A DNA stretch of 47,278 nucleotides from Oscillospiraceae bacterium (GTDB lineage: Bacteria; Bacillota; Clostridia; Oscillospirales; CAG-272). The notes below the pieces were generated by a model. That model had not been told where the DNA came from, did not search any database, and saw only the letters and a list, made by a program, of their open reading frames with translations. The translations under genes and the position numbers were made by a program. The DNA lies in assembly GCA_015064555.1 (NCBI GenBank), contig SVRZ01000019.1:1-47278 (forward strand). Reading direction: 5' to 3'. Positions 1-47,278 of this stretch are shown here, piece after piece (the first letter of the stretch is position 1; the number at the start of each line of letters is the position of its first letter).

Positions 1-184
1 GGTTGGAATGTCGAACGCGGAGCGAAATAGCGTGTCCGTTTCCTATATCCTTAACGACGGTATACGAAAAATCTATTACCATATATATGGCAGATTCTCC
101 GTCCATCTCGGCGGTGGCGCTTATATCCGCATCGCTGAATTGACCGTTGTTGTAAAGCTTCTGCGGAACATATCCTACGGTGAA
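1..184. repeat. Copy A of a near-identical 184-bp block inside two lipoprotein genes
   Basis: This block matches 2072-2255 in the same orientation. The first 127 bases are identical, and I count about five mismatches over the whole length. It covers the start of the shared N-terminal domain and continues off the left edge, so the true length is unknown. Such identity between otherwise diverged paralogues suggests a recent duplication or gene conversion. Confidence 0.9.
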
Positions 185-319
185 ATTCGTTATATCCGCG
201 CAGGTGTAAGGAGAATAGCCGTTATCGTCCTTTTTGTTTTTGCAGGAGGACAGCAAGGTAAGTGTGAGAACGGCAATAAATACCGAGGCGATAAATATAT
301 GCCTTTTTGATCTTTTCAT
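1..319 (-). CDS. BspA-like LRR lipoprotein, N-terminal part (cut by window edge)
   Basis: Reading the minus strand from the ATG at 319 gives an uninterrupted frame to the left edge, so the gene continues outside the window. The visible 106 residues start with a lysine/arginine-rich head, a hydrophobic stretch and the lipobox LLSSC (Cys at about residue 26), so the product should be a membrane-anchored surface lipoprotein. After the Cys comes the non-LRR N-terminal domain shared with the paralogues to the right (motif ITNFTVGYVPQKLYNNGQF). The ATG is preceded by TTGGAG at suitable distance. Part of the gene is almost identical in DNA to the 540-residue paralogue. It is last in the run of five LRR lipoprotein copies. 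The LRR part is not visible and is inferred from the paralogues. Confidence 0.85.
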   Translation of the reverse strand, partial: MKRSKRHIFIASVFIAVLTLTLLSSCKNKKDDNGYSPYTCADITNFTVGYVPQKLYNNGQFSDADISATAEMDGESAIYMVIDFSYTVVKDIGNGHAISLRVRHSN

Positions 320-383
320 GAGAGTCTCCAATATTAAGAATTTTATTGATATCAGAAGCGGCTGTAGTATTTTTCAGCAGATA

Positions 384-747
384 TCAGAAGCGATTATAAT
401 ACTTGGTTGCGTTTATGATGGCATCGTTTTCATTTGAGTTGAACTTTGGATTTACCCAATCGTTCATGCTTCCGCCGTAATAAATGTCAGTGAGAGCGGT
501 ACGGCCGTAAAAGGCATACGAACCGGTCAACTCGAACGTTTCATAAATTGAGATGGTTTTGAGAGAAATTCGCGCCCGATGCGCCCGATGGAATATTCGA
601 TTGCGAGATGTTGGAGTCGCCTCCGTTATCATCAGTCTGACCGTTTTTATCTTTGCAGGATGATAAAAGCACGACAAAAATCACAAGTGTAATGAGTAAA
701 ATAGAAACAATTATTTGCTTTTTTGAGGTTTTTATAGAATTCTCCAA
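384..747 (-). pseudogene. Decayed BspA-like LRR lipoprotein gene
   Basis: The 5' part encodes a lipoprotein signal (QIIVSILLITLVIFVVLLSS followed by Cys). The 3' part, in another frame, encodes a terminal LRR unit and the family C-terminus (YYGGSMNDW, ending YYNRF). The two halves are joined after only about 55 codons, so the N-terminal domain and nearly all repeats are missing. The position aligned with the paralogues' ATG reads ATA after TTGGAGAATTCT, so the start codon is lost; the only in-frame alternative is a TTG lying within the old ribosome site. A 9-bp tandem duplication (GCGCCCGAT at 572-580 and 581-589) lies at the junction. The C-terminus resembles that of the 1473-residue paralogue, which suggests a common origin followed by deletion and frameshift. 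Confidence 0.85.
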
Positions 748-764
748 ATGTTTAACTTCGAAAA

Positions 765-2387
765 TTAATCTATATATTGATTGTAGTAGAATTTTGATAT
801 GACAAGATCTTCGTTATTTGAATCGATTACTATCTTGTACCATTCCTGCTCTGTGCCCTCGTAATAAACCTCTCTTAAGGCGGAGCAGCCGATAAATGCC
901 CAGACGCCGATATATGTAACACTCTTGGAAATTGATATCCAAGAAAGCTTAGAGCAATATTCGAAGGCTCTGCGGTCTATCCGTGTAATATTTTTTGGTA
1001 TGCTGATATGTTCAAGAGACGTACAGTTCGCAAAGGTGTAATCTCCGATTTTAGCAACTCCCGTGCCGATATTTATATTTGTCAGAGATGAGCATCTGTA
1101 ATATGCGTGATTTCCAAGGTAGGTAACGCTGTTCGGAATATCAGTTTCCTTCAGAGCCGTACATAAATAAAATGCATAATCGGAAATAACTGTAATACCG
1201 TCGGGAAGGGGGAGGTAGCTTAGATTTGTGGCATAGCTGAAGGCATACTCATCTATTTTTGTAACTGTTTGCGGAATATCAAATCTGATTTTGCCTTCTA
1301 CCGGGCAGTAGCGCATAAGAGTCGTGCAGTCTTTATTGTAAAGATGCCCGTCTATCGCGGTGAAGTGGCTGTTAGCATCGCCGACAGAGATTTTCTTGAT
1401 GCTCTTCAGTGATCCGAATATCTTTGATGGAGCATATTCGAGACTGTCGGGCAAAGAAATAGATTCCAGGAGCTCGCATTCATTAAACGTACCGTTTGCG
1501 ATTCCCACCGTTCCGTTTCTGATAACGGCTTCGGTGAGCTCTGTATCGCAATCTATCGCCCAACCGTCAACGTATGATATACCGTTTTCCTTGGTTATGA
1601 AGCTTCCGTAGAATGCATCTGCTTCTATCTCGGATATAAAATCTCCGAGAGTCAGCTTAGTGAGATTTGAGCTGTAAATAGCTTCCGACCTTATCCTCGT
1701 TATAGGCAGACCGTCCTTGTGTCGGTTCGGAATATTGATTTCGGAAAGCTCCTTGTTTATTGAAACCACCGAATATGATTTCCCGTCCGCATTAAGATCG
1801 TACGAAATATCGGCTCCGGGATTGCTAATGGTTTGGCGAAGAATGGTGTCGTTATTGTATAGAGATATTCCGTAGCTTCCCGTCAGCCATATATTCATAC
1901 CTACCTCGCCCTTTCTGACCGGCATAATACGAAAAACAACTCGCACCGATTCGGTCTCTCCTTTTTCAGCCGGCATGGAAAAGTCGGCTTTAAAGGTGGT
2001 ATTGGTGTTCTCGGCTGTTTCTTCGATAGATGATGTCGGGGCAGAATCTACCGTAAAGCCAAAACATTGTGGGTTGGAATGTCGAACGCGGAGCGAAATA
2101 GCGTGTCCGTTTCCTATATCCTTAACGACGGTATACGAAAAATCTATTACCATATATATGGCAGATTCTCCGTCCATCTCGGCGGTGGCGCTTATATCAG
2201 CATCGCTGAATTGACCGTTGTTGTAAAGCTGCTCAGGAACGTATCCTACGGTGAATGAGTTTATCTCTATGTCTTCTGTTCTTTTACCGGTATCCTCATT
2301 TCTATCCCCGCAGGATGACAGCAATGTAAATGCCAGCATTACAAGTATGAGCGAAGCAACAAACAGCTTCCTTTTTGATCTTTTCAT
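765..2387 (-). CDS. BspA-like LRR lipoprotein, 540 aa
   Basis: Probable surface lipoprotein. Residues 1-25 form a signal with lipobox LLSSC and lipid-modified Cys26. Residues about 40-190 are a non-LRR domain shared by the whole cluster (TVGYVPEQLYNNGQFSDADI, later VVFRIMPVRKGEV). From about residue 200 there are type-5 leucine-rich repeats of 23-24 residues, typified by AFYLCTALKETDIPNSVTYL. The protein ends with the cap YYEGTEQEW and a tyrosine-rich tail. AAGGAG six bases before the ATG supports the start. Members of this family in oral and gut bacteria bind host or polymer ligands; the ligand here cannot be read from sequence. It lies 34 nt after the 1473-residue gene and is probably co-transcribed with it. 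Confidence 0.88.
   Translation of the reverse strand: MKRSKRKLFVASLILVMLAFTLLSSCGDRNEDTGKRTEDIEINSFTVGYVPEQLYNNGQFSDADISATAEMDGESAIYMVIDFSYTVVKDIGNGHAISLRVRHSNPQCFGFTVDSAPTSSIEETAENTNTTFKADFSMPAEKGETESVRVVFRIMPVRKGEVGMNIWLTGSYGISLYNNDTILRQTISNPGADISYDLNADGKSYSVVSINKELSEINIPNRHKDGLPITRIRSEAIYSSNLTKLTLGDFISEIEADAFYGSFITKENGISYVDGWAIDCDTELTEAVIRNGTVGIANGTFNECELLESISLPDSLEYAPSKIFGSLKSIKKISVGDANSHFTAIDGHLYNKDCTTLMRYCPVEGKIRFDIPQTVTKIDEYAFSYATNLSYLPLPDGITVISDYAFYLCTALKETDIPNSVTYLGNHAYYRCSSLTNINIGTGVAKIGDYTFANCTSLEHISIPKNITRIDRRAFEYCSKLSWISISKSVTYIGVWAFIGCSALREVYYEGTEQEWYKIVIDSNNEDLVISKFYYNQYID
2072..2255. repeat. Copy B of the 184-bp near-identical block
   Basis: Partner of the block at the left edge of the window. 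The first 127 bases are identical, and the few differences cluster near the 3' end on the plus strand (for example AAGCTTCTGCGG against AAGCTGCTCAGG). The block encodes the segment from about residue 45 to 105 of the 540-residue lipoprotein. Confidence 0.9.
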
Positions 2388-2421
2388 AACAGACTCCTTG
2401 ATCTAAGGATTTTTATTGATA

Positions 2422-5400
2422 TCAGAAATGATTATAATATACTGTTGCGTTTATTATTGCATCGTTTTCCTTTGTGTTGATCTGCATCTTTTTCCAATCA
2501 TTCACGCTACCGCCGTAATAAACGGTATTAAGATCATCGCAATATGCGAAGGCATATGCACCGATGGACCCCAAGGATTCATGAATGAAGATGTATTTGA
2601 GTGAAATGCAATTATAGAAGGTGTACATACCGAGACTTTTAACACCTGCGGGAATGGTTATCTCCTGAAGTGACGAGCATTCCCGGAATGCCGCTTCTCC
2701 AATGTAGGTAACGGTGCTCGGAAGAACTATCTCATTCAGTGACGAGCATCCTCGGAATGCCGCTTCTCCGATGTAGGTAACTGTGCTCGGAAGAGCTATC
2801 TCCTTCAGTGATGAGCATCCCTCAAATGCCGATCTTTTAATATGGGTTACACCGTTTGGTACCGTAATACTTTCGATCCGGGCACAGCCGTAAAAGGCGG
2901 CGGAGCCGATAGAGGTAGTGCTGTCCGGAATGTCCATGCTTTTGAGCCATCTGCAGTTATAGAAAGCATAATCTCCTATCTCTGTGAGTCCCTCGGAGAA
3001 GGTTATGTTACTAAGGCCCTCGTATCCGTAAAAGACGTAATCGTTGAGCTTGGATATAGTTGTAGGAACGGTGACATTCGTTACACGGTTGCCGTGCAGG
3101 TTAAGATTATCTGCCGTTGATAAGGGATTGGAGAACGAATCAACAAAGTAAATACCGAGCCATTTTTCGATGGAGGTTATATTTACGTTGACCAGCTCGT
3201 CGCATTCAAAGAATGCCATGCTTCCTATGTAGGTAAGGCTATCGGGGATGGTAACGTCTGTAAGATACAGGCAGAAATAGAATGTATTGTCGGGAATTCG
3301 TGTAATATCATCGGGGATAGTGATGGAGGTCAGTCCGGAAGATGAGAATATACCGGTGCCGAGCTTTTCGAGGCCGTTCGGCAGGTTGATGCTCTTAAGT
3401 GACGAGCAGTAAGCGAATGCGCGCGTACCGATTTCGCTCAGGCTGCTTGCAAAGACTACTTCAGAAAGATTTTCGCATCCAAAGAAGGCGCAGTCGCCAA
3501 TTGCGGTAACGCCGTCCGAAAGCGTAATTTTCGTTACAGTATGGATCTCATAAAATGCATAAGGATAGATCTCATATGTGCTTCCGTTGCAGTCGCTTGG
3601 GAGAGTTACAACGCTGTCATTTCCCGTATAGTACAACAGATAGCTTTTGCTTCCGCTTATATAGAACAGATAATCACCGACATTATTTACTGTCACATCG
3701 GGATTGTTTATCTCCTTTGCATATTTTGCGATATATCCGTGATCGGTAGCTCCGGGAGTCAGATTCAGCTTGGAGTTGTTTGTTATCTTAACTAATCTGT
3801 AGCATTCCGAAAATGCGGTTTCGCGTATCTCGGTGAGAGTTTCCGGAATGGTTATCGATATAAGGCTTGCGCAGCCAAGGAATGCTCCCGTGTCTATAAC
3901 CTCGGCATCGGTGATAGTAACAGACACTAAGGAAGAGGGAACGGTAATGCCGTTTTTGAAATAATCGACCGCGCCGAAAATATAGCCGAAATGAGTGTTC
4001 TTTTCAGCATTCGGTGCTGAACCGATGAAGGGAATTGTCAGCTCGGTAAGGCCGGTGCATCCCTCTAAAGCTCCCTTGCCGATGGAGGTCAGAGAGGAGG
4101 GAAGAGTGAGATTCGTGATCGATGTGCAGTTTTTAAATGCTCCTGCATAGATAATATCGCCGCCCGTAACCGTTACGTGGTTGAGGGATGACGGGATATT
4201 CTTAGCGCCGGAGGATGAGGATATTCCGAATATACATCCGAAATAGGTGTCTTTTGTATTATTTATTCCTAAGCCTACAAATGGGATGGATATTGACTCA
4301 AGCGAAGAGCATTCGGCAAGCGCAGAGCTTCCGATTGTGGCAACACTGTCGGGAATTATGATCTCCTTAAGCTTATCAATCCCTTTGAAAGCCCGCATCT
4401 TTATTTGCTGAACGCCGCTTTCAATGCTTATATTAAGGATTCCTTTACAGTTTCCAAAGGCATCCTCTCCTATATAAGCAACGCTTCCGGGAACAGAAAC
4501 ACTTTCGATCGAAGTGCACTTGTAAAATGCATAGTCGCTTATATATGCGGTGCCGCTCGGGATAATGAGATCTGTCAGAAGCTCACCGTTAAGATAGAGT
4601 TTTTTGGCAAAATACAGCGGATTGGAATACGTGTCGGTGAAAATGATCTCGCACCAGGAGGAAAGATCATTTATCTCCACGCGCTGAAGATAGACTGAGT
4701 TTGCAAAGGCACACTCTCCGATCGCCGTGACCGCATCGGGGATCGTGACAGACACAATATTGAGATTCCCGGAGAATGCATAGTCATGTATTCTGTAGTC
4801 CTCGCCGTTATAGCTTTCGGGAAGAATAAGATCTACGTTATCGCCAACGTATCCGATAAGATAATTTTCATCCCCCGAATCAAAGAAGCGGTAGCCATCC
4901 CTGATTTCGATCAGACTCTCACCGGTGTGAACCAGCTTCGCATATGCGGCAACACCTCCGTAATCATCTCCTCCGGCTATAATTTTAAGGTCTGAGAGAT
5001 TTATGACCTCGATAAGACGCTTGCAGAGCAGAAAGGCATCACGATCGATAGAAACAACGTTTTTGGGGATAACGATGCTTGAAAGCATCATACATCCCGA
5101 AAATGCATGATCGCCTATAGCAGTCACGCCTTTCGGGATAACTATATTTTTAAGCTGCTCGCAACTGTCGAATGCATAGTCTCCGATGCTCGTTGCCTCG
5201 GGGGGGAGTATGATCTCTTCGAGGCTTGTACAATCGCTGAACGCATTGTTGGGTACCATACTTCCTTTTAAAACGGTTATGCTTTTTAAGGAGGGCGGAA
5301 GATATGAATTAATTTCCTGCGAATCGATCACAGTGAAGAAGTACCCGATACTATACGATGTGGCGTGTAGTTCATTCTCGCCTATGAAGGGTACTGTAAG

Positions 5401-6843
5401 CGAGGCGAGCGAGGCGCAGCCTCCGAGTATATTTTCCCCGATATGAGAAACGCTCTGCGGAATACTCAGTGAGGTAAGCGAGGTGCAGTTGTAAAAGGCG
5501 CCCTCACCTATATAGCCGACACTTGCGGGGATATTTATAGATCTGAGGTGGTCTATTCCGTCAATAGAATATTCTCCGATCCGTTCGGTAGAGTCGGAAA
5601 GCGTAAGCGTATCGCTCTTATCGCCCGATGCGTATCTTAAAAGAGTCTTGCCGTCCTTTGTGTAAAGGCTTCCTCCAACAGATGCGTATTCGGTGTTATC
5701 CTTGCTGACTGTAATCTCGGTGAGTGAAGAGCATCCGCCAAAAGCACTTTCGCCTATGTAAGTGACTGCCTTGGATAATGAGAATGAGGCGAGTGAAGAA
5801 CAGCCGAAAAATGCATTTTTTCCGATTGAATAAACGCTGTCAGGGACAGATACAAAGCTGAGGTTATCGCAATTTTCAAAAGCGCCTTCTGCGATTCCCA
5901 TAGTGTTTTTTCTGAGAGTGATATCGGTATACCCTCTTTCGGACCCTATTGCCCATTTATCAACGTAATAAACACCGTCTTCTAGAAAAGGGAGCTTTGT
6001 ACAGTCCTTGAACAGATTTTTCTGTAGGGTGGTGATATTCTTTCCTATCGTGAGCTTTGAGAGTGCGGTACAGCCATCAAAAGCATTATCTGCAATAGCC
6101 GTGACCGGCAGACCGTCATCCAGCTTGTCGGGGATAGTAGCCTCTCTCAATCCCGTCACCGCACGGACAAGGGTGTAGGATTTTCCGTCGGTGTTGATCT
6201 TATACACTAAAGTGGGATTTCCCGTATTTATGAGTTGGTCGATAGAGGTGGATCCGTATATTCTGTATACTTTTGTGGGATCCGATCTGTCGCCTGCCGT
6301 CAGGTTGAGAGAGAATGGAACCTCGCCTCCGCTGACGGGGAGCAATCTGAGAATAACTCTGACCGATTTCATAGCGCCCACCTCGGAGCGGAGAGAAAAT
6401 CTGGTGCTGAGTGTTGTTCCGTTCGTTTGTTCGTATTCCTCGGTGTCAGAGGTGGGAGCATCCTCGATGGTTATATCAAGGACACCTCTTCCCGGGAAGA
6501 AGGTATCAAAGCATATATATGAGCCGTCATCCATATCTTGCAGAAGCGTATAGGAAAAATCAACTATCATATAGCCGATCTCTCCGTTTTTGAATACAAT
6601 GTCCTGCGTTATATCGCTATCGCTGAATTCACCGTAATTATATTCCGATTCGGTGAGATAGCCTGCGCTGAATTCATTTATTTCAATATCGCTCTGATCT
6701 CTTAAGGTAGGCGCACCACCGGGATTGTTATCCGTGCTGTCGCCTCCGTCTTCGTTGTTTTTATCTTTACAAGATGAGAGGGTTAGAATGAGTGATGTGA
6801 TGAGCAAAATGACAACAAATATTTGCTTAAATGTCTTTTTCAT
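2422..6843 (-). CDS. Giant BspA-like LRR lipoprotein, 1473 aa
   Basis: Lipoprotein signal with LTLSSC (Cys25), an acidic/glycine linker, the shared N-terminal domain (about 45-210, motif INEFSAGYLTESEYNYGEFS), then a very long type-5 LRR solenoid to about residue 1430 and the cap VYYGGSVNDW. Three non-LRR modules recur between repeat blocks: a W-x-I-x-F...SNPL...LYLNG segment, a HFGYIFGA segment after IPFIG, and a segment ending YLIGYVGDN..LPESYNG before the next repeats. The solenoid is therefore a mosaic of duplicated cassettes. AAGGAG six bases before the ATG supports the start. It is separated by 37 nt from the upstream gene and 34 nt from the downstream gene. A surface adhesion or ligand-binding role is inferred from the family; no enzymatic motif was seen. 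Confidence 0.88.
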   Translation of the reverse strand: MKKTFKQIFVVILLITSLILTLSSCKDKNNEDGGDSTDNNPGGAPTLRDQSDIEINEFSAGYLTESEYNYGEFSDSDITQDIVFKNGEIGYMIVDFSYTLLQDMDDGSYICFDTFFPGRGVLDITIEDAPTSDTEEYEQTNGTTLSTRFSLRSEVGAMKSVRVILRLLPVSGGEVPFSLNLTAGDRSDPTKVYRIYGSTSIDQLINTGNPTLVYKINTDGKSYTLVRAVTGLREATIPDKLDDGLPVTAIADNAFDGCTALSKLTIGKNITTLQKNLFKDCTKLPFLEDGVYYVDKWAIGSERGYTDITLRKNTMGIAEGAFENCDNLSFVSVPDSVYSIGKNAFFGCSSLASFSLSKAVTYIGESAFGGCSSLTEITVSKDNTEYASVGGSLYTKDGKTLLRYASGDKSDTLTLSDSTERIGEYSIDGIDHLRSINIPASVGYIGEGAFYNCTSLTSLSIPQSVSHIGENILGGCASLASLTVPFIGENELHATSYSIGYFFTVIDSQEINSYLPPSLKSITVLKGSMVPNNAFSDCTSLEEIILPPEATSIGDYAFDSCEQLKNIVIPKGVTAIGDHAFSGCMMLSSIVIPKNVVSIDRDAFLLCKRLIEVINLSDLKIIAGGDDYGGVAAYAKLVHTGESLIEIRDGYRFFDSGDENYLIGYVGDNVDLILPESYNGEDYRIHDYAFSGNLNIVSVTIPDAVTAIGECAFANSVYLQRVEINDLSSWCEIIFTDTYSNPLYFAKKLYLNGELLTDLIIPSGTAYISDYAFYKCTSIESVSVPGSVAYIGEDAFGNCKGILNISIESGVQQIKMRAFKGIDKLKEIIIPDSVATIGSSALAECSSLESISIPFVGLGINNTKDTYFGCIFGISSSSGAKNIPSSLNHVTVTGGDIIYAGAFKNCTSITNLTLPSSLTSIGKGALEGCTGLTELTIPFIGSAPNAEKNTHFGYIFGAVDYFKNGITVPSSLVSVTITDAEVIDTGAFLGCASLISITIPETLTEIRETAFSECYRLVKITNNSKLNLTPGATDHGYIAKYAKEINNPDVTVNNVGDYLFYISGSKSYLLYYTGNDSVVTLPSDCNGSTYEIYPYAFYEIHTVTKITLSDGVTAIGDCAFFGCENLSEVVFASSLSEIGTRAFAYCSSLKSINLPNGLEKLGTGIFSSSGLTSITIPDDITRIPDNTFYFCLYLTDVTIPDSLTYIGSMAFFECDELVNVNITSIEKWLGIYFVDSFSNPLSTADNLNLHGNRVTNVTVPTTISKLNDYVFYGYEGLSNITFSEGLTEIGDYAFYNCRWLKSMDIPDSTTSIGSAAFYGCARIESITVPNGVTHIKRSAFEGCSSLKEIALPSTVTYIGEAAFRGCSSLNEIVLPSTVTYIGEAAFRECSSLQEITIPAGVKSLGMYTFYNCISLKYIFIHESLGSIGAYAFAYCDDLNTVYYGGSVNDWKKMQINTKENDAIINATVYYNHF

Positions 6844-6880
6844 CTGGATCTCCTTGGTTTATAGAAGTATTGTTGTCGGA

Positions 6881-9655
6881 TTATGTATAATGCTTGGTTG
6901 ATGCTACAAAAGACTCGTTCCAGGTGTCAACGGTATAATTGATTTCCGACTCCGTGCCCTCGAAATACACATCGCTAAGCGACTGACAGCCGTAGAAGGA
7001 GCCGTAGCCTATATCGGCAAGCGTTTTCGGAAGGGTGAGCTCGGTGAGGCTTGAGCAGTTTGCAAATGCATACATTTCAATGGATCGGAGACCGCTTCCC
7101 GCCTCTACCGATTTGAGCTTTGAGCAGCCGTTGAAGGCATAGCCGGGAATGACGGTTATACCATCTCCGAGTACAACGCCGGTGAGAGCCGTGCATCCCT
7201 CAAATGCACCGAGCCCGAGATATCTGACACTATCGGGTATAACTATTTCGGTAAGTGTCGAGCATCCCTTGAATGCGCCTCTGGCGATACTGACGAGCGT
7301 GCTTGGCAGTATCACCTGCTTGCCTGCGGATAAGGAATAAATTCCCAGAACCTCAAGGCTGTCCAAATGACTTGGAACGGTTATTACGTCCGAGATGGTC
7401 TTGCAGTCAACTATATAAGCACCGCCGTCGTATGCAACGTACGTAAAGTTTGGGTTTGTGAGAACAAGGTTGTGCTTGAAATTGACACCGGCGACCGAAT
7501 TGCTCCAATAGCTTTCCCATCCATCGGGCTTTGCCGCCGCTTCGCAGCAAACGTTCAGCGCTTTGCATCCGTAAAAGGCGTATTTGTATATCTCCTTGAC
7601 CGAGTAGGGAATTATTATCTCTGTAAGAGAGGTGCACTCATTGAATGCATATTTTTCAACGGTATAGAGATTTCTGCTTAGCACGGCATCCGTAAGAGAG
7701 CTGCATCCCGAGAATGTATATTCCTTGAGTGTTTCGACACGATCGGGGATTTTTATTGAGGCGAGCGAGGTGCATCCTTCGAATGCACGTGAGCCGACGG
7801 TTATTACCGCATCGGGAATTGCCAATTTCGAAAGAGAGGTGCATCCCTTGAATGCAGCATAGCCTATAGACGTGGCATCCGACGGGAGGACCAGGCTTTC
7901 AAGAGCGGTGCAATTCATAAAGAGCTCGTCGCTGATCGCTGTGATGCCGCTCGGTAATACCATCGCGGTAATAGAGGAGCATCCGCTGAATGCTCCCGGC
8001 TGCACTTCTGTAGCATTGTCCGAAAGCTCAATGCTTTTCAAGCCACTGCAGTTTTGGAAAAGATACATAGGAATAACCGTCAATTTATCGGGAAGCTTTA
8101 TGGCGGTAAGTGCCGTGCATTCCGAAAAAGCACACGTGCCGATATAAGAGACCGCATCTGAGATCGCTATTTCGGAAAGGGACTCGCAGCGCTCGAATGC
8201 GTAGTTTCCTATAGACGTGACCGACTGTGGGATCACTATGCTTTCCAGTGACGTGCATCCGGAGAAGAGATAGAAGGGAAGCGAGTTGACCGAGGCGGGG
8301 ATATTGATTTCGGTGAGAGCCGAGCAGTCCTTGAAGGCTCCGTAATCTATGTAGGTCACAGTATCGGGGATCTTTACGGATGTGATCTGTGCACAGCCTG
8401 CGAATGCATAGCTTTTAATGGCTGTCGTACCATTTAAAATGACCGTTTTCAGACCTTGCGGCAGGTGCTCTCGGTTGCTTTCATAGCTCTCCGCCCCGAA
8501 AATATAGCCGAAATGCGTGTTTTTCTCGGCATTTCCCGAGCCGATAACGGAGGTGGTGATGCGCTCGATCGAATCGCATTTATAGAATGCGGCTTTGCCT
8601 ACAGAAACGACCGATTCGGGAATATACACCTCGGTAAGAGAGGTTGCCGAGGCAAATGCAAGCTCTGCAATATGCGTAGTGCTGCCGTTTATTGTGAAGC
8701 TATTATCCGGTCTTGCCGGAGAATATCGGATCAGAGTCTTACCGTCCTTTGTATAAAGGCTTTCGTCTATAACCGTATAAGCGGTGTTTTCTCCATCCAC
8801 CTTTATTTCACAGAGCGAGGTGCAGTCCGAAAGCTCCGACTCGTTCTCGAAGCTTGTGATATTTTTTCCGATAGTCAGCCTTTCGAGCTCAGACCTGTTA
8901 TTAAATGCCCCGTTCAGAATACCGGTCACGGGAAGGTTGTCCTTCAATCTGTCGGGAATAACTATCTCGGAGCTCGTCTTGCTTACCGAATAAACAGAAT
9001 ATCCAAGGGCATCATCGTTTATTCTATAGGTAATATCGGAGTTTATCTTGGTGATGTTCGATTTTTGGCTTGTAGCTCCGCAGAGCTTGATATTGTCCGA
9101 GGCGGTAAGATCGAAGGTCAGCGAAACCGTGCCCGAGCCGAGCGGAAGAACACGGACGGCAACACGCATCGATTTTTGACTATCCTTTTTCTCGGGCATA
9201 GAAAATTCAGCAGTAAGGTAGATGCCCGAATTATTCTTCGTTTCCTTTATGGCGGAGGTCGGTGCCTCCTGTAGCGTTATGTCAATAATACCTCTTGCCT
9301 CGGAAACTGCTCCGAAGATTATGGATGCATCCTCGGGAATATCCTTCAATATCGTGTATGAGAAATCGATTATTGCGTAAACGCTTCCGCCCTTGTCGAG
9401 AGCGGCGGTATCTTCAATGCTTTCGTCCTCGAAATTACCCTCGTTATAGTTATCCTCGGTGAGATAGCCGACGGTGAAGCTGTCTATATTTATATCGTTC
9501 TCCTCGGGTGTTGTATTCTCCGGGATATCCCCCGTATCGTCGTCGTTCGAGGTATCGGAATCCCTGTTGCCGCACGAGGATAAGATCAGCGATGCACAGA
9601 TAAGAAGTGCCGCGAGGAGAAAACGGAAAAGAATATGTAATGATCTGTTCTGCAT
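6881..9655 (-). CDS. BspA-like LRR lipoprotein, 924 aa, first gene of the cluster
   Basis: The open frame extends upstream to 9718, but that part overlaps the structured RNA. The ATG at 9655 has AAAGGA nine bases before it and begins a classic lipoprotein signal (ALLICASLILSSC, Cys28 from this start). The shared N-terminal domain follows (INIDSFTVGYLTEDNYNEGN), then type-5 LRRs from about residue 215 to the end, with one HFGYIFGA cassette and one longer interruption near residue 700 (KPDGWESYWSNS). The C-terminal cap is YFEGTESEINYTVDTW. The start codon is only 22 nt from the T8 run that ends the tRNA-like RNA, too close for an independent promoter between them. Expression therefore probably depends on read-through of that RNA or on a promoter inside it. 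Confidence 0.88.
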   Translation of the reverse strand: MQNRSLHILFRFLLAALLICASLILSSCGNRDSDTSNDDDTGDIPENTTPEENDINIDSFTVGYLTEDNYNEGNFEDESIEDTAALDKGGSVYAIIDFSYTILKDIPEDASIIFGAVSEARGIIDITLQEAPTSAIKETKNNSGIYLTAEFSMPEKKDSQKSMRVAVRVLPLGSGTVSLTFDLTASDNIKLCGATSQKSNITKINSDITYRINDDALGYSVYSVSKTSSEIVIPDRLKDNLPVTGILNGAFNNRSELERLTIGKNITSFENESELSDCTSLCEIKVDGENTAYTVIDESLYTKDGKTLIRYSPARPDNSFTINGSTTHIAELAFASATSLTEVYIPESVVSVGKAAFYKCDSIERITTSVIGSGNAEKNTHFGYIFGAESYESNREHLPQGLKTVILNGTTAIKSYAFAGCAQITSVKIPDTVTYIDYGAFKDCSALTEINIPASVNSLPFYLFSGCTSLESIVIPQSVTSIGNYAFERCESLSEIAISDAVSYIGTCAFSECTALTAIKLPDKLTVIPMYLFQNCSGLKSIELSDNATEVQPGAFSGCSSITAMVLPSGITAISDELFMNCTALESLVLPSDATSIGYAAFKGCTSLSKLAIPDAVITVGSRAFEGCTSLASIKIPDRVETLKEYTFSGCSSLTDAVLSRNLYTVEKYAFNECTSLTEIIIPYSVKEIYKYAFYGCKALNVCCEAAAKPDGWESYWSNSVAGVNFKHNLVLTNPNFTYVAYDGGAYIVDCKTISDVITVPSHLDSLEVLGIYSLSAGKQVILPSTLVSIARGAFKGCSTLTEIVIPDSVRYLGLGAFEGCTALTGVVLGDGITVIPGYAFNGCSKLKSVEAGSGLRSIEMYAFANCSSLTELTLPKTLADIGYGSFYGCQSLSDVYFEGTESEINYTVDTWNESFVASTKHYT

Positions 9656-9677
9656 ATTTTTATGTCCTTTGAATTGC

Positions 9678-9827
9678 AAAAAAAATGACGGCAGACCGGT
9701 ATCGTCGGATTCATACAATGCCGGTGCTCTACCGAACTGAGCTACATCGCTTGCGCGAGAGGAGGATTTGAACCTCCGACCTCCGGCTTATCCAAAATGA
9801 AGTAAATCCGACTAGCTATCTGCCGTC
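9678..9827 (-). ncRNA. Permuted tRNA-like RNA, Y RNA (YrlA)-like, ending in a U tract
   Basis: In transcript order the elements are: outer helix arm GACGGCAGA (9827-9819); inner helix arm GTCGGATT (9812-9805); anticodon-type arm GCCGG (9787-9783); AGGTC as a five-base variable region; T arm GGAGG-TTCAAAT-CCTCC (9777-9761); a hairpin TCGC-GCAA-GCGA (9758-9747) in place of the acceptor ends; TA; D arm GCTC-AGTTCGGTA-GAGC (9742-9726); then the return arms CCGGC (9724-9720), AATCCGAC (9711-9704) and TCTGCCGTC (9695-9687), A, and T8. All helices pair perfectly, and the D loop GG and T loop TTCAAAT are the canonical elbow residues. The 3' tRNA half precedes the 5' half, and there is no free acceptor or CCA. 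This matches the known plan of YrlA-type bacterial Y RNAs, which bind Ro60 (Rsr) through the end-closing stem. No rsr gene is in the window. Confidence 0.8.
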
Positions 9828-9893
9828 CCGCGATATGTTGACGCTCTTTCTTATCAGGAAGTGAAGTAAGCACCAATAGCTGCGGTTTACAAT

Positions 9894-9922
9894 ATTATAT
9901 ATTATTTTCGGGTGAAAATCAA
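9894..9922 (-). promoter_or_regulatory. Sigma-A promoter for the tRNA-like RNA and LRR lipoprotein unit
   Basis: On the minus strand TTGATT (9922-9917) and TATAAT (9899-9894) are separated by exactly 17 bases. Transcription would begin near 9887, about 60 nt before the first helix of the tRNA-like RNA. No later promoter of comparable quality was seen before the first lipoprotein gene. Confidence 0.75.
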
Positions 9923-9957
9923 TTACTTTCAATAATTTTTAAAAAATTTTTAAAAAG

Positions 9958-9988
9958 TTAACACAAGTCATATATTTTGTGCTATAAT
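9958..9988 (+). promoter_or_regulatory. Candidate promoter for the DUF5685 gene
   Basis: A perfect TATAAT (9983-9988) lies 39 nt before the start codon. The best upstream hexamer is TTAACA (9958-9963) with a 19-bp spacer, which is longer than ideal. It diverges from the promoter of the tRNA-like RNA across an AT-rich spacer. Confidence 0.55.
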
Positions 9989-10026
9989 ATATGTGTTATA
10001 TAAAATCTGTGGGAAGGAGTATCTTT

Positions 10027-10908
10027 ATGTTCGGTTACGTGAAGCCTGTTCAGGCTGAGCTGCTCGTGAAGGAATACGAGTTCTATAAGGCGACCTATTG
10101 CGGTGTCTGCCGATCTATGAAAAGAATAACAGGTGCTCTTTCAAACCTTCTTCATAGCTACGACAGCGTTTTTCTCGCTCTTATCCGTATGCTTTATATT
10201 CCGGACTCCGAGATCAGTGCCGGGCGCGGAAGATGCGTCGCGCATCCGATGAAGCCGAAGGCGATGCTGAATACCAATTCCGCCACCGACTATACCGCGC
10301 GTGCTTTTGCCATACTCACCTACCACAAGCTGAAGGACGATATAAAGGATGAGCGGATGCTTCGCAGAATGGCAACAGGTATGCTCCGCCCGATATATTC
10401 GAGTGCAGGTAAGCGCGCTGACCTCTCCCGGCTTTCAGAAATAGCGGAGGAAAAGCTCGGTGCGATAACCGCCCTTGAGGAGTCAAAGCATATCGGAGTA
10501 GACGAGCCTGCAGGCCTATTCGGTGAATTGCTCGGTGCTGTATTCTCCTTCGGGCTTGAGGGGGCGGATGCAAGGATAACATATCAGTGCGGCTATCATC
10601 TCGGCAAGTTCATATATGCCGCCGATGCCGCCGAGGACTATGAAAAGGATAGGGTAAGCGGGAGCTATAATCCGTACGTGCTTATGTATGACGGCAGGCT
10701 TCTCTCGGACGAGAACAAAAGCACTATAAAGTGTGCGCTTCTGCTTGAATGCAGAGAGCTCGAGTCGGCTGTCAATCTTCTTCCGTTCGGTAAAAGGGCT
10801 ACAATTGAAAACATAATTAAAAATATTATATATCTCGGTCTGCCTAAGAGGATAGAATTCCTCGATAAAAAGGAAGGCGGCACCGAAGAAAGGCAGAATA
10901 ATGAGTAA
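10027..10908 (+). CDS. DUF5685 family protein, 293 aa
   Basis: Cytoplasmic protein of unknown function. The frame is open from 9991, but the start used here has AAGGAG seven bases upstream and gives the family-like N-terminus [20 protein letters not shown] followed by a Cys-x-x-Cys pair ([11 protein letters not shown]). The rest is mainly helical with no membrane segment. A conserved-looking acidic motif is [15 protein letters not shown] near residue 200. The stop overlaps the next gene's start by eight bases, so it is translationally coupled to the J-domain protein, an arrangement I recall as common in gut Clostridia. Function unknown; a chaperone-linked role would be inference from the neighbour only. 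Confidence 0.8.
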
Positions 10909-11572
10909 TTCAACAAGACAGGATCCGTACGAGGTGCTCGGCGTTTCGAGAAACGCATCCGATGAGGAGATAAAGAGCGCCTATCGCGCACTCGCGAAGA
11001 AATATCATCCCGATAATTACGGAGAGGATAATCCCCTTCAGGACCTCGCCTCCGAGAAGATGCAGAGCATCAATCAGGCATACGATGAGATTCAGCGTAT
11101 GCGTGCCGAGGGAAGGGAAGGCTATTCGGGAAATAACACCTATTATCAGAGCTATACAGGCTCGTCGGGCGGCTCGCAGGAGCCTCTTTATACCGAGATA
11201 CGACAGGATATAAACAAGCATCGCTTTGCCGATGCTGAGCGCAAGCTTCTCGGTATTCTCCCTGTTGACCGCGTTGCCGAGTGGCATTATCTTATGAGCC
11301 TTGTGCTTATGAGCAGAAAGAACGTTGGCGATGCTATGCGTGAGCTTGAGATCGCCTGCACTATGGAGCCCGGAAATACCGAGTACCAGAGAGCAAAGGA
11401 GATGTTCAATACCAATGCGGGAACCTACGGAAGCACCTATTACGGTCCCTCGACCACCTATAGCCGCCGCAGACAGCCGACGACCGATGAGGCTTGCGAT
11501 TGCTGTGCAAATCTTATATGCCTTGACTGCCTTTGCGAATGCCTTGGCGGTGACCTTATAGCCTGCTGCTGA
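10901..11572 (+). CDS. J-domain protein with cysteine-rich tail, 223 aa
   Basis: Residues 8-70 form a J domain ([20 protein letters not shown], with the HPD motif in KKYHPDNYG), which in known J proteins stimulates the ATPase of a DnaK-type Hsp70. The zinc-finger and substrate domains of DnaJ are absent. A middle region (about 100-165) looks TPR-like. The last 25 residues carry nine cysteines (starting CDCC, ending ACC), suggesting metal binding, acylation or disulfides. It overlaps the DUF5685 gene by eight bases and is followed after four bases by a membrane protein. It is a specialised co-chaperone rather than the housekeeping DnaJ. Confidence 0.85.
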
Positions 11573-11576
11573 CGAT

Positions 11577-12128
11577 ATGAAGGATACGAAAAAGCTCACC
11601 CTCGGTGCTATGTCAATAGCACTCGGAGTTCTGTTCATGGCGGTGGGCGCATACGTTGAGGCACTTGATATGACCGTAGCGGCGCTCAATTCGCTTCTTA
11701 TGGTCTTTATGTTCGTAGAGGTCGGACGCCCGTATACCTATTTTGTCTGGCTCGGTACCTCACTTCTTGGATTTGTCTTCTTTGCGCACAGCTTTGTGTG
11801 GGTGACTTATTTTCTTCTTTTCGGAATATATCCGATATTGAAGGCTTATATAGAAAAGCTGCGCCGCCCATTTTGGATACCGATAAAGCTTATTGCATTC
11901 AACATTTCGGCAGTGCTTATGATACTTGCCTCCGAATTTATTCTCGGTATTCCGTTTTTTGAGGAGGACGTTTCGATACCGATCCTCGAGGAAAACACTT
12001 ATATATTTAAAATAGCGCTCTACGTAGCACTTATAATAACTATGCTGGTATATGATTATTTTCTTACCGTTATGGCAAGATTTTACCTGAACAGAATAAG
12101 ACCTAAGATCAGCAAGCTTTTGAAATAA
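11577..12128 (+). CDS. Multi-pass membrane protein, 183 aa
   Basis: About five or six hydrophobic segments (near residues 8-26, 32-48, 53-70, 72-88, 105-125 and 145-168) and a basic C-terminus (RIRPKISKLLK) mark an integral membrane protein. The N-terminus LTLGAMSIALGVLFMAVGAY has the flavour of ECF-transporter S components, but the match is too weak for a claim. No Shine-Dalgarno site is evident; the ATG lies four bases after the J-protein stop, so translation is probably coupled. It precedes rimO by nine bases in the same operon. Function unknown. Confidence 0.75.
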   Translation: MKDTKKLTLGAMSIALGVLFMAVGAYVEALDMTVAALNSLLMVFMFVEVGRPYTYFVWLGTSLLGFVFFAHSFVWVTYFLLFGIYPILKAYIEKLRRPFWIPIKLIAFNISAVLMILASEFILGIPFFEEDVSIPILEENTYIFKIALYVALIITMLVYDYFLTVMARFYLNRIRPKISKLLK

Positions 12129-12137
12129 GGGTAAATT

Positions 12138-13466
12138 ATGACTAAAATAGGATTTATATCTCTCGGCTGCTCCAAGAATCTTGTGGACACCGAGGTAATG
12201 CTTCGCCGCCTTCACGATGCCGGCTTTGAGATCACGCCCGATGAGGCTGAGGCGGAAATAATAATTGTGAATACCTGCGGCTTCATAGCAAGCGCAAAGC
12301 AGGAGTCAATTGACAATATTCTGGACGTTGCGTCCTTGAAGGAAAACGGAAAGTGCCGTTACATTATAGCTACAGGCTGTCTTGTGGAGCGCTACCGGGA
12401 GGACGTTATGCGCGAGATGCCCGAGGTTGATGCTCTGGTCGGAGTCGGAAGCATAGCCAATATAGTTGATGCCTGCCGCGCCGTTCTCCGAGGCGAGAAA
12501 TACACCTCATTTGAGGATAAGAACACCTCGGCCTTAGGCGGTGACCGCATCATTACCACAGGCGATCACACCGCATATCTTAAAATAGCCGAGGGCTGTG
12601 ACAATAAGTGTACATACTGCGCTATCCCCTCTATCCGCGGCAGATTCCGCTCGCGCACTGTGGAGGATATAGTTGCCGAGGCAAAGGACCTTGAGCAGCT
12701 CGGTGTAAAGGAGCTTAACCTTATCGCGCAGGACACCTCGAGATACGGTCTTGATATCTACGGTGAGTATAGCCTCGCGCGCCTTGTCCGTGCGATAACC
12801 GACAATACCTCTATCCCGTGGATAAGATTGCTTTATTGCTATCCCGATAAGATAACAGATGAGCTTATCGCCGAGATGCGCGACAATCCCAGACTTCTTA
12901 AATATATGGATATCCCGATCCAGCATATATCCGACAGTGTGCTTGACCGTATGAACCGTCACGGCGGCTCTGAGCTTATAAAGGCTACCGTAAAGAAGCT
13001 CCGTGAGCAGATTCCCGGCGTTGTTCTCAGGACTACCGCTATGGTAGGCTTCCCCGGCGAGAGTGAGGAGGATTTCACAAAGCTTTGCGAGTTCGTGAAG
13101 GAAGCGCGCTTTGAGCATTTCGGTGCATTTACATACTCTGAGGAGGAAGGAACCGCGGCCGCCCTCTTGGACGGTGAGGTGGACGAGCAGGTTAAGCAGG
13201 ACAGATACGATATACTTATGCAGACTCAGCTTACCGTGAATGAGGATACCGTGGCGCGTCAGGTAGGCAAAACGCTTACAGTACTTTGTGACGGTTTTGA
13301 TACCATAGCCGATATATATTACGGCAGGACGTATGCCGATGCACCGGACGTGGACGGCAGGGTTTATTTCAAATCCCCCTTCCGCGTCGAAGCAGGTGAT
13401 TTTGTTAAAGTAAGAATAGACGAGGCGCTCGATTATGACCTCGTCGGAATCGCTGTAAAAGCTTAA
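12138..13466 (+). CDS. rimO: Ribosomal protein S12 methylthiotransferase RimO, 442 aa
   Basis: Radical-SAM methylthiotransferase that modifies an aspartate of ribosomal protein S12. The N-terminal domain has three cluster cysteines (Cys11 in ISLGCSKN, Cys47 in NTCGFI, Cys81 in TGCLVERY). The radical-SAM motif CxxxCxxC is at Cys154, Cys158 and Cys161 (AEGCDNKCTYC), followed by RGRFRSR. The C-terminal about 65 residues are the TRAM domain. N-terminus and length are typical of RimO rather than MiaB or MtaB. AAGGG eight bases before the ATG supports the start. It sits between a membrane protein and pgsA. Confidence 0.96.
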   Translation: MTKIGFISLGCSKNLVDTEVMLRRLHDAGFEITPDEAEAEIIIVNTCGFIASAKQESIDNILDVASLKENGKCRYIIATGCLVERYREDVMREMPEVDALVGVGSIANIVDACRAVLRGEKYTSFEDKNTSALGGDRIITTGDHTAYLKIAEGCDNKCTYCAIPSIRGRFRSRTVEDIVAEAKDLEQLGVKELNLIAQDTSRYGLDIYGEYSLARLVRAITDNTSIPWIRLLYCYPDKITDELIAEMRDNPRLLKYMDIPIQHISDSVLDRMNRHGGSELIKATVKKLREQIPGVVLRTTAMVGFPGESEEDFTKLCEFVKEARFEHFGAFTYSEEEGTAAALLDGEVDEQVKQDRYDILMQTQLTVNEDTVARQVGKTLTVLCDGFDTIADIYYGRTYADAPDVDGRVYFKSPFRVEAGDFVKVRIDEALDYDLVGIAVKA

Positions 13467-13510
13467 TATGCAAACAATAATATTCATTTTGCAGCGAAAG
13501 GAGTAGAAAA

Positions 13511-14116
13511 ATGAAAAAGAATCCTATATTTAACGTACCGAATATGCTCTCTCTTTTGCGAGTTGCTTTGGTACCTGCATTTGTTGCGGCGCTTCTCTTT
13601 ATGATAGGCGCGGAGGTATGGGGCATTATAATCCCCGCTATCCTTTACGGGCTTACGGCTCTTACCGATATGCTTGACGGAAAGATAGCAAGAAAGTATG
13701 GGCTTGTAACCGATTTTGGCAAGTTCATCGATCCGCTTGCGGATAAATTTATGGTTCTCGGCTCAATGCTCGCGATCCTCGCCTGGATGTTTATAAGAGG
13801 CGAGATGCTTCAGGGCAAGATATTCGTATGGCTTGTCCTTATCATTCTTTTCCGTGAGCTTGCGGTAACGAGTCTTCGCCTGGTCGTTGCCGGCAAGAAG
13901 GCAAAGGTCGATCTTGCCGCAAATATGATGGGCAAGCTCAAGACCGTGTCGCAGATGGTGGGCACCGTGCTCATTATCGTAGAGCCGCTGATAACTCCGA
14001 ATAACCATATAATCTCCTACGTATGTATGGGAATAATGGCATTTACGACGATAGCCTCCGGATGGAATTATTTCGTAGGATATCTTCCTTATATAGTAGC
14101 CGAGGAAGAGAAATGA
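13511..14116 (+). CDS. pgsA: CDP-diacylglycerol-glycerol-3-phosphate 3-phosphatidyltransferase, 201 aa
   Basis: Integral membrane enzyme that makes phosphatidylglycerol phosphate from CDP-diacylglycerol, the committed step to acidic phospholipids. The CDP-alcohol phosphotransferase signature is complete: Asp53, Asp56-Gly57, Ala60-Arg61, Gly70, Asp74 and Asp78 (in TDMLDGKIARKYG and FGKFIDPLADK). Four or five hydrophobic helices flank it. AAAGGAG before the ATG supports the start. The rimO-pgsA order is frequent in Bacillota. A strong bidirectional terminator follows about 45 bases after the stop. Confidence 0.95.
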   Translation: MKKNPIFNVPNMLSLLRVALVPAFVAALLFMIGAEVWGIIIPAILYGLTALTDMLDGKIARKYGLVTDFGKFIDPLADKFMVLGSMLAILAWMFIRGEMLQGKIFVWLVLIILFRELAVTSLRLVVAGKKAKVDLAANMMGKLKTVSQMVGTVLIIVEPLITPNNHIISYVCMGIMAFTTIASGWNYFVGYLPYIVAEEEK

Positions 14117-14162
14117 CCCTGAATTGAAAAGCGGGCGCTTTTATCAAAGAAAACGTCCCTTC

Positions 14163-14215
14163 AAAAGAGTATGCCTCTGATGCATTTTCGCATCAGAGGC
14201 ATACTCTTTTTGTTT
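14163..14215. terminator. Bidirectional terminator between pgsA and the membrane LRR gene
   Basis: A 21-bp perfect hairpin (AAAAGAGTATGCCTCTGATGC paired with its complement, loop ATTTTC at 14184-14189) is followed by TTTTTG-TTTT on the plus strand and by a T-rich run on the minus strand, so it can serve both converging genes. Confidence 0.92.
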
Positions 14216-14234
14216 TATGGTAAGGTGAAATTTT

Positions 14235-17200
14235 TTATTTCACCGGAGTAATTACATAACCGTCAGCCCAATTCACTATTTCACCGTTTTCGCCGTAGAA
14301 CCAGTAGTCGTTCAACCATATTTCAGGCTCGGACTCGCTGTAATAATACACACGGGCATTATCGAAGTAATTGTCATTTGTAGGCTTGCCAACGGAGAAC
14401 CATTCCTTCTGAGAGCCGCAGTAATATATACTTGGTACCGGAGTTAATCCATAGAAGGCGTAATCCTCAATATTAGTCACACTCGTAGGCATAACTATAT
14501 TCTCTATTGTTTTATCGGAGTCGAAAGCATAGCTTAAGATATTGTAATTGCGACCGTTATAGCTTTCGGGAAGTACGAGTAGACTATCGTCTCCGAGATA
14601 GGCGATAAGATAGACGTTTCCGCTTGTATTGCCATCACTGTCTTCATAGAAAAGAAATTCGTTGACATGTTTGATCTTGCTCTCATATTTATCAAAGTCG
14701 GACGAGATTACGCTGAGCGCGTTTTCGGCAATGCCGCCGTGATTCGCGTATCCCGCTCTTATATTGAGTGACGAATGATTAACTATCTCAACGATCTTGT
14801 TGCATCCGATGAATGCATCATTGGAGATGTGGTTCACCGATTCACCGATAACGACTCTTACAAGGGAGAAGCAATGATAGAATGCAGAGATTTCTATACC
14901 GGTAACACTATTTCCGATAACTACATCGGTAAGATTGGGGCAGTAGGAAAAAGTGCTTTCGGGAATAGCGGTAATGCCGTTTCCGATATGAGCGCTCAGC
15001 ATATTAATGCATCCGTTGAAGGCTCTGACTCCGAGGGTTGTAACCGAGTCCGGTATAACTATGCTGCGAAGGCTTACACATGCACTGAATGCTCCGGTCT
15101 TTATAGATTCCACACCGTTTGCTATGCTTACGCTTTTGAGATCCTTGCAATCCGCAAACGCATAAGAACCTATCTCATAAACCGTACCGGGAATGGAAAA
15201 GCTCTCGATATCGCTCATTCCTCGGAATGCGTACTGATATATGCTGTATCCGGTATCGTTGTAGAACGTAGGAAGCACAAGCTCTGTAGCCTCGCCGGCA
15301 TATCCTAAAAGATAATTGACTCCGATATCGCGGTTGTAGAAGAGGTAGCCGTCCACCTCGTCGATCGCGCTTCCACCCATGTGAACATCCTTGGCATAAT
15401 AAGCTATATAGCCGTTAGAGTAGTCCCCGCAGGATATGCTAAGCGGAGAATTGTTGACAACCTCAATGAGCTTTTCGCAGTTCCAGAACGCATATTCTGC
15501 AATTGTGGTAACGTTATCTCCGAGAGTAACACTTATAAGGTCAAGACATCCGGAGAATGCCTGATTTCCTATTTCGATGACGTCATCGCCGATAACTAAT
15601 TTTCGGAGAGAATCGTAGCCGTAGAAGGCTCCGTTGTTGATCTTTGTCACGTCCTCCGGAATAACAAGCTCGGTAACGCGATCTTTGTTAAGATATAAAT
15701 TTTCTGCATAGAAAAGAGGGTTACTTTCATTCAGCTTGAATGTAATGCCGCACCATGCCGCAATATCGCTGATGTGTACATTTTCGAGAGCTTCGCATCC
15801 CTCAAATGCATATTCTCCGACATCTGAAAGACGGTTACCGATAAACAAGTCGGTCATAGCTTTGCATCCGGAGAAAGCTCGTTCGCCGATCACCTTGACA
15901 TCGTCCGGTAGCGTCACACTTCGAAGCGACGTGCATCCGACGAAGGTGTAAGACCTTATTGTTTCGATCTTACCGGGAATTATAAGATCTGTCACGAGCT
16001 CACCGTTCAGATAAAGCTCGGCTCCGAAATGAAGGGGATTACTCGTATGATTTGCGAAGATGATCTCGCACCATGCCGAAGCGTCTGAAATATATACTCT
16101 TGAAATCTGAGTATCGGTAAATGCATATGCATCTATCGCGGTAATACTTGAGGGAATCGTTAGTTCGTGGAGTGAATACATGCTGTTGAAAGCATACATT
16201 CCGATATTCGTTATACCCCAGCCTATATGCACGGAGTTCACATTGCTGCCGGAGAAGGCATAATCTGCTATAGCCTTGACGGGTAGTCCGTCGTGTATCG
16301 AAGGAATAACTACCACAGTGTCGGTACAGCTTCCGATACCCGTAACCGTGTAATAAAGTCCGGAGGAGCTGAGCGAATATTCAAGACCGTAGCTCGGCTG
16401 AAGAGCTGTCTGTATCTGCTCTTCGTCGCCGTTGTCCATTTCGTCATCGCTCTTGAATACTTTATCAAAGGGAATTTTGTCAATAAAGTCCATAACGGCG
16501 ATATATACGGGATTGTCCTTGAGGGGATTCTCGCGATCGGATGTACCGTCACCGTTGATATCCTCGTCACCCTTATTGAGAATAGCGTCAAGACCTTCCC
16601 AATCCTCGGGGATATACCGTATACCCACTCCGATCCCAACACCTACCAAAGCAATAAGCACCATAAATATCTTGGCCCTGCGCTTTGCCTTTATGAAGAT
16701 GAAGAGGAGTGCTATTGCTCCTGCCGCTATCAGAAGGATCTTCGGCGAGAAATTGTTCTCAAATCCACCGGGCATAAGTGCGAATGCCAAAGCGAGTACA
16801 GCCGCGACAACGATAACGGTTATCAGTACGGCCTTGACCTTGCCGCTTGCCTTTTTGAAGATGATGATAAGCGCGATGACCGCGGCGATTATCAGAAGCA
16901 CGCCGGGAGAGAATACATCCGAGATCCTGTTCGAATTGACCACGGTCAGAATCAGCAGAACGAATCCGATTACGGTAAGAGCGGGTACAAGGATCCTGGT
17001 AATAAGCTTTTTATTCCTCAGGGCGAAGAATTCCACCAGAATAATACCCAATGCTATAAGAGTTGCAGGCGTAAGCCCGTCGATGTCCACGCCGCTGTCA
17101 GCAACAGCCGCGGCGACAATGCCTCTTGTTATCAGTGCGGCAAATACGAAGCCGATAGTCTTCAGCAGTCTTTTTTTATTTTTCGAGCCCGATTTTATGA

Positions 17201-17258
17201 ATATGATCAGTCCTATGATTGCTAGTATGATCACACCTGTGATTGATGACCCCGTCAT
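14235..17258 (-). CDS. LRR protein with eight-helix membrane anchor, 1007 aa
   Basis: An upstream ATG at 17273 lies inside the Shine-Dalgarno site; GGAGG seven bases before the ATG at 17258 fixes the start there. Residues 1-213 hold eight hydrophobic helices. Lysine/arginine-rich loops (SGSKNKKR, RNKK, FKKASGK, KAKRRAK) alternate with acidic or neutral loops, so the positive-inside rule puts both ends outside. Residues 231-243 contain a calcium-type loop (D233-x-N-x-D237-G-x-x-D241). From about 315 to 980 come type-5 LRRs with the same inserted cassettes as the 1473-residue lipoprotein (WCEIIF..SNPL..LYLNGELVTDLIIP and YLIAYLGDD..LPESYNG). It lacks the lipobox and the shared N-terminal domain. 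The family suggests a surface ligand-binding role; the helical part has no recognised enzyme motif. Confidence 0.85.
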   Translation of the reverse strand: MTGSSITGVIILAIIGLIIFIKSGSKNKKRLLKTIGFVFAALITRGIVAAAVADSGVDIDGLTPATLIALGIILVEFFALRNKKLITRILVPALTVIGFVLLILTVVNSNRISDVFSPGVLLIIAAVIALIIIFKKASGKVKAVLITVIVVAAVLALAFALMPGGFENNFSPKILLIAAGAIALLFIFIKAKRRAKIFMVLIALVGVGIGVGIRYIPEDWEGLDAILNKGDEDINGDGTSDRENPLKDNPVYIAVMDFIDKIPFDKVFKSDDEMDNGDEEQIQTALQPSYGLEYSLSSSGLYYTVTGIGSCTDTVVVIPSIHDGLPVKAIADYAFSGSNVNSVHIGWGITNIGMYAFNSMYSLHELTIPSSITAIDAYAFTDTQISRVYISDASAWCEIIFANHTSNPLHFGAELYLNGELVTDLIIPGKIETIRSYTFVGCTSLRSVTLPDDVKVIGERAFSGCKAMTDLFIGNRLSDVGEYAFEGCEALENVHISDIAAWCGITFKLNESNPLFYAENLYLNKDRVTELVIPEDVTKINNGAFYGYDSLRKLVIGDDVIEIGNQAFSGCLDLISVTLGDNVTTIAEYAFWNCEKLIEVVNNSPLSISCGDYSNGYIAYYAKDVHMGGSAIDEVDGYLFYNRDIGVNYLLGYAGEATELVLPTFYNDTGYSIYQYAFRGMSDIESFSIPGTVYEIGSYAFADCKDLKSVSIANGVESIKTGAFSACVSLRSIVIPDSVTTLGVRAFNGCINMLSAHIGNGITAIPESTFSYCPNLTDVVIGNSVTGIEISAFYHCFSLVRVVIGESVNHISNDAFIGCNKIVEIVNHSSLNIRAGYANHGGIAENALSVISSDFDKYESKIKHVNEFLFYEDSDGNTSGNVYLIAYLGDDSLLVLPESYNGRNYNILSYAFDSDKTIENIVMPTSVTNIEDYAFYGLTPVPSIYYCGSQKEWFSVGKPTNDNYFDNARVYYYSESEPEIWLNDYWFYGENGEIVNWADGYVITPVK

Positions 17259-17335
17259 ATTCGGTCCTCCCATTATGTATTCGGCTGACGTAGCCGTGCA
17301 CTTGTGTTTTGTCGAATAAACACGATAATAAACTC

Positions 17336-17364
17336 ATTATAACATATAAATAATAAAAAGTAAA
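17336..17364 (-). promoter_or_regulatory. Promoter of the membrane LRR gene
   Basis: On the minus strand TTTACT (17364-17359) and TATAAT (17341-17336) have a 17-base spacer. An inverted repeat AAAAAGT-AAATA-ACTTTTT overlaps the -35 region and could be an operator; this is speculative because the area is AT-rich. Confidence 0.65.
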
Positions 17365-17484
17365 TAACTTTTTACTTAAATTTTGCCTATTCGTTAAAAA
17401 ATATCCTGAAATTCAATATTTGTGAATAAATTGCGGTGTCACGGAGGAAAATAGACGTAGCATTTCATAAGAAAGGATCAGAAA

Positions 17485-18165
17485 ATGGAAAAGAAATTCA
17501 AATTCAGCGACAGCGCGGCAATATCAAAGATAATATATCTTACGGTTATTGCCATTCTTTGTGTCAGCGCGATAGTGATAGGCATCGTGGCGGCAAACAA
17601 CAGAAAGAAGAACGAAACTCCCGAGCCCCCGAACGACGGCACAGTGAACGATAACGGTGAAAGCACGCCTCCTTCAACCGATAACAGCGGCGGAAGCAGC
17701 GAGGAGAATAAGCGACCTGAGCTTACCTTCGTATCGCCTGCAACAGGAACCGTGATGAAGTCACACAGCACCACCGTACCCGTGTTCTCAGTCACTCTTG
17801 ACGAGTGGAGAATTCACACGGGGCTCGATATCTCCACCGATGACGGTGCAGAGGTCTTTGCCGCGGCGGACGGTACGGTGACGTCGGTCTATAACGATCC
17901 GATGCTCGGCAAAACGGTTGAAATAACGCACAGCGACACTCACAAGAGCTATTATTCAAACCTTAACGGTGAGAGCGTTTGCGTAGCCGTAGGCGCTGCC
18001 GTCAGTCAGGGCGACGTTATCGGCTCTGTAGGCAACAGCTCGGTATATGAAATAGCCGATGAGCCGCATCTTCACTTTGAAATGAAGGTGAACGGAGTCT
18101 CCGTCAACCCCCTCGATTATTTCACCGCCGAGTCGAAGGAGAGCGCACTCGGGATAGTAAAGTAA
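17485..18165 (+). CDS. Membrane-anchored M23 (LytM) peptidase-domain protein, SpoIIQ-like, 226 aa
   Basis: A short cytoplasmic head, one membrane helix (about 18-37), a Pro/Ser/Gly/Glu-rich linker (about 40-75), then an M23 domain (about 95-215). The metal-site motifs H-x-x-x-D (HTGLDIS) and HLHFEM are present, but the usual YxHL motif reads YSNL. That layout fits the SpoIIQ family, the forespore half of the SpoIIQ-SpoIIIAH channel, in which some members are still potential endopeptidases. AAAGGA before the ATG supports the start. There is no spoIIIA or spoIID gene next to it, so a general cell-wall hydrolase role remains possible. A hairpin terminator follows. Confidence 0.8.
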   Translation: MEKKFKFSDSAAISKIIYLTVIAILCVSAIVIGIVAANNRKKNETPEPPNDGTVNDNGESTPPSTDNSGGSSEENKRPELTFVSPATGTVMKSHSTTVPVFSVTLDEWRIHTGLDISTDDGAEVFAAADGTVTSVYNDPMLGKTVEITHSDTHKSYYSNLNGESVCVAVGAAVSQGDVIGSVGNSSVYEIADEPHLHFEMKVNGVSVNPLDYFTAESKESALGIVK

Positions 18166-18180
18166 GCATTTTTCGGGCTT

Positions 18181-18230
18181 ATAAATTTGGGCGAAGGTAA
18201 TTCGAAACCTCCGCCCAAATTTATTTTATG
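18181..18230 (+). terminator. Terminator after the M23 gene
   Basis: ATAAATTTGGGCG (18181-18193) pairs over 13 bp with CGCCCAAATTTAT (18212-18224), and the loop contains a further AAGG/CCT pairing. The following TTATTTTA is a modest U tract. Confidence 0.7.
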
Positions 18231-18246
18231 TATTTTAGTTTTTTTG

Positions 18247-18275
18247 TTTACTTTTCGCAAGTTATATGCTATAAT
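18247..18275 (+). promoter_or_regulatory. Promoter of homoserine dehydrogenase
   Basis: TTTACT (18247-18252), a 17-base spacer, and perfect TATAAT (18270-18275). The start codon lies about 60 bases downstream. Confidence 0.75.
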
Positions 18276-18336
18276 TATAGGAAAAAAGATCTATGCGGTG
18301 CAAAAAATGCTCCGTTTTGGCGAAAGGAAGATAAAA

Positions 18337-19530
18337 ATGACAAGTATTGCGATTCTCGGATTCGGTGTTGTGGGCGGCGGTGTTGCCGACCTTATTATCC
18401 ATAATTCCAAAGAGGTAAATCACCACGGCGGTGACGACATAAATATCAAGTACGTACTGGATCTCAGAGATTTTCCCGATTCGCCGCTTGCGGACAGGGT
18501 GGTACACGATTATTCGGTAATCCTCTCCGATCCGGATGTATCGGTGGTTATAGAGGTCATGGGCGGCTCACACCCGGCATATGAGTACACGGTAGCCGCG
18601 CTGAAGGCAGGGAAGAGCGTTATAACCTCGAACAAGGAGGTCGTTGCAAATTTCGGTGACGAATTTCTCGCGCTTGCGCGTGAGAACGGCGTCTGCTACC
18701 GATTCGAGGCAGCGGTAGGCGGCGGTATTCCCGTGATATCCCCGATGCTTTCCTGCGTCGGACAGAATAAGATATCCGAGGTCAGAGGAATACTTAACGG
18801 TACTACGAATTATATCCTCACCCAGATGTTCACCTACGGCAGAAGCTTTGAGTCTGCGCTTAAGGATGCCCAGGAGAAGGGGTATGCCGAGCGCAATCCC
18901 GATGCCGATATTCTCGGCACGGATGCTTGCAGAAAGATAGCTATTCTCACCTCGCTGATAACCGGTGCGCTTATTCCCACCGAGCTTATCCATACGGAGG
19001 GAATAACCAAGATAAGAGATAACGACGTGCGTGCGGCGGAGGCTGTGGGCTGCACGATAAAGCTTGTCGGCAGAGGCTTTGCCGGCGAGAAGCCATTCTG
19101 TACGGTCGCCCCCTTCTTAGTCCCGTCCGATATGCCGCTTTCGGGTGTCAGCGGTGTGTATAATGCGGTTGAGATAATAGCCGAGCCGCTTGGAAATATC
19201 ATGCTCTACGGACAGGGTGCAGGCGCAGGCGCGACCGCCTCCGCAGTAGTGGGAGACCTTATGCAGGTAATGCGCATGGGAACGGGTTGCTATGCCCCCG
19301 TGTTGAATAAATGTACCGACATTGCCGATTATGACGGCTTCGCCTCGCGCTTCTATATAGCGGCAGATAAGGCATACTCCGATATTGTCCTTGAAGCATT
19401 CCCGTCCGCTGTGGTCATTCCCTCCGAGTCCGAATGTGCCATAATTACCGAGTCGATGAGCGAGCGCGAGCTTTCTGACAGACTTTCGGCAATAGGCGTG
19501 ACTCCTCTTTCGAAAATACGCGTGCTTTGA
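18337..19530 (+). CDS. hom: Homoserine dehydrogenase, 397 aa
   Basis: NAD(P)-dependent reduction of aspartate semialdehyde to homoserine, the branch to threonine and methionine. The frame is open 50 codons further upstream, but that stretch includes the promoter; AAAGGAAG before the ATG at 18337 sets the start. The Rossmann motif GFGVVGGGV is at residues 7-15. The catalytic domain carries TSNKEVVANFG and GILNGTTNYILTQM, both typical. The C-terminus (AADKAYSDIVLEAFP...CAIITESMSERELS) looks like a shortened ACT-type domain. Neither thrB, thrC nor aspartokinase is adjacent. The stop abuts the stop of the converging symporter gene with no gap. Confidence 0.93.
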   Translation: MTSIAILGFGVVGGGVADLIIHNSKEVNHHGGDDINIKYVLDLRDFPDSPLADRVVHDYSVILSDPDVSVVIEVMGGSHPAYEYTVAALKAGKSVITSNKEVVANFGDEFLALARENGVCYRFEAAVGGGIPVISPMLSCVGQNKISEVRGILNGTTNYILTQMFTYGRSFESALKDAQEKGYAERNPDADILGTDACRKIAILTSLITGALIPTELIHTEGITKIRDNDVRAAEAVGCTIKLVGRGFAGEKPFCTVAPFLVPSDMPLSGVSGVYNAVEIIAEPLGNIMLYGQGAGAGATASAVVGDLMQVMRMGTGCYAPVLNKCTDIADYDGFASRFYIAADKAYSDIVLEAFPSAVVIPSESECAIITESMSERELSDRLSAIGVTPLSKIRVL

Positions 19531-20778
19531 TCAATCGTCTGAATACCTAGCCGACGGAGCTTTGATTTCGTCGGCTCCTTTTTTTATTGCCAGAGCCGTC
19601 ATGACAGTAAGTCCAAGGAGAATAAAATTCGTTATACGTACGGCGTAGCCGCTCCGGGTGAAAAGTCCCACAGCGAGACAGATTATAAAAACAATGAAAT
19701 ATACTATTCCTCCGCGTCTGCCGAAAAGGTACTCGCGGCACACGCTACCATAGTAATACCAGCAAATAACGGTTGATAGAGCAAATGCGAGCACCGAGAG
19801 AAGGAGTGCCTCCGCACCGAAGGGTATATGCTTTGCGAAAAGCTCACCGAGAGCCAAAACACCGCCGCCTGCATCAATATCGCCGAGAAGTATTGCGAAT
19901 GCGGTGAGCGGACATATCACCACCGTATCGACTATGACCTCGATTATCCCTAAGGATCCGGCGCGGGCGGCATCGGTATTGCCGACTCCGCTATGAGCGA
20001 GAGATGAGGTCCCCGCTCCCGCCTCGTTGGATAAAAGACCTGCGGCAAAGCCCTCGCTTACAGCACGCGAGGTGAGTATGCCGAAAATACCTCCTGCCGC
20101 CCCCGTGGGAGTAAAAGCGGAGGCAAGGATATCGCGTATCACGTACGGTATATCCCGAAAATTAGCCGATATCACACAAAGACATATACCCGTGTAAGTT
20201 GCTGCGGCGAAAGGAACGGTGAGTGCGACTGCCCGTCTTATGCCGCTTTTCCCGAATGCACATACAGAAGCCGCGAGAAAAAAAGCGGCACATAAGATAT
20301 AAGGCATACCATTGCTGCTTACCGCCTCTGCTGCGCCGCGGATAGCTCCTGCCTGCAGGATGCATCCCATGCTCAAGGAAAGTGTGAGGCAGAGCGAGGC
20401 ATATAATACGGAGAGCAGTCTGCCGCCGTGCCCGAACTCAGCGCGCAGTACCCCCATAATACCCTCACCGCCGCTTTTTATCGAGAGCGAGATCTCGGAA
20501 TACTTGATCGCGGAGGAAAAAAGAGCCGAGAGCATAAGCCAAAGCACGCTGCCTGCTCCGCCTATCGCAATAGCGGATGCCACACCTACTATATTTCCGA
20601 CACCGAGAGTCCCGGCAAGCGAAAGAGCAAGAGTTATCGCACCCTCGCGTCGCGAGCCCTTACCAAAGGCGCAGCGGATCGTATTTATGGGGTGAAGTAT
20701 AAAGAAAAAACGGAGCTTTATGAGAAGGAAAGCTCCGAGAGTAAGAATGAGGAAAGGTAGTATTACCGAAATATTCAT
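19531..20778 (-). CDS. Sodium:alanine symporter (AGCS) family protein, 415 aa
   Basis: Multi-pass transporter of the amino-acid:cation symporter family, which imports alanine or glycine with sodium. Family signatures are GTLGVGNIVGVASAIAIGGAG near residue 60 and GAGTSSLAHSGVGNTDAA followed by EVIVDTVVICPLTAFAILLG in the middle. About ten hydrophobic helices are visible. At 415 residues it is shorter than the usual 450-490 of the family, mainly at the N-terminus. Its Shine-Dalgarno GGAGG lies nine bases before the ATG but inside the arm of a hairpin, which suggests translational control. It is the last gene of the minus-strand set that begins with bioY. Confidence 0.9.
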   Translation of the reverse strand: MNISVILPFLILTLGAFLLIKLRFFFILHPINTIRCAFGKGSRREGAITLALSLAGTLGVGNIVGVASAIAIGGAGSVLWLMLSALFSSAIKYSEISLSIKSGGEGIMGVLRAEFGHGGRLLSVLYASLCLTLSLSMGCILQAGAIRGAAEAVSSNGMPYILCAAFFLAASVCAFGKSGIRRAVALTVPFAAATYTGICLCVISANFRDIPYVIRDILASAFTPTGAAGGIFGILTSRAVSEGFAAGLLSNEAGAGTSSLAHSGVGNTDAARAGSLGIIEVIVDTVVICPLTAFAILLGDIDAGGGVLALGELFAKHIPFGAEALLLSVLAFALSTVICWYYYGSVCREYLFGRRGGIVYFIVFIICLAVGLFTRSGYAVRITNFILLGLTVMTALAIKKGADEIKAPSARYSDD

Positions 20779-20781
20779 AAG

Positions 20782-20817
20782 AAAAGCCCTCCGCTAAAAT
20801 TTATGCAGAGGGCTTTT
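20782..20817. promoter_or_regulatory. Hairpin that sequesters the symporter ribosome site
   Basis: AAAAGCCCTC (20782-20791) pairs over 10 bp with GAGGGCTTTT (20808-20817), with two more GC pairs inside after one mismatch. On the minus strand the second arm contains the GGAGG that should serve the symporter start at 20778. The hairpin is also followed by T residues in both directions, so it may act as a terminator as well. Confidence 0.7.
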
Positions 20818-20849
20818 TTATTATGCACTCAATCTATTCCGTGGTGCTA

Positions 20850-21329
20850 TCAGAAAAACGATTTTATGATAAGGAAAACTACTGTAGCGATAAAGAATGC
20901 GCCGGCGATCCAGCTTGTTATGGTATCGATCTTCTTCGATACGCGAGCCTCTTCCTCGTCAAGGATCCTGTCCTCCTCGGTCTCCATAAGATCCTCGGTG
21001 ATCTCAAACTCATCCTCGCTATCCTCCTCGTTTTCCTCGGGAGTGTAGCTTCCGTTTTCGATAGCATCCATTTTTTCCTTGGCATCCTCGAGCATATCGG
21101 TAACTATAGCAATGACCTGAACGTCATCGGTGTCACTCTTTGTGAGTGACTCTCCGAGCGCTTCTATGCTCCTTGCTATCTCGGTGGCATCAAGCGATTC
21201 TGTCAGGGTAACTATATGCCCGTCGCACTCGGGGCAGAGCTGCTTTGGATTTCCGTAGCCGCTCATTGCGAGTATCGGAGCTGTATCGGCATCTATATCT
21301 CTTTTGCATATGCAGCATACTTTAGACAT
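20850..21329 (-). CDS. Zinc-ribbon protein with acidic region and C-terminal membrane anchor, 159 aa
   Basis: The start MSKVCCICKRD overlaps the preceding DUF896 gene by eight bases and has AAGGAGG upstream; the longer open frame to 21458 is not used because it would run over that gene. Cys residues at 5-8 (CCIC) and a later CPEC pair (about 34-37) suggest a zinc ribbon. Residues 90-135 are strongly acidic (EENEEDSEDEFEITEDLMET), and the last about 20 residues form a membrane helix (WIAGAFFIATVVFLIIKSFF). Orientation would be a cytoplasmic zinc head on a tail anchor. Function unknown. The acidic-plus-tail-anchor design resembles the repeat protein at 26.3-26.8 kb. Confidence 0.8.
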   Translation of the reverse strand: MSKVCCICKRDIDADTAPILAMSGYGNPKQLCPECDGHIVTLTESLDATEIARSIEALGESLTKSDTDDVQVIAIVTDMLEDAKEKMDAIENGSYTPEENEEDSEDEFEITEDLMETEEDRILDEEEARVSKKIDTITSWIAGAFFIATVVFLIIKSFF

Positions 21330-21492
21330 TCTTCTTTCCTCCTTCGGGTGTAGTGCCTCTGAGGCCTGCGCGGAAGGCAGCGAGATATTCCTCTCGCAAT
21401 GCCTGCCTTTCTGCCTTTTCTTCATCCGTAAGCTCTCTGACCTTGGCAATTCTGCCAAGCTCGTTGATCCTATCTATCTTAGCCTTTTCCAT
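21322..21492 (-). CDS. DUF896 (YnzC-like) small protein, 56 aa
   Basis: A short frame with AGAGAGG before its ATG encodes MEKAKIDRINELGRIAKVRE, then LTDEEKAERQALREEYLAAF and a short basic tail ending GGKKNV. This is the DUF896 pattern (two helices, INELA..K...LT.EE..E...LR.EYL..FR) seen in Bacillus YnzC. Its molecular role is unknown; Bacillus relatives have been linked to SOS-induced growth control. The last eight bases overlap the next gene (ATGTCTAA), indicating translational coupling. It begins 40 bases after bioY and is probably co-transcribed with it. Confidence 0.88.
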   Translation of the reverse strand: MEKAKIDRINELGRIAKVRELTDEEKAERQALREEYLAAFRAGLRGTTPEGGKKNV

Positions 21493-21532
21493 ATATTAAC
21501 CTCTCTCGATGTATTTATGTAAACAATCGTTT

Positions 21533-22069
21533 TCAATTTAACGTGTAATTGAGCTTGCAAAGCCTTTTTGATACGTAATACGCCACAAGTATTTTTATCG
21601 CATCAGGAATGACAAACGGCAAGCAAGTAACGGTAAGAGCCGCAAAGAATCCGTCTGCTTCTCCGTAAACATAAACGAACCACAGCGTTCCGCAAAGGTA
21701 TATTGTGATCTGCGATACAAGAAAGTAAACGATCTTTCTTTTGCCGCCACCGCGGAATATAAATTCAAGAGTCGAGTAGATAAACGCCGCTGCAAGGTAT
21801 CCGATAATAAATCCGCCGCCGGCACCCATAATGTGACCGATGCCGCCGCCAAAGCCTGCAAACACCGGCAGTCCCAAAGCTCCTATGAAGACATAGAGCA
21901 TAACTGCCAGAGAGCCGCCCGTACCGCCAAGAGTACCGAGCGCGATAAATATTCCGAGTGTGGAAAGGGTGATAGGCACCGCGAGCGGTATTGATACCAC
22001 AGATAATACCGATATCACAGCAGCAAAGAGAGATATCAGCACCGGTCCTCTGAGTCTGTGCTTTTCCAT
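21533..22069 (-). CDS. bioY: Biotin transporter BioY, 178 aa
   Basis: Substrate-binding (S) component of an ECF-type biotin transporter. Six hydrophobic helices and the family segments SIPLAVPITLSTLGIFIALG, YVFIGALGLPVFAGFGGGIG and GGGFIIGYLAAA are present. AAAGGAG seven bases before the ATG supports the start. The shared ATPases and EcfT are not in this window and may be encoded elsewhere, or BioY may act alone. Downstream come DUF896, the zinc-ribbon protein and the symporter. A good sigma-A promoter lies about 70 bases upstream; no convincing BirA operator was found. Confidence 0.95.
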   Translation of the reverse strand: MEKHRLRGPVLISLFAAVISVLSVVSIPLAVPITLSTLGIFIALGTLGGTGGSLAVMLYVFIGALGLPVFAGFGGGIGHIMGAGGGFIIGYLAAAFIYSTLEFIFRGGGKRKIVYFLVSQITIYLCGTLWFVYVYGEADGFFAALTVTCLPFVIPDAIKILVAYYVSKRLCKLNYTLN

Positions 22070-22141
22070 CGGTAGCTCCTTTCGTCGGATGATGTCAAAA
22101 TCGGGGATTTTTTATTTCTCGCTCCGACCTCGGCATAGAAG

Positions 22142-22170
22142 ATTTTATCACACCGCACAAATTATGTCAA
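22142..22170 (-). promoter_or_regulatory. Promoter of the bioY unit
   Basis: On the minus strand TTGACA (22170-22165), 17 bases, TAAAAT (22147-22142). A 10-bp palindrome TAGATATCTA (22187-22196) lies just upstream and is a weak operator candidate. Confidence 0.8.
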
Positions 22171-22229
22171 GTCCATTATGGCGAAATAGATATCTAATAA
22201 CCAAAAATTCCGCAAATTGCTTAAAAATA

Positions 22230-22258
22230 TTGACTTTTTTTATTTAATATAGTATACT
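22230..22258 (+). promoter_or_regulatory. Promoter of the CMP-kinase-like/argS unit
   Basis: TTGACT (22230-22235), 17-base spacer, TATACT (22253-22258); about 40 bases before the first start codon. Confidence 0.8.
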
Positions 22259-22298
22259 ATTGTAGTTAAAAAATATTTTGCGATGAGAGGAGATTGTC

Positions 22299-23120
22299 AT
22301 GACCGAAAAAATATCATTGGCAGGTGACCTTGGCAGCGGAAAAAGCACCGTTTCCAAAATACTTATCGAGAGTCTCGGTGCGGAGTATTATTCTACCGGC
22401 GCAATAGTCAGATCCGTGGCCGAGAAGCGCGGAATGTCTGTAGTTGAGCTCAACAAATATATGGAAACTCATCCGGAGCTGGACCGTGAGATAGATGACG
22501 GTGTTGCGGCTCTTTCCGAGCTGGACAAGCTTCTGATAATAGATTCGAGAATGGCATGGCATTTTACTCGCGGCACCTTCCGGGTATACCTCTCCGTCGA
22601 TATAGAAACGAGCGCCTTACGCATAATGAATGCAAACCGTCAGGGCGAGCATGCGGCAAGCCTTGAGGAAACGGTGAGGGAAACGAAGGCGCGCAGAGCC
22701 AGCGAGATCAAGCGCTATTCCGAAAAATACGGTGTTGATATAGGCGATCTTTCCAATTATGACCTTATCGTTGATACGACGTATCTCACTCCCGAGGAGG
22801 TTGCCGCCTGTATTGGAAGCGGCTTTGAGGAGTGGAAGAGGGACAAGAGCTTCAGGCAGCTTATCATATCTCCCGAGCGCCTCTGCTACCCGGACACCGA
22901 GCCGGATAACGGGCTTGTGGCGCGCTATTCGGATGTGATCGACGGCGGTGAGACTCCTGAGCCTCCCGAGATAGTCTTTGAGGATGGAGAGTTTTACCTC
23001 AAGAGCGGTCTTGAGGTAGCTATGGGATATGCCTTTTCGATGAGCCCATACATAAAAGCGAGGCTTGTCGGCGGCGGCCGTCCCGAAGGTGATTTCGTAA
23101 AAATGGTCAATTCGTTGTAA
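22299..23120 (+). CDS. Cytidylate-kinase-like P-loop protein with extra C-terminal domain, 273 aa
   Basis: Residues 1-185 resemble the short archaeal-type cytidylate kinase family: P-loop GDLGSGKST (9-17), the helper segment YYSTGAIVRSVAEKRGMSV, the IIDSRMAW strand, and a lid-like basic region (NANRQGEH..ETKARRASEIKRY). Such enzymes phosphorylate CMP/dCMP with ATP. The remaining about 85 residues are not part of the kinase. Their pattern (LIISPERLCYPDTEP..., PEPPEIVFEDGEFYLKSG) recalls a degenerate ParB/sulfiredoxin-type fold, lacking the usual DGHHR box; this is only pattern recognition. AGAGGAG before the ATG supports the start. argS follows after 19 bases. Confidence 0.72.
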   Translation: MTEKISLAGDLGSGKSTVSKILIESLGAEYYSTGAIVRSVAEKRGMSVVELNKYMETHPELDREIDDGVAALSELDKLLIIDSRMAWHFTRGTFRVYLSVDIETSALRIMNANRQGEHAASLEETVRETKARRASEIKRYSEKYGVDIGDLSNYDLIVDTTYLTPEEVAACIGSGFEEWKRDKSFRQLIISPERLCYPDTEPDNGLVARYSDVIDGGETPEPPEIVFEDGEFYLKSGLEVAMGYAFSMSPYIKARLVGGGRPEGDFVKMVNSL

Positions 23121-23139
23121 AAAGTTTAAGGAGATATAT

Positions 23140-24894
23140 ATGTTAACTTTAAAGAAGAATACCGCATCGCTTCTTGCCGATGCGACCGCAAAGCTCTTCG
23201 GTGAGGGGCTTCTTTCTGCCGATGAGATATTTGAGATGCTTGAGTATCCCCCGGATAAGAGTATGGGTGATATCGCTCTGCCCTGCTTCCGTCTTTCGAA
23301 AAGTCTGAGAAAGGCACCTCCGGTCATCGCATCTGCGCTTGCAGCAGAAATAAGCTGTGATGAATTTTCCGAGGTCAATGCTATGGGCGGCTATCTTAAC
23401 TTCCGCATAAGCCCGACCGCTTTTGCAACGAGAGTTGTATCGGATATCAGAGCCGCAGGTGAAAAATACGGATCGCCTATGTGCGGAGAGGGAAAGACGG
23501 TTATCCTCGATTATTCCTCGCCCAATGTGGCGAAGCCCTTCCATATAGGCCATCTCGGAACCACCGTTATAGGTCATTCGCTGAAGCTTCTTCATCAGTT
23601 TGCCGGCTACAACTGTGTCGGAATCAACTACCTCGGAGATTGGGGAACCCAGTTTGGAAAGCTCATAGTTGCCTATAAAAAATGGGGCGGCCGCGAGCAG
23701 GTAGAAGCAGGCGGTGTAGACGAGCTTGTTTCGCTCTACGTAAAGATAAATAATGCGATAAAGGACGAGGAGGATGCAAGCGTTGCAGGTATGCCTGAGG
23801 GCAGCCGCAAGCATTCTGCACTCGCGGATGAATCCCGCGCGGAGTTTGCAAAGCTTGAGCACGGAGATGAGGAAAATCTTGCTCTCTGGCGCTGGTTTGT
23901 TGACGTAAGCCTTAAGGAATACGAAAAAACTTATAAGCTCCTCGGCATAGATTTCGATAGCTATCTCGGTGAGTCCTTCTATACCGATAAGATGCCTGCA
24001 CAGGTCGAGAAGCTTCGCAATATGGGGCTGCTTGAGATAGATGACGGTGCCTCCATCGTCAATCTCGACAAGTGGAATATGCCCGTATGCCTTATTCTGA
24101 AGAGTGACGGAACTACCCTCTACCCCACCCGTGACATAGCTGCGGCTGTATACCGTAAGGGTGAATATAAATTTGATAAGGCGATATACGTAACCAGTGC
24201 GGCTCAGTCGCTTCACTTCGCTCAGTGGTTCAAGGTCGTTGAGCTTATGGGCTACGATTGGTACGATCAGCTTGTTCACGTGCCGTACGGCACCGTCAGC
24301 ATCGGCGGAGCAAAGCTCGCTACCAGAACGGGTAATGTTATTCTTCTTCGCGATCTCTTTGACGAGGCTATAAAGAGGGTATATGAGATAACGCGCGAGA
24401 AGCATCCGGATGAGGACGAGTGCCGTGCTATTTCCGAGAAGGTCGGCGTTGGTGCGATCATATTCTACTACCTCTCCAATAACAGGATCCGCGACATAAA
24501 CTTCGTTATGGAGGATGCGCTCTGCTTTGACGGTAATACAGGTCCCTATGCTCAGTACACCTATGCGCGTACATGCTCCATACTTGAAAAGGCAGGTGAG
24601 TGCGGCGAAATGACCGATGCTCCTTTGACCGAGGTCGAGTTTGAGCTTGCAAAGGTGCTCTCGATCTTCCCCGAGAGGATAAAGAGTGCGATCGCCGAGT
24701 ATGAGCCGAGTGTTGTAACGAGATATATCCTTGATCTTTGCGCGGCATTCAACCGATTCTATCACGATTGCAAGATCGCTGCGTGCGAGGATAAGGATCT
24801 TCGCTCGAGCCGCCTTGCGCTTACCGCTGCTACAAGCCGTGTTCTTAAGACGGCTCTCGGACTCATCTGTATGCAGACGCCCGAGAAAATATAA
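23140..24894 (+). CDS. argS: Arginyl-tRNA synthetase, 584 aa
   Basis: Class I enzyme that charges tRNA-Arg. The HIGH motif is at residues 135-138 (NVAKPFHIGHLG). The KMSKS position reads GAKLATRTGN; loss of the canonical lysine motif is normal for many ArgRS. The N-terminal tRNA-recognition domain (1-110) and the C-terminal DALR anticodon domain (about 465-584, with TGPYAQYTYARTCSIL before it) are present. AAGGAG before the ATG supports the start. It is co-transcribed with the kinase-like gene and followed by the YebC-family gene. Confidence 0.96.
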   Translation: MLTLKKNTASLLADATAKLFGEGLLSADEIFEMLEYPPDKSMGDIALPCFRLSKSLRKAPPVIASALAAEISCDEFSEVNAMGGYLNFRISPTAFATRVVSDIRAAGEKYGSPMCGEGKTVILDYSSPNVAKPFHIGHLGTTVIGHSLKLLHQFAGYNCVGINYLGDWGTQFGKLIVAYKKWGGREQVEAGGVDELVSLYVKINNAIKDEEDASVAGMPEGSRKHSALADESRAEFAKLEHGDEENLALWRWFVDVSLKEYEKTYKLLGIDFDSYLGESFYTDKMPAQVEKLRNMGLLEIDDGASIVNLDKWNMPVCLILKSDGTTLYPTRDIAAAVYRKGEYKFDKAIYVTSAAQSLHFAQWFKVVELMGYDWYDQLVHVPYGTVSIGGAKLATRTGNVILLRDLFDEAIKRVYEITREKHPDEDECRAISEKVGVGAIIFYYLSNNRIRDINFVMEDALCFDGNTGPYAQYTYARTCSILEKAGECGEMTDAPLTEVEFELAKVLSIFPERIKSAIAEYEPSVVTRYILDLCAAFNRFYHDCKIAACEDKDLRSSRLALTAATSRVLKTALGLICMQTPEKI

Positions 24895-24962
24895 GTCCAA
24901 ATTCGCCCGTATGCGAACAATTGTAGTCAAATAAACAGATAAATATAAATAGGAGAATTAAA

Positions 24963-25688
24963 ATGTCAGGACATTCAAAATGGAACAATATCAAGCATAA
25001 GAAGGAAAAGGCAGATGCGGCAAAGGCTAAGATCTTTACTAAGATAGGTAAGGAAATGGCTATTGCCATCAAGGCAGGCGGCCCCGATCCTTCAAACAAT
25101 GCAAGGCTTCGCGATCTTATTGCAAAGGCGAAGGCTAACAACGTTCCTAACGAAAATATTCAGAGAACCATAAAGAAGTTTACCGACAACAGCGATATCA
25201 ACTATGAGGAGATCATTTACGAGGGCTACGGTCCCTCGGGCGTTGCGATCATCGTGGAGACCTCGACCGACAACAGAAACCGTACTGCCGGAAATGTGCG
25301 CGCTTGGTTCAATAAGTACGGCGGAAACCTCGGTCAGACCGGATGCGTTTCATTCCTTTTCGAGGATAAGGGCGTTATTACCATCATAGACGAGGATGAG
25401 GAGATAGACGAGGATAAGATAATGGAGGATTCGCTCGAATGCGGTGCTGAGGACATCAAGTGCGAGGAGGGGGAATACACCATCTATACCTCTGTCGATG
25501 ATCTTGACGCGGTTCGTGATGCGATCATTGCACTTGGCTATAAGATAGATACCGCCGACGTTGCAAAGGTTCCCTCCACATATGTTGAGCTTACCTCCGA
25601 GGAGGATATCGAGAATATGGAAAAGATGCTCGAGAAGTTCAACGAGGATGATGATGTAAACGCAGTCTATCACAACTGGGATAACTGA
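24963..25688 (+). CDS. YebC/PmpR family regulator or translation factor, 241 aa
   Basis: The N-terminus MSGHSKWNNIKHKKEKADAA and length are diagnostic of the family. The three-domain fold is suggested by NNVPNENIQRTIKKFTDN and the acidic second half. Members were described as DNA-binding regulators; more recent work on the family links some to relief of ribosome stalling on proline-rich stretches. Which applies here is not known. AGGAGA before the ATG supports the start. It lies between argS and the YerC-like gene. Confidence 0.94.
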   Translation: MSGHSKWNNIKHKKEKADAAKAKIFTKIGKEMAIAIKAGGPDPSNNARLRDLIAKAKANNVPNENIQRTIKKFTDNSDINYEEIIYEGYGPSGVAIIVETSTDNRNRTAGNVRAWFNKYGGNLGQTGCVSFLFEDKGVITIIDEDEEIDEDKIMEDSLECGAEDIKCEEGEYTIYTSVDDLDAVRDAIIALGYKIDTADVAKVPSTYVELTSEEDIENMEKMLEKFNEDDDVNAVYHNWDN

Positions 25689-25758
25689 TAAGGAGCATAT
25701 CCGTTGCATCTTTTAGGTCATAGAAAACTGTCAATATCAAAAAACGGGAGATATGATC

Positions 25759-26160
25759 ATGGATAAAAATGAAAAGCACAGCAGCCAAATGAGCGACGAG
25801 GCAGTAAGGCTTGCAAAGGCATTTCTGTCGCTTTCCGATCTTGAGGAATGTGAGGCATTCTTCTCGGATATTTTCACCGTGAAGGAGATAGATGAGATAT
25901 CTTCAAGGCTTGAGGTGGCGCGTCTTCTCAAGGCAGGCGAAAACTACATAGATATAGCAAATAAAACCGGTGCCAGCACTGCCACCATAAGCAGAGTTTC
26001 TAAATGCCTTTCGGGTGACAGAGGCGGATACAGGACCGTCCTCGAGAGAATGAGCTCGGAGTCGTGCAGAGTCGGAGCTTGCGAAGGCGAGGCGCTTACG
26101 GCAGAGGAGGAAAGTGCTATACGCGCCGTTATTGCCTGCTTCAAGGCAAGGAGAAAATAA
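25759..26160 (+). CDS. YerC/TrpR-like helix-turn-helix repressor, 133 aa
   Basis: GGGAG is eight bases before the ATG at 25759, better placed than for the in-frame ATG six bases earlier. Residues about 10-100 match the TrpR/YerC fold: LAKAFLSLSDLEECEAFFSD, then EIDEISSRLEVARLLKAGE, and the recognition helix in NKTGASTATISRVSKCL. Family members bind DNA, and TrpR itself responds to tryptophan; the ligand of YerC proteins is unclear. The C-terminal about 35 residues are an extension beyond the usual 100-105. A bidirectional terminator follows. Confidence 0.88.
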   Translation: MDKNEKHSSQMSDEAVRLAKAFLSLSDLEECEAFFSDIFTVKEIDEISSRLEVARLLKAGENYIDIANKTGASTATISRVSKCLSGDRGGYRTVLERMSSESCRVGACEGEALTAEEESAIRAVIACFKARRK

Positions 26161-26163
26161 CAG

Positions 26164-26208
26164 GTCGCACAAAAAACAAAAGTGTGTCGCACAAATAACC
26201 CAAAGTGT
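26164..26208. repeat. Two imperfect tandem copies of a 22/23-bp unit
   Basis: GTCGCACAAA...AAAGTGT occurs at 26164-26185 and again at 26186-26208 with small changes. It lies between the YerC-like stop and the terminator. It could be a slippage duplication or a binding site pair. Confidence 0.6.
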
Positions 26209-26216
26209 TTATGAAA

Positions 26217-26265
26217 AAAACAGTCTGTTACGGATGCGTTTTCGCACCTGAAACAGACTGTTTTT
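26217..26265. terminator. Bidirectional terminator
   Basis: AAAACAGTCTGTT (26217-26229) pairs over 13 bp with AACAGACTGTTTT (26252-26264). The loop contains a second short pairing around TGCG-TTTT-CGCA. T runs follow in both directions, so it can end both the YerC-like gene and the converging acidic protein gene. Confidence 0.88.
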
Positions 26266-26290
26266 ATCATTATATTTAATTATCTATCAT

Positions 26291-26839
26291 TTATGCCTTG
26301 AGTATGAACCAAAGGAATATGTAAAGAATGATCAATACGGGAGAAGAAAGCAGGAAAATAAGAATACCTGTGGTTATCTTATCAATGATCTCACGGCGCT
26401 TTCTCTGCTCCTCGGTAAGACCGGACATCTCACTATCGGTATAATCGGCAAGAATGTATTCTTCGGTTTTTGCGGTCTCTTCGGTCGCATCGTCATCCGC
26501 TAGCGCTACCTCAAGCACCTCCTCGGATGCAACCTCTTCGGTCAGGTCCTCCTCGATCTCATCCTCGGACTCTTCGTCCTCATCCTCGGACTCTTCGTCC
26601 TCATCCTCGGACTCTTCGTCCTCATCCTCGGACTCTTCATTCTCATCCTCGGACTCTTCATTCTCATCCTCGTCTTCGGCTACCTCATCGTATTCGACCT
26701 CATCCGAGACAACCTCCTCGTATTCGGTATCAACGTTGGTCTCTTCATCATAAACGGGAATCTCGGATACGAGTGCATCGTTTTCGGTAAGATCGCTTCC
26801 GAGCTTCTTATTTATATTTTCATTTATCATATTTTCCAT
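26291..26839 (-). CDS. Acidic repeat protein with C-terminal membrane anchor, 182 aa
   Basis: The start at 26839 has GGGAG nine bases upstream; an earlier in-frame ATG lacks a site. The protein is very acidic (about 20-130), including five heptads of the type EDEDEES encoded by 21-bp tandem repeats. The C-terminus has a membrane helix (about 155-180, TTGILIFLLSSPVLIILYIF). The acidic part would face the cytoplasm if tail-anchored. No family recognised. Its design resembles the zinc-ribbon anchor protein at 20.9-21.3 kb. It has its own promoter and no operon partner. Confidence 0.75.
   Translation of the reverse strand: MENMINENINKKLGSDLTENDALVSEIPVYDEETNVDTEYEEVVSDEVEYDEVAEDEDENEESEDENEESEDEDEESEDEDEESEDEDEESEDEIEEDLTEEVASEEVLEVALADDDATEETAKTEEYILADYTDSEMSGLTEEQRKRREIIDKITTGILIFLLSSPVLIILYIFLWFILKA
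26568..26672. repeat. Five tandem 21-bp coding repeats
   Basis: Unit GACTCTTCGTCCTCATCCTCG on the plus strand, in register at 26568, 26589, 26610, 26631 and 26652; the last two carry CATT in place of CGTC. The repeats encode the acidic heptads and are prone to copy-number change. Confidence 0.9.
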
Positions 26840-26887
26840 TGTATCAATCTCCCAATATGAAATTAGCATAATTTCCTACTTTAGTAT

Positions 26888-26916
26888 ATTTTATCATATA
26901 AATACGGTTAAGTCAA
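26888..26916 (-). promoter_or_regulatory. Promoter of the acidic repeat protein gene
   Basis: On the minus strand TTGACT (26916-26911), 17 bases, TAAAAT (26893-26888). Confidence 0.8.
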
Positions 26917-26957
26917 GAAGAATTTTAATAAAAACGCGATTGTTTTTTGCAAGTATA

Positions 26958-26997
26958 TTGCAAAAGTATTGCTTTGATGATAAAATATTGATATAAA
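26958..26997 (+). promoter_or_regulatory. Two overlapping promoter candidates for the CYTH gene
   Basis: TTGCAA (26958-26963) with TAAAAT (26981-26986) and TTGCTT (26969-26974) with TATAAA (26992-26997), each with a 17-base spacer. Either could drive the gene. Confidence 0.6.
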
Positions 26998-27014
26998 ATC
27001 GGTAGGAGGACAGT

Positions 27015-27518
27015 ATGAAAAGCATAGAAACCGAAATAAAGCTGATAATCGAAAAGCCCGACGCGGCTCTCATTTGTGCTATGCCGGATTATACCGAGAG
27101 CGAGATATTGCAGATATATATAGCTTCTCCCGATGCAACTCACAGGGTAAGGCGCAGAGCATATTCGGACGGCAGAGTGGAGTACACCGAGAATAAAAAG
27201 CGGCGCATAAGTAAAATGTCATCTGTGGAGGAGGAGAGGGAGATCGGCAAGAGCGAGTTTGAGCTCTTAGCAAGAAGCATTGAGAGCGGAGCATCGCCCG
27301 TTATAAAGACGCGCAGAACATTTTCCTACGGAGGACGGACTGTTGAGATAGATTCCTATCCCGCTTGGAAGAATAGCTGCATCCTTGAGGTCGAGCTTCC
27401 ATCCGAGAGCGATATTCCGAAGCTCCCCGAATGTATACGCGTTCTCCTTGATGTGACGGGGGATAAGAAATATTCAAATCACTCTATGGCACACAGCTTT
27501 CCCGAGGAGATAATATAA
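27015..27518 (+). CDS. CYTH-like triphosphate tunnel protein, 167 aa
   Basis: The N-terminal signature E-x-E-I-K (IETEIKLII) and later alternating charged strands (THRVRRRAY, YTENKKRRI, VIKTRRTFSYGGRTVEID, CILEVELPSE) match the CYTH superfamily, whose members bind or hydrolyse triphosphates (inorganic triphosphatase, adenylate cyclase class IV, thiamine triphosphatase). AGGAGG before the ATG supports the start. At 167 residues it is the bare domain. The substrate cannot be assigned. It is flanked by its own promoter and a terminator. Confidence 0.8.
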   Translation: MKSIETEIKLIIEKPDAALICAMPDYTESEILQIYIASPDATHRVRRRAYSDGRVEYTENKKRRISKMSSVEEEREIGKSEFELLARSIESGASPVIKTRRTFSYGGRTVEIDSYPAWKNSCILEVELPSESDIPKLPECIRVLLDVTGDKKYSNHSMAHSFPEEII

Positions 27519-27555
27519 TTCGGGTGCGGTGTATTTCGCAGGCGCGGCTAAGCAG

Positions 27556-27600
27556 AAAGAGGACCGCTACGGATTTTTACCGAGCAGGTCCTCTTTTCGT
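27556..27600. terminator. Bidirectional terminator between the CYTH gene and rlmH
   Basis: AAAGAGGACC (27556-27565) pairs with GGTCCTCTTT (27587-27596), followed by a T; A-rich on the other side, so it also serves the minus-strand rlmH unit. Confidence 0.8.
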
Positions 27601-27602
27601 TA

Positions 27603-28082
27603 TCACTTGTGGTATTTCTTGCCGGCGATTATGGTGAAGGATCTGTAGAGTGCTTCCATAAGCATCACCTTCATAAGCTGATGCGGAAAGGTCATCTTGG
27701 AAAACGATAATCGAAGATCGGAGATAGACTTAACGCGCTCCGAAAGGCCGTGTGACGAGCCGATAACAAGGCTTATCTTTCCGCTTCTGTCGGCAGCCGA
27801 GGAAATAACCGAGGCGAGCGCCTCTGACTCGAATTGCCGTCCCTCAACGCAAAGAGCTATTTTATAGGAATCTTTCGGCATAGCCGCAATTATCTTCTCC
27901 GCTTCGGCATCAAGTGCTCGTGATATCTCGCTCTGTGAGTCCTCGTTGCGTATAAGCTCCTCTTTTATATTAACCTCATCGACTCTTGCATATTGCGAGA
28001 GCCTTTTTTTATATTCGGCAAATGCGGCTTTGAGGTAATCCTCCTTGAGCGTGCCTACCGTAACCAATGTTATCTGTATCAT
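27603..28082 (-). CDS. rlmH: 23S rRNA (pseudouridine1915-N3)-methyltransferase RlmH, 159 aa
   Basis: SPOUT-class methyltransferase acting on helix 69 of 23S rRNA in assembled 70S ribosomes. The start at 28082 gives the family N-terminus MIQITLVTVGTLKEDYLKAA and usual length; an upstream open extension lies within the neighbouring gene. Family motifs are VIGSSHGLSERVK (SAM-binding knot) and the terminal MKVMLMEALYRSFTI ending KKYHK. The ATG overlaps the stop of the cysteine desulfurase gene (ATGA), so it is the last gene of the murD unit. Confidence 0.95.
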   Translation of the reverse strand: MIQITLVTVGTLKEDYLKAAFAEYKKRLSQYARVDEVNIKEELIRNEDSQSEISRALDAEAEKIIAAMPKDSYKIALCVEGRQFESEALASVISSAADRSGKISLVIGSSHGLSERVKSISDLRLSFSKMTFPHQLMKVMLMEALYRSFTIIAGKKYHK

Positions 28083-29248
28083 CTTTTCATCCTGACAAGT
28101 CTTGTGAGTGAATCTGCAAGAGCAGAGCATAGCGCATCAATATCCTCGGGCGTATTTCTGTGCGAGAGACTTACCCTCAGAGAGCAATCTGCCTCTGCCT
28201 CGGTCCTTCCGAATGCAACGAGGGCGGAGGATGAATGAGCGGAATTTGAGGAGCAGGCAGAACCGCTTGAAACGTATATGCCGGACGCAGAGAGCGCGTG
28301 GAGCATCGTTTCGCTTTTGATCTCCGGCAGAGTTATATTGAGTATGTGAGGTGCGTGGCTTTCCGGCAGAGTTATACTGATTTCCGAAAGAGCCGGCTCT
28401 GTGTTTATTTTTTCGATAAGCCGGCTTCTGAGCTTATCCATAGCGGCAGCTCTTTCCTTAACAAGTGGGAAGCCTATCCTTATCGCTTCGCCGAATGCGG
28501 CTATTCCGGGGACGTTTTCTGTACCTGAGCGCATAGCCCCCTCCTGACCGCCGCCGAGTATTATCGGGGAAAGTCCGCGAGCCTTCTTTACTGCGGCATC
28601 GACGACAAGCGCGCCGACACCCTTCGGGCCCTCTATCTTATGAGATGAAACGGTTATCATATCTGCACCGAGCGACTTTCTTGTGAATGGGAGCTTCAGG
28701 TAACTCTGAGTGGCATCGACATGCAAAAGAGCTTCGGGAGAGAGAGTATGTATCAGTCTTGATGCGGCGGCTATATCGTATAGTGCCCCTGTTTCGTTGT
28801 TTACCATCATAAGGGTAACGAGGATAACGTTTTTTGTGAGTGTCTCTTTGAGTGCATCGAGGTCTAAAGTGCCGCCACGTGTAGGGATCTTGACTATTTC
28901 AAAGCCCATCTCGGCAAGGCGCGAGAGCGGGGAATGAACCGAGGCATGCTCTCCATCTGTCGTTATTATGCGCGAGCCCTTCAGGTATCTTTGCTTTGAG
29001 AGGGCACGCCCGAATATGGCAAGATTGTTAGCCTCGGTACCCGAGGCTGTGAATATAACGTCCGCCTGCTTGTCCCCAAGCGAACTCAGAAGCTCGCGCC
29101 TTGCGGCGGTGAGCTCGCGCTCGGCAAGAACCCCCATATCGTGCAAGGATGAAGGATTGCCGAAGCATTCGAGAGAAACGGTATTGTATTTATCAAGTGC
29201 CTCGCGGCAGATCGGTGTTGTCGCACTGTTGTCAAGGTATATACTCAT
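28079..29248 (-). CDS. Cysteine desulfurase, NifS/IscS type, 389 aa
   Basis: PLP enzyme that takes sulfur from cysteine for Fe-S clusters or tRNA thiolation. The PLP lysine is Lys204 (SSHKIEGPKG), the cofactor aspartate is in HVDATQ (about 176-181), and the persulfide cysteine is Cys332 (SSGSACSSN). The N-terminus YLDNSATTP is typical. No scaffold or ThiI gene follows, so the acceptor is not indicated. It overlaps the preceding lipoprotein gene and the following rlmH gene by four bases each, which argues for tight co-translation. Confidence 0.93.
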   Translation of the reverse strand: MSIYLDNSATTPICREALDKYNTVSLECFGNPSSLHDMGVLAERELTAARRELLSSLGDKQADVIFTASGTEANNLAIFGRALSKQRYLKGSRIITTDGEHASVHSPLSRLAEMGFEIVKIPTRGGTLDLDALKETLTKNVILVTLMMVNNETGALYDIAAASRLIHTLSPEALLHVDATQSYLKLPFTRKSLGADMITVSSHKIEGPKGVGALVVDAAVKKARGLSPIILGGGQEGAMRSGTENVPGIAAFGEAIRIGFPLVKERAAAMDKLRSRLIEKINTEPALSEISITLPESHAPHILNITLPEIKSETMLHALSASGIYVSSGSACSSNSAHSSSALVAFGRTEAEADCSLRVSLSHRNTPEDIDALCSALADSLTRLVRMKR

Positions 29249-30258
29249 TTAAGCTCGACCTTCTCTATGATTTTTTCTATTTCGGGCATATGCGCAGAAT
29301 AATTATCTTCCTTTGCGGTGTAGGTGAAAACAAATCCATTAAATGTGGTTATTCCAAGTATCTGATATACGTGATAATTACTTCCGTTGTAAACATAAGT
29401 GTACTCATAGGCGTAAGCACGCTTGGAATTACCGAGCACAGTGTTCTTGTTTTCCTCTATTACTTTAAGATCGGTAGTGATCTCACCGAGCTCTTTTTTT
29501 CTGTTTTCCCAGTAGTCGCTTACAACGACTCCGGTGGCTATTGCACGGCTGAGAGTTACGGACGAGCCGTCGGCAAAGGAGGCGGAGGACATACCGCTGG
29601 TGAAGTTGACCGTCATATCCGTGGGGACGTAGAGTGAGAATTTTGCTACCGCCATATCCGAGATAAGCATATAACCGTCAGGCGTCTTTTCGTACACGTC
29701 TTCCGCTGCGGTACCGCTCTTGTCTACAAATTTAAAGACCGACATCACGTTGTCTATCTTCTCCTTGTAGTAATCGTACTGAAGCTCATCGGAGGATATC
29801 TTTTCAAGCACGGAGGTGTAAGTGAAGATACCGAATCTCCCCTTATAGCTTACGAGAAGCTGCATAGTTCTGAATTTGTGCTCGGTGTACGTATGCTCGT
29901 AAACGAACATAAGCGCGCTGTCAGCATTTCCAAAGGTGGTCTCCTTTCCATCCACCGTTATTTCCGGTGGAGTAGGGAATTCCTTGAGGCTTTCGTGAAA
30001 ATATTCATATGCCGTTCCCTCGGGCGGCGTTATTTCGGTATAAGACACGGAGGTCGTATCAACATTTGATGCATATGCTGAGCTGATATTGCCGATGTTG
30101 GAGATCTGCCATTCCTCAGGCGCGTAAAAATAATAGCCAACATCATCACCGCCGCGAACTATCTGCATACCCGACGGTATATCGCTATTTTTGTTTCCGC
30201 AGGCAAATATGCAAACAAGTGTTGACAAAATCAATACAACCGATAGTATTTTTCTCAT
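29245..30258 (-). CDS. Lipoprotein with two PsbP/DUF1795-like repeats, 337 aa
   Basis: Signal with CIFAC lipobox (Cys20). After a short linker, two similar domains follow: about 35-165 (YYFYAPEEWQISN...) and about 195-337 (FSLYVPTDMTVNF...), each opening with a phrase of the form F-x-x-Y-x-P-x-x-W/M and later carrying a long strand such as AYAYEYTYVYNGSNYHVYQI. This resembles the PsbP-like fold found in small lipoproteins. GGAGC before the ATG supports the start. It sits between murD and the desulfurase, with four bases of overlap downstream. Function unknown. Confidence 0.75.
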   Translation of the reverse strand: MRKILSVVLILSTLVCIFACGNKNSDIPSGMQIVRGGDDVGYYFYAPEEWQISNIGNISSAYASNVDTTSVSYTEITPPEGTAYEYFHESLKEFPTPPEITVDGKETTFGNADSALMFVYEHTYTEHKFRTMQLLVSYKGRFGIFTYTSVLEKISSDELQYDYYKEKIDNVMSVFKFVDKSGTAAEDVYEKTPDGYMLISDMAVAKFSLYVPTDMTVNFTSGMSSASFADGSSVTLSRAIATGVVVSDYWENRKKELGEITTDLKVIEENKNTVLGNSKRAYAYEYTYVYNGSNYHVYQILGITTFNGFVFTYTAKEDNYSAHMPEIEKIIEKVELK

Positions 30259-30299
30259 TTTAGCTCCATTCCGTTGCCGGGGGCAACATTTTATACATC

Positions 30300-31646
30300 T
30301 TATATTTTTATGCTTCTTACAATTCTTTTGAAATCGTCACCGCGTTCTTCGAAGCTTTTATATCTGTCAAAGCTCGTTGCTGAAGGTGACAGGATAACGG
30401 TACCCCCTCGAGGCAAAAGCGAAACGGCATTCCGCACCGCCTCCTCGGTATCCGTCGGGAAGAGCAGCTTATAATCGGGATGCTTCGCTCTGATGATAGA
30501 TGTGAGCTCATCGGTGATATCACCCATAATACAAGCACCGCGCGTAAGACGCGGCAGCTCGCAGGCGAGCTCTTCATAGGACAGACCTTTTCCTCTGCCG
30601 CAGAGTATCACCGCAACGTCGGGCTCCAGAGCCCTGAGGGTATTTAATGTCCTCTCCGGAGTTGAGTCAATAGAGGAATCGATATACCTTATACCGTCCT
30701 TTTCGGATACAAGCTCGGAGCGGTGAGGAAGTCCTCCGAATTTGTTTATTACCGCTTCCTGGGCATCTCTTTGGCATAGCCCATACGTAAGAGCCGCGGT
30801 CAGCATATAGTTTTTCAGATTGTAGTTTTCGCGCCTCCTCGCCCTCGAGATATCTATATATTTCTCTCCGTTCAAAAGTATGAATCGGCTGTCAAGAGTC
30901 ATATAGCCCTCAGCACGCACGCGTGATTTGAGCTCGCGATATGAAAGCGATGAGCTTACCGCAAAGTATGGGCTGTAGTCTTTTATTCTTTCGCGCAAAA
31001 GAGGGGAATCGCAATCAAGGACTGCGGCATCCGAGTGGCGTATAAGCGCGAGCTTCGCCTCGGCATACTCATCGAAATCCTTATGCCAGTTAAGGTGATT
31101 TGGCGTAAGATTGGTGATAAGAGCCCGAGAGACCTTCGGAGTGAAAAAGTTGAGCTGAAAGCTCGATAGCTCTGCAACCACCGTATCCGAGGAATCAAGA
31201 GTCGTGCAAAGACTGCGCCCGAAATTTCCTGCCGCCACTGCATTGGTACCGTCCTCTCGCAGCATAGCCGCCGCAAGGTAGGTGCAGCTGCTTTTTCCGT
31301 CCGATCCGGTAATTGCGAGGACAGGGTCAGCGCACTGCTCAAAAAAGAGCTCTGCATCCGATGACAGGAGCACGCCGCGCCTGCCTGCATCGGCAATAGC
31401 GCGCCTGTCGCGCCTCACAGACGGAGAGATGAAAAGAACGTCCTCATCTATATCCTTGTCAGCATCCTCGCCGATGAGAATGCGTGCATCCTTCGGGATA
31501 GGCTTATCGGGCTTGCCGTCCGAGCGGACCGTCACCTCCATGATAGGTATTTTTGCGGACAGATAGTCAAGTATTCCGAGAGATGACCTTCCGAAGCCGA
31601 AAAAACCTACTCTGCCTCCTTGCAAAAGCTTTTCGCATATCTTCAT
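30300..31646 (-). CDS. murD: UDP-N-acetylmuramoyl-alanine-D-glutamate ligase MurD, 448 aa
   Basis: Cytoplasmic Mur ligase that adds D-glutamate to UDP-MurNAc-L-Ala. The ATP loop is GSDGKSS (114-120), the central-domain motif is NLTPNHLNWHKDFDEYAEAK, and the third domain carries GLPHRSELV and DSTPERT (the latter replacing the common DSKATN). The substitutions make this a diverged MurD, yet length and order of motifs fit. GTGAGG seven bases before the ATG is the ribosome site. It starts the unit murD-lipoprotein-desulfurase-rlmH. No other cell-wall gene is nearby, unlike the usual dcw cluster. Confidence 0.85.
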   Translation of the reverse strand: MKICEKLLQGGRVGFFGFGRSSLGILDYLSAKIPIMEVTVRSDGKPDKPIPKDARILIGEDADKDIDEDVLFISPSVRRDRRAIADAGRRGVLLSSDAELFFEQCADPVLAITGSDGKSSCTYLAAAMLREDGTNAVAAGNFGRSLCTTLDSSDTVVAELSSFQLNFFTPKVSRALITNLTPNHLNWHKDFDEYAEAKLALIRHSDAAVLDCDSPLLRERIKDYSPYFAVSSSLSYRELKSRVRAEGYMTLDSRFILLNGEKYIDISRARRRENYNLKNYMLTAALTYGLCQRDAQEAVINKFGGLPHRSELVSEKDGIRYIDSSIDSTPERTLNTLRALEPDVAVILCGRGKGLSYEELACELPRLTRGACIMGDITDELTSIIRAKHPDYKLLFPTDTEEAVRNAVSLLPRGGTVILSPSATSFDRYKSFEERGDDFKRIVRSIKI

Positions 31647-31664
31647 AGCAATGCCTCACATAAT

Positions 31665-31693
31665 ATTTTATATAAATGATATGCGCATTTCAA
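31665..31693 (-). promoter_or_regulatory. Promoter of the murD unit
   Basis: On the minus strand TTGAAA (31693-31688), 17 bases, TAAAAT (31670-31665); about 20 bases before the murD start, giving a very short leader. Confidence 0.7.
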
Positions 31694-31726
31694 GTGAAGA
31701 TTGATAAAATTTACAAAAATGATAAA

Positions 31727-32275
31727 TTATGCACCGAATATCTCGGAGTATAGAGCCTTCATGTACTTTCTGTTCAGGATGTATTTCTCGCCGTGCTCCT
31801 TCAAGTCCTCGAATACACGGGTTATAAATTCAAGATTCTTTTCGTTGCAAGGCGTTTTTGGGTGATAGCGATTCCAATGCTCAAGAGGCATACCTGTGTG
31901 ATAGCTTTTACCTGCGTATGTTTTTGTAGCTGAAATTTTGTCGCAGATACATTCCACCGCATATTTGTACGGCATGGGCGGCTGGATCGGGCACTCGCTA
32001 TCCGACCAGTATTCAAGATGATGGGGATTTCTGCCCTTGTGGTGAAGCCACGCGGAGCTATAGCCCTTCTCTCTGCGGCAGACGCCTATAGGCGAGCGGT
32101 TGCCCTGAAAATAGCGGACACTCTCGATAAACTCGGCAGGCGAGAATTTTGACAGGTCGTGAAGAAATCCGCGTAAGGGTATTCCGCATTTGAAGCAACC
32201 GATAAGGACCTTATGCTTGTGGCGCATAACCAGAGCTGTATGCTTAAATGCTTTTACCAAAAAAGAATATGCCAT
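31727..32275 (-). CDS. DUF5662 family protein, 182 aa
   Basis: The start at 32275 has GGGAGG eight bases upstream, better than two earlier in-frame ATGs. The protein is rich in histidine and has conserved-looking metal-type clusters: RHKHKV, LHDLSKFSPAEF, AWLHHKGRNPHHLEYW and NRYHPKT. The HD-like HDLSKFS suggests a metal-dependent hydrolase fold, but the domain has no assigned function. It is basic and without membrane segments. A good promoter lies upstream; it is transcribed alone. Confidence 0.82.
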   Translation of the reverse strand: MAYSFLVKAFKHTALVMRHKHKVLIGCFKCGIPLRGFLHDLSKFSPAEFIESVRYFQGNRSPIGVCRREKGYSSAWLHHKGRNPHHLEYWSDSECPIQPPMPYKYAVECICDKISATKTYAGKSYHTGMPLEHWNRYHPKTPCNEKNLEFITRVFEDLKEHGEKYILNRKYMKALYSEIFGA

Positions 32276-32324
32276 CCTCATACCCTCCCAAGCCAAAATT
32301 AAAATATTTTAAATTCATCTATAT

Positions 32325-32353
32325 ATTTTACAACATATCGTGCGTTCTGTCAA
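32325..32353 (-). promoter_or_regulatory. Promoter of the DUF5662 gene
   Basis: On the minus strand TTGACA (32353-32348), 17 bases, TAAAAT (32330-32325). Confidence 0.8.
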
Positions 32354-32702
32354 TCCCAAATGAGCCAAATTTGAAATTTGCACGCAAAACCCGAGCCTAT
32401 GCCCGTCAGAATGATGAACCTATTGTAAAAGGCATATTTCACTTCCGATACACGAAAGTGCGAGAATTTTGAATAAAATACAATTTTATCAGGTGGAAAA
32501 AAAGAAAATACTTTGTTAAGTCATATTTTCTCGCCATTTGCCGGGAAATCGCGGAAAAAGCAAAAATACCTCAAAAACGCTGCTTGTGGCGGTACATATC
32601 TTTGAAAAATCACATTTTTTGTGTTTTTAAAAAATCCCCACCTGTCGTTATCCGGCATGAAAATAAAAAAGCTTGTCAATTTCAAAACTTTTGTCAAAAT
32701 TA
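32354..32702. other. Intergenic region between divergent DUF5662 and uxaC genes
   Basis: No convincing gene. It is AT-rich and contains an 11-bp palindrome TTTTGTCAAAA (32688-32698) and a second TTGTCAA about 17 bases earlier, just before the uxaC promoter; these could be sites for a uronate-responsive regulator, which is inference. A weak hairpin near 32600-32630 has a T-rich tail but no gene to terminate. Confidence 0.4.
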
Positions 32703-32731
32703 TTGCAAATTCATTTCGAATATGTTATACT
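32703..32731 (+). promoter_or_regulatory. Promoter of uxaC
   Basis: TTGCAA (32703-32708), 17-base spacer, TATACT (32726-32731), 43 bases before the start codon. Confidence 0.75.
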
Positions 32732-32774
32732 CTACCTTGGTAATATATTTTATGCAAAAAAAGGAGTAAAAGAT

Positions 32775-34166
32775 ATGAAAGAATTTTTGGGAAAGGATTT
32801 CCTTCTTGATTCGGCAACCGCATCCGAGCTTTACTACGGATATGCGGAAAAGATGCCTATTTATGATTTCCATTGTCATCTTAACCCTCGTGAGATATAC
32901 GAGGATAAGCAATACAGAAGCCTGACAGAGGTATGGCTTGCGGGCGACCACTATAAGTGGCGTCTTCTCCGCGAGTTCGGCGTTGATGAAAGGTACATAA
33001 CCGGTGATGCATCGGACGAGGAGAAATTCCGTGAGTATGCCCGTGTTATGCCCTATGCTATAGGCAACCCCATCTATTCCTGGACTCATCTTGAGCTCCG
33101 TCGCTTCTTCGGTATTGAGGACGTTCTCACCCCCGAAACGGCAGATAAGATATATGCCGAGGCTAACGAGAAGCTTAAGACTCTTACCGCAAGACAGCTT
33201 ATAAAGATGTCTAACGTGCGAGGAATCTGCACCACCGACGATCCTGTTGATAGCCTTGAGTACCATATTATGATAGAGCAGGATCCCGATTTTGACGTTA
33301 AGGTCCGTCCCTCCTTCCGTCCCGATAAGGCGATGAAGATCGATCAAGCGACCTTCCTTCCGTGGATAGCAGACCTCGAGAAGGCTGTCGGTTATCCCGT
33401 TCCCAACTTTGCGACTCTTAAAAAGGCGCTTCTTCAGAGGGCATATTTCTTTGATGCGGTAGGATGCGTTGTTTCCGACCACGGTCTTGATACCTTTGAG
33501 TATCTTCCTTCCACCGAGGAGGAGTGCGAGGTAATATTCGCGAAGGCTCTTCGCTCCGAGGCTCTCACAGCCGATGAGGTTGAAAAGTACAAAGGCGCGC
33601 TTCTCATATATCTCGGAAAGGTTTATAACGAGCTCGGATGGGCTCAGCAGTATCATATCGGTGCACTCAGGAACAATTCCGAAAGATGCTTCAAGCTGCT
33701 TGGTCCCGACACCGGCTACGATGCGATAAACGATCAGAATTTTGCTCCCAAGCTTTCGGCAGTTCTCTCCGAGCTTGATAAGACAGGCGAGCTGCCCAAG
33801 ACGGTGCTCTATTGTCTCAATCCCCGTGATAACGAAACGCTTGCCGCACTTATGAATTGCTTCCAGGGAGGCACTCCCGGAAAGATCCAGTTTGGCTCGG
33901 GCTGGTGGTTCAACGATCAGAAGGACGGCATGCAGAGACAGATGGAAACTCTTATGCAGGTAGGACTCATATCTCAGTTTGTCGGTATGCTTACAGATAG
34001 CCGCAGCTTCCTCTCCTACACCCGTCACGAATATTTCCGCAGAATACTCTGCTCCAAGCTCGGTGCGCTTATCGAGGGCGGCGAATATCCTGCAGATCTG
34101 GAGTTCGTCGGCAAGATCGTTGAGGACATCTGCTATAACAATGCTATGAGGTATTTTGCAAAGTAA
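32775..34166 (+). CDS. uxaC: Glucuronate isomerase, 463 aa
   Basis: Converts D-glucuronate to fructuronate (and galacturonate to tagaturonate), the entry step of hexuronate breakdown. Diagnostic motifs are PIYDFHCHLNPREI (metal-site histidines near residue 30), WLAGDHYKWRLLREFGV, TTDDPVD and HIGALRNNS. The frame is open 34 codons further upstream, but AAGGAG before the ATG at 32775 and the position of the promoter set the start. A YitT-family gene follows five bases after the stop. No uxaB or uxuA is adjacent; the KDPG aldolase of the pathway lies 5 kb away. Confidence 0.95.
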   Translation: MKEFLGKDFLLDSATASELYYGYAEKMPIYDFHCHLNPREIYEDKQYRSLTEVWLAGDHYKWRLLREFGVDERYITGDASDEEKFREYARVMPYAIGNPIYSWTHLELRRFFGIEDVLTPETADKIYAEANEKLKTLTARQLIKMSNVRGICTTDDPVDSLEYHIMIEQDPDFDVKVRPSFRPDKAMKIDQATFLPWIADLEKAVGYPVPNFATLKKALLQRAYFFDAVGCVVSDHGLDTFEYLPSTEEECEVIFAKALRSEALTADEVEKYKGALLIYLGKVYNELGWAQQYHIGALRNNSERCFKLLGPDTGYDAINDQNFAPKLSAVLSELDKTGELPKTVLYCLNPRDNETLAALMNCFQGGTPGKIQFGSGWWFNDQKDGMQRQMETLMQVGLISQFVGMLTDSRSFLSYTRHEYFRRILCSKLGALIEGGEYPADLEFVGKIVEDICYNNAMRYFAK

Positions 34167-34171
34167 TCATC

Positions 34172-35071
34172 ATGGAAACTTCTCAATCCAAAATCTCAGT
34201 ATCCGGTAAAAGGAAAAGGACACTCGAAACGTTAAAGTTCTGGTCGCTCCTTAATCTCGGTATCCTTATGCTGGCGGTCGGTATCTATTTCTTCAAGGCG
34301 CCGAACGGATTTGCCACAGGCGGCGTAAGCGGCATATCAATAGTTCTGGCGAGGCTGTTTGAGAACATCTCGCAGGCTACATGTATGCTTGTGATAAACA
34401 TATTTCTTCTCATAGTGGGATGGTTAGTTCTCGGTAAGACCTGCGGATTGCTCACCGTGTATTGCTCGGTGCTTATGTCGCTTGAAAACCTGCTTTTCGA
34501 AAAGGTCCTTCCGCTCACGGCACCCCTCACCGACCACCCTCTTATGGAGCTTGTTTATGCCGTGCTTCTCACGGGTATCGGCTCTGCGATAATCTTTAAA
34601 TGCGGTGCTTCATCGGGCGGTACCGATATAGTCGCTCTTATACTCAAAAAGTACACGCAAATGGATGTAGGTAAGGCGCTCCTTGTATCGGACGTTCTTA
34701 TTGCTGCATCGACCTTCATTATCTATGATATAAAGATAGGTCTTTTCTCAATGCTCGGACTTTTCGCAAAGGTGTTTGTTGTGGACGATATTCTTGATTC
34801 TATCAATATGTGCAAGGCGTTCATGATCATCACCACAAAGGCAAAGGAGATAGACGAATATATTATGAACACTATGCACAGAGGTGCGACTGTCATAAGA
34901 TCCACCGGTGCATATTCCGGCGAGGATAAGCAGACGATCATCACCGTCTGTAGGCGATCCGAGGCGCTGAAGCTGCGCAAAAATGTAAAGCAGATCGATC
35001 CCAATGCATTCCTCATAATTACAAAAACGAGCGAGATTATGGGTAAGGGATTTCGTGATAATGTAAACTAA
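34172..35071 (+). CDS. YitT family membrane protein, 299 aa
   Basis: Five hydrophobic helices in residues 25-205 (family phrases FFKAPNGFATGGVSGISIVL and FKCGASSGGTDIVALIL) followed by a soluble C-terminal DUF2179 domain (about 215-295, HRGATVIRSTGAYSGEDKQ...). The transported substrate of the family is unknown. It lies directly after uxaC without a visible ribosome site, so it is probably translated by coupling; the link to uronate use is only positional. A terminator follows. Confidence 0.9.
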   Translation: METSQSKISVSGKRKRTLETLKFWSLLNLGILMLAVGIYFFKAPNGFATGGVSGISIVLARLFENISQATCMLVINIFLLIVGWLVLGKTCGLLTVYCSVLMSLENLLFEKVLPLTAPLTDHPLMELVYAVLLTGIGSAIIFKCGASSGGTDIVALILKKYTQMDVGKALLVSDVLIAASTFIIYDIKIGLFSMLGLFAKVFVVDDILDSINMCKAFMIITTKAKEIDEYIMNTMHRGATVIRSTGAYSGEDKQTIITVCRRSEALKLRKNVKQIDPNAFLIITKTSEIMGKGFRDNVN

Positions 35072-35088
35072 AATTAGCAAACAAATGC

Positions 35089-35143
35089 AAAAAGAGAGAA
35101 CAAATCGGTATAATAATGTGCCGAAATGCTCTCTCTTTTTTTG
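35089..35143. terminator. Terminator between yitT-like gene and addB
   Basis: AAAAAGAGAGA (35089-35099) pairs with TCTCTCTTTTT (35130-35140), with an inner CGGTA/TGCCG helix; followed by TT on the plus strand and A-rich on the other, so usable from both sides. Confidence 0.8.
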
Positions 35144-35174
35144 TCAAAATGTTCTCTGTTTTTGTTGTGCTGCA

Positions 35175-38100
35175 TCAGCTCTTGCCTGATGAACTGCGGC
35201 ATATCGCCTTGAACTTGCACCAGGTGCAGGGCGTGTACTTTTCACCACGTCTGATCTTCGGCGCGGCATCTATTACACCGCCCGTCATATCATTGCATAT
35301 TTTTTTCACCGATTCGGATATCGTTTCGCTGAGCTTTTCCCATCTCGATTCGGTATAAAGCTTATCCGCAGAATATCTGTCGGGAGAGCCGTCCTTTGTG
35401 AATTTTACAGGGATATAAGAGGAATTCATTGCCGAGATGCTCTCCATATCGTAAAGCAACATTCCAAGACGCGTCTGGGATGCTTTTACCGCGTTAAGGG
35501 CATCGCGTGTGTCGTTTTTCTTTATCGCGCCCTCGGCAAGAGAGGTCTTGACGTATATAACACCCGCAGGTATCATTCTTCCGTTTCCCGTAAGACCGAC
35601 TCTTTCCCCGAATTCGGGAGTGTCGGTTTCGACTATCGCCTTGAGATAGAGGAACATCTGCAGATTCAACCCCTCGTCAAGGTCCTTTGGGGAGAAAATC
35701 TTGTTACCTGACTTGTAATCGATGACTCTTACGTAAACGTCGCCGCCGCGCTTATAGGTGTCAACACGGTCTACCACTCCGGATACGGATATCGTCCTGC
35801 CATCCTCTGTTTTGAAGGTGATCGGCATAGGCGAGCCATCCGAATTCTTATCTATCGCAAGCTCGAAGAAAAGAGGCTCGTAAAGACAGTCCGAAAATTC
35901 GTCACAGAGCCCGTCGATAATGGGGCGTGCGGCGCGGCAGAGCTTGTCTATGGTGTTCTTCAGACGGGCGGAGGTCTTGGGGATGCCCTCAAAGCATTCG
36001 GTTATATAATTGTTTGCAACGCGCTCTATAAGAGCTCCTTTTTCCTCGTCGCCTATATCGTTTATCCGCTTTCCGCGAGCCTTCAGCTCGGAGAAGAATG
36101 TCTCAAGTATGGCGTGTATGAATGTACCGATGTTTTTGCCGTCAAATTCAACACGCTCCTCGCCTTCAATACCGAGATTGTATTGGCAGAAATAGCTCAT
36201 AGGGCATTTTACGTATTTCTCGAGTCGGCTCGGGCTCATACGGATATTTTTTCCGTAAAGCATATCGACTGTTTCGGAGGATAGCCTTACCCGTGTATTC
36301 CTTATAGCCGAATCGCGTATCTTGAGCTTATCCTCAAATCCCGAGAGAGAAAGTGCCTCTCTCAGGCTTTTATCCTCGCCGTTTTCGCGAAGATGCTCCA
36401 GCGCATATTCCGCACTGTATATGCGTCTTTTGGGCGGCAGCTCGGAAAGCTTTTTCGCAGCTACGGCACCGCCCGTTATATCCCGTATCCTTTCTATGGC
36501 GACCGAGGGTGCCTGTGCCTTGAAGGAGCTGTCAAGAGCCGGGTATAGAATACTCACGTCGCGACTCGCATACGACAAAGCGCGCACGAAATAAAAGAGC
36601 TCTCTTGCGCTTCTCATATCTCTGTCGGCATCTATAGGCAGCCCTGCGCTTTTCAGAATTGTCTTATCCTTGTCGCTGAAATATGTGTCATCATCGACCG
36701 CGGGTGGGAATACCCCCGCACCCGTGCCGATTATATAGAGGTATTTCTTGCCGTACATTCTGGCGGTATCAGCCGCACCTGCGAGCACCTGCTCGGCAAA
36801 TGCCGGTATGCTTCCTATGTTTATCTCGGCAAACGATATTTTGAGAAGCGATAGGAATGACTCGTGTGCGACCTCCATATCGCCCACCGTGTCACATAAT
36901 CCGTCAAAGGCATCGCAAAGAAGCTGCCAGAGCCTTGCAAGCTCTGCCTGCTGACCGTTGTTCAGGACGGCAGCCTCGCGGCTCTTTACCTTAAGCTTTT
37001 CTTCAACGTCGAGCGAGGTCAGAAATCTGACTAGCACCGTCAGGTGATCTCGCACGGTGACTGCCGTGTCGAGTTCTGCCTCAAATGCCATAAGCGGCTC
37101 AATGACCGAACGGCGCGCGTGGTCTATGCGCAGAAGCTTCTCGGCATCACCCTCCTTGCGCCTGGGTGTATATCCGCCGGGATTCATGTTCCATATGACT
37201 CCGTCGGTGAAGCGTTTTCCGTTTATCTGCCACTTTTCGGCATAGAGCTCAAGCTCGTCCGCCTCGTTTCTGTCAACACCCGTAAGCGAGCATTTTGAAT
37301 ATGAGATAACGTCGCGTCGGTCATACCCTCCGGTTACGGCAGAAAATGCGCTGTATATAAGCTTTATGAGCTCGTACGATGCAATGTCTTTGCGCTCGGA
37401 AATGAATAACGGCACACCTGCCTTCGAGAAGGAAACACTCAGTATTCCCGAATAATCGGAAAGCGATCGCGAGAGCACTCCGAAGTCCGAATATTTTGCA
37501 CCATTCATAACGCGCCTTTTGATGTCGGCGGCAACGAAGTCGCACTCCTCATAGGGATTTTCCGCCTCGTATATGTGGATACTGTCCTCGGAAAGGAATT
37601 CGGGTGTTATACTGCCTGTGCTCCGCCATATGAGGTCTGTTGCCTCGGCAATAAGCATCGAGCCGGCATCACCTCTTCCGTCTATTCTTTCAAGCTCGGC
37701 ATCTATTCCGCACTCCGCCGCAAGACGTATAAGCCGCTTGTGCGCGTCCTTTATCTCGCTGTATTCGAAGGCGTCGGGCATTGCCTTAGGCAGAGTGAGA
37801 GTCACCGTCACGCGGCACTTTTTAACAAGCGCGGCGATAAGTCTGTACTGAGGCTCTGTGAATGAGGTGAATCCGTCTATGAATACCTCTGTGTCCGACA
37901 GCATATCCGAGTGCGAAAGCTTGTCTGCGGCATTCATAAGGTCATCGTCGGTGTCGGTGAAGTGCTCGTTCAGGAGCTTTTTGTAGAGCGAAAGCACACG
38001 TGACATATCGCGTATTCTCGCAACAAGACGTCTGTCCTGCTCGCCCTCAAGCTCCTCTGCCGCTCGTGCAAGCTCCTCCGCGCTTATCGAGAAGCTCTGC

Positions 38101-38477
38101 ATCTGTCTGACTCCCGATAGCATTTTTTCCACAGCTCCGGGTGTTACATCGCCCCTTCCTCCAGCCTCAAGCACGGGAGCAAGCTCGGATAGCGTGCGCC
38201 ACATTATGAGCGATCGCTTTGATGCATCAGCCCTTTTGCCGGCAAGACCTCCGAGCGAGCGGAATATTGTGTCCGCGAGTCTTGTGAAATTGGTAGCCTC
38301 AAACCAGAGCGGTGCAGAGGGTGGGAGAAAGTCGGTCATCTCGCGCTCTGCGCTGACCGTCTGCTGCTCCGGAACTATGAGTACCGAGCGCTTGGAAAGC
38401 GAAACAAGCTCGCCTATGCGCTTTTTGATTTTTTCGTGGCCTCCCGAAAAAAGGCCTCCCTCTATAAGCTTCAGCAT
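35175..38477 (-). CDS. addB: AddB-type helicase-exonuclease subunit, 1100 aa
   Basis: Subunit of the AddAB complex that resects double-strand breaks for recombination. The C-terminal PD-(D/E)XK nuclease carries VIDYKSGNKIFSP and the cluster cysteines (VKCPMSYFC upstream, CTWCKFKAIC at the end) that bind an Fe-S cluster in AddB. The N-terminal helicase-like part starts GGLFSGGHEKIKKRI, without the Walker A GxxGxGKT found in typical AddB, while VLIVPEQQTVSAER is retained. AddA is not next to it: downstream is a terminator and a converging gene. Its start overlaps the winged-helix regulator by seven bases, so the two are coupled. Confidence 0.85.
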   Translation of the reverse strand: MLKLIEGGLFSGGHEKIKKRIGELVSLSKRSVLIVPEQQTVSAEREMTDFLPPSAPLWFEATNFTRLADTIFRSLGGLAGKRADASKRSLIMWRTLSELAPVLEAGGRGDVTPGAVEKMLSGVRQMQSFSISAEELARAAEELEGEQDRRLVARIRDMSRVLSLYKKLLNEHFTDTDDDLMNAADKLSHSDMLSDTEVFIDGFTSFTEPQYRLIAALVKKCRVTVTLTLPKAMPDAFEYSEIKDAHKRLIRLAAECGIDAELERIDGRGDAGSMLIAEATDLIWRSTGSITPEFLSEDSIHIYEAENPYEECDFVAADIKRRVMNGAKYSDFGVLSRSLSDYSGILSVSFSKAGVPLFISERKDIASYELIKLIYSAFSAVTGGYDRRDVISYSKCSLTGVDRNEADELELYAEKWQINGKRFTDGVIWNMNPGGYTPRRKEGDAEKLLRIDHARRSVIEPLMAFEAELDTAVTVRDHLTVLVRFLTSLDVEEKLKVKSREAAVLNNGQQAELARLWQLLCDAFDGLCDTVGDMEVAHESFLSLLKISFAEINIGSIPAFAEQVLAGAADTARMYGKKYLYIIGTGAGVFPPAVDDDTYFSDKDKTILKSAGLPIDADRDMRSARELFYFVRALSYASRDVSILYPALDSSFKAQAPSVAIERIRDITGGAVAAKKLSELPPKRRIYSAEYALEHLRENGEDKSLREALSLSGFEDKLKIRDSAIRNTRVRLSSETVDMLYGKNIRMSPSRLEKYVKCPMSYFCQYNLGIEGEERVEFDGKNIGTFIHAILETFFSELKARGKRINDIGDEEKGALIERVANNYITECFEGIPKTSARLKNTIDKLCRAARPIIDGLCDEFSDCLYEPLFFELAIDKNSDGSPMPITFKTEDGRTISVSGVVDRVDTYKRGGDVYVRVIDYKSGNKIFSPKDLDEGLNLQMFLYLKAIVETDTPEFGERVGLTGNGRMIPAGVIYVKTSLAEGAIKKNDTRDALNAVKASQTRLGMLLYDMESISAMNSSYIPVKFTKDGSPDRYSADKLYTESRWEKLSETISESVKKICNDMTGGVIDAAPKIRRGEKYTPCTWCKFKAICRSSSGKS

Positions 38478-39019
38478 TGCTTGCCTCCCACATACTTTTC
38501 ATCTATTTTGTAGCCGTGCTTCCTTGATGCGACTATCAGTCTTCGCCCGTCGGACTCGAGCTTTTTCCTGAGGTAATGAATATAAACGTTAATAAGACTG
38601 TCGCCGCCGGTGCCGAATACCTCTTTTGTTATCCGCTCTCTTGAAACGTATTCTCCGTGCTCGGAATAAAGAAGCCAAAGAAGCTTGTATTCCTGCGCCG
38701 TAAGCCGTATATGCCGTCCATCGAGCGCAACAGATCTCTCGGCAGGCAAAAGCTGCATCCCGGGAGCATCTTGCTCCACAAGGCGGCGGAGCTCGCCGCG
38801 GGGCAAGGGAAGCGAGATCGCGCCATCGGTATGAGTGCGGCAAAGCCGTATAAGCCTGATATCGGTCGTTGGGATACCGAGCTCTGAATTGAGGTCAAGG
38901 ATGACTGCATCGGCATTGTCGGTGTCGCCTTCGGAATACGGATATACCTCGTTTCCCGAAAGCTCAAGCTCTATAAGCCTGAAAAGATATTTGTCATCGG
39001 TGATCACCGCAACGCGCAT
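38471..39019 (-). CDS. Atypical OmpR-type response regulator, 182 aa
   Basis: Residues about 95-175 are an OmpR/PhoB winged helix (IRLTAQEYKLLWLLYSEHGE, later NVYIHYLRKKLESDGRRLIV and HGYKI). The N-terminal about 90 residues look like a shrunken receiver: an acidic pair (Asp8-Asp9) and Asp42 (AVILDLNSE) are present, but the domain is some 30 residues shorter than normal and the conserved lysine before the last helix is replaced (SLPLPRGEL). No histidine kinase is adjacent. It may be regulated without phosphorylation. AAGGAG lies before the ATG. It overlaps addB, which suggests control of, or with, DNA repair. Confidence 0.83.
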   Translation of the reverse strand: MRVAVITDDKYLFRLIELELSGNEVYPYSEGDTDNADAVILDLNSELGIPTTDIRLIRLCRTHTDGAISLPLPRGELRRLVEQDAPGMQLLPAERSVALDGRHIRLTAQEYKLLWLLYSEHGEYVSRERITKEVFGTGGDSLINVYIHYLRKKLESDGRRLIVASRKHGYKIDEKYVGGKQC

Positions 39020-39138
39020 ATTTCTTCTCCTTTAGTCAACACCAACCCGGATCGAATACACCTTGCGTGGTGAATTTTTGTAAGAGCGCATCTAAAATCC
39101 TTGAGATCGGTCAATGTTTCTAATTTATTAGTAGGATA

Positions 39139-39167
39139 ATTATAACCCGATTTTTCTTTTTTGTCAA
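39139..39167 (-). promoter_or_regulatory. Consensus promoter of the regulator-addB pair
   Basis: On the minus strand TTGACA (39167-39162), 17 bases, TATAAT (39144-39139): both hexamers perfect. The leader to the regulator start is about 110 nt and contains a small CACC-ACGCAA-GGTG hairpin. Confidence 0.88.
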
Positions 39168-39220
39168 TAGCATATATTCGGACGGGAGAGAAAATTCGAC
39201 TGTCGAGCGCCGATCAAACA

Positions 39221-39283
39221 GCAATTTTTGCAATATCTGAGGCAATTTTTGCAATTTATAAGCCAAAGGATATATAGTATAAT
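39221..39283 (+). promoter_or_regulatory. Tandem operator-like repeats and promoter of the KDPG aldolase fusion
   Basis: GCAATTTTTGCAAT occurs twice, at 39221-39234 and 39242-39255, exactly 21 bp (two helical turns) apart; each copy holds the inverted repeat GCAA-TTT-TTGC. A TATAAT (39278-39283) follows with a weak TTTATA 17 bases upstream that overlaps the second copy's end. The layout suggests a regulator, activator or repressor, bound to one face of the DNA. Confidence 0.65.
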
Positions 39284-39317
39284 ATGGGTGTAAAATAATT
39301 AAAAGGAGATAATACCA

Positions 39318-40286
39318 ATGAACAATAATATGATGTCCGAGCTTTATTCCATCGGTCTTATACCTGTTATCAAGATCGAGAATCCCGATGATGCGGTCCC
39401 GCTTGCAAAGGCGCTTATAGACGGCGGTCTTCCTGCTGCCGAGATAACCTTCAGAACCGCTTGTGCGGCAGAGGCTATCAAGAATATAACCGAGGCATAT
39501 CCCGAGATGCTTGTAGGTGCAGGCACCGTGCTTACCACCGAGCAGGTTGACGCGGCTATCGCTGCAGGCTCCAAGTTCCTCGTATCCCCCGGTCTTAACC
39601 CCAAGGTAACCGCATATGCACTTTCCAAGGGTATTCCTATGCTCCCCGGCTGCTCCAATCCCTCTGACGTTGAGGCGGCTCTCGAGCTTGGTCTCAAGAC
39701 CGTAAAGTTCTTCCCCGCAGAGGCGGCAGGCGGACTTAAGATGCTCAAGGCTATGGCAGCTCCCTACGGCAGCCTTACCTTTATGCCTACGGGCGGTATC
39801 AGCGCAGACAACCTTCTTGATTATCTTAAGTTTAACAAGATAGTTGCATGCGGCGGCTCGTTTATGGTTAAGGACGAGCTTGTAAAGGAAAAGAAGTGGG
39901 ACGAGATCACCGCTCTTACCAGAAATGCTGTCAAGATGATGCTCGGTCTTGAGTTCGCTCATATGGGAATCAACAACGAAAATGCCGCAGAGGCAGAGCG
40001 CGGAGCAAAGCTCTTTGAGCTTATGTTCGGTATGCCCCTTCGCACCACCAGCAAGTCCATCTTCGCAGGTGAGGCATTCGAGTTCATGATGGGCAAGGGC
40101 CCCGGCAGATGCGGTCATATCGCTATCCGCACCAACTTTGTTGACAGGGCTATGGCTTACTTTAAGAGAATGGGCTTTGAGTTTGACGAGTCATCGGTTA
40201 CCTATGACGATAAGACCGGCAAGCCCAAGTTCGCTTACTTCAAGGATGAAATCTGCGGCTTCGCGGTTCACCTTGTTCAGAAGTAA
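39318..40286 (+). CDS. eda: KDPG/KHG aldolase fused to a VOC-type domain, 322 aa
   Basis: Residues 1-205 are a class I aldolase that splits 2-keto-3-deoxy-6-phosphogluconate into pyruvate and glyceraldehyde 3-phosphate: Glu42 and Arg46 (AEITFRT), the Schiff-base Lys130 (TVKFFPAEA), and the phosphate motif FMPTGGIS are all present. Residues about 210-322 resemble a vicinal-oxygen-chelate/glyoxalase unit (LEFAHMGINNENAAEAERGA, GHIAIRTNFVDRAMAYFKRM, then a strand ending GFAVHLVQ). Normal aldolases are about 205-215 residues, so the C-terminus is an added domain of unknown role. AAGGAG before the ATG. It serves the glucuronate path begun by UxaC. Confidence 0.88.
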   Translation: MNNNMMSELYSIGLIPVIKIENPDDAVPLAKALIDGGLPAAEITFRTACAAEAIKNITEAYPEMLVGAGTVLTTEQVDAAIAAGSKFLVSPGLNPKVTAYALSKGIPMLPGCSNPSDVEAALELGLKTVKFFPAEAAGGLKMLKAMAAPYGSLTFMPTGGISADNLLDYLKFNKIVACGGSFMVKDELVKEKKWDEITALTRNAVKMMLGLEFAHMGINNENAAEAERGAKLFELMFGMPLRTTSKSIFAGEAFEFMMGKGPGRCGHIAIRTNFVDRAMAYFKRMGFEFDESSVTYDDKTGKPKFAYFKDEICGFAVHLVQK

Positions 40287-40317
40287 TGCTTTGATAAAGC
40301 TTAGTTGAATTGAATAA

Positions 40318-40364
40318 CCCCCGTGATTTTGTGAAAATGCTCAGGATCACGGGGGTGTTTTTTT
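40318..40364 (+). terminator. Terminator after the KDPG aldolase fusion
   Basis: CCCCCGTGAT (40318-40327) pairs with ATCACGGGGG (40346-40355), followed by TG and a run of T residues. Confidence 0.9.
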
Positions 40365-40414
40365 GAGGAGGCGAGAAAATATATAAATATTTTTTTACTT
40401 TCGACAACAAGTTC

Positions 40415-40443
40415 TTGCATTTTCGAAAAAGCTGTGCTAAAAT
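40415..40443 (+). promoter_or_regulatory. Promoter of the 927-residue coiled-coil protein gene
   Basis: TTGCAT (40415-40420), 17-base spacer, TAAAAT (40438-40443); about 50 bases before the start, which has CCGGAGG upstream. Confidence 0.7.
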
Positions 40444-40492
40444 ATAATTGTATAAATATATATGAGAAAATATAGGTTGCCGGAGGTTTAAA

Positions 40493-43276
40493 ATGACGGT
40501 TGATTTTTTGCATAATAAGATAGTGGCGGAAACCGCAAGCGAATCGTTCATAAGATGCGTAAATGAGAAGCTCGTACCGAGGCTTGAAACGATTTACGGC
40601 TCATCGCTGGTTAACGTACAGATGTATGAGGATTACATAAAGGACTCCTTTTTGAAGGATGGATACTGGTATTATCCGATGTCCATAGATCTCGGAGTAG
40701 GCAGTGCTGTGGTATGGATAAAATGGGATGTTTCCAATTCCTCTGACTTCGAGGGCGGGAATCCCTATTCCTACGTCGGAGAGGGAGATATAGAATTTAT
40801 AATTGCAGATGACACGCCTATCGCATTCAAGAATGCTCTTGAGGGCAGATCTCATTATTTTGAGGGTGGCTACGTTAAGCTTAATGTTACTGCCGATTCC
40901 CATGATGCATCCGTGCTTGCAGGCAGATATTCGCAGACCTTTGTGGACGAGCTTAACCGTCAGATATCGGGTGCGATATGCCGCGCCTGCGGAGTTCGCG
41001 GGCTTGATAAGAGCACTATTGAGCTGAGCCTCGTTTTTGCGCCCGGCACGTATATGGAGCACACCTCCGAGAACGTGACCTATCGCAGACTTCTTATTAC
41101 CGCGAAGGGATGCACTCCGAGAGATTTCTGGGTTAAGTGGACAAGACTTGATTCTTCGGTAGCTTACAGTGTAAATGATAATGTCGGCGCAAATGATATA
41201 AAATTTGAGATAGGAGAGGACGTCTCGCACAAAATACGCGAAAAGGAATACCGCTTCCTTGTTGGCGGAAATGCCGACAGATACCGCGTTGCGATGGGAA
41301 GAAAGAATGTAACCGAATGGCGCGAGCTTATAAAGAGAGCTATAAAGCGCGGTGAGCTTGAAAAAACGACGAGCGAGCTTGAATCAAGGATTCATTCCAC
41401 CGCAGTTGCGGACAAGCTTTCCGAGGTGCTTGAAAAGTGCGGATTCGATCTTTCGCAGATAGTTTCGGCAACTGCCGCACCGGCATCTACGGATGCGGTC
41501 GATGAGGCGCTCCGCGCCGTGGCATTCGGTCCCGAAAGCGAGACCGAAAATCAGGTATACGCCGCAGATAGCGAGATAAAGGCAGAGGATGAGGTGATCC
41601 TCGACGAAAATAACGACTCCGAGACCGCCCTCGAGCTTTCCGAAGCAGATGCTTCCGATGAAGAGGAAGTCAGGAACGAGGATAAGAATAAGGATGAGGA
41701 ATTTGCCGCACTCACCGAGTGGTTCGCCGACGTGCAGGCACCTTCGGAGGATTCGCTCACGGAGATCAATGAGGACGACGTTGCTGAGATAGCCGAAAAG
41801 ATACTGCATACCGAAGATAAGGATATCGAAGAAGCGGATCCCGAGGTTACAGAGGACGAGGTGCTGACCGAGGAGGAATCCTCCGTAGCCGACACCGTTA
41901 TCACTATGCCGGATGATGAAGAGATGGTCGTGGAGAACGAGATCACTGCAGAGCAGACCGAACAGATGTCTGCCTATAATTCCGAGCTTGTAGCCGAGCT
42001 TCAGGCAAGGCTTGACGAGGCGAGGATGCTTGCAGAGGCAGAGCGCGCCGCTCGCCTGGCACTTGATAATACCGTTTCCGGACTGAATCTTGAAATCGAG
42101 GAGCATCTTGGCAATATTGCAATGCTCGAGGCAAAGGTAAGAGAGCTTACAAGCGAGAACGTAGAGGCGGTAAGATCCCGCGATCTTGCTACCGCGGAGC
42201 TTGAGAGAATGAGGATCGATTACGATAAGATGGCACTTGAAAACGAAAAGTGCAAGGAGGCGGTAAAGGCTTCCGAGGAGCTTCGTCTTGCAGCAGAGAA
42301 GGCAAGGCGCGAGCAGGAGAAGAAGCTTATCGAGCAGCTTGAGCTTCAGGAAAAGGAAAGAACGAGAGAAAAGATGCTGTTTGCTGAGGCGGCAAGACAG
42401 GCAAAGGAGGAAAACGACCGTATGGCAAGCGAGCTTGCGGCGGCAGAGGCGGCGCGCCTGGCAGAGGAAGAAAAGGCGCTCGCGGAACGCAGAAGGGAAG
42501 AGGAAAAGGCAAGGCGCGAGGCGGCTCTTGCGGCTGAAAAGGAAAGAATAGAAAACGAAGTAAGAAGACGTATGGAGCAGAAGGAGGCTATTCACGAGAG
42601 TGCGATAAGCCGCGCATTGGAAACGATGCGTAAGTTCGAGGAAGCCGCGCGTATCAATGCGGAGAGCAGGATCACTGCGACCTCCGAGTATGTTACGGTT
42701 GTTCCTGCGGACTCTGAAAATACAAAGGTTACGGAGGCGGAGAAGATAAGCGTCACCGAGCCTGCAGATGCGGTCAAGGAGGAGTCGACCAATACTCAGA
42801 AGGATATATCCGTTGAGGACGCCGAGGATAGCGTAGTCGAGGCTTGTGAAGAGCTTGTAGCAGAGGAAGATGAGGTTTTGACCGAGCCCGTGTCAAATGA
42901 CGACGTGAAGGATGAGGAATTTAACAGCCTTTATGATGATGAACCCACCGAGCCCATATATGCTCCCACGCAGGCGTACGTTCCTGTACAGGAGCCGTAT
43001 AAAGATTGTACTTACATGACCAAGAAGGCAAGGCTCATCTTCCTTAAGACCTTGGATCCCAATATGCTCGCAACCGTTCGCGATATGCTTGAGGAGGCGC
43101 TTACCAAATTCGGTAAGCAGAACGTCTTTATCAAGATAAAGGCAAGCATTGAGGATGGAAATATTATGATACTGAACTTCGTTAAGATACCCGATCACGA
43201 GATGCAGCTTCTCAACGATCTGCTTAGATATCTCGGTAACGGCGGAATCGGTATTACCAAGATACTTGTTGAATAA
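40493..43276 (+). CDS. Large coiled-coil protein with duplicated N-terminal domain, 927 aa, unknown function
   Basis: Not recognised. No signal peptide or membrane helix, so probably cytoplasmic. The N-terminal 290 residues contain two related units: VVWIKWDVSNSS...GEGDIEFIIADD (about 75-110) and DFWVKWTRLDSS...GANDIKFEIGED (about 213-245), suggesting a tandem domain. Residues about 340-495 are an acidic, low-complexity linker. A long coiled coil rich in Glu, Ala, Arg and Lys covers about 500-735 (for example EEEKARREAALAAEKERIEN). A second acidic linker leads to a compact, basic C-terminal domain (about 845-927, MTKKARLIFLKTLDPNMLAT...). The layout suggests a scaffold or structural protein. 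GGAGG before the ATG. Single gene between a promoter and a terminator. Confidence 0.8.
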   Translation: MTVDFLHNKIVAETASESFIRCVNEKLVPRLETIYGSSLVNVQMYEDYIKDSFLKDGYWYYPMSIDLGVGSAVVWIKWDVSNSSDFEGGNPYSYVGEGDIEFIIADDTPIAFKNALEGRSHYFEGGYVKLNVTADSHDASVLAGRYSQTFVDELNRQISGAICRACGVRGLDKSTIELSLVFAPGTYMEHTSENVTYRRLLITAKGCTPRDFWVKWTRLDSSVAYSVNDNVGANDIKFEIGEDVSHKIREKEYRFLVGGNADRYRVAMGRKNVTEWRELIKRAIKRGELEKTTSELESRIHSTAVADKLSEVLEKCGFDLSQIVSATAAPASTDAVDEALRAVAFGPESETENQVYAADSEIKAEDEVILDENNDSETALELSEADASDEEEVRNEDKNKDEEFAALTEWFADVQAPSEDSLTEINEDDVAEIAEKILHTEDKDIEEADPEVTEDEVLTEEESSVADTVITMPDDEEMVVENEITAEQTEQMSAYNSELVAELQARLDEARMLAEAERAARLALDNTVSGLNLEIEEHLGNIAMLEAKVRELTSENVEAVRSRDLATAELERMRIDYDKMALENEKCKEAVKASEELRLAAEKARREQEKKLIEQLELQEKERTREKMLFAEAARQAKEENDRMASELAAAEAARLAEEEKALAERRREEEKARREAALAAEKERIENEVRRRMEQKEAIHESAISRALETMRKFEEAARINAESRITATSEYVTVVPADSENTKVTEAEKISVTEPADAVKEESTNTQKDISVEDAEDSVVEACEELVAEEDEVLTEPVSNDDVKDEEFNSLYDDEPTEPIYAPTQAYVPVQEPYKDCTYMTKKARLIFLKTLDPNMLATVRDMLEEALTKFGKQNVFIKIKASIEDGNIMILNFVKIPDHEMQLLNDLLRYLGNGGIGITKILVE

Positions 43277-43281
43277 TTACA

Positions 43282-43340
43282 AAAAAATCACGGTCGATGA
43301 TCTGCAGATAATGCAGAGCATCGACCGTGATTTTTTATAT
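43282..43340. terminator. Bidirectional terminator
   Basis: AAAAATCACGGTCGATG (to 43299) pairs with CATCGACCGTGATTTTT (from 43319); the loop contains TCTGCA-gataa-TGCAGA. T runs on both sides serve the coiled-coil gene and the converging Noc-like gene. Confidence 0.92.
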
Positions 43341-43376
43341 CAATACGAATATGCAAACAAATGTTATAATATTTGC

Positions 43377-43844
43377 CTATTTAACCGTAATTGTGTAATA
43401 TAAAATGTCTTCATGCTTTTCGCGTTTTACTCTCGCATAGAAACCAAAACGCCGCAGAAGTGATACCGATGACTCGAGTCCTTTTTCGAAATGCGAGAGC
43501 TGTCCTGTGGGAGTTGGTGCATCGGACTCGCCATGCTTTTTTTCGTCAAGCATACAGTCTACCATTATCTCACATTGAGCAACGCTCATTTTTCCTCTCG
43601 CTGCGCGGTCTATGGCATAAAGCCGGTCGCACTCGTCTGAAAGGCGCAGGATCGTTCGCGCGTGTCTTTCAGATAGCCCCGTGTCGGTTATAAGCCTTCG
43701 CGCCTCGGGGGAAAAATCAAGCAGGCGCACCTTGTTTGCAATATACGGCTGGCTGACTCCCATTAAGCTTCCGAGCTTTTTCTGCGTCATATCCCTGAGA
43801 GCAAGACTCGCTCTTATATTCTCAGCTTCCTCGAACATATTCAT
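43377..43844 (-). CDS. Noc/ParB-like DNA-binding protein lacking the N-terminal CTPase domain, 155 aa
   Basis: GGAGG seven bases before the ATG at 43844 sets the start. The protein begins at the point where ParB/Noc proteins enter the helix-turn-helix domain (MFEEAENIRASLALRDMTQK, then LMGVSQPYIANKVRLLDFSPE and GLSERHARTILRL). The C-terminal about 35 residues (VSLLRRFGFYARV...YYTITVK) resemble the Noc C-terminal domain. The upstream CTP-binding part (boxes GERR and NLQRED) is absent, and no trace of it is seen upstream. It follows rsmG, the same neighbourhood as noc in Bacillus. Without the CTPase, sliding-clamp spreading would not be expected. Confidence 0.82.
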   Translation of the reverse strand: MNMFEEAENIRASLALRDMTQKKLGSLMGVSQPYIANKVRLLDFSPEARRLITDTGLSERHARTILRLSDECDRLYAIDRAARGKMSVAQCEIMVDCMLDEKKHGESDAPTPTGQLSHFEKGLESSVSLLRRFGFYARVKREKHEDILYYTITVK

Positions 43845-43868
43845 ATCTCCACCTCCCATTTTTTCTAT

Positions 43869-43879
43869 AGTATACCATA
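43869..43879 (-). promoter_or_regulatory. Extended -10 promoter of the Noc-like gene
   Basis: TGGTATACT on the minus strand (TATACT at 43874-43869 with the upstream TG) about 25 bases before the start; no good -35, which fits an extended -10 promoter. Confidence 0.5.
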
Positions 43880-43992
43880 AATATCGGGAAATGAAGGTCG
43901 GAATATGTAATAGTGTGTAAAATGCGAAAATTTAACACGTATTCCGTTGTCTGTTGAATTTAAAGCTATCTTAAATCGGCTATGCCTGCGGT

Positions 43993-44727
43993 TCAGAGCG
44001 GCTTTTTCGATATCTGCGCGTAGGGGCGCGGATACGCGGCAGGCGTCTTTTTCTGCTTGTCTATAATGATCAGAGGATGAGAAAGCAGCTCCTCGCCATC
44101 GGTGAGGCTTATCTCACGCACCTCTCGGAGCTTTCCTCCCAATATGCCGATTCCGCTTTTTGCTTCGGCAAGCTCTGACTCCGCGTTTTTTCCCTTCATA
44201 GCTATCATCTGTCCGCCTTGCTTTACAAGAGGCAGACAGAGCTCGCAAAGAACGCGCATAGCGGCGACCGCACGCGCGGTAACGATATCGAAGCTTTCGC
44301 GCCTCTCGCTTCTTCCAAGGTCCTCGGCGCGTGCCGTTATCGCCTTTATATTGGCAAGTGAAAGCCTTTCTGCCGCCATATTGACGTAGGCTATTCTCTT
44401 TGCCGTTGAGTCAACACCGAGGATATCTATATCTTTTCGCAGGATCGCTATTGGTAGGGAGGGGAAGCCCGCGCCGCAACCTATATCCGCGATTGATGCG
44501 CCTCTCGGAAGAACGGCAGCGAGCGCGGCACAGTCCGCGTAGTGGTTAAGTATTATCTTGTCCGGCTCCTTTATGGCGGTGAGGTTATATTTTTCGTTTT
44601 CGGTAAGCAAAATATCGGTAAGCTCGGTGAATTTTTCTATTGCATCATCGGTGAGCATGGCTCCGAGGCTGTTCATATCAAATACAGAGCGAAGCCTCTT
44701 TCCAAATTCCTTTTCGTCAAATCTCAT
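43993..44727 (-). CDS. rsmG: 16S rRNA (guanine527-N7)-methyltransferase RsmG, 244 aa
   Basis: SAM-dependent methyltransferase acting on G527 of 16S rRNA. Motifs: LTDILLTENEKYNLTAI with ILNHYADC, the SAM loop SIADIGCGAGFPSLPIAI, GVDSTAKRIAYV and FDIVTARAVA. Length is normal. CGGAG lies before the ATG. In many Bacillota the gene sits beside noc/parAB near the origin of replication; here only a truncated Noc-like gene follows after about 150 bases, and no mnmG precedes it. Confidence 0.95.
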   Translation of the reverse strand: MRFDEKEFGKRLRSVFDMNSLGAMLTDDAIEKFTELTDILLTENEKYNLTAIKEPDKIILNHYADCAALAAVLPRGASIADIGCGAGFPSLPIAILRKDIDILGVDSTAKRIAYVNMAAERLSLANIKAITARAEDLGRSERRESFDIVTARAVAAMRVLCELCLPLVKQGGQMIAMKGKNAESELAEAKSGIGILGGKLREVREISLTDGEELLSHPLIIIDKQKKTPAAYPRPYAQISKKPL

Positions 44728-44766
44728 ATCAATCTCCGTTTGTCGCAGGAAGCGACTGCCTGAATT

Positions 44767-44795
44767 ATTTTATCATTTTATCCCGTTTTTGTCAA
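44767..44795 (-). promoter_or_regulatory. Promoter of rsmG
   Basis: On the minus strand TTGACA (44795-44790), 17 bases, TAAAAT (44772-44767). The short leader holds a GTCGC-ttcct-GCGAC hairpin just before the ribosome site. Confidence 0.82.
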
Positions 44796-44863
44796 TAACC
44801 GCAGCTTTATTATAGCAAATTCACGAAAAAATATTTTGGATGATATTTTTTTAACGATTTCTC

Positions 44864-44892
44864 TTGACTTAATCATAGACTTGTGATAATAT
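44864..44892 (+). promoter_or_regulatory. Promoter of pgk
   Basis: TTGACT (44864-44869), 17-base spacer, TAATAT (44887-44892), about 40 bases before the start. Confidence 0.75.
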
Positions 44893-44934
44893 ATACGCGT
44901 ATAAAAATAATAACTCTAAAGGAGAAAACAAAAA

Positions 44935-46251
44935 ATGGCAGCTTACAACAAGAAGACAATTGAAGACGTAAGCGTTGCGGGCAAGACTGTGCTCGTTCGC
45001 TGCGATTTCAACGTTCCTATGAAGGACGGCGTTATCACCTCCGATAAGAGAATCGTCGGTGCGCTTCCCACTGTTAAGTATCTCTTGGACAACGGTGCAA
45101 AGGTTATCCTTTGCTCTCATATGGGCAAGCCTCACAGCATCTTTACCGAGGGCTTTGGACTTACCAAGAAGGAGAAGAAGGCAGTTGAGGCTCTTCCCGA
45201 GGCAGAGCGCGCAGCAGCAACCGCAGAGTATCTTGCAAAGGCGGTTACCGCAGATAAGAAGAAGCTCACTCTCAAGCCCGTATGTGCAAGACTTAACGAG
45301 CTTCTCGGCGCAGAGAAGGTTACCTTTGCAGAGGATATCGTTGGCGAGGATGCTAAGGCAAAGATCGCAGCACTCAAGGCAGGCGAGGCTGTTCTTATTG
45401 AGAACACCAGATTTGATGCACGCGAGACCAAGAATGATCCCAGCCTTGCTAAGGAGCTTGCTTCCTTTGCAGACCTCTTCGTAAACGATGCATTCGGCGC
45501 GGCTCACAGAGCTCATGCTTCTACCGCAGGTGTTGCAGATTATATTCCCGCAGTATGCGGTTATCTTATCCAGAAGGAGATCTCGGTTATGGGTAAGGCA
45601 CTTTCAAATCCCGAGCGTCCCTTCGTTGCTATCCTCGGCGGTGCTAAGGTTGCGGATAAGCTCAACGTTATCGACAATCTTCTTTCCAAGGTTGATACCC
45701 TTATCATAGGCGGCGGTATGGCATATACCTTCCTTGCAGCTCAGGGCTACAGTGTAGGTAACTCGCTCCTTGACGATACCAAGCTCGATTACTGCCGTGA
45801 GATGATGGCAAAGGCTAAGGAAAAGGGCGTTAAGCTTCTTCTTCCCGTTGACACCACCGTTGCAGCAGGCTTCCCCAATCCTATCGATGCTCCCATCGAA
45901 GTAAGCTACGTAGATTCCAATGCTATTCCTGCTGACGTTGAGGGACTTGATATAGGTCCTAAGACTGCAAAGCTCTATGCAGATGCAGTTCTCAGCGCAA
46001 AGACGGTTGTATGGAACGGACCTATGGGCGTATTCGAGAACCCCACTCTTGCAGAGGGTACTATGGCTGTAGCAAAGGCACTCGCAGAGAGCGATGCTAC
46101 CACTATCGTAGGCGGCGGTGACTCCGCGGCGGCTTGCGAGCAGCTCGGCTTTGCAGACAGGATCACCCATATATCCACAGGTGGCGGTGCTTCTCTTGAG
46201 TTCCTCGAGGGCAAGGACCTTCCCGGTATCTCCTGCCTTCAGGATAAGTAA
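44935..46251 (+). CDS. pgk: Phosphoglycerate kinase, 438 aa, with insertion
   Basis: Glycolytic enzyme forming ATP and 3-phosphoglycerate from 1,3-bisphosphoglycerate. The substrate motif VRCDFNVP (21-28), the hinge [13 protein letters not shown], and the nucleotide motifs [11 protein letters not shown] and [10 protein letters not shown] plus the terminal GGGDSAAA...[13 protein letters not shown] are present. Compared with the usual about 395 residues, roughly 40 extra residues lie after SHMGKP (about 68-109, [20 protein letters not shown]), in the loop before [15 protein letters not shown] lies before the ATG. Codon use is strongly biased, as for a highly expressed gene. tpiA follows after 76 bases. 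Confidence 0.97.
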
Positions 46252-46327
46252 TACAGATCAATAGATACAGCTCGGCTCAGGTGTGAAAGCAATGCTTGAG
46301 CCGAAGCTTATGAAAGGATATAATAAA

Positions 46328-47083
46328 ATGAGAAGAACAGTAATAGCAGGCAACTGGAAAATGAATATGACTCCCTCTCAGGCAAAGGCTTTCATCGAGG
46401 AGCTTCGTCCTATGGTAGAGGGTATGGATAAGTGCGATATAGTTCTTTGCGTTCCTTACGTAGACATCGCAGTAGCTGTCGAGGCGGCGAAGGGAAGCAA
46501 CATCCATATCGGTGCAGAGAACGTTCACTTCGCAAAGAGCGGTGCATATACCGGCGAGATCAGCGCAGATATGCTTAACGAGATCGGATGCGAGTATGTC
46601 GTTATCGGTCACTCTGAGCGCCGTCAGTATTTCGCAGAAACCGATGAAACCGTAAATCTTCGTACCAAGGCGGCTCTTGCGGCAGGTCTTAAGGTTATTC
46701 TTTGCCTCGGCGAGGTAAAGGAGGAGCGTCTTGCGGGTATTACCGATGAGGTCGTTTCCATGCAGACCAAGCTTGACCTTGCAGGCGTAAGCGCAGAGGA
46801 GCTCAAGAACGTAATAATCGCATACGAGCCCGTTTGGGCAATCGGAACCGGTCTTACCGCTACTCCCGAGCAGGCTGATGAGACCTGCGGTGTTATCCGT
46901 GCAACTATCGCAAAGCTTTACGGTGCCGAGGCGGCAGATGAGATCACCATTCAGTACGGTGGCTCTATGAATGACGCAAATGCCGCTGAGCTTCTTTCCA
47001 AAGCGAACGTTGACGGTGGCCTTATAGGCGGTGCTTCGCTCAAGACCGATAAGTTCACTACCATTGTAAAGGCTGCAAATTGA
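46328..47083 (+). CDS. tpiA: Triosephosphate isomerase, 251 aa
   Basis: Interconverts dihydroxyacetone phosphate and glyceraldehyde 3-phosphate. Catalytic residues Lys11 (AGNWKMN), His95 (VIGHSERR) and Glu167 (AYEPVWAIGTG) are present, with the phosphate loop IQYGGSMNDAN and GGLIGGASL near the end. The frame is open 15 codons upstream, but the ATG at 46328 with AAAGGA and the family N-terminus MRRTVIAGNWKMN is the start. It is downstream of pgk, probably in the same transcript; gpmI or eno would be expected beyond the window. Confidence 0.97.
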   Translation: MRRTVIAGNWKMNMTPSQAKAFIEELRPMVEGMDKCDIVLCVPYVDIAVAVEAAKGSNIHIGAENVHFAKSGAYTGEISADMLNEIGCEYVVIGHSERRQYFAETDETVNLRTKAALAAGLKVILCLGEVKEERLAGITDEVVSMQTKLDLAGVSAEELKNVIIAYEPVWAIGTGLTATPEQADETCGVIRATIAKLYGAEAADEITIQYGGSMNDANAAELLSKANVDGGLIGGASLKTDKFTTIVKAAN

Positions 47084-47278
47084 TCCGGATAATCCCGGGA
47101 TATTATCGCATTATGTAGACAAGATAAGAGCAGGAATAGAAGGATCTGTTTTCCTTAGCGTGATGTTCTTAGCGGAGAATTTGAATATTCAATGCAGTGC
47201 GAGCATCGCATTTGACTAGTCAAACACACTTTGGGCTAAGCCCAAACCCTTATACAACAGAAAGAGAGCAAGAGTACA
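47084..47278. other. Non-coding end of window with three nested palindromes
   Basis: No gene seen. TTGAATATTCAA (47181-47192) and TTTGACTAGTCAAA (47211-47224) are perfect palindromes, and TTTGGGC-TAA-GCCCAAA (47230-47246) is a hairpin. The last bases (AGAAAGAGAGCAAG) might be a leader for a gene beyond the edge. There is no clear T run after the hairpin. Confidence 0.5.

Follow-up and report, generated by a model that had tools for sequence, protein, structure and literature searches.

We estimate at roughly three in five the probability that a ribonucleoprotein (RNP) built on a divergent Ro-like protein has its Y-like scaffold RNAs, two of them, encoded at this locus. As judged from sequence, the likeliest system is an RNP of the Ro/Y-like kind in which the pairing of protein and RNA is new. 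One of the two RNAs contains a circularly permuted tRNA-like module, and this RNA is real. The finding is larger than the preliminary description suggested: that RNA is one of a wider Y-like class coupled to a Ro-like/TerD-like protein, with members in certain gut bacteria, further bacteria and phages. RNPs of the Ro/Y kind are already known and this protein-RNA pairing is apparently undescribed; we found no account of the RNA-protein system among the titles and abstract openings listed from the open-licence literature under MXAN_6230/SCO0854, TROVE with TerD, or permuted tRNA with Y RNA. Throughout, the window is the whole stretch of DNA analysed, 47,278 nucleotides, which is also the whole of contig C10 of the draft genome (G000).

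Two RNAs with a common stem element

In the preliminary description a Y-like stem was topped by a permuted tRNA mimic, and every helix named there was found where it had been drawn (Table 1). The long RNA is 141 nt in length; its single-sequence fold has an energy of -57.4 kcal/mol (z -3.33), and none of 200 shuffled sequences was equally stable. The acceptor-like hairpin of the window RNA consists of four Watson-Crick pairs, one mismatch and one G-U pair, and across the long RNAs recovered by pattern the corresponding stems are 4-8 bp with various caps. Rfam at its own thresholds gave no match in the window, and a simple terminator scan, which allowed loops of 3-8 only, gave no site at the RNA locus.

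Table 1. Features of the RNA locus and the adjoining genes, in window coordinates.
Feature	Position	Strand	Basis
Long Y-like RNA with circularly permuted tRNA-like module in apical loop of stem element	9687..9827	minus	sequence, fold, covariation
Long RNA outer stem, 9 bp	9827-9819/9695-9687	minus	sequence
Long RNA internal loop UAGCUA, between outer and inner stems		minus	sequence
Long RNA inner stem, 8 bp, then UACUUC	9812-9805/9711-9704	minus	sequence
Anticodon-like stem GCCGG/CCGGC	9787-9783/9724-9720	minus	sequence
Variable region AGGTC, 5 nt, between anticodon-like stem and T arm		minus	sequence
T arm GGAGG-TTCAAAT-CCTCC of tRNA-like module	9761..9777	minus	sequence, Rfam YrlA match, pattern, covariation
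Acceptor-like hairpin, GCAA cap, without free 3' end or CCA	9745..9760	minus	sequence, pattern, covariation
TA linker between acceptor-like hairpin and D arm		minus	sequence
D arm GCTC...GG...GAGC of tRNA-like module	9726..9742	minus	sequence, Rfam YrlA match, covariation
A and eight T directly 3' of outer stem, terminator-like end of RNA unit	9678..9686	minus	sequence
Short Y-like RNA, plain apical loop: outer stem CCGC/GCGG, AGCUA, 8-bp inner stem, UACUUC	9828..9885	minus	alignment, covariance model R1
Promoter-like site: -35 TTGATT, 17-nt spacer, -10 TATAAT	9894..9922	minus	consensus scan, 10/12 matches
BspA-type LRR gene downstream of the RNAs, first of run	about 6881..9655	minus	ORF list; Pfam LRR_5 'BspA type', E 1.5e-129
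Second BspA-type LRR gene	2422..6843	minus	ORF list; kind by eye from translation
Third BspA-type LRR gene, paralogue for gauging contig gap	765..2387	minus	kind by eye
Start of fourth BspA-type LRR gene, cut by contig end	2..331	minus	comparison with paralogue

Related genomes had been proposed as the place where missing covariation would come to light, and there the helices covary. In an alignment of 11 long RNAs from eight genomes, with RNA ends picked by hand, 91.5% of cells pair, 21 of the 37 pairs show double-sided change, and such changes are present in all six helices; the covariation score was 0.410, against 0.062-0.124 when the alignment was slid and 0.158 when it was shuffled. The eight genomes hold 13 long RNAs (one each in the window, G037, G011, G048 and G330, two each in G039 and G026, and four in G020), from which one each from G039 and G020 were omitted; the second G039 RNA was checked for the tRNA-like module only. 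A broken or ordinary tRNA gene was ruled out by the covariation of the permuted fold together with ARAGORN, which reported no tRNA anywhere in the window, and the earlier judgement that neither chance nor a broken tRNA gene accounts for the RNA is thereby borne out.

A second, short RNA, absent from the preliminary description, abuts the 5' side of the long RNA. It starts 8-9 nt downstream of the promoter-like site, which is suggestive only, because four such sites were found in the 551-base region where 1.4 were expected. The short and long RNAs have in common a stem element made of an outer stem, AGCUA, an 8-bp inner stem and UACUUC; the inner stem of the long RNA is this same element, and the long RNA is therefore a standard member of the class except for its apical loop, which contains the tRNA-like module. 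Among 17 short RNAs, the inner stem is paired in 99.3% of cells, and covariation in the 17-row alignment reached 0.904 compared with at most 0.205 when slid. The window RNAs have this plan with its covariation, as captured in covariance model R1, with which the short RNA (9885-9828) scored 47.5 bits (E 2.8e-7), that RNA being itself an R1 training row. Run over 517 kb from 52 sources, R1 gave 31 matches at E ≤0.022, of which 17 are training rows; 30 lie in front of the protein gene described below and the remaining one is the window's own. One phage locus (L044), absent from the training rows, accounted for four of the matches. In the 69 genus genomes R1 matched four, all among the seven with the protein; it missed G026, G039 and G048, where the RNAs seen were all of the long form.

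The RNA-linked protein and its genomic setting

Downstream of the RNA in G020, G026, G037 and G039 lies a gene for a protein of ~680 aa, which was found in seven of the 69 genus genomes: these four, G011, G048 and the window's own genome, where it is on contig C26. All seven have the long RNA, and in the six other than G000 it lies upstream of the protein gene, within about 260 nt. The protein is rare, occurring in 2 of 325 family genomes and 3 of 394 order genomes, with this genome counted in both; the protein gene is preceded by two short RNAs and a long one in a genome of the same family (G330), and by a single short RNA in one of the same order (G396).

In the window genome the RNAs and the protein gene fall on separate contigs, with about 15 kb between them under the following join. 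Contig C26 begins inside an LRR gene, which is followed by two more and then by the protein gene, all in the same direction (G000:C26:5315-7363). The paralogue in the window at 765-2387 contains the end sequences of both C10 and C26, 13 bases apart. We infer from these sequences that C10 and C26 are neighbours, with LRR genes lying between the RNA genes and the protein gene; the join could be wrong, because LRR genes are repeated in this genome. BspA-type LRR genes were also seen in the window at 14235-17273, and those of C26 lie at L037:83-5254. For the first gene of the run, the ATG of MQNRS was chosen as the start. An LRR protein query returned only loci that were later used as controls. 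Inspection of the 700 nt preceding the protein gene on C26 revealed no copy of the RNA. A PNPase gene (L037:12312-14465, on C26) lies on the opposite strand about 5 kb past the protein gene, an observation that concerns this genome's locus only.

The RNA-linked protein probably joins a divergent TROVE/Ro domain to a TerD-like domain. None of the seven genus proteins had a significant Pfam match, and Pfam TROVE (PF05731) matched no family member scanned. Profile comparison with TROVE by hhalign scored 43.5, while 200 shuffles reached at most 30.4; the hhalign probability was only 42%, and 4.8% with smaller alignments. The similarity of the helical domain to TROVE/Ro60/Rsr is collinear and includes the HP and LRNL segments, and some distant members are without one such segment (LpeD has no histidine, WXIN no LRNL). 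Foldseek gave no match at E 0.001, with no Ro chain among the 50 best matches listed, and a model of the N-terminal 434 residues returned ERAP/HEAT-type structures, again with no Ro chain among the 50 best listed; the fold-comparison Z for the Ro-like domain is of a size that helical repeats can reach by chance. Ro proteins have a C-terminal vWA domain. The RNA-linked protein, in contrast, has no vWA and ends in a TerD-like beta domain, which differs from TerD of tellurium resistance in being fused to a Ro-like domain and in having no Pfam TerD match.

All five proteins scanned matched NF041916, the MXAN_6230/SCO0854 family RING protein model, at 95-106 bits, far below the curated family threshold of 600 bits. 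Residues about 284-624 of the RNA-linked protein align to model positions 386-728, and the one Streptomyces locus opened (L066, a training row of model R2 below) has a hairpin RNA upstream of its gene. Unlike the Streptomyces protein, which has a RING domain, the window genome's protein had none that we could find. By these profile matches the RNA-linked protein is distantly related to the MXAN_6230/SCO0854 proteins.

Distant and phage relatives

Relatives of the protein were found on seven IMG/VR contigs, one of which (L045) is a copy of another (L044). On each of the seven, several short hairpins precede the protein gene and follow one plan, in which an outer stem leads through (A)GCUA to an 8-bp inner stem, then UACUU and a variable loop, with an asymmetric internal loop on the 3' side. 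A wider alignment took in 35 viral loci, including the close ones and some copies, and a phylum search found the protein in 3 of 299 genomes, namely this one, G1035 and G1073. Two further searches gave protein matches in phages and plasmids, with loci opened for 4 of 10 records in one and 2 of 25 in the other; a query with the LpeD protein found LpeD itself only, and one with the MT835874 protein found nothing. The Ro-like/TerD-like gene of three phage contigs is divided, at a common position, into a pair of overlapping ORFs (L043:5983-8048, L044:5983-8141 and L046:5983-8132); the second of the pair has an ATG and a Shine-Dalgarno-like sequence of its own, and the arrangement is possibly a two-subunit version. 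Just upstream of the RNA array on L043 is a retron-type reverse transcriptase gene (4205-5335; PADLOC RT_II-A, E 1.1e-43), and further upstream are genes that by eye resemble a ThiF/JAB/ubiquitin-like cassette.

The distant hairpins typically have GGCUA or GGCUC, an inner stem, and UCCUUC or UUUCAUU. Model R1 failed on this distant family, finding only L107 and L061 (E 0.6-2.5), and a second model, R2, was therefore built from the hand-collected hairpins of 11 loci (18 RNAs; covariation 0.694 compared with at most 0.186 slid). At E ≤0.01, R2 matched 20 of 23 family loci outside the training set, phages included, which do not amount to 23 independent events because close pairs remain (for example L090/L092, and L121/L122 from one genome). 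It matched none of 18 control loci at E up to 1. The loci L086-L116 supplied 24 of their 31 to the R2 search, with L091, L093-L095, L101, L102 and L108 omitted as apparent copies. Outside the cut were L061 (0.025) and L098 (0.058); L114, a locus that starts 45 nt before the match, had none. Matches at E ≤0.1 lie on the strand of the gene, on either side of it (the best match is downstream in L064, L065 and L115), and those on the opposite strand were at E 0.14 (L088) and E 0.99 (L061). R2 matched neither the window nor L037, and among 149 phylum genomes it matched two, G1035 and G1073, with four RNAs adjoining the protein genes. In one hairpin copy (L107:1474-1538) the outer stem reaches 23 bp, a length far above that of the remaining members seen.

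Permuted tRNA-like modules were also present in three RNAs of two distant viral contigs, L087 and L099. Two of these are on L087 (about 98-235 and 249-381), with CCA encoded after the acceptor stem and before the linker; they scored 40.2 and 30.4 bits with the Rfam YrlA model, below its gathering score of 69 bits, and the same two modules occur on L102. Having CCA, unlike the window's module, they might be processed to a tRNA-like end. The third (L099, about 2512-2633) has a UUCG cap and was seen by eye and fold only, being missed by the tRNA-like pattern and by Rfam YrlA at E 0.1. Two tRNA-like genes lie just upstream of the RNA array on that contig (L099:1462-2041), one scoring 42.6 bits as tRNA-Sec against a threshold of 47.

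From these comparisons we think it rather probable that bacteria and phages share an undescribed branch of Ro/Y-type RNPs. Its core would be a Ro-like domain fused to a TerD-like domain, with RING added in Streptomyces and a split over two genes in certain phages. Plain hairpins would make up its tandem RNA arrays, and tRNA mimics would occur among the RNAs of two or more distant parts of the family, on one phage contig with an encoded CCA.

Alternative readings and the candidate particle

The preliminary description had called the RNA YrlA-type, and a search with the Rfam model (RF02553) leaves that assignment half standing. Under relaxed settings, model positions 23-85, which cover the tRNA-like module only, aligned to 9785-9722 with 36.9 bits and an E value of 8.9e-7; the module is thus YrlA-like, but the score is below the threshold of 69 bits, which was reached in none of the 69 genus genomes. 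As in YrlA, T arm, acceptor-like hairpin and D arm stand in permuted order at the far end of a stem; in outline this stem, which has two parts and an asymmetric internal loop between them, resembles that of YrlA, and the RNA's length lies within the 90-150 nt given for YrlA in the available text of PMC8394870. The window RNA differs in having AGCUA/8-bp/UACUUC where the YrlA consensus has AUGC.u/7-bp/CUAc, in standing in tandem with a plain-loop RNA, and in a partner gene that is not TROVE by Pfam. At E 0.01, 43 of the 69 genus genomes had some YrlA match, the strong loci being few and the weak ones many, and 9 of 14 control genomes matched weakly as well. The 14 matches near 27 bits that were opened (L007-L020) were all adjacent ordinary tRNA genes, in which T arm and D arm imitate the model; below these, only the G011 and G048 loci were opened, and a match on C36 of the window genome was given a pattern search only, which found nothing. 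A 39.9-bit match in a genome without the protein (G013) proved by eye to be a degenerate tRNA-Asn/tRNA-Lys repeat with inserted hairpins and no Y stem. These pair repeats (L029:1-700, on G013:C13) have the hairpins inserted at the anticodon region and lie beside an intact tRNA-Lys at a contig end; they may stem from faulty assembly or represent a family of insertions.

It is distinctly unlikely that the RNA is a true YrlA whose partner, a classical Rsr, is encoded in the missing ~18% of the draft genome. The E value on the module speaks for this reading, as does an RNA in G037 to which the whole YrlA model aligns (1-114, 47.1 bits). No TROVE/Rsr gene was found in the draft (2.07 Mb), an absence that is not final because the genome is 82% complete. 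One relative, G330, does have a TROVE gene, but it is the sole carrier among nine genomes with the linked protein; none was found in the other eight, one of them 98% complete, and the neighbour of the RNA in six other genus genomes is a different protein. The earlier expectation that the stem is bound by Rsr, with rsr in the genome, thus found no support, and the better reading is a YrlA-like RNA of a distinct Ro-like RNP. In permuted tRNA genes the anticodon loop is 7 nt long, and the acceptor end with CCA is either encoded or obtainable by processing. A gene of this type, whose stems join the halves and whose transcript is spliced or cleaved into a working tRNA, would fit the order of T arm, acceptor and D arm, the joined ends and the CCA before the linker in the two RNAs of phage contig L087. 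It is very improbable here: the window's acceptor stem is GCAA-capped, mismatched and without CCA, the stem is long and extended with no 7-nt anticodon loop, and the stem element also occurs in RNAs that have no tRNA module. In a third alternative, the RNA would serve in conflict between host and phage as a decoy or sensor, titrating or detecting nucleases that attack tRNA or enzymes that modify it, and the protein would be the effector. The family's presence on many phage contigs (35 loci, some copies) and the placing of TerD proteins in stress and conflict systems in the available text of PMC7824862 agree with this, but most RNAs were seen without a tRNA module, four proteins scanned had no PADLOC family match, and by eye the ORF lists had no other gene recurring beside the protein gene across genomes and phages. 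We consider this role unlikely.

Under the preferred reading of a Ro/Y-like RNP, the helical domain of the protein, probably a TROVE-ring homologue, would grip the stem element around AGCUA/UACUUC, which we infer to be the protein-binding site. The available text of PMC8394870 describes YrlA as tethering Rsr by its stem and binding PNPase by its tRNA-like domain to form the Rsr-YrlA-PNPase machine (RYPER), and as a substrate of tRNA-modifying enzymes. By analogy, the tRNA-like module may be a handle through which the long RNA tethers PNPase or another tRNA-binding partner, which would commit the particle, under stress, to the surveillance or decay of RNA. The plain-loop RNAs would be gates or storage forms. 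Where Ro has its vWA domain this protein has the TerD-like domain, a possible sensor of a stress ligand.

Ro60 and Y RNAs have been studied through TROVE proteins, and in the records seen the proteins of this family are annotated only as hypothetical, 'cytoplasmic', TerD-family or RING-domain. If a second lineage with the same plan exists, it would give the MXAN_6230/SCO0854 family a role and connect RNA surveillance with the TerD-like domain. A Y RNA that mimics tRNA would in that case be an old or a recurrent feature of two protein lineages, rather than a speciality of Rsr, and the purpose of the mimic would become testable in a second system, including its members from non-pathogenic Streptomyces.
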